Virus record (IMG/VR): IMGVR_UViG_3300006805_000010
Span: 1 to 40,861 of that record
Source of the DNA: a virus
Direction: 5' to 3' (one strand)
DNA: 40,861 nt
Shown in pieces: positions 1 through 40,861 of this stretch (within the stretch, counting starts at the first letter, position 1; every line of letters starts with the position of its first letter). The notes beneath the pieces were generated by a model. That model had not been told where the DNA came from. It did no database searches and saw only the letters and a list, made by a program, of their open reading frames with translations. Position numbers and translations under genes: made by a program.

Positions 1-123
1 AGGCTTACTGGAACACAGAATTGAACCTTGATGAAGTCAGGTTGACCTCAGAAAAATACTACATTGGTGACACTTACAAAGAAGAGGACTTGTACGATTT
101 TCAAATTCCTTATAAAAACAATC
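1..123. repeat. Terminal direct repeat, left copy (circular overlap)
   Basis: These 123 bases are identical to 40739-40861. The repeat lies inside the portal reading frame and joins it seamlessly, so it is best read as the overlap left when a circular or terminally redundant genome was assembled, not as two biological repeats. The unique genome is therefore 40,738 bp. Confidence 0.95.
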
Positions 124-1979
124 GCATTATTACAGCCATTGAAACTTTACTTCCGACTGCTACTTCTCAAGTTCCACAACCCGTTGTTACTGAAGGAAAT
201 GATACTGACGAGTCAAGGCTTTTGGCTCACGACTTGGAAGATGTGCTTTTAGCTTATTATGAAGACCTGGACATAAAAGGTTGCTTCACAATGTCCATTC
301 GTCACATTTTGGAAGGACTCAGAGTTGGTGTTTTGAAATACTACTTTGACCCAGATGCGGGTGAGCGACTTCCTGACGGTTCACACAAAGGTGCAATTTG
401 TGTTCAAGCGGTGCGACCAACCAAAGTTGTATTTGCTGCAAGGGCTTCAGACCCAGACAACATTAAACTTATTGCAGAATATGTTGAAAACACGATTGAA
501 GAATTGTTGTTTATGTTCCCTGATAAAAAGGACGAAATTTTCAAACATTGGGGAATTAAGCGTGGTGTCAGGACTCAACTTGCAAAAACTGTAGGTTATG
601 AGGAAGTCTGGTTTACTTACTATGATGCTAAAGGTGAGCCTCAAGAAGCTTTGGCATGGGCAGTTGGTGACCAATTACTTTTGGGAGCTAAGAAAAATCC
701 AAACTGGAATTATGATGAGTATGAACAACAACCTGACGGTAAAAACAAACGACTTAACTTTTTTGATTCCCCCAAAAAGCCATATATTCTCATTAACCAC
801 TTGAACCTTGGTAAATATGTTATTGACGACACCTCACTTGCTGACCAGGCACGCCCACAACAGGACATTTTGGAAAAGACGGGAAGGCAAATCAATGAAA
901 ACGCTGACCAGGCTGTAAGTGGACTTGTTCTTAACTCAAATATGATTTCACCAGAAGATGCTGCAAAGCTTATTGGTGACCCAACTGAAAAAATCATGGT
1001 TGACGGGGATGTTCGTGAAGCTGCAGCAAGGCTTCCATACAATATGTTGCCTGAGTATGTAAATCGAGTGAAACAGGATGCACGAGGGGAAATTGACAAC
1101 ATCTTTGGAGCAAATGCAGCTCTCAGAGGTGAAGAACCAAAGAGTGATGTTTTGGGTCTTCAAGTATTGTCACAAAGAGCTAACTCAGGACGACTTCAAA
1201 CTCTCACAAATGCAATCGAGGCTGCAGCAGCGAAACTTTATCCTGCTCTTGTTCAAATGATGAAGGTGTATATGGATGAGCCAGACATTGTTCGCTACAC
1301 GCCTGCTGAAGGAAAAACACGCTTTATAAATTGGAGCAGTGACAAGATTGAGGACGGCATTAAAGTTCGAGTTAAGCAAGGCAGTGCAATGCCACGAGAC
1401 AAAGAGTCTATTCGTGCAACTACAGTTCAGACAATGGCTGTTCTTGACCCACTTACCCTGGCTGAAGGACTCGATATGCCAAACCCCAAAGAGACTGCAA
1501 AACGTATTGTTTATTACAACTTCTTTATGGATAAATACCTTACTGAAGTTTTGGCTGATGATGGTTCAATGGTTGACCCACAAGCGGTTGCTGACATTCA
1601 ACTTCTTTTGAAAGGCCAAGTGCCACCAGTTCCTGAAGCCCCTTCAAAACAGTATTTGGCAACTTTTGAGAGGTTCTTAAATAGCAATGCATTTAATGCA
1701 GTTCAAGACGTGACCATAAAACAAAACATTGTGGCTTTTGCTAAGGCAATAAATGACAAGGCAAAGGGTGGAATTGGTGAACCTTCTACACCTATTTCAC
1801 CACAAGCACCTGAAGCACCGACACCTGCTGAAGCTGAAGGGACTGTGCCACAACCAGGGGAAGCGACTGCACCTGCAGCACCTGCACCTGCAGAGGGTGC
1901 ACAACCGTCAGTTGCACAAACACCTACTAATGGACAGAATTTTGTGCAAAGGGTAGTATCAAGATTAAGAGGACAATAA
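1..1979 (+). CDS. Portal protein, P22-like (C-terminal 659 codons; N-terminus at 40588)
   Basis: This is the dodecameric portal through which DNA is packaged and ejected and to which the neck attaches. The frame is already open at base 1. Through the terminal overlap it continues from an ATG at 40588, giving 709 residues, close to the size of P22-type portals (about 725). The N-terminal third is rich in charged helices and has the family-like stretch NRIITAIETLLPTATSQVPQP, followed by the segment around RHILEGLRVGVLKYYFDP. The C-terminal 60 residues are a Pro/Ala/Glu-rich low-complexity tail ending in a basic segment (QRVVSRLRGQ). It sits directly after the terminase genes, the usual order. 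The TTG at position 21 is not the true start. The assignment rests on size, order and sequence flavour, not on a search. Confidence 0.85.
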   Translation, partial: AYWNTELNLDEVRLTSEKYYIGDTYKEEDLYDFQIPYKNNRIITAIETLLPTATSQVPQPVVTEGNDTDESRLLAHDLEDVLLAYYEDLDIKGCFTMSIRHILEGLRVGVLKYYFDPDAGERLPDGSHKGAICVQAVRPTKVVFAARASDPDNIKLIAEYVENTIEELLFMFPDKKDEIFKHWGIKRGVRTQLAKTVGYEEVWFTYYDAKGEPQEALAWAVGDQLLLGAKKNPNWNYDEYEQQPDGKNKRLNFFDSPKKPYILINHLNLGKYVIDDTSLADQARPQQDILEKTGRQINENADQAVSGLVLNSNMISPEDAAKLIGDPTEKIMVDGDVREAAARLPYNMLPEYVNRVKQDARGEIDNIFGANAALRGEEPKSDVLGLQVLSQRANSGRLQTLTNAIEAAAAKLYPALVQMMKVYMDEPDIVRYTPAEGKTRFINWSSDKIEDGIKVRVKQGSAMPRDKESIRATTVQTMAVLDPLTLAEGLDMPNPKETAKRIVYYNFFMDKYLTEVLADDGSMVDPQAVADIQLLLKGQVPPVPEAPSKQYLATFERFLNSNAFNAVQDVTIKQNIVAFAKAINDKAKGGIGEPSTPISPQAPEAPTPAEAEGTVPQPGEATAPAAPAPAEGAQPSVAQTPTNGQNFVQRVVSRLRGQ

Positions 1980-1980
1980 T

Positions 1981-2160
1981 ATGCCAATAAACAAAAAAGG
2001 TAGAGAAATAATGTCAGCCATGAAAAAAGAATATGGCGACAAAGAAGGCGAGAATGTTTTTTATGCTTCAAAAAATAAGGGCACAATTACTGGTGTTGAA
2101 GGTAAGGATAATAAAAGAAAAATTGCAATGGTAGCTCGTGCCGTTTCAAAAAAAGCTTAA
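1981..2160 (+). CDS. Small conserved-type phage protein, 59 aa
   Basis: This is a 59-residue basic protein (starts MPINKKGREIMSAMKKEY, ends VARAVSKKA) beginning one base after the portal stop in the TAATATG arrangement used at many starts here. Small lysine-rich proteins with a 'K-E-Y-G-x-x-x-G-x-x-V-F-Y-A-S-K-N-K-G' pattern are common next to portal genes in podovirus genomes. I know of no assigned function. It is too short for ordinary ORF cut-offs, but its tight packing between two genes and biased composition support it. It is probably a minor virion or assembly factor (inference). Confidence 0.7.
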   Translation: MPINKKGREIMSAMKKEYGDKEGENVFYASKNKGTITGVEGKDNKRKIAMVARAVSKKA

Positions 2161-2161
2161 T

Positions 2162-2494
2162 ATGGATATGGAAATGCCTTCAATCTCAAAAGAATATCAA
2201 AAGAAAAAAGATGTTATGGCAAAACGCCTCAGTGCATTGGGGAAGGATAATCCTATTGTTGCAAAAGCGGTGAAAGCACAGCAACCACCAATGGAAGACA
2301 CTAAATGGAAGGAATGGCAAATTGTTGATGAGTTGGTATCTGCTGCAAGGCGTGAGTATTTTGACAAAGAAGGTGGAAATATGAGTGCTTGTATTTCTAG
2401 CCTCGCAGATGCCCTGGAAAAACTTTCTACAAAACTTGGTGTTGACAAGAAAAAAGCTAAGGGCAATAATGTTTCTAACGAAGAAGATTACTGA
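2162..2494 (+). CDS. Hypothetical protein upstream of capsid gene, possible scaffold/assembly factor
   Basis: This is a 110-residue, mostly helical and highly charged protein (MDMEMPSISKEYQKKKD...). I chose the ATG at 2162, one base after the previous stop, over a GTG at 2138 that would overlap the neighbour by 23 bases. It lies between portal and major capsid protein, the position where scaffolding proteins usually sit, but it is short for a scaffold and I see no diagnostic motif. The acidic scaffold-like protein at 11920 is an alternative candidate for that role. Confidence 0.75.
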   Translation: MDMEMPSISKEYQKKKDVMAKRLSALGKDNPIVAKAVKAQQPPMEDTKWKEWQIVDELVSAARREYFDKEGGNMSACISSLADALEKLSTKLGVDKKKAKGNNVSNEEDY

Positions 2495-2498
2495 AAAC

Positions 2499-2527
2499 TT
2501 GACAACGGGTTACAAGTAATTTATCTT
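2499..2527 (+). promoter_or_regulatory. Sigma70-type promoter for the capsid gene
   Basis: TTGACA (2499-2504) is followed after 17 bases by TATCTT (2522-2527). Transcription should start near 2534, giving a leader of about 60 nt that contains a short hairpin and then a terminator before the capsid gene ATG at 2593. Confidence 0.65.
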
Positions 2528-2539
2528 TAATAAAGTAGA

Positions 2540-2582
2540 GGTCACATAAGACCCGCCAAATCTAAGGGCGGGTATTTTTTTT
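2540..2582 (+). terminator. Leader hairpin overlapping an intrinsic terminator upstream of MCP
   Basis: The terminator stem ACCCGCC (2551-2557) pairs with GGCGGGT (2667 minus 100, i.e. 2567-2573), followed by a run of eight T (2575-2582). Just before it lies a small hairpin, GGTC (2540-2543) with GACC (2550-2553), whose right arm shares bases 2551-2553 with the terminator's left arm, so both cannot form fully at once. The arrangement could attenuate capsid transcription or separate it from upstream transcription. The ATG is only 10 bases after the T run. Confidence 0.75.
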
Positions 2583-2592
2583 GAAATAAAAT

Positions 2593-3648
2593 ATGCAATT
2601 CACAAATCGAGTATTAACTACAACTCAGGACAAAATCGTTCCAAAGACGTTTGATAACTTCTTGTCTGATTCTTTCGCAACTTTCCGATTCATTGGCAAT
2701 GGTAGTAAATGGGTAGGTGAGTCATTAAAGTTCCCTATTAAAGTTCGCAAAAATACACAAGGTCATTCCTTCTCTGGTCTTGATACTCATGGAGTTGATG
2801 CAGTTGAAACACGAGATTTTCTTACTTACAGACTCAAGGCTTATGAAATTCCAGTTGCAATTCCTGGTCTTGACCGATTAGTTAATACTACTGAGGCACA
2901 AATCATTAACTTGGTGAAGACTGAAATGGAATCTTCAGCACAGGACGGTATGGATGATGTTGCAGATATGTTCTACGGTGACGGTACTGGAAATGGAAGC
3001 AAAGACTTTGAAGGTGTTGAAAACTTAATTGACGACACTGTAAATGTTGGTGAACAATCTCGTTCAACTATTCCAACACTCGTTTCTGAAGTTCTTGACT
3101 TTAATGGACAATTCACCCTTACCAAAATGGCAACCATGTTCAGTGGTGCAGCAGGTGGAACAGCAACAAAGCAAAGACCAACCATTATTACTTCTGACGA
3201 AACTGTGCTTGATTTTTATGAAAGTACACTTTTGCCAACAGTCCAGGCAAATTATGAAGCAACAGGTCTTCCTGTAGTTACTCGAAGCTCAAAAGGTGCT
3301 ATTCCTGCAGCTCAACTCAAAGGTTCAGCAGGGTTTACCTCACTCATTTATCGAGGTGTACCTTGGGTAGCTGATGAAAAAGCAACCGCACAAAAGATTT
3401 ATGGTCTTAATGAAAACTACCTTGAATGGTTTGGAATTAACGACCCAGATATGCAACAGGTTGATTTCGGTGGAGCAATTGATGGGGTATATGCTGAAAT
3501 TCCTTCCAAATACTCTGGTCTTAACTGGTCAGGAATGATGAAGCCTGTAAATCAATATGGAACTGTTGGACACATTTACCTTTTTGGTAACTTTGCAACA
3601 AAGCAACCACGAAGAAGTTTCAAAGGTGAAGAGGTTACAGGAGTATAA
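2593..3648 (+). CDS. Major capsid protein
   Basis: This 351-residue protein is the likely shell-forming subunit (HK97-fold family). The evidence is its place after portal and before a decoration-like protein, its length, and a sequence typical of phage capsid subunits: an N-terminal TQDKIVPKTFDNFLSDS segment, an acidic helix around residues 115-135 (ESSAQDGMDDVADMFYGDGT), and a C-terminal domain ending in KYSGLNWSGMMKPVNQYGTVGHIYLFGN. The first ATG after the terminator is used. It has its own promoter and leader, as expected for the most highly made protein. No protease gene is visible next to it. Confidence 0.8.
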   Translation: MQFTNRVLTTTQDKIVPKTFDNFLSDSFATFRFIGNGSKWVGESLKFPIKVRKNTQGHSFSGLDTHGVDAVETRDFLTYRLKAYEIPVAIPGLDRLVNTTEAQIINLVKTEMESSAQDGMDDVADMFYGDGTGNGSKDFEGVENLIDDTVNVGEQSRSTIPTLVSEVLDFNGQFTLTKMATMFSGAAGGTATKQRPTIITSDETVLDFYESTLLPTVQANYEATGLPVVTRSSKGAIPAAQLKGSAGFTSLIYRGVPWVADEKATAQKIYGLNENYLEWFGINDPDMQQVDFGGAIDGVYAEIPSKYSGLNWSGMMKPVNQYGTVGHIYLFGNFATKQPRRSFKGEEVTGV

Positions 3649-3657
3649 TAAAAAAAT

Positions 3658-4365
3658 ATGATAAATTTACTTGCACAAAACGTATTTCAAGAAAGTTCTG
3701 TACCGTTGCATCAAATTGGTGCTAAGGCAGAGACTGAAGATGGAAGAGTTTTCCGATATGCTCAAATGGGCGAAGCCATTAGTGTTGGAGAACTGACAGT
3801 TTCCCCTGCAATTGATTCTGCAACTGTAAACATGGCAGTTACAACGGCTGCTGCAATTGGAACTAAAAAGGTTTACTTCACACACGCAGCCACAACCAGT
3901 GCTGCAAATGAATACGCAAATGGCTTTATGATTGTCAGTGCAGGAACTGGAATTGGACAAACTTTGAGAATTTCAAGTCATGCAGCGTTCACTTCTGGTC
4001 AAACAGGATGTGTACTTAATCTACAAGACCCACTTTTAGTAGCTCTTTCAACCTCTGATTCTACGATTGATATTGAAAGAAACCCTTGGCTCAATGTTGT
4101 GACAACTGCAAGTTCAGTAACTGTTCCTACAGGTGGAGCTTTAAGGAATTTCACATCAGGATATTATGGTTGGCTACAAACAAGAGGTGTCTTTGGAGCA
4201 CGAGCCGATGGCACAGTGACTGCAGGATATGGGATGATGATGGATGCTTCCACTGCAGGCGATGTAGACTTGGTTGGAACAGCCACACAGCAATATATAA
4301 TTGGTAACTTTATTCAAGCATCTGCTTCTGGTAAATACCACGCAGTGTACTTGAAGATTGATTAA
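3658..4365 (+). CDS. Probable capsid decoration/accessory protein
   Basis: This 235-residue protein is rich in Ala, Thr, Ser and Gly, with the alternating pattern of a beta-sandwich virion protein (ATVNMAVTTAAAIGTKKVYF; YGWLQTRGVFGARADG). It starts nine bases after the capsid stop and shares its transcript. Proteins with this composition directly after the major capsid gene are commonly head decoration or stabilising proteins. I recognise no catalytic motif, so the role is inferred from position. Confidence 0.65.
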   Translation: MINLLAQNVFQESSVPLHQIGAKAETEDGRVFRYAQMGEAISVGELTVSPAIDSATVNMAVTTAAAIGTKKVYFTHAATTSAANEYANGFMIVSAGTGIGQTLRISSHAAFTSGQTGCVLNLQDPLLVALSTSDSTIDIERNPWLNVVTTASSVTVPTGGALRNFTSGYYGWLQTRGVFGARADGTVTAGYGMMMDASTAGDVDLVGTATQQYIIGNFIQASASGKYHAVYLKID

Positions 4366-4373
4366 CTTTAATA

Positions 4374-4433
4374 GCGTTTTGACGAGCAAATCAGGAAACG
4401 CAAAGGTATAACCCCTTTGCAGGGGTTTTTTTT
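4374..4433 (+). terminator. Multi-hairpin leader ending in an intrinsic terminator (attenuator-like)
   Basis: Four complementary segments occur in order: GCGTTT (4374-4379), AAACGC (4396-4401), CCTTTGC (4414-4420) and AGGGGTT (4421-4427). Segment 1 pairs with 2. The stretch GCAAAGG (4400-4406) pairs perfectly with CCTTTGC. AACCCCT (4410-4416) pairs with AGGGGTT and is followed by eight T (4426-4433), an intrinsic terminator. The second and third pairings exclude each other, as in attenuators. No convincing promoter is visible just upstream. The next ATG is at 4440. Confidence 0.7.
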
Positions 4434-4439
4434 AATAAA

Positions 4440-4682
4440 ATGGCTAAAAAGAACAAGAACAACCAAGTAGAAAATGAAACTGTTGAAGCAGCAGAGCTTA
4501 ATGCGAGTAATTTCAAAGGTTACAGTATAACCTGGCTTAAAAAGTTACGAGCAGAGGGTGAACCACACCCAACAGCAGACCATTTAGTTGACGAATTTGA
4601 CGCATTAACAAGTCCTGAAGGTGGAAATGGACTCCCACCTGAAGAAGTACCAGGAGTAGAAGAGAGTTCAGAAAATAAATAA
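4440..4682 (+). CDS. Small acidic hypothetical protein, 80 aa
   Basis: This 80-residue protein has a basic N-terminus (MAKKNKNNQ) and an acidic, proline-containing C-terminus (GGNGLPPEEVPGVEESSENK). The ATG follows the attenuator-like leader by six bases and has no Shine-Dalgarno sequence. The next gene starts one base after its stop, so the two are coupled. It is probably a minor structural or assembly protein. No family recognised. Confidence 0.7.
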   Translation: MAKKNKNNQVENETVEAAELNASNFKGYSITWLKKLRAEGEPHPTADHLVDEFDALTSPEGGNGLPPEEVPGVEESSENK

Positions 4683-4683
4683 T

Positions 4684-5664
4684 ATGGGCAGAGCAGACGC
4701 ATACATACCAGCATTAAGATACGGCCACAAGGTTTATCCTGAGAATATCGCAGGAATGGTTGGTTTGCCTTCAGTAGGTGAGATTTTCTATGTTGACCCA
4801 ACTGCAGGTTCTGACACCGTAAACGCAGGAAAAAATGTAGATGATGCTTTTGCAACTCTTGCCAAGGCTTTAAGCGTAATTTCAGCAGACAATGATGATG
4901 TTGTTGTTGTTGCAGGAACTGGCTCAACTGGTAGAACTGCTGAAACTGATAATATTGATTGGAATAAAAGACGCACACACATTGTGGGAAATGGAGTACC
5001 ACGCAGGATTAACAACAGAAACGGACTTGGCACAGCTTCAACTTTGACAGGTGAAACAACTACTGCAATTTTTACAGTAACAGCTAATAACTGTACTTTC
5101 ACCAACCTTTCTTTTGCAACCTTCCAAGACAATAACATTCTTGTTGAGGTTCAATCAGACTACAACACATTTACCAATGTCCACTTTCAGGGAATTGGAA
5201 ATGACACAACTGGTGATGATACAGCAGCCCGCTCATTACTCTTAACAGCTTCTGAAGAGAATGAATTTGTAAATTGTACGATTGGACTTGATACTGTTAC
5301 CCGAAGTGCAGCAAATGCTTCTCTTGAATTGACAGGTAGTTGTGCACGAAACAAGTTCTTTGGATGTGATTTCCCACTTTATGCGGACAACGCAGGTGCT
5401 TTTTGGGTAAAAGCTGACACAGGAAATTGTTTTGAAAGGTTCTTACTCTTTGAAAATTGTAATTTCTATAATCCAACTGACGGTTCATCCACTGGATTAA
5501 CTGCAGGAATGAAACTTTCAGCTACTGGAAATGGTGAAATCCGAATGATTAACAGCACTTGGAACGGTGCAACTGATTTGGCAACTGATTACACTTGCCT
5601 ATACAGCAACACGCCTGTATACGACACCCAGGATTCTGGTAAAGCTATTAAGGTAACTACTTAA
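4684..5664 (+). CDS. Right-handed beta-helix (pectate-lyase-like) virion protein
   Basis: This 326-residue protein begins with a short adaptor (MGRADAYIPALRYGHKVYPEN), then EIFYVDPTAGSDTVNAGKN, resembling the start of DUF1565/pectate-lyase-type helices. From about residue 130 it has repeated short strands with the N-x-F-x-N rhythm (NCTFTNLSF, NTFTNVHF, NEFVNCTI, NKFFGCDF, FENCNFYNP), each likely one coil of a parallel beta-helix. Such proteins serve as trimeric tail spikes or head fibres that bind or cut surface glycans. It lacks a recognised catalytic triad, so binding only is possible. Its place just after the capsid genes would suit a head-attached fibre. Confidence 0.7.
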   Translation: MGRADAYIPALRYGHKVYPENIAGMVGLPSVGEIFYVDPTAGSDTVNAGKNVDDAFATLAKALSVISADNDDVVVVAGTGSTGRTAETDNIDWNKRRTHIVGNGVPRRINNRNGLGTASTLTGETTTAIFTVTANNCTFTNLSFATFQDNNILVEVQSDYNTFTNVHFQGIGNDTTGDDTAARSLLLTASEENEFVNCTIGLDTVTRSAANASLELTGSCARNKFFGCDFPLYADNAGAFWVKADTGNCFERFLLFENCNFYNPTDGSSTGLTAGMKLSATGNGEIRMINSTWNGATDLATDYTCLYSNTPVYDTQDSGKAIKVTT

Positions 5665-5669
5665 TAATC

Positions 5670-5700
5670 TTGACCTCTTCATCAATTTTGGTGCTATACT
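5670..5700 (+). promoter_or_regulatory. Promoter placing +1 at the ATG of the 5706 gene (leaderless)
   Basis: TTGACC (5670-5675), a 19-base spacer, then an extended -10 box TGCTATACT (TATACT at 5695-5700). The ATG at 5706 begins only five bases after the -10 box, where transcription would be expected to start, so the mRNA would lack a leader. Confidence 0.65.
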
Positions 5701-5705
5701 GATTT

Positions 5706-6188
5706 ATGAGCAAATACGATGCTGCAATGGATAGGGATGCAAACTTTCAACCTATTGGTGGATTAAGCTTGCCCTTCAAGGCTTCAAAACGAATTACTTT
5801 CCTAGGTGGAACAAGTGATGCAATTGGTGATAAAGATGGTGCATTGGCTACTTTTCCTATTTTTACAGTGACAGGGGATGTTTTGGTGTGGGTTGCAGGA
5901 ATGGTAAAAACAACCTTAGTTGGGGCAGGTACGCTTGAAGTTGGTATTCCAAACAACACTGCAATTCTTATTCCACAGGTAGCTGATGCAACAACTCTAG
6001 CTGTTAATGAGCTTTGGCATGATGCTACTTCTGTTCTTGGTGAAGGGTTTACTCCACAAGTTCATGGTATTGGAGGGGGACTTGATATAAATGGAATTGT
6101 TGCTTCAACTGATATTACTGCAGGTGTGATTGATTTTTATTGCTTCTGGCGACCACTTTCTTCAGACGGTAACGTGGTTGGTGACTAA
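5706..6188 (+). CDS. Hypothetical virion protein, 160 aa
   Basis: A 160-residue Gly/Thr/Val-rich protein with predicted beta strands (FPIFTVTGDVLVWVAGMVKT; GTLEVGIPNNTAILIPQ) and an aromatic C-terminus (DFYCFWRPLSSDG). No family is recognised. It is likely a small structural protein because it lies inside the adsorption gene block and has the same composition. Its mRNA appears to be leaderless. Confidence 0.7.
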   Translation: MSKYDAAMDRDANFQPIGGLSLPFKASKRITFLGGTSDAIGDKDGALATFPIFTVTGDVLVWVAGMVKTTLVGAGTLEVGIPNNTAILIPQVADATTLAVNELWHDATSVLGEGFTPQVHGIGGGLDINGIVASTDITAGVIDFYCFWRPLSSDGNVVGD

Positions 6189-6193
6189 CGTAG

Positions 6194-6199
6194 TATGAT
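6194..6199 (+). promoter_or_regulatory. -10 box six bases before the ATG of the 6206 gene
   Basis: TATGAT (6194-6199) is followed by exactly six bases and then ATG at 6206. No good -35 hexamer is visible, so the call depends on the repeated spacing also seen at 9404, 18045 and 21587. Confidence 0.45.
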
Positions 6200-6205
6200 G
6201 TCCTT

Positions 6206-7009
6206 ATGCGGGACATTTCCTCAATTAAAGCTCAAGCACTGAAACGTGAAGAAAAACCATTTTCACAAACTAGAGTAAGACCACATGAAATTGAAACACT
6301 CTCCTCACGCAGGCAGGACGAACTCAAAAAAGACCCAATTGCCAATTCTCTTTTTGATGGGGTAAAAATAAATTCTTCTTTGAAGAAGGCAATTGCGAAG
6401 AAAAAGGTGGAATTGGAAACTGTAACTGAGAGCGTTAAATCAGTTGTGGCGGGTGCAAAGGCTGAAGTAGACAGAATACTGGCCAGAGCAAATGAAGACG
6501 CTGATTTAATGCGTAGTGAAGCAGAAAAGGCCAAAAAAACAACTAACGAGACATTGGATGCAATAAAAGCCACTCAAATAAGGATAAATGAAATTGGCAG
6601 AAAAATTGAAGAACGTGAAGGCAATGTAAACAAAAGAGAGGTTTTAGTTGGCATTGCAGAGGAAGATGTAAACAAAAAGATTGAAGAATCAAAGCTTTTG
6701 GAGCAAGAATCTAAAAAGCGAAAAATTGAGGCTGAAAAAGCTTTTGTAACAGCCGTGACATTGCTTCAAATGGCAACAGAACACTTATTGGAGGTTCAAA
6801 AACTGGAAAGTGAAACTACAAGTGGTGTTTACGAAATGGTGCAAAAAGCTGATACAATGATTAAACGAGCTATGGACTTGGTTTCTACTTTTGATGCCAG
6901 GAAAGTTGCTCTTGAGAAGAAAGCCGTTGAGCTTCAGGATAAAGAAAAATTGCTTACTGACAGACAACAAATGTTGGAACGCACAGCTAAGGAATTAAAG
7001 AAAAAATAA
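6206..7009 (+). CDS. Long coiled-coil protein, 267 aa
   Basis: After an N-terminal 55-residue segment (RDISSIKAQALKREEKPFSQ...), residues about 60-267 form an almost uninterrupted, strongly charged heptad pattern (KKKVELETVTESVKSVVAGAK; EKLLTDRQQMLERTAKELKKK). It has no transmembrane segment and no enzyme motif. Within the virion gene block it may be a fibrous neck, whisker or assembly protein. The gene ends one base before the next ATG (TAATATG). Function unknown. Confidence 0.75.
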   Translation: MRDISSIKAQALKREEKPFSQTRVRPHEIETLSSRRQDELKKDPIANSLFDGVKINSSLKKAIAKKKVELETVTESVKSVVAGAKAEVDRILARANEDADLMRSEAEKAKKTTNETLDAIKATQIRINEIGRKIEEREGNVNKREVLVGIAEEDVNKKIEESKLLEQESKKRKIEAEKAFVTAVTLLQMATEHLLEVQKLESETTSGVYEMVQKADTMIKRAMDLVSTFDARKVALEKKAVELQDKEKLLTDRQQMLERTAKELKKK

Positions 7010-7010
7010 T

Positions 7011-7784
7011 ATGCCAAGTGAAATTTTCAAACCAGATGAAAACTATAAGGCGGGTGGAGTTATTGGGGGTTATTCTTCAGCAGATGCAATTGGTGAAACT
7101 AACCCGACCAAAATTGTTGCACGCTTCAACCCCACTACAGGAAGACTTCTTGTTGATGCTTCAATAACTACAGATGATATCCCCGCTTCAGGTGTTACTG
7201 ATGCAGTTTCAGTTCAAATTGTTGATGCTAGTGGAAATCAAATAACTTCTTTTGGTGGGGGTGTGCAATATACAGAAGGGGACACAGACGCTTCAATTAC
7301 AGGAAACGCTTTAATGTTGGAAAAGGATTCCAATACACTAACTGCTGTAAAAGATGATACTGGTTTTGGAGATGATGTGTCTTCAGGAATACTCTCAGGA
7401 GCAATCAGACTTTATAATGCAGGTGGTTCACCAGGATATGACAGACTCAGAGGTGACGCTACAAACGGTGCTTGGGTGAATATTAAAAATAGCCCTCAGA
7501 CAATTACGGGTATTGGGCATGGAGTCAAAACCGTAACAACTGCAGGAACTGATGTTGCCCTTGCTTCAACTACAGCTTGTAAAAGAGTTATTGTTCAAGC
7601 ACAGACCGACAACACTGGATTTATCGCAGTTGGTGCAACAGGAGTTGATGCCACAGTTGCTACAGGAACAGGTGTGCTTCTTTATGCAGGAGACTCAATT
7701 GAGCTTGATATTGACGACCTTGCAGATATTTTTATTGATTCTACAGTCAACGGTGATGGTGTTCGCTACACATACTTTACATAA
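7011..7784 (+). CDS. Beta-rich structural protein, 257 aa
   Basis: A Gly/Thr/Asp/Val-rich protein without cysteine clusters or catalytic motifs. Repeated strand-turn patterns (DAVSVQIVDASGNQITSFGGG; GVRYTYFT at the end) suggest a beta-sandwich. The C-terminal about 90 residues (HGVKTVTTAGTDVALAST...GDSIELDIDDLADIFIDS) look like a compact domain often seen in phage tail or head fibres. Starts one base after the coiled-coil gene; the next gene's ATG abuts its stop. Confidence 0.7.
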   Translation: MPSEIFKPDENYKAGGVIGGYSSADAIGETNPTKIVARFNPTTGRLLVDASITTDDIPASGVTDAVSVQIVDASGNQITSFGGGVQYTEGDTDASITGNALMLEKDSNTLTAVKDDTGFGDDVSSGILSGAIRLYNAGGSPGYDRLRGDATNGAWVNIKNSPQTITGIGHGVKTVTTAGTDVALASTTACKRVIVQAQTDNTGFIAVGATGVDATVATGTGVLLYAGDSIELDIDDLADIFIDSTVNGDGVRYTYFT

Positions 7785-9401
7785 ATGGGAGTAACAATAA
7801 GTCCAGTCAGGTCAATAGCAAAAACAGGAAGTGCACAACTTAGGGGCAACGTCACGCTTTCTGAGGGGTCAAACATAACTCTTACTCAAAGTGGAAATGA
7901 CATTTCCATTGCAGCTTCAGGTGGGAGTGGGGATATGGTGCTTGCTTCAGTTCAAACTGTCACAGGAGCAAAGACTTTTAACGCAGGAAAACTTCTTGAT
8001 AAAGGTGAGATTGTTTTTGATGTAAAAGCGTATGGGGCAGTTGGCGATGGTTCAACAGACGACACAGCAGCAATTCAGTCAGCAATTGACGCAGCAAATA
8101 CTGCAGGTGGTGGTATTGTGTGGTTTCCAAAAGGAAATTACAAGCTCGTCACAAATCCAATTAAGTTGTATTCTGGCTCAACTCCGACAATCGTTCCATA
8201 CAACAACATCACTCTTCTTGGGGCAGGAAGTGATGGAATAAATGGAAGTCAATTAAAACAAACTTCAACGGGAGTAGACACAATTAAGGGATTAAATGAT
8301 GCAGCCAATGGAGCACAAGCCCTTAATAATCGAATTATGAACCTTTCATGTGTGTGGGGAACGGCTACAAAAACAAACTCAGGAAATGGAATTTACCTTG
8401 CACAACAAGCAGCAGATGGCCCAAGTTTTCAAGATTGGAGTATAGAAAATGTCGTATGTTCGGGATTTCAAGCAACTGGAAAATATGGATTTAATCTTGA
8501 AAGTATTATTACTTCAAATCTTAAAGTTTGTCAGGCAGTTGACTGTGCTAATGGATTTTTATTAAACGGTGATAGTGCAACGACTGGGTACAGCTCAGTG
8601 AACACCTCAACAACACTACAAAATTGTTATGCAAATCTTTCAACAAATGGAGTAAATGGATATAGAATAATTGACAGCACTTATTTAAGTCTTGTTGGTT
8701 GTGCTGCTGATTTTGGTGCAAATTCTGCAGGTAGTGGATACTTAATTGAAGGAAGTAATGATGTTTCTTTGATAGGTTGTGGAGTCGAGCTTGATGGAAC
8801 AGTTACCCTCACAAATGGATTTAAGGTTGATGATGATGCAAATACAAATCCTTCTGCACAGGTAAACCTCATTGGTTGTTATATGTTTCAGCCAAAGAGT
8901 ACAAAAAGTGTTTATGTCACAGGTGCTTCTGTTGGAGTTACTTTGATTGGTTTTCAGGTAAACAGTGCAGTTTCAGGTGATGTTGGAATTACACTTGATG
9001 CAGGGACTTCTTTGACAAACATTGATAGTGATATTGCAGGGTCAAGCACTGCAACTTCAATAAATGCTACGGCAGTTTATAAGACCCCTGGAACACCAAG
9101 AAGAAATACTGTCACTTCAAGTGCTACTCCTTCAATCAATGTTGGGGCAACTGATGTTTTTGATATTACAGCTCTTGCCACAAACATTACTTCAATGACC
9201 ACAAACCTCACTGGAACAGCAGTAGATGGTCAAAAATTGTGGATTAGTTTTCTTGGTACTGGGTCACGAACAATTGCCTGGGGAAATAGCTTTGAAAGTG
9301 GAGCTGCAACATTACCAACTTCTGTATCTACAACACGCATTGATGTAGGTTTTATTTGGAATACAGCAACTTCAAAGTGGCGATGTATGGCAGAAGGTTA
9401 G
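7785..9401 (+). CDS. Tail spike with pectate-lyase-3 beta-helix
   Basis: This 538-residue protein has a short N-terminal adaptor (residues 1-80, including NVTLSEGSNITLTQSGNDI and GAKTFNAGKL). It is followed by the signature DVKAYGAVGDGSTDDTAAIQ and, shortly after, IVWFPKGNYKL, the hallmark N-terminal cap of the Pectate_lyase_3 (PF12708-type) right-handed beta-helix. The helix body spans about residues 95-430, and a C-terminal beta-rich domain (NTVTSSATPSINVGATDVFD...) resembles trimerisation/receptor tips. The protein likely recognises and may depolymerise a host surface polysaccharide. Catalytic acids cannot be picked out by eye. Confidence 0.85.
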   Translation: MGVTISPVRSIAKTGSAQLRGNVTLSEGSNITLTQSGNDISIAASGGSGDMVLASVQTVTGAKTFNAGKLLDKGEIVFDVKAYGAVGDGSTDDTAAIQSAIDAANTAGGGIVWFPKGNYKLVTNPIKLYSGSTPTIVPYNNITLLGAGSDGINGSQLKQTSTGVDTIKGLNDAANGAQALNNRIMNLSCVWGTATKTNSGNGIYLAQQAADGPSFQDWSIENVVCSGFQATGKYGFNLESIITSNLKVCQAVDCANGFLLNGDSATTGYSSVNTSTTLQNCYANLSTNGVNGYRIIDSTYLSLVGCAADFGANSAGSGYLIEGSNDVSLIGCGVELDGTVTLTNGFKVDDDANTNPSAQVNLIGCYMFQPKSTKSVYVTGASVGVTLIGFQVNSAVSGDVGITLDAGTSLTNIDSDIAGSSTATSINATAVYKTPGTPRRNTVTSSATPSINVGATDVFDITALATNITSMTTNLTGTAVDGQKLWISFLGTGSRTIAWGNSFESGAATLPTSVSTTRIDVGFIWNTATSKWRCMAEG

Positions 9402-9403
9402 TT

Positions 9404-9409
9404 TATACT
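9404..9409 (+). promoter_or_regulatory. -10 box six bases before the ATG of the 9416 gene
   Basis: TATACT (9404-9409), six bases, then ATG at 9416, predicting a leaderless transcript. It begins immediately after the spike stop codon. No clear -35 hexamer is visible at the usual distance. Confidence 0.5.
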
Positions 9410-9415
9410 TAATAC

Positions 9416-10930
9416 ATGGCAAGACTTGGAACATTTGGTTTTGAGCTTCAATCCTTAACCGCAGGGCATGAATTTACAGCCCCTATTGGTGGTGGTGAGT
9501 CAATAAACACAACAACAAAACATAGTGGTGCAGCAGCACTTCGTGTTAATGGCTCTCTCGCAGATGGTTCTGCAATGGGTGTTGGACACACACCAGTCAC
9601 AGCTTATGGTGGAACAGTTTATGTGCAGTATTGGATATATATATCAGCTCTAAAAGAAGCTGACGGGGTTTTGTATTTTAAGATGGGAAATGCGGGAAGT
9701 GCAGTGACTGGAATTGATGTGCAAATTACAAAAGAAAGTGGAACTCCAACAATGCATATTTATTATAATGATTATGCTTCTGAGCTTTCAAACACTGCAA
9801 CAATAACCACTGGAACATGGACAAGAATTGAATTTTTATATAAACCTTCAAATGCAGGTGCGACTGACGAAATTACAGTCAAAGTAAACGGTACACAAGT
9901 AGCCTCAGCAACAAACCTCACTCTTTCTTCTGTAACTTCTGTTGTTTATTGGGAAATAGGTCGATATAACCAAAATGGTGGTGGTGTAGCTGATACTGAT
10001 ACTGATGCTTACTATGATGACATTGTTTTTGACAATGCAGCTTATCCTGGTGGCTCAAGTATTGCGGTAGCTATTCCAACTGGTGCAGGCGACAATGCAG
10101 CAACAACAGGGACAGCCTCGATGATTGGTGAAATTCCACCTTCTGATACTGCAACAAGTGGCGTAACAATGGTTGAACTTGACTCAAATGGTGTGATTGG
10201 CGATTATGCAATGACCGATACAGGCACACTTGGAATAAGTAGCAGTGCAACCATTAAAAGCGTAAATCTTCTTGCTCGTATTCGTGAAGAGGCAGCAGGT
10301 ACTTCTTCATATCAGTTACGAATAAAGTCAGCTTCGGGGGGTACTGTATCATCAACAACTGCAGCCGATGCGGGAAATGCTACGGCTCGCACAAACCCGT
10401 CAGGTACTACAGCTTTTAGTAAGATATTTATTTCAGAAACTGACCCTACAACAGGTAGTGCATGGACACCAACAGGAACAAACTCAATTGATAATATGCA
10501 GTGTGGTTTGACAAATGTGGATGCTGATTCAACCCCTGACCTTTGGTGTTTAGGGCTTTATGCAATGATTGAGTATATTCCCCCCGTGACTTCAGCAAGT
10601 CCTTCTGTTTCACCATCAGTTTCACCGTCAGTGAGTCCTTCAGCTTCAGTGAGTCCTTCTGTGTCACCTTCAGTAAGTCCCAGTTCATCGGTGTCACGGT
10701 CTGCTTCTCCTTCAGTTAGTCCAAGTGTGTCTCCTTCTGTTTCACCCTCATTGTCCCCCAGTGCAAGCGTTTCACCTTCGGTGTCTCCTTCTGTATCACC
10801 GTCAGTTTCACCTTCAGTATCTCCTTCAGCAAGTGCATCACCAAGTGTGTCTCCAAGTGCATCAGTAAGCCCTTCTGCAAGTCCTTCTGCAGCTCCTGCA
10901 ACTACAAATTTTTTCTTGTTTATTGAGTAA
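9416..10930 (+). CDS. Lectin-like virion protein with Ser-Pro-rich C-terminus
   Basis: Of 504 residues, about 1-220 resemble a concanavalin/LamG-type jelly roll (FGFELQSLTAGHEFTAPIGG; TWTRIEFLYKPSNAGATDEITVKVNGTQV; YYDDIVFDN), a carbohydrate-binding fold. Residues about 225-385 form a second beta-rich domain. Residues about 393-493 are a low-complexity stalk of SPSV/SPSA repeats ending in AAPATTNFFLFIE. Such stalks are flexible, easily glycosylated spacers. The protein is probably an adhesin. The hydrophobic last residues (FFLFIE) might anchor it to another virion protein (inference). Confidence 0.75.
   Translation: MARLGTFGFELQSLTAGHEFTAPIGGGESINTTTKHSGAAALRVNGSLADGSAMGVGHTPVTAYGGTVYVQYWIYISALKEADGVLYFKMGNAGSAVTGIDVQITKESGTPTMHIYYNDYASELSNTATITTGTWTRIEFLYKPSNAGATDEITVKVNGTQVASATNLTLSSVTSVVYWEIGRYNQNGGGVADTDTDAYYDDIVFDNAAYPGGSSIAVAIPTGAGDNAATTGTASMIGEIPPSDTATSGVTMVELDSNGVIGDYAMTDTGTLGISSSATIKSVNLLARIREEAAGTSSYQLRIKSASGGTVSSTTAADAGNATARTNPSGTTAFSKIFISETDPTTGSAWTPTGTNSIDNMQCGLTNVDADSTPDLWCLGLYAMIEYIPPVTSASPSVSPSVSPSVSPSASVSPSVSPSVSPSSSVSRSASPSVSPSVSPSVSPSLSPSASVSPSVSPSVSPSVSPSVSPSASASPSVSPSASVSPSASPSAAPATTNFFLFIE
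10592..10900 (+). repeat. Ser-Pro-Ser-Val/Ala coding repeat
   Basis: About 100 codons of imperfect SPSV, SPSA and SPSS units in tandem. Synonymous codons vary from unit to unit (TCA/AGT/TCT/TCC for Ser; CCT/CCA/CCG/CCC for Pro), so selection seems to keep the peptide while the DNA diverges. The tract can be expected to change length between relatives. Confidence 0.9.
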
Positions 10931-10932
10931 AT

Positions 10933-10963
10933 TTGACAAATATGATTCAGTTTGTGGTATAGT
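10933..10963 (+). promoter_or_regulatory. Promoter for the 10998-13075 gene group
   Basis: TTGACA (10933-10938), a 19-base spacer, TATAGT (10958-10963). Transcription should start near 10970, giving a leader of about 28 nt that carries the hairpin at 10978-10990. Confidence 0.65.
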
Positions 10964-10977
10964 TGTTTTTGTAACGA

Positions 10978-10990
10978 GGTTCAGGAAACC
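10978..10990 (+). promoter_or_regulatory. Short 5' leader hairpin
   Basis: GGTT (10978-10981) pairs with AACC (10987-10990) around the loop CAGGA. It is preceded by GA, forming the same GAGG-stem-CAxxA-stem pattern found at 2538 and 13092, but with no terminator after it. It starts about eight bases into the predicted transcript and ends seven bases before the ATG at 10998. Confidence 0.5.
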
Positions 10991-10997
10991 CATAAAT

Positions 10998-11219
10998 ATG
11001 TCACAATTAAATTTCGGTAAAAATAACCCCAAAGCACAGCAATTTACAGAAGAATTGAATTCTCTTCTTGAAAAATATCAATATACATTTACTGCAGAGC
11101 TTGATGTAACTGTCAAAGGCGTTGTTCCAATTCTTTGTATTCGTGACATTATCCCCGCAAAAGAAGAAAAAATAACTCCTGAAACAACATTTCCTATTAC
11201 CATTAGTAAAAAAGAATAA
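10998..11219 (+). CDS. Small hypothetical protein, 73 aa
   Basis: I start at the ATG at 10998 (MSQLNFGKNNPKAQQFTEEL), downstream of the promoter and leader hairpin; the longer frame from 10923 would translate through the promoter. The protein is mixed alpha/beta with a conserved-looking core (FTAELDVTVKGVVPILCIRDI). The same 'V-K-x-G-V-V-P-V/I-I/L' motif occurs in the 12794 protein (KKTGVVPVIQLIDV), so the two may be distant paralogues. Function unknown. Confidence 0.7.
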   Translation: MSQLNFGKNNPKAQQFTEELNSLLEKYQYTFTAELDVTVKGVVPILCIRDIIPAKEEKITPETTFPITISKKE

Positions 11220-11221
11220 AT

Positions 11222-11920
11222 ATGCACGAAGACCAAACACTTTACAACCAAGTAACTGTACAAAACATTGACAATGAAGACTTTATTTTCAAAGTTAATC
11301 GTGAGCGATACATCATTCATGCGGGTGAGACTCGTATTTTTATGAAGTTTATGGTTCGTCCAATGTTGAAACACTTGATTGATAAAATTCTTATAAAGCG
11401 TGAACCTACAGGGAAGCTTTTAAGAAATCAAAAATTACGTGATGAATTGGCTGCACAAATTGTTTTGAAAGAGGAAGCTTATGAAAAACCTCGCCCACTC
11501 ACTGACCATGAACTTGTTGATGAAATAAACAAAGAGCCTGAACTTGACCGAATTTTGGCTAAAAACAGAAGTAGGTTACAAAAAGCTGAAGTACCACCTG
11601 CCATTCCAACACCTCCTGTTGAAATGCCACCAGTAGTTGTTCCAACTACACCAGTTGAGACAATCACCGCAAAACCAACAGAACCTGTTGAAACACCTTC
11701 GACAGAAGAAACTTTTGACCAGGTTGAAGAAGAAAAAAAGGCGAGTGAAATTCCAACCCGTGAAGAAATGCTTGCCTATGCAAAAAACACTTTGAAACTA
11801 GATATTACTGAGCCTAAAACAAAGAAAGCTTGGGATGCAATGACCGACCAACAGCTTTTTGTTGAGCTTAGTTTGGACAAAGAAGAAGATTTAACTGAGT
11901 TAGGATTTAAGAAAAAATAA
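11222..11920 (+). CDS. Hypothetical protein with proline-rich linker, 232 aa
   Basis: The N-terminal 60 residues look folded (DNEDFIFKVNRERYIIHAGETRIF, a short beta region followed by a helix-rich segment). Residues 105-165 are a Pro/Val/Thr/Glu-rich linker (PPAIPTPPVEMPPVVVPTTP), and the C-terminal 60 residues are a helical acidic domain (TREEMLAYAKNTLKLDITEP) that resembles the HeH/SAP-like or LEM-like helix pairs placed at the ends of some phage structural proteins. Its stop overlaps the next ATG by one base. Unknown function, probably virion assembly. Confidence 0.7.
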   Translation: MHEDQTLYNQVTVQNIDNEDFIFKVNRERYIIHAGETRIFMKFMVRPMLKHLIDKILIKREPTGKLLRNQKLRDELAAQIVLKEEAYEKPRPLTDHELVDEINKEPELDRILAKNRSRLQKAEVPPAIPTPPVEMPPVVVPTTPVETITAKPTEPVETPSTEETFDQVEEEKKASEIPTREEMLAYAKNTLKLDITEPKTKKAWDAMTDQQLFVELSLDKEEDLTELGFKKK

Positions 11921-12792
11921 TGGGAAAAATACAAGCAGACCCAAACTACATTGACCCTGAAGAGCAAATTGAAGGTGATGAAGATTTGCCAGGACTTGAA
12001 CCCTCTGAAAACGAGGATGATGTAGTTATTGCAAATGAAGGTACGCCAGTTGTTCCTACTGAAGGGGAAGAAGATGAAGACGAAGGTGGAAAAGGAGAGC
12101 CAGAAAAACCATTTTTAACCTTCAAAGACCAGGCAGAATATGATGCTTATATTAAAGCTCACCCACCTGTTGTGACTCCTGAAAAACCAACACCACCTGC
12201 ACCACCGAAGCCAGAAACCCCAACAGAAGAAGAAGATGAATTTGATAAGATTGAGCTTTTCAAAGGAAGTGTTGACCCTGAAACTGGTAAGTGGGTTGGT
12301 GAAGTTCCAAAAGACTGGAACGACTTTGCTCGCAGAATTATGAAGCAAATGTCACCTAAAGTTTATGCTCCAAAGATTGTTGAGCAAATCAAAAACATGA
12401 CTGCAAAAGAGAAGGCAGAATTTGATTCAATCAACCAAGAATTTGACCAGGAATTTGATGCAATGGCAACTGAAGGTCTTGTTCCAAAAAGAGGCACAAA
12501 AGAAGGCGATGAAGTAAATGCCCAGATTTCAACCATTGGCGGGCAATATGGTCAAACTTCAATGCGAAAGGCTTATGAACTTTGGAAAAAAATTCCTAAA
12601 ACTGAAGGTGGAGGGTTGGATTACAAACCAGAACCTGAGAAGAAAAAAGTGAACCCTTCAAAACAAGTATCTCGTTTGATTGGCTCACCTAAAGCTACCC
12701 AGACTGCAGGAAAGTCCAAATCAAAAGTGATTCCTTATGCTAAATTACATGGAGCACGCAGTGTTGATGATTTACTAGACGATGATGAATAA
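11920..12792 (+). CDS. Acidic scaffold-like protein, 290 aa
   Basis: Residues 1-55 are extremely acidic (IDPEEQIEGDEDLPGLEPSE; EGEEDEDEGGKGEPE), followed by a Pro/Glu linker. A helical core (about 125-215, KDWNDFARRIMKQMSPKVYAP) and a basic C-terminus (KKKVNPSKQVSRLIGSPKA) end in LDDDE. This acidic-N, basic-C architecture is typical of capsid scaffolds, whose basic tail binds the shell. Its position 8 kb after the capsid gene is unusual for a scaffold, so a packaging or ejection cofactor is the alternative. Confidence 0.65.
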   Translation: MGKIQADPNYIDPEEQIEGDEDLPGLEPSENEDDVVIANEGTPVVPTEGEEDEDEGGKGEPEKPFLTFKDQAEYDAYIKAHPPVVTPEKPTPPAPPKPETPTEEEDEFDKIELFKGSVDPETGKWVGEVPKDWNDFARRIMKQMSPKVYAPKIVEQIKNMTAKEKAEFDSINQEFDQEFDAMATEGLVPKRGTKEGDEVNAQISTIGGQYGQTSMRKAYELWKKIPKTEGGGLDYKPEPEKKKVNPSKQVSRLIGSPKATQTAGKSKSKVIPYAKLHGARSVDDLLDDDE

Positions 12793-12793
12793 T

Positions 12794-13075
12794 ATGAGCG
12801 GTAAAAGAGTAAAACAATTAAAAAACGCACAAGAAGCCAAAAAGCTTGAAGCAGAAACAAGACTGAAGGCTTTTATGGCCGAAATTCAAAAACTGAGCGA
12901 GAAGTTTAGGGTTGATATGGTTGCAATGCTTGATTACAAAAAAACAGGTGTTGTTCCTGTTATCCAACTTATTGACGTTAAAGACAGGTATGAAGAGTTG
13001 AAAGGCAAAGCTGCAGAGGATGCAAAAAACGGTGTCGCTCCTGTTAATCCTAATGCCCCCAAGTTGGAAGTGTGA
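12794..13075 (+). CDS. Small helical hypothetical protein, 93 aa
   Basis: The ATG at 12794 (MSGKRVKQLKNAQEAKKLEAE) follows the previous stop by one base; a start at 12782 would overlap it. The N-terminal 45 residues are a charged helix, followed by KKTGVVPVIQLIDVKDRYEEL. It is the last gene of the 10998 transcription unit, before a new promoter and terminator. The shared GVVP motif with the 10998 product suggests related folds. Confidence 0.7.
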   Translation: MSGKRVKQLKNAQEAKKLEAETRLKAFMAEIQKLSEKFRVDMVAMLDYKKTGVVPVIQLIDVKDRYEELKGKAAEDAKNGVAPVNPNAPKLEV

Positions 13076-13078
13076 TAG

Positions 13079-13130
13079 TATAATTTTGAAAGAGGCTCAT
13101 TAAGCCCGCCAAAACTGGTGGGTTTTTTTA
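13079..13130 (+). promoter_or_regulatory. Promoter -10 box with 5' hairpin and overlapping terminator
   Basis: TATAAT (13079-13084) predicts a start near 13091. The RNA would begin almost directly with the hairpin GGCT (13094-13097) / AGCC (13103-13106), loop CATTA. The terminator CCCGCC (13105-13110) / GGTGGG (13117-13122) with a seven-T run (13123-13129) shares bases 13105-13106 with that hairpin. The ATG of the connector gene is at 13141. No convincing -35 box. The layout matches that upstream of the capsid gene. Confidence 0.65.
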
Positions 13131-13140
13131 TTTCAAAATT

Positions 13141-13929
13141 ATGATTTCATTTGGAGAAGCACAAACACGATTTCAAAGACTTGCTCAGGACACGAGTGAC
13201 GGTGCTTTGGCCTTTTTCAAAACAAGTTACAATGTTGGGCTTCACATTTTAGAGTCAGAGTTGGGTACTTTTTACACTGAAGAAACTTACACCGACACAA
13301 CCACCGCTTCAAATAATTCTTACAAAACACCAGACCAATTTGTGAGGCTGAAAATAGCTTACGTTACTGTCAACAACATCAGATATGTTCTTGAGGAAAT
13401 TCACGATGAGGACGAGTGGCAAGCGATGCTTGCTGCACAAATGAGTGGGACTTCAGACATTGCACGCTATATTTTTATAAGGCGTGACAGATTTGAGATT
13501 TTCCCAACCCCAACAGCCACTGCAGGAAACACAATCACTTTAATTTATGAAGCAGGTGGGCGTGATTTGGCATTTGACGATTACACAACAGGAACTGTGA
13601 CAACTCTTGCAGCAGGTGCAGTAGCAGTTACTTTGTCAGGCTCAACCCTCACAAGTGCAATGGTTGGAAGATATTTCAAGGTAAACTCATATCCTGTGTG
13701 GTACAAAGTTGCCACCTTTGGAACAACCACAACTTTCACGATTGATAAAAAATATACAGGTGTTTCTATTTCTGCGGGGACTGAAGCTTACACGATTGGT
13801 GAAATGCCAAGAACTCCTGAAACACCCACCAAATACCAATTTGGCACAGTCTTATGGATTACTACCAGGGTTTTAAGCAAAACAAAGACAAAGGACTTTA
13901 TTACAAAACTTTATATGAAGCTGATTTGA
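13141..13929 (+). CDS. Head-tail connector / adaptor protein (interrupted by a -1 frameshift near the 3' end)
   Basis: These 262 codons have a fold pattern typical of neck proteins adjoining the portal: a helical N-terminus (SFGEAQTRFQRLAQDTSDGAL), then a beta-rich insert. The family-like C-terminal helix pair that should follow EMPRTPETPTKYQFGTVL is found in the next frame (from about 13854: MDYYQGFKQNKDKGLYYKTLYEADLKRAK). The last 25 residues in this frame (WITTRVLSKTKTKDFITKLYMKLI) look like out-of-frame translation. A sequencing deletion, a real mutation or ribosomal frameshifting would all explain it. Confidence 0.75.
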   Translation: MISFGEAQTRFQRLAQDTSDGALAFFKTSYNVGLHILESELGTFYTEETYTDTTTASNNSYKTPDQFVRLKIAYVTVNNIRYVLEEIHDEDEWQAMLAAQMSGTSDIARYIFIRRDRFEIFPTPTATAGNTITLIYEAGGRDLAFDDYTTGTVTTLAAGAVAVTLSGSTLTSAMVGRYFKVNSYPVWYKVATFGTTTTFTIDKKYTGVSISAGTEAYTIGEMPRTPETPTKYQFGTVLWITTRVLSKTKTKDFITKLYMKLI

Positions 13930-14042
13930 AGAGAGCAAAAATTACATACAAAAGGCGATACTCAAGCAATTACATACCTGGAAGAAAAGGGCGGGTAAGT
14001 CGCATTAACCCAAATGATTATCCGCAAAACTTGACATATTAA
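13854..14042 (+). CDS. C-terminal part of the connector protein in the -1 frame
   Basis: This 62-residue segment (DYYQGFKQNKDKGLYYKTLYEAD...RRYSSNYIPGRKGRVSRIN) continues the logic of the 13141 protein: connector proteins commonly end with a tyrosine-rich helix pair of the form 'L-x-x-Y-Y-x-x-x-x-x-D-x-x-x-A-x-x-Y-x-x-x-F'. The -1 frame has its last upstream stop near 13815, so the shift must lie between there and 13929, most naturally at the GTCTTATGG around 13847-13856. An independent start at the ATG at 13854 by reinitiation is the alternative. Confidence 0.6.
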   Translation: MDYYQGFKQNKDKGLYYKTLYEADLKRAKITYKRRYSSNYIPGRKGRVSRINPNDYPQNLTY

Positions 14043-14043
14043 G

Positions 14044-14049
14044 TATGGT
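14044..14049 (+). promoter_or_regulatory. Possible -10 box before the 14059 gene
   Basis: TATGGT (14044-14049) lies nine bases before the ATG. A TTGACA (14031-14036) is present but only seven bases away, too close to serve as its -35. This is a weak call. Confidence 0.25.
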
Positions 14050-14058
14050 AACAACTCT

Positions 14059-17000
14059 ATGGCAAAAGCAAAACCACAACCCATTAGCTTCACAAGAATA
14101 GTCTCAGGGATTGCAGACTACGACAAAGAGTCTGTACAAACTGATGGGGTCGCAATGATTCGACAAATTGATTATCGCAGTAACCCTCGCAAATGGACAC
14201 TTTTGCCACGAACTGTCAAAGAGTCTGGTTCAGTCATTACAGGTCTTCCTTTGTGGGGGGACAGAATTGATACTGACGCATACATAGTGGACGATGCAGG
14301 AAGTATTTATAAAAGAACTTCTGCAGGCACAACAACCCTTCAAAGAGCTGTTTCAAGCTCACATGGAAATGGAATCAAATTTTTTGGTGAGGATAGTTTT
14401 TTGTACTACCCTTCTGACAAAGTTATTGGGCGATATGGTCGTATTGGAAGCTCTCCTTCTTGGACAGACGACTTTTTAGGGGCACAAGGTGGAGTCCCAA
14501 CAAATACAGCTTCACTTGACCTGGAAAGTTCTTCTTCAAGGTATGCAACTGCAGCAGATTCTGCAACAACCTCAATAACTGGTGACCTTGCAATTGAGGT
14601 CAATTTCATGCCTGAAAGTTTGCCTACCACAGGGGCTGAAATGGTGCTCCTTTCAAAGTGGAATGAAAATTCAAATAAACGCTCATACAAACTTTCTATT
14701 TATGCGGTGTCAGGATATTTTGGTGACGGCTCTGACGGCACACTTACAATTTCAAGTGACACTACTGAAGCCCCGATTGACTCTGCTTGTTCAGGAACAT
14801 CAGGCACAAACTCACTTACGGCAACAAATGCTTCTTTTGCTGCAAATCAAATAGTTCTTATCATGCAAATGACGGGAGCAAGTGCAGGAACGTGGCAAAG
14901 AAACAAGATTGCAAGCTACACCGCAGGAACAATAACTTTGGAAAATAACCTGAATTTTTCCTATACAACTGGTGCTCAGGTTCGTGTGCTCAAACAATAC
15001 ACAACAGTCACCATCAATTCAGCTAAAACTTATACTGTAAAAGCTTGGAATGGCACAGTTGGTGGAATTCTTGCTTGGATTGCAAATGTTTCTTCAGCGA
15101 TAACTGGGACAATTACAGCTTCTGGTTCAAATGGAACTTCTGGTGGTGATGGTGTTGCGGGGGCAACAGGTGGAGGATTTCGTGGTGGTTCAGGAAAACA
15201 CTCAAACCCTTCAACCGCAAACAGTGGAGAAGGAACAACTGGTGCATCGGTTGCCCAAACAGCAGCTAATGGAAATGGTGGGGGTGGTGGGGCAACTTCT
15301 GGGCCAAGTGCAGGATGTGGAGGCGGTGGAGGCGGAAATGGTGGAACTGGTGGTGGTGGAAGTGGGCAAGGGACTGGCGGAACAGGTGGTGGCACTTCAG
15401 GTACAAATGACCTAACAACCATGACAATGGGTGGAGGTGGTGGTGGTGGAGCTAATGACGGCTCTGAAGGTGGAAATCCAATTGGTTCAGGTGGTTCAGG
15501 TGGAGGAATTATTTTCCTCACTTCAGTTGATATAACCGTGCACGCTTCAACTGGAAATGTCACAGCAAATGGAGGAAACGGTGGAAACGCTGCATCAAAT
15601 CCAGGTGAAGGTTCTGCAGGTGGAGCGGGTGCGGGTGGCTCAATCCTTTTCAAAGTTCAAACAGCAACACTTAACACAACTCGTGTTACTGCAACTGGTG
15701 GCACTGGGGGAATTAACACAAATACAAGCACTCAATATGGTGGAAACGGTGGGACTGGAAGAGTTCACATTGATTATTTGACAAGCTACACTGGCACAAC
15801 TTCCCCAACAATTGATGCTGCACAAGACAATTCTTTGGTGACAACAACCACTTATCAATTACAATTACAGCTTTCAAATGACGGCACGGCTGAAGAAACC
15901 CTTTCAAAGAATTTAAGCTCAATTGCCACAAGTATCTGGGGACATTATGCGATTTCATGGGATGCTTCTGACCATCAGGCAGAGTTTTTTGAAAATGGTG
16001 TCAGTCTTGGAAGTGCAACAGGTGCTTTCACTTCACTTAACGATAACACCTCACTCATGGCAATTGGTGCTTCTTTCAATTCTTCAGGAAGTGCAGAAAA
16101 CTTTGCTGACGGGCTTTTTGATGATGTAAGACTTTGGGGTGCAGAGCGAACTGCTGCACAAATCCTTGGCAATAAAGAAACTGAATTGGTAGGTACGGAA
16201 GTAGGGCTTAATGGATATTGGCAACTTGATAGTTCAACTTCTGACTCTACTGCAAACAGCAACAATTTAACTCTTGTAAATTCACCAGTTTATTCATCAA
16301 CTGTCGCTTTTGTGGGGGCAACCACACGCCTGGACATTGACCAACAAGATACAAATACAGGTGACACTTATGCTGTTCCCCAAGCAATTGATGAAGGAGC
16401 AAGTCACAGGCAAACATTCGTGCCCGCAAAAGACCCACAAAAATCAATCGGAATTTATATTTCAGATACAGGGGATGACTCTGACTGGACAATTTATGTC
16501 CACGATGCCCAGAATCGTTTAATAGCCTCAAAAACATTGACCCATGCTCAACTTACAACTGGGCACAATGAGTTCGTTTTTGATAATGTGTGGCGACCAA
16601 TTTTAGGAGCTACTTATCATTTTCATGTTGTGGCAAGTACATCAACTGGAACACCTCTTTTAGTTTCAGATTCTTCTAATAACCTAGAAACTGGGCAGTT
16701 TAATTCTTATTATCAATTTTTAGTTGAAGACATTTACCACCCTGCAGAGCAAATCTTAAATATGCTCGCAATCGGAAATGAGCGTTACCTGGCTGTGTGG
16801 GACGCTTCAAGCTATAACCCCCACCGACTAACCTTCCCGTCAGGGTGGAGAGTGCGTTGTATTTCCCAATGGCGGGAGTATTGGGCAATTGGATGTTGGA
16901 AGGGCAGTGCTGTTACTGACTATGATGAAGGAATTATCTTTTTCTGGGACGGTATTTCAACCACTTACAATTTCTTCATCAAAGTACCAGAAGGTGCAAT

Positions 17001-17775
17001 CAATGCAATGCTTGGAGCACAAGGGACTCTTTACATTGTTGCAGGGTATCAGGGTGACATTTTGGAATACAACGGTGGCGACAAAGCCGTTAAAGTTAAA
17101 CGCCTACCAAAAATCACACCAGACAAATACATTGAAGTTTTGCCAGGAGCAATGACAATGTGGCGAACTTTGGTGCACATTGGAGCAGGTGTCACCAATT
17201 CAACTGATGTTGAGCAGGGTGCTTATTCATGGGGTTCTCTAAATAGAAATTATGTTGATAGTTTGAGTTTTGATTACAAAATTTCAACAGGAACAACACA
17301 ATCCACAAGCATGAAAATTGGACTACTTATGCCAGTTCAAACAAAGCTTTTAATGGGTTGGAAGGACAATGTTTCATACGGCCTTGATGTGGTTGACCCT
17401 GCAGGTTCGGTATACCCTTCAGGCTCTATTGAATGGCTTATTAGTGATGATGGTGGAATTTGGAAGGAGAAGAAGCCAGATACAATTAGAGCTGACTTTG
17501 ACACGCTTATTTCAGGGCACTCAGTGGGAATTCAATACAAATTAAACCGAGCAAGTGATTGGTCAACCGAAGAAACTGCAAGTTATGATTCAGACCCAGA
17601 AGGACAAGAAAATGAAGTTTTGAGGGTACAACCAAATATTGATGATTTGGGCAGTCAGGTAAGACACCGTGAGTACCAAGTACGCTTGAATTTGGCAACA
17701 TCAAATTCAACCTCCCCTGGTGCACTTGGTGTTACTATTATGGAAGACCTTTTAACTGATGAAGAATTTGTATGA
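14059..17775 (+). CDS. Giant tail nozzle/adhesin protein with split LamG domain and Gly-rich insert
   Basis: 1238 residues, probably attached at the tail. Residues 1-150 and 790-1238 resemble a P22 gp10-like stabilisation/nozzle protein or beta-propeller (RQIDYRSNPRKWTLLPRTVK; NMLAIGNERYLAVWDASSYN; GTLYIVAGYQGDILEYNGGD). Residues 150-216 are the first half of a LamG/concanavalin jelly roll (LAIEVNFMPESLPTTGAEMV). Residues 217-590 are an inserted domain whose core (355-574) is glycine-rich (GGGGGATSGPSAGCGGGGGG). The jelly roll resumes at about 595 (WGHYAISWDASDHQAEFFEN; FADGLFDDVRLWGAERTAAQ) and ends near 740. The protein likely combines a structural nozzle with a glycan-binding module. Confidence 0.75.
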   Translation: MAKAKPQPISFTRIVSGIADYDKESVQTDGVAMIRQIDYRSNPRKWTLLPRTVKESGSVITGLPLWGDRIDTDAYIVDDAGSIYKRTSAGTTTLQRAVSSSHGNGIKFFGEDSFLYYPSDKVIGRYGRIGSSPSWTDDFLGAQGGVPTNTASLDLESSSSRYATAADSATTSITGDLAIEVNFMPESLPTTGAEMVLLSKWNENSNKRSYKLSIYAVSGYFGDGSDGTLTISSDTTEAPIDSACSGTSGTNSLTATNASFAANQIVLIMQMTGASAGTWQRNKIASYTAGTITLENNLNFSYTTGAQVRVLKQYTTVTINSAKTYTVKAWNGTVGGILAWIANVSSAITGTITASGSNGTSGGDGVAGATGGGFRGGSGKHSNPSTANSGEGTTGASVAQTAANGNGGGGGATSGPSAGCGGGGGGNGGTGGGGSGQGTGGTGGGTSGTNDLTTMTMGGGGGGGANDGSEGGNPIGSGGSGGGIIFLTSVDITVHASTGNVTANGGNGGNAASNPGEGSAGGAGAGGSILFKVQTATLNTTRVTATGGTGGINTNTSTQYGGNGGTGRVHIDYLTSYTGTTSPTIDAAQDNSLVTTTTYQLQLQLSNDGTAEETLSKNLSSIATSIWGHYAISWDASDHQAEFFENGVSLGSATGAFTSLNDNTSLMAIGASFNSSGSAENFADGLFDDVRLWGAERTAAQILGNKETELVGTEVGLNGYWQLDSSTSDSTANSNNLTLVNSPVYSSTVAFVGATTRLDIDQQDTNTGDTYAVPQAIDEGASHRQTFVPAKDPQKSIGIYISDTGDDSDWTIYVHDAQNRLIASKTLTHAQLTTGHNEFVFDNVWRPILGATYHFHVVASTSTGTPLLVSDSSNNLETGQFNSYYQFLVEDIYHPAEQILNMLAIGNERYLAVWDASSYNPHRLTFPSGWRVRCISQWREYWAIGCWKGSAVTDYDEGIIFFWDGISTTYNFFIKVPEGAINAMLGAQGTLYIVAGYQGDILEYNGGDKAVKVKRLPKITPDKYIEVLPGAMTMWRTLVHIGAGVTNSTDVEQGAYSWGSLNRNYVDSLSFDYKISTGTTQSTSMKIGLLMPVQTKLLMGWKDNVSYGLDVVDPAGSVYPSGSIEWLISDDGGIWKEKKPDTIRADFDTLISGHSVGIQYKLNRASDWSTEETASYDSDPEGQENEVLRVQPNIDDLGSQVRHREYQVRLNLATSNSTSPGALGVTIMEDLLTDEEFV
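15121..15780 (+). repeat. Glycine-rich coding tract inside the LamG domain
   Basis: About 220 codons with Gly, Ser, Asn, Thr and Ala dominating and runs such as GGGGGG. The plus strand is rich in GGTGG/GGAGG units. Its antisense appears as a long open frame (15030-15653) that is a by-product. Gly-rich tracts of this kind in other phage adhesins can fold as packed polyglycine-II helices with variable receptor-binding loops (established for a T4-like adhesin), which may apply here. Confidence 0.75.
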
Positions 17776-18041
17776 AAAATTTAACTGAAGAACAAAAAAT
17801 TGAAGTGGCAAAAATAGTCGAAAGTATCCTTCAAAAAAAGGGAAGACAGATTTTGCATCAAGGTGATGTGCCACCTGGAACAATTAAAAAGCGACACATT
17901 GAAGATGTTGTCATTGTTTTTGGTGATGAGGCAGACAGACCAGACAGTGCTGCAACTGGTGTAAAAGCTTATTTTGCAACTGACACAGGAGTTTTTGCTT
18001 GTTGGGATGGTCAAGACTGGTTGGAAACTACCCTAACATAA
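17772..18041 (+). CDS. Small tail-tip-like protein, 89 aa
   Basis: The ATG overlaps the stop of the giant protein by four bases (ATGA), indicating coupled translation. A helical N-terminus (LTEEQKIEVAKIVESILQKK) is followed by GDVPPGTIKKRHIEDVVIVFG and then AATGVKAYFATDTGVFACWDGQDW. This last motif (A-x-G-V-x-A-Y-x-A-T-D-T-G-x-x-x-x-W-D-G-x-x-W) resembles the end domain of many tail fibres. It may be a separately encoded tip or a chaperone for the preceding protein. Confidence 0.7.
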   Translation: MKNLTEEQKIEVAKIVESILQKKGRQILHQGDVPPGTIKKRHIEDVVIVFGDEADRPDSAATGVKAYFATDTGVFACWDGQDWLETTLT

Positions 18042-18044
18042 ACA

Positions 18045-18050
18045 TATAAT
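18045..18050 (+). promoter_or_regulatory. Consensus -10 box six bases before the ATG of the 18057 gene
   Basis: A perfect TATAAT (18045-18050) is followed by six bases and the ATG at 18057, predicting a leaderless transcript for the ejection-protein genes. No -35 match is evident upstream. Confidence 0.55.
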
Positions 18051-18056
18051 GAAATT

Positions 18057-19049
18057 ATGAACCCACCATCAAATATAGTAGACATTTACAAATCACAAGG
18101 TTGGAATGATGAAGCAGCCATAAGAGGTGATATTGCTGCAGGTGGTTGGAAAAGTAAAGTTCCCAACTCTGGCGGTGGTGCTTCAGGCGGAAGCAGTGCC
18201 CCAACTGCTCCTTCAATTCAAGAATTTTCAGACAAAGCTTATGCTCCTGCAGATGAGGCCTTGAAACAATATGTCATGGCACTTCGAGGCCAAAGACAGC
18301 CACTTGATGTGTATGGTGAACTTGAACAGGCAGCAGGTTTGCCTGGAATGAAAGCAACTGCAGCTACTCTTCGTGAACAAATTGGAAATCTGGAAGACAC
18401 AATCAAACGAGTTGAGCCAAACGTAAATGCCACAACAAAAGAGTCCTATGTCACTGAGGCTCAAAGAGCGGGAATGATTGAAGCCAGACAAAAACCACTC
18501 ATTGAAAATCTTGGTACATTAACCACTGGACTTGGCAGGATTTCTGAAGGAATCAGTGCTGCCAGTGCAGACCTTGGGACTCGTATGCAGCTTTATTTGC
18601 AAGGGCAGGAACAAGCACTCAAACCTCTTGAAATTCAGTTGGCTGCAGCGAGCGAAAAAGCAGCACGACAAGTCACAGGATTTACTGCTGATGTGCAAAA
18701 CAAACTTACTTCTTTGATGGCTGAGTGGAACAGAAATAATGAGCTTGACGACCAGAAAACAGAACAGGCATTTCAAGCTCTTCAATCAGAAAAGAGTTAT
18801 GCACAAGAACTTGCAAAAATGGTTGAACAAAGTAAGCTCAATGTTTCTGAGTATCAGCAAAAGAAAGTTATTGATAATAAATCCACTGGAACAAGCGGTG
18901 GCTCTGCTAAATACTATGACCCAAACGCAGGGAAATCATCAACAACTGGGCTTAAATCACCACCTATGAGTGCACCTGTTGGGACAGTGACAGAGTATCC
19001 TGCAGGAAGCGGGATATACTGGACAAGTACAGGTAACGGTTGGAATTAA
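18057..19049 (+). CDS. Helical internal virion (ejection) protein, 330 aa
   Basis: The N-terminal 50 residues (PPSNIVDIYKSQGWNDEAAI then a Gly/Ser linker) precede a long helical region (about 60-270; EQIGNLEDTIKRVEPNVNAT; QQKKVIDNK) and a Gly/Ser-rich tail ending in YPAGSGIYWTSTGNGWN. There is no enzymatic motif. Between tail and lysis genes, and followed by a second large helical/Ala-rich protein, it fits the ejection proteins that short-tailed phages store in the head and inject ahead of the DNA. The assignment rests on position and structure only. Confidence 0.65.
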   Translation: MNPPSNIVDIYKSQGWNDEAAIRGDIAAGGWKSKVPNSGGGASGGSSAPTAPSIQEFSDKAYAPADEALKQYVMALRGQRQPLDVYGELEQAAGLPGMKATAATLREQIGNLEDTIKRVEPNVNATTKESYVTEAQRAGMIEARQKPLIENLGTLTTGLGRISEGISAASADLGTRMQLYLQGQEQALKPLEIQLAAASEKAARQVTGFTADVQNKLTSLMAEWNRNNELDDQKTEQAFQALQSEKSYAQELAKMVEQSKLNVSEYQQKKVIDNKSTGTSGGSAKYYDPNAGKSSTTGLKSPPMSAPVGTVTEYPAGSGIYWTSTGNGWN

Positions 19050-19053
19050 AAAT

Positions 19054-21249
19054 ATGCCATATACAATAGACCCAAAAACAAAAAAGAAAGTTCAAATTGA
19101 CCCCACAACGGGACAAGCTGTTGGTGGTATGGATTTACAAGACCCAGGCTTTCAGCAAACTACGACCCCTGCACCAACCGAGCAAAAAGGTGGTTTGATT
19201 TCAAACATCAAAAGTGCTGCAAGTGGAGTTGCAAAGTTTTTACTTCCCGCTTCAATGAATTTTGCCAAAGATGTTGGTGCAAGTGCTTATGTAAATTCTC
19301 AGGAAAATGCCGACCTTGAAAAATCAAAAGCTCAAATGCAAGAAGGAATTGGAAAACTTATCAAAAGAGCAAACACTGAAACTGACCCTGAAAAGAAAAA
19401 ACGACTTCTTGATTTGGCACGGGAACAGACTAAAAAAGCTCAGGAAATTGACGCTTCTTTTAACCCGTCAAATTTGTTTTCAGAGGATGTGAATAAAAAT
19501 CCTCTTGAACGGGGACTTGCTGTTGGAACTGAAATTGCAACAACTGCTCTTGCACCGAGTGCTTCAGGAAAAACAACTGCAGTTGGCCGTATTGCTTCTG
19601 TTGCAAAACAAGGGGCGATTGCTTCAGGTGCACGAACTGCAACTTCTTTGGAAGACATGACACCAGGAGAGCGACTTAAAAATACTTTGATAAGTGCAGG
19701 TCTTGGGGGACTCATTGTTGGAGGACTTCAGACAGGTGGAGAAGTTGTCAGAAAAGCTGCAAGTGGCACAACAAAAGCAGGACAGGTAACCGAACAATTA
19801 GGCTCTGAATTAAAACAATCAGTCAGGCAAATTAAAGAACCTGCAGGTGTATGGGGTGCAAGTAAAGAAGAAGCAATCAACAATACACTTGATAAATTAG
19901 AGTTGAAAGGAACTGCAAGTCAACAATATAAACAACTTGAGCCTGCATACGAAAAACTCACAAAAAGTATTGGTGATTATTTGAAAACTGAAAAAGTACC
20001 AGTCTCTTCAACTGAGTTGGCAAGTCAAATTAAGACAGACCTTTCAGACATTCCAGGTGACGTGTTGTCGGACAAACAAGGTAAATTTGAGTACACAAAA
20101 ATAGCCAAGGAAATTGCAAAAGTTAAAGATTCTGCAGATGTATTTGATTTCAAAAAGTGGCTCAATGGACGACTTGGGAGGGTTTATACAAAGATTGAAA
20201 AAGGAAATCCTTTGACTTCTGCAGAGGAAGTAATTTTACAAGCTCGTGACACAGTAGACACTGTTATCACAAAACTTCACCCTGAAATCAAAGACCTGAC
20301 AATTGCACAAAGTCACCTTCGTGATGCAGCACCTTCTTTGAATAGGGCAAGAATGACACCTGCCGTTACACGTATTGGAGGCACAACTGTTCCAAGTGGA
20401 GTTATCCCTGCAGTTAAAGACGCAGCAGGAAACTTATTGCAAAAAACGGGTAAATTAGCCTCAACAGTGGGAAAAGCTGAAACTTCAGCTTTGAATTTTG
20501 TGAACGCTCCTGCTTCTTTTGCAAAGAACGCAGCCGTCAGGACTATCCCCGCAGTTGTAACACCTCAACCCAGTGCTTTTAGTGGAAGTGAGCCTATCCC
20601 AGAAATACCACAAAGCAGCCAAACAAGTCAGCAAGGCGGGCAACCCAATACTGTAAATAATAATCAACCAAATAATACCCATAGTGGTATTGTACCCCCG
20701 ACTACAAATAATGTCAAATCAACGGCCACTGGACACAGTATTGAGGAACATTTGCAAGCACTTTCAAAAGCAACTGCAGCAGGGGACACAGGAGCTATTA
20801 AGGAAATTAAGGCACAACTTGCGATTGAACAGGATTATCAAAAAGCAATCACTCCTGCAGAAAAGAAACTTACCGCTCAACAAATTAAGGATGGTATCAA
20901 TGCACAATCAGGACTTGATAATTTGGCTCTTGTGAAAGACCGCCTGGCAAAAGATAAGTTTGTTTTGATTAAGGCAGCCCTTCCTGGTGCAATTGGGGCA
21001 CGGGACTTTAAGAGACAACTTCAAGAAGTTGCCGATGTATACACTCGTTTGCGAACTGGTGCAGCTCTTAATAAAGAGGAAATTGCATTTTATAATTCAC
21101 AGTTGCCAGGGCTTTTGGATTTCAACAACCCAGAGAACATAACTGCAGCACTCAACATTTTTGAAAATCTTTTTACCAGAACTGTGAATCAGGGAAGTGG
21201 ACTTGAAGACCAATTGGGTGGATTTTCACAAACAACAGGAGCAGAATAA
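19054..21249 (+). CDS. Large internal virion (ejection) protein, 731 aa
   Basis: This Ala/Lys/Gln-rich protein starts MPYTIDPKTKKKVQIDPTTG. Residues 45-240 contain several weakly hydrophobic Ala/Gly segments (KSAASGVAKFLLPASMNFAK; TEIATTALAPSASGKTTAVG; TLISAGLGGLIVGGLQTGGE), the type of sequence that can insert in membranes. A helical middle follows, then a Gln/Asn/Pro-rich linker (about 505-555) and a second helical domain (560-731). It follows the 18057 product by four bases. It probably forms part of the trans-envelope channel during DNA entry. No lytic transglycosylase motif is visible. Confidence 0.65.
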   Translation: MPYTIDPKTKKKVQIDPTTGQAVGGMDLQDPGFQQTTTPAPTEQKGGLISNIKSAASGVAKFLLPASMNFAKDVGASAYVNSQENADLEKSKAQMQEGIGKLIKRANTETDPEKKKRLLDLAREQTKKAQEIDASFNPSNLFSEDVNKNPLERGLAVGTEIATTALAPSASGKTTAVGRIASVAKQGAIASGARTATSLEDMTPGERLKNTLISAGLGGLIVGGLQTGGEVVRKAASGTTKAGQVTEQLGSELKQSVRQIKEPAGVWGASKEEAINNTLDKLELKGTASQQYKQLEPAYEKLTKSIGDYLKTEKVPVSSTELASQIKTDLSDIPGDVLSDKQGKFEYTKIAKEIAKVKDSADVFDFKKWLNGRLGRVYTKIEKGNPLTSAEEVILQARDTVDTVITKLHPEIKDLTIAQSHLRDAAPSLNRARMTPAVTRIGGTTVPSGVIPAVKDAAGNLLQKTGKLASTVGKAETSALNFVNAPASFAKNAAVRTIPAVVTPQPSAFSGSEPIPEIPQSSQTSQQGGQPNTVNNNQPNNTHSGIVPPTTNNVKSTATGHSIEEHLQALSKATAAGDTGAIKEIKAQLAIEQDYQKAITPAEKKLTAQQIKDGINAQSGLDNLALVKDRLAKDKFVLIKAALPGAIGARDFKRQLQEVADVYTRLRTGAALNKEEIAFYNSQLPGLLDFNNPENITAALNIFENLFTRTVNQGSGLEDQLGGFSQTTGAE

Positions 21250-21253
21250 TACT

Positions 21254-21562
21254 ATGCAACCACAAGCACCACAATTAACCATTGACCAAAAAAGAGCTTT
21301 TGTGAACCAAGAGTTTCAAAGAAGGGCTGCAGGACAAGCCCCTTCAAGTGCAGGGCTTGGAGCGAATGTGACCAATTCTCCTTCTGGTGCAAACCCTATC
21401 CCACCAGAACTTCAAACAAATCCTCAAATGCCAAGTGGAGGTGCACAAGGTTCACCAACTGACGGGACAATGGCTGCAGTAAAACAGCAAAAAGGTGAGG
21501 CTCAAAAACTAACTGATGCAATGATTGCCCGCTCCAAGGCTCTTACAAAAAGAGGAGAGTAA
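21254..21562 (+). CDS. Small Gln/Pro/Ala-rich protein, 102 aa
   Basis: I use the ATG at 21254 (MQPQAPQLTIDQKRAFVNQE), five bases after the previous stop. A longer frame from 21197 would overlap. A helical N-terminus (QKRAFVNQEFQRR) and C-terminus (GEAQKLTDAMIARSKALTKR) flank a Gly/Ser/Pro-rich middle. It is the third gene of the ejection cluster and may be a third, small internal protein. No known family. Confidence 0.65.
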   Translation: MQPQAPQLTIDQKRAFVNQEFQRRAAGQAPSSAGLGANVTNSPSGANPIPPELQTNPQMPSGGAQGSPTDGTMAAVKQQKGEAQKLTDAMIARSKALTKRGE

Positions 21563-21563
21563 T

Positions 21564-21592
21564 TTGACTTTTTACACCCTAGTAAGTAGTAT
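21564..21592 (+). promoter_or_regulatory. Promoter for the lysis cassette (leaderless holin mRNA)
   Basis: TTGACT (21564-21569), a 17-base spacer, TAGTAT (21587-21592), six bases, ATG at 21599. This is the best example of a full promoter positioned so that transcription starts at or next to the start codon. It lets the lysis genes be timed separately from the virion genes. Confidence 0.65.
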
Positions 21593-21598
21593 TACTTT

Positions 21599-21850
21599 AT
21601 GAACATTTCTTCTATTGATTTAGGACAATTCGCTTTTGCAGCAACGGTTCTTATCGGTGTTGTAAATGGTTTCAAACTCGCAATCAATAAAAATTGGCCT
21701 AGTTTCTTCTTGTTTGTTTTATCTCTTGTCGCAGGTGTTGTTTTTGGAACACTTCACTGGTTTGGACTTCCAAGTGCTGAAGTTGGTTTTGCTCTTGGTG
21801 TTGCCTCTTCAGGTACATACGAGCTTGCTCAAAGAATTGGTGGGCAATAA
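21599..21850 (+). CDS. Holin candidate, 83 aa
   Basis: Three hydrophobic segments (about residues 11-29, 34-56 and 60-77; FAFAATVLIGVVNGFKLAI, FFLFVLSLVAGVVFG, AEVGFALGVASSGTYELA) in a small protein placed six bases before the endolysin gene, which is the class I holin pattern. It would permeabilise the host membrane at a set time so that the amidase reaches the wall. There is no charged C-terminal tail. The call rests on topology and gene order. Confidence 0.75.
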   Translation: MNISSIDLGQFAFAATVLIGVVNGFKLAINKNWPSFFLFVLSLVAGVVFGTLHWFGLPSAEVGFALGVASSGTYELAQRIGGQ

Positions 21851-21856
21851 ACAATT

Positions 21857-22717
21857 ATGAATGTAGTACAAGACCTCTTGAAGGTTAATTACACGCCAAA
21901 AGGACTAAAAGCAGTCCGAGGTATAGTTCTTCACTCAATGGGTGGATTTTTCAAAGGTACTCAAAGTTGGTTCAAAAACCCAGACGCAAAAGCATCCGCT
22001 AACTATTTAATTTCAAAAGAGGGTGACATTTTGCAAATGGTTGATGAAACCAAAGGAGACATGGCGTGGCACGCAGGAATTACTGACCCAGGAAAATGCC
22101 CTGCTTGGGCTTCTCCAAATCCAAACTTTTACTGTATTGGGATTGAACTTGAAGATGAAAAACAAGGTGCTAATTGGCGTTATCCTGAAGCCCAAAAACA
22201 AGCACTTCGTGAACTTGTAAATTTCCTCATGGGTAAATACTCCATTGCAAAAGACCATGTGCTTTTGCACCGTGAACTTAACCCTTCAAGAAGAAGTGAC
22301 CCAGTAGGTGACTTCTCTTTTGACTGGCTATTCCCAGTTGCAACACCAGTTCCCGTTCCTCCTGCAAATCAAATGGAGAAGCTACCAAAAGACAATGTTA
22401 TTAAAGATGTTTACACCGCGTTGTGTGGTGGCTTTTCTGAAGATGAAATTAAATGGAGGCTTTCAACTGGTAAAAACATTGTTGAAATTGCCACTGACAT
22501 TTGTGGAAACGATGGTCGTTTCTTTGATAAGTGGGTCAGGCCTGCCCTCCCACCTATCGTTGAACCTGCACCTGGTGACCCACTGCCCCCACAAGACCCA
22601 CCGCTTCCTGGTGAGCCATGCAATGACATTGACTGTATGAATAAAGTGCGTGAGATTGTTGCTTCAAAACCCACATTTATTGCTAAGCTTAGTTTCTTAT
22701 TAAGCTTGTTAAAATAA
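21857..22717 (+). CDS. Endolysin, N-acetylmuramoyl-L-alanine amidase (Amidase_2)
   Basis: This enzyme hydrolyses the bond between N-acetylmuramic acid and L-alanine in peptidoglycan. The amidase domain (about 1-165) has the zinc ligands His26 (GIVLHSMGG), His138 (VLLHRELNPSRRSDP) and Asp148, with His72 (MAWHAG) nearby as in the family. A proline-rich joint (about 172-182) leads to a helical domain (about 185-235), a second proline-rich linker (PPIVEPAPGDPLPPQDPPLP) and a hydrophobic/basic end, FIAKLSFLLSLLK, which could be a membrane-active helix. At 286 residues it is longer than a single-domain amidase. Preceded by the holin. Confidence 0.9.
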   Translation: MNVVQDLLKVNYTPKGLKAVRGIVLHSMGGFFKGTQSWFKNPDAKASANYLISKEGDILQMVDETKGDMAWHAGITDPGKCPAWASPNPNFYCIGIELEDEKQGANWRYPEAQKQALRELVNFLMGKYSIAKDHVLLHRELNPSRRSDPVGDFSFDWLFPVATPVPVPPANQMEKLPKDNVIKDVYTALCGGFSEDEIKWRLSTGKNIVEIATDICGNDGRFFDKWVRPALPPIVEPAPGDPLPPQDPPLPGEPCNDIDCMNKVREIVASKPTFIAKLSFLLSLLK

Positions 22718-22718
22718 T

Positions 22719-23069
22719 ATGGCAGAAAGTGAAGCGACACTTGAGACAATCCAAAAGACCCTCAATAACTTCATCGAAGAGGTGAGGACTGATTTTAGTA
22801 ACCTCAGAAATGACCGAGAACACGACTACCACGTTTTAGAAAAGATAAATCAAAATGTAATTTCTTTGGAAGGGAAGGTTGAAAATCTTGCTTATAAATC
22901 AGACAAACTTGGTGACGGGGTAAAACAGGAAGTTGGAAAAGCGGTCACTGCAATGGGAGACAAAGTTGATGAAATTCAAGAAGAGATTGCACCGAAGAAA
23001 ATTATTGTAAAAGAAGTGAAACATTTTAGTTTGAGGCTTTGGTTTAAGAACTTACTGAAGAGGGCTTAA
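22719..23069 (+). CDS. Coiled-coil protein of the lysis cassette, 116 aa
   Basis: It starts one base after the endolysin stop. Residues 5-95 are heptad-rich (TLETIQKTLNNFIEEVRTDF; AVTAMGDKVDEIQEEIAPKK), and the C-terminus (HFSLRLWFKNLLKRA) is a short amphipathic basic helix. It has no signal peptide or transmembrane segment. It may be a lysis regulator or envelope-disrupting factor by position. The last 26 bases overlap the opposite-strand gene at 23044, tail to tail. Confidence 0.65.
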   Translation: MAESEATLETIQKTLNNFIEEVRTDFSNLRNDREHDYHVLEKINQNVISLEGKVENLAYKSDKLGDGVKQEVGKAVTAMGDKVDEIQEEIAPKKIIVKEVKHFSLRLWFKNLLKRA

Positions 23070-23547
23070 CAGTTATTTGTGAGCCTTGTGGTAATGTCAC
23101 TTTTGCAGAGTCACTTGTGAGGTGTTTTTCAAGAGTTTTAACAAGCTTCTCAATGTTTTTCCCCATTTTTTCAAGCCCGTTTTTATTTTGAATGGCAATT
23201 TTGTGGGTTTCTGCAACCATTTGATTTGTGATTGCAAACTGCTTCATTACTTCAAACCCTTGTTTTTGAAATTCAAGAGTATTGGTGTCTCGCCCTTGGA
23301 AAATTTTTGTAATTACTTCATTTTCTGTAGTCAATCTCTTAATCTCAATTTCCATTTTTTCTACCTTTTTTTGAAGTTCTGCACTTTCTTCTTTGTAAAG
23401 TTCACGCACACGGTCTTCAACAACGGTTTTTTCAGCATCACGGTCTCTTAATCGTTTGTCAAAAAGACCCCAAATTGCAAAGAAACCTCCAACTACAAGA
23501 ACAAGAATTGGAATCCATGTTGGCAGTGAGTTTATGAAATCTATCAT
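23044..23547 (-). CDS. Membrane-anchored coiled-coil protein, 167 aa
   Basis: An N-terminal transmembrane helix (about residues 10-29, WIPILVLVVGGFFAIWGLF) is followed by a long charged coiled coil (30-150) and a Ser/Thr-rich end. It resembles in design an inner-membrane spanin or a membrane-tethered exclusion protein, and its coiled coil could interact with the convergent 22719 product. It has its own promoter (23557-23586) with a palindrome between the boxes, so it seems to be separately regulated from the early operon. Function not established. Confidence 0.7.
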   Translation of the reverse strand: MIDFINSLPTWIPILVLVVGGFFAIWGLFDKRLRDRDAEKTVVEDRVRELYKEESAELQKKVEKMEIEIKRLTTENEVITKIFQGRDTNTLEFQKQGFEVMKQFAITNQMVAETHKIAIQNKNGLEKMGKNIEKLVKTLEKHLTSDSAKVTLPQGSQITVKPSSVSS

Positions 23548-23556
23548 GTGTCACTC

Positions 23557-23586
23557 AGTATAGCGTTATAAACGCTTACCAGACAA
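23557..23586 (-). promoter_or_regulatory. Minus-strand promoter with internal palindrome
   Basis: Read on the minus strand: TTGTCT (23586-23581), 18-base spacer, TATACT (23562-23557), then nine bases to the ATG at 23547. The spacer contains GCGTTTATAACGC, a perfect 5+3+5 inverted repeat (23563-23575) directly abutting the -10 box, a likely operator. Confidence 0.6.
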
Positions 23587-23609
23587 CACAGAATCATTTT
23601 TACGGGGTT

Positions 23610-24833
23610 TTAGTCAAGAAAAGGGTTACCAGTATAGGTTGTTGTAGTTTGCCCTACCATAAACGAATACAGGGGCTTCTTATGCCAAGAACCAGTTTCA
23701 CTTATAAGCTCCCATTGTCCCTGACGTATTAGTTGAATTGACTCAATGCGACCAATTTCTTTTACTGTGCCTGTCAAATCAAAAACTTTGCAGTGGGTTT
23801 TTCCTTCAACTTTTCTCACACCCCGACCAAGCATTTGATAATAAAGTGCAATGGAGCGAGTAGGGCGAAGAAGCACAATAGCGTCAAGGCCTGGGTGGTC
23901 AAAACCAACCGTAAAAATTCCCACATTAAATACTGTCTTAATTTTTCCTGTTTTGAAATCATCCACAATTTTAGCTCTTAATTTGGGTGGGGTTTTTGCG
24001 GTCACAACAGCAGAGTTATCCACAATTTCTGCATAATGTTGGGCTTGTTGAATTGAGCTACAAAACACCAGAACTGACTTTGAAACCTGCTCTGCCAAAA
24101 AGATTGTCTCTAAAATCTCAGTTTCTTTTTTACTTATTTTGTCTTCAAAAGCATTCAGGTTGAAGTCAGACTTTGAAATGTTGGTTGGAATGTCTGAGTG
24201 TGAAATAACTGATTTATCAAAATACCGAAGTGGCACAAGAAAACCTGCTTTCACAAGTTCGTGATTATTTATGTTAAAAACAATCCTATGCCAAAAACGA
24301 GGTGCAATGCGGTTTATGAGCTTAGTCGTGGTATGTGTGTACAACTCGCCTTCGGAAGTTCGCTCATAGAATTGTTCCTGGCGGTACGGTGTAGCTGTGA
24401 AACCAACCACTTTAGGGTTACCAATACGAGACAGGAAAGCCGTAAACATACCGTCCAAGTTCTTTGGATTCACACTATGGCACTCATCAATAATCACTTG
24501 TTTGAAATGGGCAAACTCTTCAGGCTTTTTGTAAACACTTTGGATAGTGGCGAAAGTGAAGGTGCTGATGTCTTTACGGCCTACCCCTGCAGAATACACG
24601 CCCACTTCAGAGGGGTTCACATACGTTTCCATTTTGGCTTGATTTTGCAAAAGTATTTCTCGTGAAGGTTGTAAAACAAGAACTGGCTGATTGAGCTTGT
24701 GTGCCAGGTCTGCAATAACAAGAGACTTACCTGCTCCTGTGGGTAGCACGCAAATATCTGGTTCAGGGAATTTTTGTGACCACAGGAGCTTTTCTACTGC
24801 AGCTTTCTGGTAAGGTCTAAGAGTGTATTGCAT
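23610..24833 (-). CDS. SF2 DEAD/DEAH-type helicase (DECH box), 407 aa
   Basis: An ATP-dependent DNA (or RNA) helicase. It has a Q-motif-like RPYQKAAVEKLL at residues 6-17, Walker A PTGAGKS (31-37), motif Ia (LVLQPSREIL), Walker B DECH (115-118), motif III GFTATPYR, and in domain 2 the motif VI YYQMLGRGVRK. This order matches the UvsW/RadD/type III Res-subunit group that remodels branched DNA during replication and repair. The C-terminus is short after motif VI, with no accessory domain. Its ATG overlaps the upstream stop by one base. With the RecB-like nuclease and RusA it points to phage-encoded recombination-dependent replication. Confidence 0.88.
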   Translation of the reverse strand: MQYTLRPYQKAAVEKLLWSQKFPEPDICVLPTGAGKSLVIADLAHKLNQPVLVLQPSREILLQNQAKMETYVNPSEVGVYSAGVGRKDISTFTFATIQSVYKKPEEFAHFKQVIIDECHSVNPKNLDGMFTAFLSRIGNPKVVGFTATPYRQEQFYERTSEGELYTHTTTKLINRIAPRFWHRIVFNINNHELVKAGFLVPLRYFDKSVISHSDIPTNISKSDFNLNAFEDKISKKETEILETIFLAEQVSKSVLVFCSSIQQAQHYAEIVDNSAVVTAKTPPKLRAKIVDDFKTGKIKTVFNVGIFTVGFDHPGLDAIVLLRPTRSIALYYQMLGRGVRKVEGKTHCKVFDLTGTVKEIGRIESIQLIRQGQWELISETGSWHKKPLYSFMVGQTTTTYTGNPFLD

Positions 24834-25195
24834 TATTTTGCCTCAAAACTTGTAATCTTGTCCTGACTACAAAGATGAAAACCAAGTCCACTTTCTCCTG
24901 TGTAATGAATTGTTATTTCTTTATCGCTTCGTGAAGACTCTCGCAATTCATCAGCCAATTTATAATCATCTTGCCTCACACAATAAACATCTTCTTGTGA
25001 CTGGTTTTTGCTTGTTTTGAAGTAAACTCTGTAATTTTTTACAAAAATTCCACTTCTCTCAACAGCAGTAACAAATCCCGTATGACTTCCTTCAGCGTCA
25101 GTGTTTATGTGAATCAATCCAAGTCCTAGTATTCCCAAAACACAACCTGCAAAAATAATAAAAATCGCCAATACCCATGAAATAAAATCGCTCAT
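24833..25195 (-). CDS. Single-pass membrane protein, 120 aa
   Basis: A hydrophobic segment at residues 6-28 (SWVLAIFIIFAGCVLGILGLG) is followed by a mixed alpha/beta domain of about 85 residues that contains repeated strands (FVTAVERSGIFVKNYRVYFK; KEITIHYTGESGLGFHLCS). The domain resembles bacterial proteins that sit outside or inside the membrane as small OB-like barrels, but I cannot name the family. It is in the early operon with four-base overlap (ATGA) to the preceding small zinc-protein gene. Confidence 0.7.
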   Translation of the reverse strand: MSDFISWVLAIFIIFAGCVLGILGLGLIHINTDAEGSHTGFVTAVERSGIFVKNYRVYFKTSKNQSQEDVYCVRQDDYKLADELRESSRSDKEITIHYTGESGLGFHLCSQDKITSFEAK

Positions 25196-25326
25196 TTTAA
25201 CCTCACCCCCTTCTTGTGATTCGTAAGCCGTTTCAAACTATGCTTATCACAAAACTTACAATGTCTTTTAATAGGTGAAATCTTGAAGGTGTTTTCACAA
25301 CCTGGCACTTCACACTTTTTTGTCAT
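25192..25326 (-). CDS. 44-aa zinc-finger protein
   Basis: Too short for ordinary ORF calling but clearly placed: its ATG overlaps the stop of the NUDIX gene (ATGA) and its own stop overlaps the next ATG (ATGA). The product, beginning MTKKCEVPGC and containing HCKFC, has four cysteines (5, 10, 23, 26), a plausible single zinc site, and ends in a basic tail (KRLTNHKKGVRLK). It is likely a nucleic-acid or protein-binding mini-protein, of the sort phages use against host enzymes. The function is unknown. Confidence 0.7.
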   Translation of the reverse strand: MTKKCEVPGCENTFKISPIKRHCKFCDKHSLKRLTNHKKGVRLK

Positions 25327-25778
25327 TTGATTTGTTTGAATGAATATGTTTCAAGAAAGTCTAAAATTCGCTGCTTTGTTCCTTTGGTGAAGTCCTCGTC
25401 AGGTGTATCTTCAACCATTTCTTTTGTCCACCAGGAAACAAATTCAACTTCATTTTTATCAATTGTGAGTGTTCCACTTGCAACCCTTCCAAAGAAAGTG
25501 ACATACAGTTTTTGACCATTTTCAGTCTCTAAAACATGGTCTTCAAAATAATGCACATCTTTTACTCCAAGTCCCACTTCCTCGTACACTTCACGCTCTG
25601 CACAAAATTGAAGGTCAGTGTCAGTGCCGTCCATTTTGCCCCCTGGAATTCCATATTTGCCAGGGTTACTGTCTTCCAACATTGAACGCTTCATCACAAG
25701 CACTGAAGGCTTTTCCTCCCCGTCATGGATAATCATACTGACATTTACAATAAATCTATGCTTGTCTAAGTTTTTCAT
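25323..25778 (-). CDS. NUDIX hydrolase, 151 aa
   Basis: It cleaves a nucleoside diphosphate linked to another group. I start at the ATG at 25778 (MKNLDKHRFIVNVSM); the longer frame to 25865 would run further into the NDK gene. The NUDIX box REVYEEVGL (residues 62-70) is intact, with the conserved GGK just before (46-48). The stretch between G and RE is one residue longer than the canonical GX5EX7REUXEEXGU and lacks the first Glu (Thr/Asp there), a minor deviation. Substrate unknown (oxidised dNTPs, capped RNA or NAD are options). Next to the NDK homologue, a nucleotide-pool role is plausible. Confidence 0.88.
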   Translation of the reverse strand: MKNLDKHRFIVNVSMIIHDGEEKPSVLVMKRSMLEDSNPGKYGIPGGKMDGTDTDLQFCAEREVYEEVGLGVKDVHYFEDHVLETENGQKLYVTFFGRVASGTLTIDKNEVEFVSWWTKEMVEDTPDEDFTKGTKQRILDFLETYSFKQIK

Positions 25779-26328
25779 AATTTTGTTTATACACCTCCGC
25801 TTTGTGAGGTAACCAAATACTAATTTCAGTGATTGCAGCTTCAAGTGAGTCAGAGCAATGGGCAAGGTTGTCCCGACAGTAAGAGTTGTCGTATGTGTTT
25901 ATTTTTGGCATAACTCTCATGTATGGCAGAACATGACTTAAAGCTAAATTTCTTATTTGTCCTGGGTGGGTATCCAAAGGATTGCTTTTGCCAAGTATTC
26001 CCCTCATGTCAGCTACAAAAGCATCAGGATTTCCACGCATCCAGTCCTCAACAATCATTCCTTCAACCTCTTGCCCAATCAAATACTCGGTAATGGGAGT
26101 AAAGTGTGGAGCGGGTGACCCATCATTGAGCAATTTGATTGCATCATAATGGGTCTGTATTTTTTCCCGCTCCACAATGAACCTCTCCGTATGGACAACA
26201 ACACCACGCTCAGAAATAAGCCCCACGATTTCATCATGTACTTCAGGCTCAAGTCCGAGTGGCTTCACCATCATATATACGAATGGTTTTGCTTCTGTTT
26301 GTGTTTCGTGATTTTGTTGTCGTTCCAT
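25756..26328 (-). CDS. Nucleoside diphosphate kinase homologue, 190 aa
   Basis: Nucleoside diphosphate kinase transfers the gamma-phosphate of ATP to NDPs through a phospho-histidine. The signature segments are in order: FVYMMVKPLG with Lys22, THYDAIK with Tyr61, DMRGILGKSNP (Arg109, Ser115), DTHPGQIRNLALS (Arg126), and NLAHCSDSLEAAITEISIW, where His157 is the catalytic histidine in N-x-x-H-x-S-D-S and Asn154 and Ser159 flank it. All catalytic positions appear to be retained. About 18 residues are inserted between the PGxIR and NxxHxSDS motifs (around 133-152), and there is a short N-terminal extension, making it longer than the usual 140-150. It overlaps the NUDIX gene by 23 bases. Confidence 0.85.
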   Translation of the reverse strand: MERQQNHETQTEAKPFVYMMVKPLGLEPEVHDEIVGLISERGVVVHTERFIVEREKIQTHYDAIKLLNDGSPAPHFTPITEYLIGQEVEGMIVEDWMRGNPDAFVADMRGILGKSNPLDTHPGQIRNLALSHVLPYMRVMPKINTYDNSYCRDNLAHCSDSLEAAITEISIWLPHKAEVYKQNYEKLRQA

Positions 26329-26330
26329 AT

Positions 26331-26612
26331 TTATCGGAAAGTTTCAGCAAGACGCTTTGCGTCAGGAATTCGCTCAATAGGCAACAGTTTAAGCTGATGC
26401 CCATAGACCAAGAATTGTTTGCCCTTATATTCTTCAGGCACTTGGTCGCCCATTTCAGCAAGCAAATCATTGGCGTGTTCCACTTGTGCATTTGCTGCCT
26501 GCAAGTCAGTGAAATAGAAGCGGTTGTCTTCAACCCAGTCTTCTTTTGCATTTGCATAAAGCTCCTGCAACGCCTGTCCTAACATAAAGTGCAATGAACT
26601 AGACCTTTCCAT
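26331..26612 (-). CDS. Hypothetical protein, 93 aa
   Basis: A helical acidic protein (SSSLHFMLGQALQELYANAK; QAANAQVEHANDLLAEMGDQ) ending in LPIERIPDAKRLAETFR. A Shine-Dalgarno-like AGGTGAGAG lies directly upstream of the ATG at 26612, and the NDK gene starts two bases after its stop. The tight pairing suggests a partner for, or common use with, the NDK homologue, but nothing in the sequence shows it. Confidence 0.7.
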   Translation of the reverse strand: MERSSSLHFMLGQALQELYANAKEDWVEDNRFYFTDLQAANAQVEHANDLLAEMGDQVPEEYKGKQFLVYGHQLKLLPIERIPDAKRLAETFR

Positions 26613-26667
26613 GCTCTCACCTACTTTCTATAAGAAAACAATTTATTTGTTTTCTGAATTGAAAGGG

Positions 26668-26781
26668 TCAGTCGTCACCGAAAAGTAAATACAAAAATGC
26701 TATAAAAATTGCAAAATCAAAAAACCTTCCAACTAATGCAGTAATTATAAGCATTGCCAAAACTAAATAAGATTTTTTCAT
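26668..26781 (-). CDS. 37-aa hydrophobic membrane mini-protein
   Basis: Reading the minus strand from 26781, an ATG that overlaps the J-domain gene's stop (ATGA) opens a frame for MKKSYLVLAMLIITALVGRF... ending in LLFGDD. Almost the whole protein is hydrophobic: either one long helix or a hairpin around the GRFFDF turn. Overlap and membrane character support a real gene. It could be an early membrane modulator (for example of exclusion or lysis timing), which is only a guess. Confidence 0.55.
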   Translation of the reverse strand: MKKSYLVLAMLIITALVGRFFDFAIFIAFLYLLFGDD

Positions 26782-27296
26782 TTTGAAAACTCCTTTCGTA
26801 TGTCTTCAATCGCTTTATTGATTTCTTTGAACCGCTCAACATCCCCATCAGGCTTACTGTCTGGGTGATATTTGCTTGCCATTGTGCGATACACCGCTTC
26901 ATACACTCTCAATTCCTGACCTTGCATGACTCCCAAAATCTCATAAGGAGAGCGTACAGCAACTGGGGCTGCCAGTTGCATATACGCCGACTCCACAACT
27001 CTGCCGATACCCCGAACATCATTGAGTCGCATAGACTCAACAGCTATCGCAAGTACACGCAAGTTGTCTACAGCACGTTTTTGCAGATTCATAGTCAGGT
27101 GCACTTCCTTCCCATCTTTCACATAAAAAAGCTCAACTAAACGCTGTGTTTCATCCTGATAGTACGAATTTGACCGTGCCCCTGCAGGGTAGTTGGTTCG
27201 CCAGTCGTGCACACCCCACCTGTCAAAAGTTTCAGCAAGGTCTTGCTGCACCTGTTGCCATGTTTGGCGTGTTGTAATTGAATATTTATATCCCAT
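26778..27296 (-). CDS. J-domain (DnaJ-like) co-chaperone protein, 172 aa
   Basis: The C-terminal 55 residues are a J domain: SPYEILGVMQGQELRVYEAV, then the HPD tripeptide at 144-146 (SKYHPDSKPDGD), then RFKEINKAIEDIRKEF. J domains stimulate the ATPase of Hsp70 (DnaK). The N-terminal 115 residues are an unrecognised alpha/beta domain (TTRQTWQQVQQDLAETFDRW; VHLTMNLQKRAVDNLRVLAI) that may choose the client or bind DNA, as in viral J proteins. There is no Gly/Phe or zinc region. The phage would recruit the host DnaK. It also encodes GroES and GroEL. Confidence 0.88.
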   Translation of the reverse strand: MGYKYSITTRQTWQQVQQDLAETFDRWGVHDWRTNYPAGARSNSYYQDETQRLVELFYVKDGKEVHLTMNLQKRAVDNLRVLAIAVESMRLNDVRGIGRVVESAYMQLAAPVAVRSPYEILGVMQGQELRVYEAVYRTMASKYHPDSKPDGDVERFKEINKAIEDIRKEFSK

Positions 27297-27477
27297 TTGA
27301 TTTTATTTTTGCTTTTGTGTTTGGCTTCCCAGTAAATTCAAAAATTAAGCGATAATTGTATTTTAGCGTTCCCTGTTCAATGCCAGTAAAACCTCCAACC
27401 TGCACAACCCACCCCTCACTTCTGAGGTATGCAGCGACTGCATCAATAGCTTTTTCATCAATCTTGTCTTTTTTCAT
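27286..27477 (-). CDS. Small hypothetical protein, 63 aa
   Basis: A 63-residue alpha/beta protein (KKDKIDEKAIDAVAAYLRSE then WVVQVGGFTGIEQGTLKYNY). The ATG overlaps the upstream stop (ATGA) and the gene's end overlaps the J-domain gene by 11 bases. The helix followed by strands might be a small nucleic-acid-binding fold. Unknown function. Confidence 0.65.
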   Translation of the reverse strand: MKKDKIDEKAIDAVAAYLRSEGWVVQVGGFTGIEQGTLKYNYRLIFEFTGKPNTKAKIKSNGI

Positions 27478-28064
27478 TTGTTTGTTAATTTTTTAATTTT
27501 TTCAATTTGAGCAATAATCAAAGGATTTTTTATTTGACCTGCTTTTATTGCTTCCATAATTCGTGTTGCGGTATCAACCATAATGGGTGATAGTTTCTGC
27601 CCCAACTGGTCAAAAGCAAAGTAAATTGGCAAGTCGTTTCCAAAAGCATAATGACTTACTGCACCACCCAAAAATCCATTATCATCAAACCCGTCAAAAC
27701 GATTTACAAAAGCAACAACTCCCGCATGAGCTTCTTCATCGTACAAAACTTCACCTGTCACCATGTTTTTTACCGTTGCATGGAATGTTGGTTTGCCGTC
27801 ACTGGCAGGGCGTTGCTCTTCTTTGAAAGTTGCCTTTGGTTTTTTACCTTTGGCTATTTGATATTTTTCTTCAATCCCCGCTTCAACCATTGCTTTTTTT
27901 CTACGCTTCAAGCCTTCTTCCATAATGTTTGCATCTCGCCTTGCGTCCCTGATAAGTTGCACCACATCTCGAATATCCATTTTTCCTGTTTTTGTAAAGT
28001 CAGCCATACTCTGTTCAAGAAGCATGAGCTTTTCACAAATTGTTTTGGTTTTATAATCTGTCAT
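27474..28064 (-). CDS. Hypothetical early protein, 196 aa
   Basis: Helical N-terminus (residues 1-75, LMLLEQSMADFTKTGKMDIR and RDARRDANIMEEGLKRRKKA), a middle alpha/beta segment (TFHATVKNMVTGEVLYDEEA; VAFVNRFDGFDDNGF) and a helical C-terminus (IMVDTATRIMEAIKAGQIKN). I do not recognise the family. ATGA overlaps on both sides embed it in the recombination part of the operon, between the RecB-like nuclease and a small protein. Confidence 0.7.
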   Translation of the reverse strand: MTDYKTKTICEKLMLLEQSMADFTKTGKMDIRDVVQLIRDARRDANIMEEGLKRRKKAMVEAGIEEKYQIAKGKKPKATFKEEQRPASDGKPTFHATVKNMVTGEVLYDEEAHAGVVAFVNRFDGFDDNGFLGGAVSHYAFGNDLPIYFAFDQLGQKLSPIMVDTATRIMEAIKAGQIKNPLIIAQIEKIKKLTNK

Positions 28065-28819
28065 TGTTTTATTGGGTCAAATTCTTTGATGTGCTCAAGC
28101 GATTTATAAAGCTGCAAACTTGCTAAAAATGCTACAAACATTTTTCTGTACCATTGGTCGTCCTCAACAACTTTCACCTCAAATGAACCATCTTTGCCAA
28201 TGCGAATGACCAATTGACCATCATACTTTTCTTCAGGGTATTCCTCGGTTCTCGCTTGTCTGTACGCTGCAGTTTGAATTAAGTATTCTGCATAAATTGC
28301 ACTACTGGTTTTTAAGTCACCCAGGTACATTTTCCCGTCAATTTTGCAAATAAAATCAAGCGTTCCCGTGTAGCCATATTTTTGGGAAAACACTTGTTGC
28401 TCACTCAAAAGGAATTCAACTTTGTGCTTTTCCACCCAGTTCATAAATTTCATTGCCGACTTTTGAAGTTCAGGATTGACTGGTTGTGCAGGGCTGTCGC
28501 CCTTAATAAACCCTTCAACATATTTATGTAAAAATGTGCCGATTGTCCCTGCATCAGTTTTCTTTTGATAGTGACTCTTTCGCCCACCCTCCCAAATGGC
28601 AGCAAGTTGCAATTCATCGTAACTTTTGCCTGGCTCAATTTGTTCACTGACATAATCAATTGCAGAATTTGCAGCCCATGCAACCAATGCAGGCTTGTTA
28701 ATTATGCCAAGAGCTGTTGTGACGCTTGGAACTTTTTGCCCATTAAAGTGATATGTGTGTTTGAATGAGTCAAAAATAAGCTCAACGTCCCCTTTATATA
28801 ATTTTGTTTTGATAATCAT
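28061..28819 (-). CDS. PD-(D/E)XK exonuclease of the RecB/Cas4-like family, 252 aa
   Basis: A DNA exonuclease. The fold is marked by VPSVTTALGIINKPALVAWA at the N-terminus, GTIGTFLHKYVEG (His98) and LLSEQQVF (Glu140). The metal site follows: YGYTGTLDFICKIDGK (Asp155) then MYLGDLKTS (Asp168, Lys170) and QTAAYRQAR (Gln182, Tyr186). This order is that of RecB-family phage nucleases that resect ends for recombination; no Cas4 cysteine cluster is present. Its ATG has no Shine-Dalgarno (it follows an A/T-rich spacer) and its end overlaps the next gene (ATGA). Together with RusA and the SF2 helicase it suggests recombination-dependent replication. Confidence 0.85.
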   Translation of the reverse strand: MIIKTKLYKGDVELIFDSFKHTYHFNGQKVPSVTTALGIINKPALVAWAANSAIDYVSEQIEPGKSYDELQLAAIWEGGRKSHYQKKTDAGTIGTFLHKYVEGFIKGDSPAQPVNPELQKSAMKFMNWVEKHKVEFLLSEQQVFSQKYGYTGTLDFICKIDGKMYLGDLKTSSAIYAEYLIQTAAYRQARTEEYPEEKYDGQLVIRIGKDGSFEVKVVEDDQWYRKMFVAFLASLQLYKSLEHIKEFDPIKQ

Positions 28820-28821
28820 TT

Positions 28822-29139
28822 TTAATTAAGCATTGTTGGATTTTTACTTTTAGGTTCAAGTTTCCATCCAAACTCATTAAGTGCGATTGAAAATGCTTGT
28901 AGTGCCAGGGGAAGATTTGCCTGAAAAAGGAAACGAACAAAAGACACAACTATATTGAGGGCTTCATCGGGGTGCAATACTCCAAAGAATCCTGAGTTGG
29001 TGTTAAAAACACCGTGCTTCTCTTCAATCATTACAGTGAAGACTCCACACAACCCTTCAGCTTTGTGGATTTTTTCACATTTTCCACAAAGGGATTCAAC
29101 TTTGAAATATCGCTCTGGTTTATCTTTTATATGTAACAT
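28822..29139 (-). CDS. Hypothetical protein with paired cysteines, 105 aa
   Basis: A 105-residue protein with a CGKC pair at 18-21 and another Cys at 31 (CGKCEKIHKAEGLCG), then a helix-rich half (HPDEALNIVVSFVRFLFQAN). Three cysteines in the N-terminal half plus histidines could form a zinc site. The downstream nuclease gene begins two bases after its stop. Not recognised. Confidence 0.65.
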   Translation of the reverse strand: MLHIKDKPERYFKVESLCGKCEKIHKAEGLCGVFTVMIEEKHGVFNTNSGFFGVLHPDEALNIVVSFVRFLFQANLPLALQAFSIALNEFGWKLEPKSKNPTMLN

Positions 29140-29153
29140 AATTTTTTAGTGCC

Positions 29154-29480
29154 TCATTGGGCATCGTTTACACTTACGTTTGCTGCAGCTCTTGTCAGAG
29201 CTTGTGCAAATTCTTTTTTTAAGTCTTCTGGTGCAATTTCAAAAAGGTGTTCTTTGTATTCACTGTTTGGTATGGATGAAAAAGTAGTCACATCGGCCAC
29301 ATAAAAAGAAACATTGTCATTGCGACTATCTTTGCTCAATACGATTTTCAAAAACTTCCTGTCTTCTTTTTTCAAAAGAATTTCAGACCTTCTTGTTTTG
29401 TAGTCAATGTGTTTATTGTCCTCAGTCCACAACACAATTGATTCTTTTTTACCTAGAATTTTATTTATAACTTTTTTCAT
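29154..29480 (-). CDS. Hypothetical early protein, 108 aa
   Basis: A basic, mixed alpha/beta protein (KKVINKILGKKESIVLWTED; KFLKIVLSKDSRNDNVSFYV). It has a strong Shine-Dalgarno sequence (AAGGAGA) close to its ATG, in contrast to many late genes, and a stable hairpin lies immediately upstream (29493-29528). No family recognised. Confidence 0.7.
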   Translation of the reverse strand: MKKVINKILGKKESIVLWTEDNKHIDYKTRRSEILLKKEDRKFLKIVLSKDSRNDNVSFYVADVTTFSSIPNSEYKEHLFEIAPEDLKKEFAQALTRAAANVSVNDAQ

Positions 29481-29492
29481 AAGTTCTCCTTC

Positions 29493-29528
29493 CTACCGCC
29501 TGGTGAATGTCCCAAATCCAAGCGGTAG
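29493..29528 (-). promoter_or_regulatory. Intercistronic hairpin upstream of a Shine-Dalgarno
   Basis: GCGGTAG and CTACCGC (29522-29528 and 29493-29499) form a seven-base-pair stem extended by CCA/TGG after one mismatch, with a loop of about 14. On the minus-strand mRNA it lies between the stop of the 29538 gene and the AAGGAGA of the 29480 gene. It may stabilise the upstream message, act as an RNA-processing site or modulate translation. No T run, so not a terminator. Confidence 0.5.
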
Positions 29529-29537
29529 TTGCAGCAC

Positions 29538-30209
29538 TTATTTCCCTGCTTTAGCTTTTGCAGCAGCAAGTCTGGCTTCAGCCAGTTCTACTTCTAGCTC
29601 TTCAGGGGTCTTTTCTATTTTCATTGCACCTGCACTGTCAGCAGCCTTACCTGCTTCACTCACTGCAGAAATGAACTCTTCAGGGTCTTCAGCTTGAGGT
29701 GCAATTGCAGCAGTGGTCGTTTTTTCAACAGTCGCACCAGTTTTGTTTTCAAACACTACTGGCTCTAATTTTTTAACAGTTTTACTGAATGAAATTATGT
29801 TGTTGAAAACTTTTTGACCATCTTTACTCTCATTCTGCTCAACCATCACATCAACTTGCTGTCCAATAATGGACTCTGGGTCAAATGTGGCAACCTCTTC
29901 TTTTGTGAGGTCACGGCCTTGAATCGCTTTTACAAGCTTCCCAAGCCAACTTCTGTTATTTAATGCAGGACGGCATCTTTTCCACAAAAACCTACCTCGT
30001 GTGGTTTCTGCGTCAGTGCCTTCCTTTTGTGGCATAGGTTTATCGTCTAATATCGCAAATTGATAATTTAAGACTTCTTCTTCCTTACCTTGAAATTGGT
30101 TAAATTGGGTCACTTCATTGACATCAACGGCCAAGACTGTATATCTGTCCATAGGCACTGGGTCAAAATCACCACCCGTTTTTATTTCAATTTTTTTACC
30201 ATTTAGCAT
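29538..30209 (-). CDS. Probable ssDNA-binding / recombination accessory protein, 223 aa
   Basis: The N-terminal 140 residues form a beta-rich domain (YTVLAVDVNEVTQFNQFQGK; NYQFAILDD; IGQQVDVMVEQNESKDGQKV) with the strand order of OB-fold proteins of the DUF669 type that phages use as single-strand binding proteins. Residues 155-223 are an Ala/Glu/Lys-rich flexible tail, which lacks the usual acidic tip (it ends AKAKAGK). It is the second gene of the early operon, preceded by the regulator with one-base overlap and a GGGGGTGAG Shine-Dalgarno. The assignment is by pattern and context only. Confidence 0.55.
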   Translation of the reverse strand: MLNGKKIEIKTGGDFDPVPMDRYTVLAVDVNEVTQFNQFQGKEEEVLNYQFAILDDKPMPQKEGTDAETTRGRFLWKRCRPALNNRSWLGKLVKAIQGRDLTKEEVATFDPESIIGQQVDVMVEQNESKDGQKVFNNIISFSKTVKKLEPVVFENKTGATVEKTTTAAIAPQAEDPEEFISAVSEAGKAADSAGAMKIEKTPEELEVELAEARLAAAKAKAGK

Positions 30210-30481
30210 TATTCGCTCACCCCCTTCTCGCTTCCCGCAATTGGTTCACTTTCTGGTGAAGTTGAAATTGGGGATTTGCTCTTTTGTATTTCGGATTGTT
30301 TTTCAATCCAACGCTCAAGTTCATTGCGTCTAATTCTTGGGGTACGGTCAGAAAAATACACGACAGGGAGGGGATTTTCTTTATTGTCCATATACTCATA
30401 AATGGTTTGCCTGGAAACTCTCAAAAATTCTGCAACCTCTTCAATGAGTAAAAATTCTTTTTCTTGTTTGTCTAAAGCCAT
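30209..30481 (-). CDS. HTH (excisionase/MerR-like) regulator, 90 aa
   Basis: A helix-turn-helix and wing of the HTH_17/excisionase family: FLLIEEVAEFLRVSRQTIYEYM is helix 1, turn and recognition helix (residues 10-30), followed by the wing VVYFSDRTPRIRRNELERWI. The last 25 residues are Ser/Pro/Glu-rich. It is the first gene of the leftward early operon and its promoter faces the replication-gene promoter, so it probably binds the inverted repeats between them. The ATG lies five bases after the -10 box (leaderless). No integrase is present, so it is a regulator, not an excisionase. Confidence 0.85.
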   Translation of the reverse strand: MALDKQEKEFLLIEEVAEFLRVSRQTIYEYMDNKENPLPVVYFSDRTPRIRRNELERWIEKQSEIQKSKSPISTSPESEPIAGSEKGVSE

Positions 30482-30486
30482 ACTGT

Positions 30487-30516
30487 ATATTAAGACAGGT
30501 CACTAAACACTGTCAA
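30487..30516 (-). promoter_or_regulatory. Early leftward promoter with operator repeat
   Basis: On the minus strand: TTGACA (30516-30511), 18-base spacer, TAATAT (30492-30487), five bases, ATG at 30481. The spacer and boxes carry the inverted repeat GACAG (30494-30498) / CTGTC (30510-30514) with 11 bases between arms, well placed for repression. Confidence 0.7.
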
Positions 30517-30533
30517 GACCCAGTATGCACCAG

Positions 30534-30562
30534 TTGACATTATTTGTCAATCTCTTTATAGT
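30534..30562 (+). promoter_or_regulatory. Rightward promoter for the replication genes with palindromic operator
   Basis: TTGACA (30534-30539), a 17-base spacer and TATAGT (30557-30562) form a near-consensus promoter. TTGACA-TTATT-TGTCAA (30534-30550) is a perfect inverted repeat that contains the -35 box. The same half-site TGTCAA occurs at 30511, the -35 of the leftward promoter, so one regulator could control both directions. Confidence 0.75.
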
Positions 30563-30572
30563 GAGAGTCAAG

Positions 30573-30887
30573 ATGCTCAACCCTTACAAAAAGAAGCACA
30601 TGAAGTTTTCTACCCCTCTTCAGAAGGTGACCAAAAAGCCTGACATATTGAAGGTGTATGAGCTGCTTTGCGAATCCTCTCGCTTAAAGCGTTCAGGCCG
30701 TGCAACAATAACTCTCTGCCCTTTGCACGGTGACCGCAAACCCTCTTTTGCGATGTATGAGGACAACGACACGTTTTATTGTTTTTCCTGTGCTGAGAAG
30801 GGGGACAGTTTCGACCTTATTCAAAAGATATTAGGCACTGACTTTGCGGGGGCAAAAGCCTGGGCACAGGACAATTATTTATTATGA
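30573..30887 (+). CDS. CHC2 zinc-finger primase domain protein, 104 aa
   Basis: This is the zinc-binding domain of a DnaG-type primase encoded as a separate gene. The motif is TLCPLHGDRKPSF...FYCFSCAEKGD, with Cys49, His52, Cys70 and Cys73, and then helix FDLIQKILGTDF. I use the ATG at 30573, ten bases after the -10 box; the longer frame from 30525 would start upstream of the promoter. The stop overlaps the following TOPRIM-ATPase gene (ATGA), so the two halves of the primase-helicase are translated together. The domain would select the template start site for primer synthesis. Confidence 0.88.
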   Translation: MLNPYKKKHMKFSTPLQKVTKKPDILKVYELLCESSRLKRSGRATITLCPLHGDRKPSFAMYEDNDTFYCFSCAEKGDSFDLIQKILGTDFAGAKAWAQDNYLL

Positions 30888-32491
30888 AACCAGAAGAATA
30901 CTTTGCAAACCACACTCTAAACCCTGATTTCCTGGCAAAGGAATTTGGTATTACTTGGGATGAGAAGCAAATTGTCATTCCTATTTACAATGAAAAAGGG
31001 GAGCGTTCTTTTGACCGTTACCGCCATTTAGAGGGCAATGTAAAATTCACTTCAGAAAAAGGCAGCCACCCAACGCTTTATCCATTGCACCGTATCGGGA
31101 AATTTAAGAATTTGATTCTGTGCGAGGGTGAGCCAGATTGTTTAAGATTGTGGCAAGAAAAAATCCCTGCAGTCACGGGCACTGGTGGTGTCACCACTTT
31201 TAATTCCAAGCTTGCCGAACCTTTGAGGGATAAAAACATTTTTCTGGTTTTGGACAATGATGCTGCAGGGCAAAATGAAATCAATAAGTACATTGAGGTT
31301 TTAACAGCAGTAAACGCAACGGTCAAAATTATTGAGCTTCCCCATGAATTTAAGGATGTGTCTGAGTATTTCACTGCAGGCCATACAAAAGAAGATTTCA
31401 CAAAGTTGGCTTCAAATGCCCTGGATTATGATGTGTGGCTTGAAAGAAACGAGCCTGAAACATTTGCTTTGGAGACTGCAGCAGAGATTGTTGCTTTAGA
31501 CATTCCACCTGAACAATGGTTAGTGAATCGTATTCTTCCCGTTGAAGGGTTTGCGTTCTTTGTTGGGGCTGAAGCAACTGCAAAAACATTTGATGCTCTT
31601 ACTATTGCCCATGCTGTCGCAACAGGCACGCCCTGGTTGGACACTTTTGAAGTCCCTTCAAAAGGTAGGGTGCTTATTATTGACAAAGAAAACACAAAAA
31701 GGCGTATACATTCCCGTATGAAAGGACTGGGCATTGATAGTCCTGACATTTTTAGAGTCAGCTACCCACATTATTTTGAAGTAAACGACCCAGAACAAAC
31801 CAGTGGTTTTTCCCTTTTTGCACAAAGTCTTTCAAGAAAAGTTAAAAAGCTTAACATCAAACTTCTTATTATTGATTCTTTTACTGATGTTTTGGTGGGT
31901 AATGAAAATGACCGAGGCGATGTGCAGGGTTTCTTTGATGCAATGCGACAACTTTTCCCAGGCATTTCAATAATGGTGCTTCACCACGCTTCAAAACCTG
32001 CACAGGGAGTGATGCGAAGTAAGTCACAAATGGCTCGTGGTTCAACAAACATTATGGCTCAGACCTACAGTGCATTTCACATTGAGGCAGTGCCAAAAAG
32101 TAAAACCGAATTTATATTGGAGCAAACAAAAGCGGGTGACTCTGAAAAGCTTAATCCATTTTTGACTGAGCTTTTTGTGTTGCCTGACCCAGAAGACCCC
32201 CAGGGAACAGTTGTTGCAGGCATCAACTATCGGGGCGAGGTTATTACTGAAGACATGAAAATTGCAGAAGCTGTTTCAGTTATTGAAGAAGCATTTAAGG
32301 TGAAAAACCTTATACCACGCCAAGAGTTATTGGACATTTGCCAGGCTGAAGGGATTTCACAAAGGACTGCACTTCGTGCCATTAAGCAGTTGTCAGAAAA
32401 CAACAAAATTGATTCAATCCCAGACCCTGCAAATAAAAGTAAACGCAATTATATGTGGATGGCAGAGATAGAAACGGAGGATTATGACTAG
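30884..32491 (+). CDS. TOPRIM primase / RepA-like ATPase (helicase) fusion, 535 aa
   Basis: A TOPRIM domain spans about 70-170, with NLILCEGEPD (Glu81) and FLVLDNDAAGQNE (Asp124, Asp126). Then follows a RecA-fold ATPase like RepA/AAA_25 (about 205-440): Walker A-like GAEATAKT at 228-235, in which the usual second Gly is Ala, and Walker B KLLIIDSFTD. The C-terminal 80 residues contain a winged-helix-like segment (LIPRQELLDICQAEGISQRT). Together with the CHC2 gene upstream it makes a complete primase-helicase for replication. Five copies of an iteron start 10 bases after its stop, so it may also be the initiator. No DNA polymerase is encoded here, so it must use the host's. Confidence 0.85.
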   Translation: MKPEEYFANHTLNPDFLAKEFGITWDEKQIVIPIYNEKGERSFDRYRHLEGNVKFTSEKGSHPTLYPLHRIGKFKNLILCEGEPDCLRLWQEKIPAVTGTGGVTTFNSKLAEPLRDKNIFLVLDNDAAGQNEINKYIEVLTAVNATVKIIELPHEFKDVSEYFTAGHTKEDFTKLASNALDYDVWLERNEPETFALETAAEIVALDIPPEQWLVNRILPVEGFAFFVGAEATAKTFDALTIAHAVATGTPWLDTFEVPSKGRVLIIDKENTKRRIHSRMKGLGIDSPDIFRVSYPHYFEVNDPEQTSGFSLFAQSLSRKVKKLNIKLLIIDSFTDVLVGNENDRGDVQGFFDAMRQLFPGISIMVLHHASKPAQGVMRSKSQMARGSTNIMAQTYSAFHIEAVPKSKTEFILEQTKAGDSEKLNPFLTELFVLPDPEDPQGTVVAGINYRGEVITEDMKIAEAVSVIEEAFKVKNLIPRQELLDICQAEGISQRTALRAIKQLSENNKIDSIPDPANKSKRNYMWMAEIETEDYD

Positions 32492-32500
32492 CCTCAAAAA

Positions 32501-32702
32501 ACCTGTGCCAAGTGTTTTGATTTTTCAGACCCCTTGGCACGGGTTTTTGAAGAACCTGTGCCAAACCTGTGCCAACCCTTGGCACGGGTTTTTAGCCTCA
32601 TTTTTGATAACCTGTGCCAAAGTCGTGCCAAACCAACTCACAAAAAACAACCAACCTGTGCCAAGTGCCAAACCTTATATAAGGTTGGCACATGGCATGG
32701 GT
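32501..32702 (+). repeat. Iteron cluster, candidate replication origin
   Basis: Five perfect copies of ACCTGTGCCAA (starts 32501, 32554, 32565, 32610, 32654), two inverted copies TTGGCACGGGT (32534, 32579), and degenerate copies at 32622, 32665, 32685 and 32693. Copies at 32554 and 32565 abut exactly (11-bp period, one DNA turn). At 32665-32691 two inverted half-sites flank a perfect 16-bp palindrome (AACCTTATATAAGGTT) with a single unpaired A. The stretch lies between the primase-helicase gene and the 32719 gene. Iterons with an A/T-rich palindromic core fit a replication origin or a multi-site operator. Confidence 0.75.
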
Positions 32703-32718
32703 TTTGTAGAAAATTTTT

Positions 32719-33162
32719 ATGAATAAAGAAAACCTTGAAGAAATTAAGAAACTCCTTTCTTTTTTGAAAAGGGGAAATCTTGTCTGGCCTAATTCCAGTA
32801 GTGTGCAGAAAGCAAAAATGCTCGACAAATGCCAATGGATTTTTGACAGGCTTGTAGAACTTGGGTGTAAGCCTGGCTTTGGGGAAGGCTGCCTGATGTA
32901 TGGCAAAGAGTTTACGGACACTTTGGAAAGGGAAAACAAACCTGAACCTAAGTTTACTCAAAACAATACGGTCATGGATGCACAAAGGGTGTTTGGAGTG
33001 CGTGCAACCAGGGCAACGTATGGGGAAATTGAGGCTGCAAAAATGGCAGAGGAAATGGGTGCACTGGTGTATGAGATTGAAGGCTACGAAAAAGGAGAAG
33101 ACGGGGCATTTCATCCAAAGTTGAAGGTATTGACGTATAAAGCTGATACCAAACGTGCCTAG
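32719..33162 (+). CDS. Hypothetical protein, 147 aa
   Basis: A helical basic N-terminus (NKENLEEIKKLLSFLKRGNL) is followed by an alpha/beta part with Cys at 38, 50 and 58 and a charged C-terminus. Its ATG follows the iteron cluster; TTGGCA (32685) and TAGAAA (32707) could be its promoter, with six bases before the ATG, but the match is weak. It may relate to replication control because of position. Family not recognised. Confidence 0.65.
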   Translation: MNKENLEEIKKLLSFLKRGNLVWPNSSSVQKAKMLDKCQWIFDRLVELGCKPGFGEGCLMYGKEFTDTLERENKPEPKFTQNNTVMDAQRVFGVRATRATYGEIEAAKMAEEMGALVYEIEGYEKGEDGAFHPKLKVLTYKADTKRA

Positions 33163-33231
33163 ATACACCCCCACCGACTAAGCAAAGGTTCTCAAGGCAC
33201 GGTCAGTAACTATACACACAAAAAGTGGGTG

Positions 33232-33260
33232 TTGACAAACTATTACCATGATGGTAATAT
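33232..33260 (+). promoter_or_regulatory. Strong promoter containing a 19-bp palindromic operator
   Basis: TTGACA (33232-33237), 17-base spacer, TAATAT (33255-33260). The spacer and part of the -10 box form the perfect palindrome TATTACCATGATGGTAATA (33241-33259). A dimeric repressor bound there would block RNA polymerase. The HTH gene that follows is the natural candidate for its binder. It is not the CIRCE element that usually controls groES operons. Confidence 0.8.
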
Positions 33261-33266
33261 AAATAA

Positions 33267-33393
33267 GATTAGTTTTGAGGCAGACATGAATTAGGGTCAT
33301 TCAAAGTTATTCGGTCTATTGAGCCTAGAAAGCCCGCAAGGTGAACGACTTGCGAAGAATAAAATAACACCTCTAAACTGAAAAACTAAAAAC
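33267..33393 (+). promoter_or_regulatory. Structured 5' leader of the HTH-GroES operon
   Basis: About 127 nt lie between the predicted start site (about 33267) and the ATG at 33394, much longer than other leaders in this genome. It contains the perfect hairpin CGCAAG (33335-33340) / CTTGCG (33349-33354) with an eight-base loop and several G/C-containing blocks (GAGGCAGACATG, GGTCTATTGAGCC). No T-run terminator and no coding frame of note. It may be a regulatory leader or encode a small RNA; I do not recognise a riboswitch class. Confidence 0.4.
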
Positions 33394-33633
33394 ATGGAAG
33401 ACAATTTTTTAACATCAAAAGAGGTTTGTGAAAAATATAAGATTGCACAACAGACAATTCTTAATTGGAGGCGTGGATATTATTTTTCCAATTATAAAAG
33501 GATTTATTATTTACCTGACCACCAGGGTGTGCCTCATGTTTTTGATAAGCGAATCAGAATGTGTAAATACGACCCGATTAAAGTGGCTGTGTGGGTGAAT
33601 AAAGTGATGAAAAGAAGGGAGGGCGAATTATGA
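33394..33633 (+). CDS. HTH DNA-binding protein, 79 aa
   Basis: An N-terminal helix-turn-helix (FLTSKEVCEKYKIAQQTILNWRR, about residues 5-27) followed by a wing-like segment with basic residues (YYFSNYKRIYYLPDHQGVPH) and a basic C-terminus (WVNKVMKRREGEL). This is the MerR/excisionase-like type, similar in plan to the 30481 regulator. Cotranscribed with GroES behind a promoter with a palindromic operator, it is probably an autoregulator. Its stop overlaps the GroES ATG (ATGA). Confidence 0.78.
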   Translation: MEDNFLTSKEVCEKYKIAQQTILNWRRGYYFSNYKRIYYLPDHQGVPHVFDKRIRMCKYDPIKVAVWVNKVMKRREGEL

Positions 33634-33899
33634 CAACTGAGCTTATTGCAAGTAAAAAAGTAGTGATTTGTGTGAACCCAAAGATGCAAAAAAGTAAGTC
33701 TGGTTTGGATTTACCAACTGCTGAAAACAAGCCTGAAACAGGTGAAGTTATTGTTATTGGTGAAGGGCAAAAACCATTTGATTTTAAGGTAGGCGACACA
33801 ATTGTTTACCGTAAATATACTGAGAACAAAATTTTTATTGGTGGGACTGAATACAATTTTGTGAGGTTTCTTGATATTTTAGGTGCTGTTAAAAAATAA
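33630..33899 (+). CDS. groES: GroES-like co-chaperonin (Cpn10), 89 aa
   Basis: GroES forms the heptameric lid of the GroEL folding chamber. Conserved parts are the mobile loop ending in SGLDLPTAENKP (GGIVLP in bacterial GroES; the GroEL-gripping tripeptide is LDL here), the beta-barrel segment TGEVIVIGEG, VGDTIVYRKY, and the C-terminal signature GGTEYNFVRFLDILGAV (E. coli: dgEevLimsesDILAiV). Its length is slightly below the 94-97 of cellular GroES. It has a good Shine-Dalgarno (GGGAGGGCG) and ATGA overlap to the HTH gene. The GroEL gene is 1.4 kb downstream, separated by small genes and a secreted protein. Confidence 0.88.
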   Translation: MTTELIASKKVVICVNPKMQKSKSGLDLPTAENKPETGEVIVIGEGQKPFDFKVGDTIVYRKYTENKIFIGGTEYNFVRFLDILGAVKK

Positions 33900-33973
33900 T
33901 GTGTATATAGATATACAGATATAAGCATATATGCATACACAGTATAAGGATTAACAAATTATATAAGAACATC
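33900..33973 (+). other. A/T-rich gap with inverted repeat
   Basis: TGTGTAT (33900-33906) and ATACACA (33935-33941) can pair, and inside them lie GCATATATGC and TATAGATATA, both nearly self-complementary. The structure would be a weak stem on RNA or a cruciform on DNA. It separates GroES from the following membrane protein. No gene. Confidence 0.4.
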
Positions 33974-34168
33974 ATGGTAAAACGAATTAGACACAATCAC
34001 GAGACAATTTTTGTTTCTGATAACCACACACACTGGATGTTGTTGTTGGTTTTAGCAGCAATTGTGGGGTTTGGGCTTTTGATTGTTACTCAAATTGGAA
34101 GGCTCACGGCTTATGACAGTTGGTATATGTGTGAAATTTATGGAAAAACTGAATTTTGTCAAAAATAA
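33974..34168 (+). CDS. Single-pass membrane protein, 64 aa
   Basis: A basic/His-rich N-terminus (VKRIRHNHETIFVSDNHTHW), one transmembrane helix at about residues 22-41 (MLLLVLAAIVGFGLLIVTQI), and a short external tail with two cysteines (YMCEIYGKTEFCQK). The positive N-terminus predicts cytoplasmic N and external C, where the two Cys could form a disulphide. Possible role at the host envelope, unknown. Confidence 0.65.
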   Translation: MVKRIRHNHETIFVSDNHTHWMLLLVLAAIVGFGLLIVTQIGRLTAYDSWYMCEIYGKTEFCQK

Positions 34169-34180
34169 AACTTATGATAT

Positions 34181-34342
34181 ATGAAAAAATTTTTCAAAAG
34201 ATTACTGGCCAAAATGTATATAATTCCCTATTGTGTGAAGCACGATTTGGATATGACACCCTATGGATTCTACAATGAAAAACACCATTGTCTCAGATGC
34301 ATTGATGAAGCAAATAAAGCTTCTCAGACCAAAAAAGGGTGA
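34181..34342 (+). CDS. 53-aa cysteine/histidine mini-protein
   Basis: The ATG at 34181 opens a frame for a basic protein (MKKFFKRLLAKMYIIPYCVK...) with Cys18, then HHCLRC near the middle (His-His-Cys-x-x-Cys), ending KASQTKKG. Two half-sites could bind one zinc. It overlaps the next gene by 80 bases in another frame, so one of the two starts may be wrong. The Cys/His spacing and codon pattern make it plausible. Confidence 0.45.
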   Translation: MKKFFKRLLAKMYIIPYCVKHDLDMTPYGFYNEKHHCLRCIDEANKASQTKKG

Positions 34343-34520
34343 TATTTTAGTACTTCCTGAAGGGGCTGTTGAACCTGCAGCAATATCTTTTGCAATTAAA
34401 TCTACAAAAATTCAATTTGCTTTAATCGTACCTGATGCAAACGCAAGTTTGTTACCCAGGAATGAAGCTATCAAGCTTCTAAAAGCGATTGAAAATAAAG
34501 GGGGTGACAATAAGAAATGA
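34263..34520 (+). CDS. Small hypothetical protein, 85 aa
   Basis: An alpha/beta protein (KKGDILVLPEGAVEPAAISFAI; IQFALIVPDANASLLPRNEA) with a second possible start at 34275 (MKNTIVSDALMKQIK). A TATGAC five bases before the first ATG (34252-34257) recalls the leaderless promoters elsewhere but lacks a -35. Its end overlaps the secreted-protein gene (ATGA). Unknown function. Confidence 0.6.
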   Translation: MDSTMKNTIVSDALMKQIKLLRPKKGDILVLPEGAVEPAAISFAIKSTKIQFALIVPDANASLLPRNEAIKLLKAIENKGGDNKK

Positions 34521-35212
34521 AGAAACTTTTGATAATTTTGGTTTTAGTAGTTTTAGGATTGGTAGCTGTAAGGCCAACTGATGCTCAAGCACACAACTTT
34601 AATCCATGTCAGTTTGATTTTTTGCATTTGATTCCAAGTTGTTGGCCTACACCAACACCAACTGATACACCGACACCAACCCCTGTATCAGAATGTGAGG
34701 ATTGTGTTACACCAACACCCACAATTGAACCAACAGCAACACCGACTGAAGAGCCGACCCCTACTCCAAGTGATGAGCCTACACCGACTCCTACTGAAGA
34801 GCCAAGCCCAACTCCAAGCGAACAGCCACAACCACAAGGGCATATTGACCCTGTACCTGCAGGAGCACCAACTTGTGATGGTGTGCCTTTCGTAAAATTA
34901 CCTGGCAACGCCCTGGTAAAAAGAACAGGAGCTGATGCTGTTGTGCAGTGGCAACCAACTCAAGGGAATGAAGCCGTGATTTATTTCAGGCAAGTAGGTA
35001 ACTCTTCAAATGCACATTCATTGGGCGTTGTGCCTAATGATGGATATGAAGACAACTTACATCTTTTGGGAAGCACTGACTGGGAATTTGGAGTGCAGCA
35101 AAAAGATGGCTGTGCGTTCTCAGGTGTTGTGTGGGTTGTTGATGGGGTGACTGCCAAGACTACTCTTTGGAGTGTGCCAAGTTACAACATTGTGACTGGA
35201 CAGTTTAACTGA
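34517..35212 (+). CDS. Secreted or surface protein with PT-rich stalk, 231 aa
   Basis: An N-terminal signal peptide (residues 1-25, KKLLIILVLVVLGLVAVRPT then AQA before the cut) is followed by a Cys/Pro/Thr-rich stalk (about 37-112, repeats of TPTPT, TEEPTPTPS and SDEPTPTP) and a C-terminal beta-sandwich domain (about 118-231, KLPGNALVKRTGADAVVQWQP; YFRQVGNSSNAHSLGV), of Fn3-like flavour. No lipobox or sortase motif is seen. A phage gene for a secreted stalked protein would alter the cell exterior, for example in superinfection exclusion. Shine-Dalgarno-like GGGGGTGAC upstream. Confidence 0.75.
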   Translation: MKKLLIILVLVVLGLVAVRPTDAQAHNFNPCQFDFLHLIPSCWPTPTPTDTPTPTPVSECEDCVTPTPTIEPTATPTEEPTPTPSDEPTPTPTEEPSPTPSEQPQPQGHIDPVPAGAPTCDGVPFVKLPGNALVKRTGADAVVQWQPTQGNEAVIYFRQVGNSSNAHSLGVVPNDGYEDNLHLLGSTDWEFGVQQKDGCAFSGVVWVVDGVTAKTTLWSVPSYNIVTGQFN

Positions 35213-35220
35213 GTTTTCTA

Positions 35221-35248
35221 ATAGCCTGTACCTCAAAGTGCAGGCTAT
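35221..35248 (+). terminator. Stable hairpin after the secreted-protein gene
   Basis: ATAGCCTGTAC (35221-35231) pairs with GTGCAGGCTAT (35238-35248) with one T-G wobble and a six-base loop. It begins eight bases after the stop codon. No T run follows, so it may be a factor-dependent terminator or a message stabiliser and not a classic terminator. Confidence 0.5.
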
Positions 35249-35327
35249 ATAGAGAATCCACTTGCAATTTTCTTCATCATTGTTTAGTCTGTATCTATAC
35301 AAAATAAGTGTGTCACCAGGCACATTT

Positions 35328-35343
35328 TAGAGTTCTCAAGAAC
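35328..35343 (+). promoter_or_regulatory. Short inverted repeat in the GroEL leader
   Basis: GTTCT and AGAAC around a CA loop lie at about 35331-35342, preceded by GA as in the other short leader hairpins (pattern GAG-stem-loop-stem-CC), and end just before the ATG at 35350. A candidate promoter is unclear: TATCTATAC occurs near 35292 without a well-spaced -35. Confidence 0.35.
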
Positions 35344-35349
35344 CGTATT

Positions 35350-37014
35350 ATGAAAGATAACACCGAAAACAAGACCAAATCTCCATTGCCAGAGCGATAC
35401 ATGGTTTTTTCTGAAGAAGCCAGACTCAAGCTCATTGAAGGCGTAAAACTCACTTATGATGCTGTTTGCTCTACACTGTCACCAAAAGGTCGCAATGTTG
35501 CGGTTGCACGTCAATACGGTGCACCAATTATTGTTCACGATGGGGTAACTGTTGCTCGTGAAGTGAAGCACCCTGACCCATTTGTGCAAATGGGAATTAA
35601 CCTTGTTAGGGAAGCAGCTCAGAAAACAAATGATGAAGCAGGCGATGGTACAACAACTTCAACACTTATTGCTTATGAACTTGCCAAGGGTGGGTTTGAT
35701 TTAATCACAAACAAAAAAGTAAACCCAATGATTTTAAGAACGCAACTTTATGCTGCACTTGAGGACATTAAGCCATACCTCAAAAAATTGTCTAAGCCTG
35801 CAAAGACACAAAAGGATTTGGAACGTGTTGCCACAATCAGTTCTGCCGACCCTGTGATTGGACAAATGGTTGGTGAAGCTGTTTACAAAGTTGGTGTTGA
35901 TGGGCTTGTTGCTGTTGAAGAGTCAGGCGGTTTTGATACTTACATCAAATACACCGAAGGCATGACAATAGACAAGGGTTTTTCTTCTCCATATTTTATG
36001 ACCAACCCTGATAGGCGTGAAGCTGTGGTGGACAAGCCAATTATTGCAATTGTTGATAAACCAATAAGCACACAACGTGAGCTTGTGCCTTTGGTTGAAT
36101 CAATGATTGCTGTATCTAAAAACATTGTGATAGTTGGGGAAGTGAAGGGTGACGCTTTGAGTATTCTTGTTACAAATAAAGCTCGTGGCAATATCAACGC
36201 TCTTGTTATTGACCCACCTGGATATGGTGACAACAGGCGTGACTACCTTGAAGACCTTGCAGTGCTTACTGGTGCAACTGTGTTTTCGCAAGAGCTTGGT
36301 ATGGATATGGAACAGTTCTCACAAACCTTTGACAAAGACTGGCTTGGTAAGGCTGATAAAGTAATTGCAACTAAAAAGACCACAATGTTTGTGCGTGGCA
36401 ATGGTAAGCCTAAAGCTATTAAGGCTCAAATTGACAAGATTAGAAAGCACCTTGCAAAGGCTGAATCACAAACTGAGCGTGAACGACTTGAAGAACGATT
36501 GGCTAAGTTCACAACAGGTGTGGCAGTTGTGCGAGTTGGAGCAAAGACTGAGATTGAAGCCCGTGAGAAGCTTGAGCGAGTGAAGGATGCAGTGGGTGCT
36601 GCAACTGCAGCTCTTGAAGAAGGATTTGTCCCAGGTTCAGGTGTGACATTTATGCACCTGGCTGAAGCAATTAAAGAAGATACGCCAGGAGCAAACCTTA
36701 TGCGATATGTGTTAGAGCAACCACTTAGGAAAGTCATGTTGAATTCAGGTGAAAATAATAAATTGAGGCTGTTTGGTCTTATTCCTTCAGCTATTGATAA
36801 TAAAGTTGAAGAGATTAAAGAGATGAGCGGTAACACAAAATCCATTGGTTACAATTCCCTTGAAGGGCGAATTGATAACATGGAGCGTGCAGGCATTATT
36901 GACCCAACAAAAGTTATTCGCCTTTGTTTGGAAAATGGCCTGGGAGTAGCAGCATCAATTCTCACAACTGACACACTTATTGACCTTGAAGATGAGCGTA
37001 AACAAATATACTAA
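35350..37014 (+). CDS. groEL: GroEL-like chaperonin (Cpn60), 554 aa
   Basis: An ATP-driven folding chamber. All three domains are visible. Equatorial: TLSPKGRNVAVA, GVTVAREV and the ATP motif EAGDGTTTSTLIA, corresponding to E. coli Asp87. Apical: VEGM-like TEGMTIDKGFSSPYFMTNPD, and DALSILVTNKARGNINALVI. Intermediate and equatorial return: RVKDAVGAATAALEEGFVPGSG, with the Asp equivalent to E. coli Asp398 required for hydrolysis. I use the ATG at 35350. The C-terminus ends ERKQIY and lacks the Gly-Gly-Met tail of bacterial GroEL. It is shorter in similarity than host-like copies, suggesting an old viral lineage. Likely folds the capsid or tail proteins with the phage GroES. Confidence 0.93.
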   Translation: MKDNTENKTKSPLPERYMVFSEEARLKLIEGVKLTYDAVCSTLSPKGRNVAVARQYGAPIIVHDGVTVAREVKHPDPFVQMGINLVREAAQKTNDEAGDGTTTSTLIAYELAKGGFDLITNKKVNPMILRTQLYAALEDIKPYLKKLSKPAKTQKDLERVATISSADPVIGQMVGEAVYKVGVDGLVAVEESGGFDTYIKYTEGMTIDKGFSSPYFMTNPDRREAVVDKPIIAIVDKPISTQRELVPLVESMIAVSKNIVIVGEVKGDALSILVTNKARGNINALVIDPPGYGDNRRDYLEDLAVLTGATVFSQELGMDMEQFSQTFDKDWLGKADKVIATKKTTMFVRGNGKPKAIKAQIDKIRKHLAKAESQTERERLEERLAKFTTGVAVVRVGAKTEIEAREKLERVKDAVGAATAALEEGFVPGSGVTFMHLAEAIKEDTPGANLMRYVLEQPLRKVMLNSGENNKLRLFGLIPSAIDNKVEEIKEMSGNTKSIGYNSLEGRIDNMERAGIIDPTKVIRLCLENGLGVAASILTTDTLIDLEDERKQIY

Positions 37015-37286
37015 TGAACGATGCAGTGTCGAGAATTGTCAACGTCATTGAAACCAAGCAAGGCGACCAAATAACATTCTTCACCTTGGAAGGTGTAAAG
37101 ATTGGTGGCTTCAAAGGAGGCACACGAGTTGAACCGCAACCTACTCAGGAAACCTCAAATCAACCCAAAGGTGGTGTAATTAAACCCATGACTCCACACC
37201 AAGTGCAGAGAGCACACGACAGGGAGGCTGCCAAGCTTTTAACACCAGAAAGTAAAATCAAACACCTTATTGATGATGTCGCATAA
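37014..37286 (+). CDS. Small hypothetical protein, 90 aa
   Basis: The ATG overlaps the GroEL stop by one base (TAATG). The first 40 residues are a beta-rich piece (RIVNVIETKQGDQITFFTLE); the rest is a Gln/Pro-rich linker and a helix (VQRAHDREAAKLLTPESKIK). Translational coupling to GroEL hints at a shared role, for example as an adaptor or client, but nothing in the sequence proves it. Confidence 0.65.
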   Translation: MNDAVSRIVNVIETKQGDQITFFTLEGVKIGGFKGGTRVEPQPTQETSNQPKGGVIKPMTPHQVQRAHDREAAKLLTPESKIKHLIDDVA

Positions 37287-37551
37287 AACAACAAACACTT
37301 ATGAGGCAGCATGGTATTTGATGAACGGGGCAAAACTTACTGGTGTTGAGTTTGAAATGACCATTCATGGTTTGCAGTATAGTCTCACCCTTGAAGGGGT
37401 GTCAGACCAGTACCGCACCTACTGGATGCAATACAGGCCAATAGGAAATATCAGGCGGTTTTCGCTCACAAGAATACAATTAAAAAAGGAAATCAGAAAA
37501 TATAAAGATGAATATGAAGCCAAAGTGTCCCAAAGACAACTGCAAAAATGA
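37273..37551 (+). CDS. DUF5659-like small protein, 92 aa
   Basis: It has the pattern YEAAWYLMNGAKLTGVEFEM...YWMQYRPIGNIRRFSLTRIQ then a helix of Lys/Glu, resembling the DUF5659 family of small viral and archaeal/bacterial proteins (AAyLl-x-G followed by strands), whose function is unknown. ATGs at 37273 and 37276 are both possible; 37273 overlaps the previous gene by 14 bases. The stop lies within the next gene (overlap of 44 bases). Confidence 0.6.
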   Translation: MMSHKTTNTYEAAWYLMNGAKLTGVEFEMTIHGLQYSLTLEGVSDQYRTYWMQYRPIGNIRRFSLTRIQLKKEIRKYKDEYEAKVSQRQLQK

Positions 37552-37813
37552 TGCCATTGTTGATATAACTTATGGCATTTTGCCTTGTGCTTCATGCCAG
37601 GCAAAAGATGCAGACCATGCTGAGTTAGTTAAACCTGAGTTTTACAACGCCAGTAAAGCAAGTAGGATTCAAGCTCAAAGAGACAAACACGGGGCTGATA
37701 CTTTGCAACCTTGGTTGCCAGGCAAAGACATGAAACCAAACCCTGACTTTGTGAAGAAATATCCAAAACAGGCTGAAAACTATTTTGATAAGGAGCAATT
37801 GAGCAAATTATGA
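37508..37813 (+). CDS. Zinc-ribbon protein, 101 aa
   Basis: N-terminal zinc ribbon: CPKDNCKNDAIVDITYGILP followed by CASC, i.e. Cys7, Cys12, Cys27 and Cys30, then a helical basic tail (KASRIQAQRDKHGADTLQPW; KKYPKQAENYFDKEQ). This small ribbon plus tail is common in phages near replication and packaging genes. An ATG at 37514 (MKPKCP) is an alternative start. ATGA-type overlap with the RusA gene. Confidence 0.7.
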   Translation: MNMKPKCPKDNCKNDAIVDITYGILPCASCQAKDADHAELVKPEFYNASKASRIQAQRDKHGADTLQPWLPGKDMKPNPDFVKKYPKQAENYFDKEQLSKL

Positions 37814-38178
37814 TGTACACCTGGGACATAACACCGATTGGAGCACAACGCTTAAACCGTTTTGACCAGTGGAAGAAACGACCACGAGTGCTTAGGTATT
37901 TTGAATTTCGGGATGCAATTGCAAAGTTTATTGAAGATACGCCAATAAAAGAAGCCACCCACATTGAGGTTAATTTTCACATTCCAATGCCAAGAAGTTG
38001 GAGTAAAAAGAAGAAGGCTTTACTTTGTGACACACCACATCAGCAAAAGCCCGATATTGATAATTTAGTAAAAGCGTTGCTTGATTCAATTCACCGAGGT
38101 GGGGATGATTCAAAGGTTTATTCAATAATAGCTCGCAAATACTGGTCAATAGAGGGTAAGATTAGAATGACAATATGA
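37810..38178 (+). CDS. rusA: RusA-type Holliday-junction resolvase, 122 aa
   Basis: RusA cleaves four-way DNA junctions, here to tidy branched replication DNA before packaging. The signature is KPDIDNLVKALLDS (Asp82, Asp84 and Lys88), then GGDDSKVYSI (Asp99/Asp100), the acidic residues and lysine that bind metal. The N-terminal strand-rich half (WDITPIGAQRLNRF; IEVNFHIPMPRSW) matches the family. Length is typical (RusA of E. coli is 120). Its ATG overlaps the previous stop and its stop overlaps the terminase gene. Confidence 0.9.
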   Translation: MMYTWDITPIGAQRLNRFDQWKKRPRVLRYFEFRDAIAKFIEDTPIKEATHIEVNFHIPMPRSWSKKKKALLCDTPHQQKPDIDNLVKALLDSIHRGGDDSKVYSIIARKYWSIEGKIRMTI

Positions 38179-38690
38179 TAAATAAAACATTTGAAGTTGA
38201 AGCCATAAGATTTAAGGCAGGGCGACCCACAAAATATACTGACCGTGAGTCACCTAAACAATTGCGTGAGTACCTTCGAGAATGTGCTAATGCAAAAAAA
38301 ACCCCGTTCATTGAAGAGTTTGCACTTAAAATTGGAGTTGATGAACGCACTGCAAAAGCATGGGTTGGCAAGCATACTAAATTTGAAAATGAGTACAACA
38401 AGCTTTTGACAATGCAGAAGTTTGACCTTAAAAGGCGTGCTTTAAGTGGGGAGTATGTGCCAAAGATTGCAGAGCTGCTTCTTAGTGCAGAGCACGATGT
38501 TGTTATGCGAATTAAAAAGGAGGTTGGAAACTTGGATGGTAAACCACTTCAGGTTGAGCAAACATTGTCGCCTTCGCAAATAAAAGAATACTCAGAAACC
38601 ATTACTGGCATTTTTGAAAAGATTTATAGTGGCGACAACAGTGGTGGGGGAGCAACCCCAACAACACCCACAAAAGGACATGGAGAGTGA
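38175..38690 (+). CDS. terS: Terminase small subunit, 171 aa
   Basis: The DNA-recognition subunit that marks viral DNA for packaging. A basic N-terminal segment (AIRFKAGRPTKYTDRESPKQL) is followed by a helix-turn-helix (FIEEFALKIGVDERTAKAWVG, about residues 45-70), a helical oligomerisation core (FENEYNKLLTMQKFDLKRRA; VVMRIKKEVGN) and a flexible Gly/Thr/Pro-rich end. It lies immediately before the large subunit and overlaps it by 11 bases. The GRPTKYT start is common in small terminases. Confidence 0.8.
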   Translation: MINKTFEVEAIRFKAGRPTKYTDRESPKQLREYLRECANAKKTPFIEEFALKIGVDERTAKAWVGKHTKFENEYNKLLTMQKFDLKRRALSGEYVPKIAELLLSAEHDVVMRIKKEVGNLDGKPLQVEQTLSPSQIKEYSETITGIFEKIYSGDNSGGGATPTTPTKGHGE

Positions 38691-40320
38691 ATCAATCATT
38701 AAAACTTCTGATGGCATTAACCCATTAGCTTTTATTCATAACCACAACATTGTTAATGAGAACGGTTCACCTTTGGAGTTCAAAAACCACAAATTCCTAC
38801 TTCGCCCAATGGCTGATATGTCACCAGAGCAAGTGATTATGAAACCTTCCCAGGTTGGTTGGACTGTGCTTGTAGGTATCAACAAATCTCTTTGGTTGGC
38901 AAAATACATGAAGGCAAATGTGATTTATACCATGCCTTCACGCACTGCAATTAAAGACTTTGTTTCCCCAAAGGTTGACCCAATTATTATGCAAAATCCT
39001 GTTTACCAGGAATGGATGGGTAAAACTGATTCTTCAGCTCTTAAAGCAGTAGGTGACCGCTTTATTTATTTTCGTGGAAGTTGGGAAGAGACTGCAGCTA
39101 TTTCAATTTCAGGGGACGTGCTTATTAACGATGAGGCAGACCGCTCAAACCAAAAGGTGCTTGAAACATACCGCACACGATTGGATGCTTCACGGGCATT
39201 GCGACCAGACTTAGGATTTGTGTGGCAATGGAGCAATCCTTCAATCCCAGGATACGGTGTTGATGAAATGTGGCAAAAGTCAGACAAGAAACATTGGTTT
39301 GTGAAATGCCCGCATTGTAATTATGAATACTACCTCAAGTTTCCTGACAACATTGATTTTGAAAGGGAAATATACATTTGTGCAAAGTGCAAAAGGTATT
39401 TATCTGATGAAGCCAGGCGTGATGGTAGGTGGGTTGTTAAAAACAGTAAATCAAACATTTCAGGTTATTGGCTCAGTCAGTTGGTTGTGCCCTGGATTAC
39501 TGCTGCAGATATTATTGCCAAATCAAAGAAGGATTTATCAATTTTTCACAACTTCTGCCTTGGGCTTCCTTATATTTCAAAAGACCAGAGTGTGAGCAGA
39601 AGCACAATTTTGAATTGTATCGTTCCAACTGTAAATGCACGCATAGGTGTTGTGATGGGTGTGGATAATGGAATTACAAAGACAGTGGTTATTGGAAATG
39701 TGCATGGCATATTTAAGGTTTATGAAACAGACTCCTGGGAAGAGATTGAACAGGACTTTTTGAGGTATCAGGCAACAATGGTGATTGATGCAAACCCGTA
39801 CCCAGTCATGCCTAAAAAGCTTGCCCAAAAGTACCCAGGTAAAGTGTTTGTTCATTATTTTGTTCAGGAACAAAAAGACCTTCAAGTTATCAAGTGGGGA
39901 ACTTCTGACAGGCGAAATGTTGTTGTTTCAGACCGCACCAAAATAATTGATATGGTTGTTGCAGAGCTTATCGGGCAAGACATTTTGTTTAATATGAGCC
40001 TCACCGATTTGGAGCAATATATTTACGATTGGTCACAAATGTTTCGCACTGTTGAGACAAATAATCAAGGGATGCAAAAGTCTGTTTGGCGAACTATTGA
40101 AGGCAGGCGTGACCATTTTGTGTTTGCAACTGTGTATTGGAGAATTGCACTTGAAAAGGTCTTTTCAACAGGTGGGGTTGTAAGAACGCCACGAAAGAAG
40201 CAAAATGGTAGTATTACTCAAGGCATTATGGTAAGTCCTGAAGGCACTGTCCCCGCCATTGATGTTAAAAAAGTTGCTGAAAGGGGGCTAAGAAAGAAAA
40301 AATCATGGAAGACCCGATGA
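38680..40320 (+). CDS. terL: Terminase large subunit, lambda GpA-type, 546 aa
   Basis: The packaging ATPase-nuclease. The start is the ATG at 38680 (MESESIIKTSDG), near the small-subunit stop; the upstream frame from 38614 lies inside that gene. The ATPase has the deviant Walker A KPSQVGWT (55-62), as in lambda gpA (KSARVGYS), with the lysine at the first position and no GKT, and Walker B VLINDEADR (Asp151/Glu152). A zinc ribbon follows (Cys210, Cys213, Cys234, Cys237), typical of GpA. The nuclease domain then has VVMGVDNG and MVIDANPYPVMP. It is shorter than lambda gpA (641). This type often packages at a defined site, but I cannot locate one. Confidence 0.92.
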   Translation: MESESIIKTSDGINPLAFIHNHNIVNENGSPLEFKNHKFLLRPMADMSPEQVIMKPSQVGWTVLVGINKSLWLAKYMKANVIYTMPSRTAIKDFVSPKVDPIIMQNPVYQEWMGKTDSSALKAVGDRFIYFRGSWEETAAISISGDVLINDEADRSNQKVLETYRTRLDASRALRPDLGFVWQWSNPSIPGYGVDEMWQKSDKKHWFVKCPHCNYEYYLKFPDNIDFEREIYICAKCKRYLSDEARRDGRWVVKNSKSNISGYWLSQLVVPWITAADIIAKSKKDLSIFHNFCLGLPYISKDQSVSRSTILNCIVPTVNARIGVVMGVDNGITKTVVIGNVHGIFKVYETDSWEEIEQDFLRYQATMVIDANPYPVMPKKLAQKYPGKVFVHYFVQEQKDLQVIKWGTSDRRNVVVSDRTKIIDMVVAELIGQDILFNMSLTDLEQYIYDWSQMFRTVETNNQGMQKSVWRTIEGRRDHFVFATVYWRIALEKVFSTGGVVRTPRKKQNGSITQGIMVSPEGTVPAIDVKKVAERGLRKKKSWKTR

Positions 40321-40583
40321 CACAAAATTTACCTTCAAAAGATGAATTTGGACAAACTGTTTTGTCGCCTCGTAAGGACTATGAGCAAGTAATTACGGTG
40401 CTTCTTTCAAACAACTCACCACAAATTAGAAAAGACTTGCATTGCATAAATTGTGGAAGGATTGTTGCCCAATACTACAGTGAGGCTCGTGTTATTATTA
40501 TTGGTGAAATGCGTGAAGTTTCACGTCCCGTTGACATAATGTGTAGTAGGAATGGATGCAAAATTTTGTATCGCATAGGATAA
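40317..40583 (+). CDS. Zinc-ribbon-like small protein, 88 aa
   Basis: The ATG at 40317 overlaps the terminase stop (ATGA); a start at 40305 is possible. The C-terminal half has CINCG and later CSRNGC, i.e. a four-cysteine ribbon (DLHCINCGRIVAQYYSEARV), with a basic, mixed fold between. Small Cys4 proteins here are common in phage packaging regions (sometimes as head-completion or connector aids). It is followed after four bases by the portal start. Confidence 0.7.
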   Translation: MTQNLPSKDEFGQTVLSPRKDYEQVITVLLSNNSPQIRKDLHCINCGRIVAQYYSEARVIIIGEMREVSRPVDIMCSRNGCKILYRIG

Positions 40584-40587
40584 TTTT

Positions 40588-40861
40588 ATGAAAATAAACC
40601 AACAAACCACTGCTGATGATTTAGAGCGAAAAACAGGGCTTATTGATACGGGTGCTTCTGGTGAAGATGAGCCATTAGCATTGGGGATTAGTGATGAAGC
40701 GGTACTTAGAATTATTGGAAAACAAGTTGAAGAAGGTGAGGCTTACTGGAACACAGAATTGAACCTTGATGAAGTCAGGTTGACCTCAGAAAAATACTAC
40801 ATTGGTGACACTTACAAAGAAGAGGACTTGTACGATTTTCAAATTCCTTATAAAAACAATC
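40588..40861 (+). CDS. Portal protein, N-terminal part (continues at base 1)
   Basis: ATG AAA ATA AAC at 40588 opens the portal frame, which runs to the end of the window and continues through the terminal overlap into position 1. The 57 N-terminal residues missing from the frame at base 21 are encoded here (MKINQQTTADDLERKTGLID...). The full protein is 709 residues. A TAGGAT box (40576-40581) six bases before the ATG fits the leaderless spacing, but lacks a -35. Confidence 0.9.
   Translation, partial: MKINQQTTADDLERKTGLIDTGASGEDEPLALGISDEAVLRIIGKQVEEGEAYWNTELNLDEVRLTSEKYYIGDTYKEEDLYDFQIPYKNN
40739..40861. repeat. Terminal direct repeat, right copy
   Basis: Identical to 1-123 (see left copy). 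Treat the two as one stretch in the 40,738-bp circle. Confidence 0.95.

Follow-up and report, generated by a model that had tools for sequence, protein, structure and literature searches.

A bidirectional iteron array directly 3′ of a Toprim–AAA_25 primase-helicase gene as a probable phage replication origin

In the rep-ori regions of SaPI and PICI elements, the gene for an initiator helicase, sometimes accompanied by a primase, is followed at once by an iteron origin. The C-terminal domain of SaPI Rep recognises iterons located directly downstream of its own gene (PMC7581432), and a PICI pri-ori region sustains plasmid replication (PMC6092414). In SCCmec, the helicase gene is followed by short repeats to which the isolated C-terminal domain of Cch2 binds, as established by binding and helicase assays (PMC7581432). 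SaPI and SCCmec origins arranged in this way have been tested experimentally (PMC7581432, PMC6092414), and in pRN1, too, the origin follows the primase-helicase gene on its 3′ side (PMC4234260). The mechanism class is one already known for SaPI and SCC elements.

The window considered here is an entire viral record of 40,861 bases with an exact 123-base direct repeat at both ends (positions 1–123 and 40739–40861), which is most likely the overlap of a circular assembly and is consistent with a complete circular genome. Within it, a gene encoding a separate, 120-aa zinc-ribbon primase subunit (CHC2/Zn_ribbon_DnaG; 30525–30887, plus strand; Pfam PF01807, E = 4e-17) overlaps by 4 bp the gene for a 535-aa primase-helicase with Toprim_2 and AAA_25 domains (30884–32491, plus strand; PF13481, E = 9e-27; PF13155, E = 1e-11). 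We refer to the latter as the 30884 protein and propose that it is the initiator. The next gene begins at 32719, and the 227-bp gap holds an array of 11 GTGCCA-type sites in both orientations (32501–32702), identified by site search and shuffles, which we propose to be a replication origin. As in SaPI and PICI elements, the array lies immediately 3′ of the initiator helicase gene; that gene ends at 32491 and the first site starts at 32501, in agreement with an earlier sequence-only reading that had placed the array beside a TOPRIM-ATPase gene.

Seven of the sites are on the plus strand and four on the minus strand. The five exact copies of ACCTGTGCCAA described in that reading were all located (32501, 32554, 32565, 32610 and 32654, all on the plus strand) and occur nowhere else in the record; two of them, at 32554 and 32565, do abut, with a spacing of 11 bp. 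The two inverted copies are present on the minus strand (32534–32544 and 32579–32589) but are not exact, each carrying one mismatch (ACCCGTGCCAA), and the four degenerate copies are CGTGCCA at 32624 and AGTGCCA at 32664 (plus strand) together with TGGCACA at 32686 and TGGCATG at 32693 (minus strand). The array is real and non-random: when the whole record was shuffled 100 times with dinucleotides preserved, the best 7-mer reached 3–5 copies, compared with 10 for GTGCCAA within 220 bp here, and TGCCAA, the best 6-mer of the helicase 3′ flank with 11 occurrences, was equalled in 0 of 1000 shuffles. The ten GTGCCAA sites (spacings 31, 22, 11, 12, 33, 11, 33, 7 and 22) fit a 10.8-bp period (R = 0.76, P = 0.015 versus random placement), which is suggestive of helical phasing in this phage's array only, phasing in the other arrays tested being not significant.

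Two site doublets, each 7 bp apart, are inverted around AACCTTATATAAGGTT (32671–32686), the only perfect spacerless palindrome of at least 16 bp in the record, to give a nested palindrome of 47 bp (32655–32701; −30 kcal/mol when folded as RNA). The 27-base near-palindrome noted previously exists but is not the whole structure, forming only the inside of this larger one. For comparison with the two iteron sets that flank an AT-rich region in SaPI/PICI-type origins, the inverted doublets here flank the 16-bp A/T-cored palindrome, but the remainder of the array is to one side, and just outside the array is the least stable 50-bp stretch in its vicinity (32702–32751; 99.7th percentile of the record in a nearest-neighbour stability scan), a candidate unwinding element. 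That the A/T-cored palindrome itself serves as a melting site is a guess.

Searches of the 30884 protein with Pfam and NCBIfam returned Toprim and AAA_25, and no D5_N, DUF927 or primase_Cterm. Its helicase domain matches the sequence of RSF1010 RepA in the PDB (1g8y, E = 2e-4), placing it in the same helicase family as that of an IncQ plasmid whose oriV is an iteron origin. The Walker A motif is unusual (GAEATAKT, with Ala replacing the usual Gly before Lys). AlphaFold2 gave the C-terminal 75 residues (about 456–531; 32249–32476, plus strand) a winged-helix topology (H-E-H-H-E-E) at a pLDDT near 80, the whole model being of low quality (mean 50.7); predicted in isolation, the domain gave three helices (pLDDT 70.5), and a Foldseek search returned winged helices among its matches, none of them significant. 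These models are no more than suggestive of a winged helix; with this winged-helix-like domain as the proposed reader of the iterons, the array could plausibly be bound by the 30884 protein.

The locus fits the plan of SaPI, SCCmec and pRN1 with a helicase of a different class, and by this analogy we infer a self-loading AAA_25 initiator with a 3′ origin. The helicases of SaPI and PICI are of the D5/DUF927 type, whereas that of this phage joins AAA_25 to a Toprim primase domain of the DnaG type; the host element here is a tailed phage, and the iteron word is not the same. SCCmec Cch2 likewise has its repeats just past the helicase gene, but there three AAGTG iterons accompany a D5-type helicase and a separate polymerase-primase, whereas here there are eleven sites and a Toprim fusion. 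The pRN1 protein is a primase-helicase with a C-terminal winged helix and an origin 3′ of its gene, but that origin has a stem-loop instead of iterons and the primase is archaeo-eukaryotic; P4 alpha shares the Toprim primase domain, and the helicases of both pRN1 and P4 differ in being SF3 (PMC4234260). Replication of RSF1010 is started by three separate polypeptides, RepA, RepB and RepC (PMC4234260, citing earlier work), whereas here Toprim, helicase and a predicted winged helix are combined in one protein and the proposed origin is 3′ of its gene. Among the ORFs scanned there was no family match to a separate RepC-type iteron-binding protein (RSF1010/IncQ) or to a Rep_3 (WH1–WH2) initiator of the kind found in the iteron plasmids P1 and pPS10.

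On this plan, the C-terminal winged helix of the Toprim–AAA_25 protein would bind the GTGCCA iterons, and hexamers would assemble on the oppositely oriented sites. DNA might then melt at the A/T palindrome or at the adjoining unstable stretch, after which the helicase would unwind the duplex and, judging from domain content, the Toprim domain together with the separate zinc-ribbon subunit would lay primers.

Related arrays were sought through the TGTGCCA word. In viral contigs the mixed-orientation pattern was found at no fewer than 119 loci, compared with 23 in a complete scan for the reversed word as a control. (The 61 matches to a spaced direct repeat were mostly chance or coding tandem repeats.) Many of the TGTGCCA loci among the matches listed belong to one peptide-deformylase-linked phage group. 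Dense arrays were found 3′ of primase-helicase genes of several classes: zinc-ribbon plus AAA_25 (L126; array about 23 bp downstream), Prim-Pol plus AAA_25 (L133; first site about 130 bp downstream), a P4-family primase (L015; 20 bp), a VapE-like protein (L110; 10 bp) and a D5_N protein (L111, 50 bp, and its relative L285). The L133 array contains TGTGCCA-gtatatattaaaatatatac-TGGCACA, in which two inverted sites enclose an A/T core as they do in this phage's array. A non-redundant set of 32 proteins next to dense arrays contained 4 with AAA_25, 3 with DUF5906, 2 with D5_N, 1 with VapE and 4 tyrosine integrases; a control set of 32 proteins, all more than 2.5 kb away, had one AAA_25 and one integrase. 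That TGTGCCA is common to unrelated replicases is partly a search effect, since the word was the query, and we do not claim that the word itself is special; a literature search for TGTGCCA together with iteron returned nothing. Nor can the word alone identify function, as TGTGCCA arrays are also present away from helicases, beside peptide deformylase genes and between mnmE and integrase genes.

In a large group of viral contigs (L184, L085, L093, L170 and relatives), 7–8 TGTGCCA sites occupy noncoding DNA 64 bp after the peptide deformylase gene, and these arrays are possibly origins too; L093 also carries, 6–10 kb away, genes for DNA polymerase A, a PriCT_1 protein and a UvrD-like helicase.

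Because loci found through the word are biased, we also picked genes by protein alone. The phage and plasmid homologues with 3′ arrays of other words were Wolbachia phage WO RepA, Rhizobium phage RHph_Y3_1, a gut phage contig and Microbacterium phage BirdInFrench; the words of these four protein-picked phage homologues (L186, L189, L190 and L339) are TTGCCA, GTTCCCA, GTCCCT and GTGTGA. The other phage and plasmid homologues examined, P4-type Vibrio phages included, had no array 3′ of the gene, as was true of most P4/VapE-type phages examined. The genome sample combined the 30 best AAA_25 domain matches from the class to which G001, the source genome of Pelomonas locus L262, belongs with the 5 best matches to the L126 protein from the class of G005. 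An array was scored when a 6-mer recurred within 350 bp past the stop codon at a shuffle P ≤ 0.01. A significant 3′ array followed 17 of the 34 sampled AAA_25 genes with a readable 3′ flank (L356–L389), a sample that is partly related (L383 and L384 are 88% identical, L365 and L372 48%). By comparison, arrays were detected in 1 of 32 5′ flanks, in 0 of 35 in-gene windows and, within the G001 class, after 0 of 29 genes for tyrosine integrases (Fisher exact P = 5e-6 versus integrases and 1.4e-5 versus the genes' own 5′ flanks). The array-less genes include two that are RadA-like by C-terminal sequence, and in a small sample of Bacteroidia AAA_25 genes an array was present in 1 of 5. The repeated word varies by element (GTCCGG, GTCACC, TGTACC, GTTTCC, GTTTAC, GTTGCG, AGTTGG and others). 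A pattern recognised post hoc, GT(0–2 bases)CC on one strand, fits 8 of 22 element iteron words, two of the eight (L365 and L378) coming from related proteins, versus 4% of random 6-mers, and may reflect a common mode of DNA reading.

The idea that the array is an origin is supported by the tested SaPI and SCCmec origins and by the recurrence of similarly built arrays, which directly follow primase-helicase genes of unrelated phages and half of the sampled AAA_25 genes. We therefore consider it likely that the array is the replication origin of this phage, situated directly 3′ of its own initiator's gene, and the candidate origin of the sequence-only reading is supported as the most likely function. 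Points against this reading are that no close relative was found that might show conservation (searches were by helicase and GroEL proteins in viral contigs, by helicase in genome contigs and by DNA similarity in phages), that about half of the sampled AAA_25 genes are array-less, as are most of the P4/VapE-type phages and 4 of 5 Bacteroidia genes, that TGTGCCA arrays also exist away from helicases, and that the Walker A motif is unusual. There is also no DnaA-box cluster: the 11 matches to TTWTNCACA in the record are at chance level and none is inside the array, which is tolerable since a self-loading helicase needs none. Cumulative GC skew, suggested earlier as a check, has a detrended minimum at 31,096; this would suit an origin close to the array, but a change in gene direction near 30.5 kb confounds the signal.

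An alternative is that the array, without acting as an origin, binds a regulator or forms an RNA hairpin and so controls, as operator or attenuator, the rightward operon that starts at 32719. The array does lie between two genes of the same direction, strong RNA hairpins are predicted, a promoter-like site (a consensus match only) is present at 32685–32714, and domain search places HTH_17 proteins close by (30209–30478 and 33394–33633). Eleven sites, however, are many for a simple operator, and the same 3′ placement is seen with helicase genes of unrelated elements whose downstream genes differ, and not with integrases; we regard regulation as the sole function as unlikely. Origin and operator are not mutually exclusive, as an initiator may also regulate.

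Still less probable is a recombination or packaging site, made up of integrase arm-type sites or recognised by the terminase. Arrays between mnmE and a tyrosine integrase, which in the Bacteroidales contigs L258, L275 and L294 may be att-site arms or an element origin, give the former some precedent, but the main ORFs of this genome gave no integrase match in domain searches, as had been noted before, and the terminase genes (38175–40320) are about 5.5 kb from the array. (L258 has an AAA_25 gene as well, about 4 kb beyond its array.) That the array codes for protein is scarcely credible: an 80-aa ORF (32484–32726) spans it and overlaps each neighbouring gene by 8 bp, like translationally coupled genes, but it has no family match, and the sites occur in all three frames and both orientations, which argues that they act as DNA, while the repeat word, having no stop codon in any frame, leaves frames open by default, so that the ORF is no evidence of a gene.

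The iterons had also been read as a sign of plasmid-like persistence, which might have explained the missing integrase. That suggestion is unsupported, as the domain searches of main ORFs revealed neither ParA/ParB nor a Rep_3-type initiator; known extrachromosomal mycobacterial prophages carry parABS (PMC7157519), and a divergent partition system is possible where the ORFs scanned gave no ParA/ParB or parABS match. Moreover, iterons are uninformative on lysogeny, since elements that integrate, SaPIs among them, also replicate from iteron origins.

More broadly, we think it somewhat more likely than not, with less confidence than for the origin itself, that AAA_25 helicases of the RSF1010 RepA type with a C-terminal winged helix are self-loading initiators that make up a large class across phages, plasmids and integrated elements, each reading its own short bidirectional iteron word directly 3′, such that helicase and origin form an exchangeable cassette in which wing and iteron evolve as lock and key. 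What appears to be new, on the basis of a limited open-access search that returned no description of a 3′ iteron origin for AAA_25 or Toprim helicases or for tailed phages, is that 3′ iteron arrays are frequent with AAA_25 helicases, Toprim fusions in tailed phages included, and that the word differs from element to element. Our observations suggest that this layout is more widespread, well beyond this phage. To our knowledge, few phage replication origins are known apart from those of model systems; should the rule hold, the origins of many uncultivated phages and mobile elements could be read from sequence, by seeking a repeated word in the 350 bp after an AAA_25 or D5-type helicase gene, and the many natural wing–iteron pairs would provide material for studying how winged helices select DNA words.

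The GroEL-bearing 40-kb phages from Manatee Spring (L192 and L193) have no annotated Toprim–AAA_25 gene. The 40-kb phage described here carries both a GroES-like gene (33630–33899) and a GroEL-like gene (35308–37014), the nearest phage GroEL being about 41% identical to its own.
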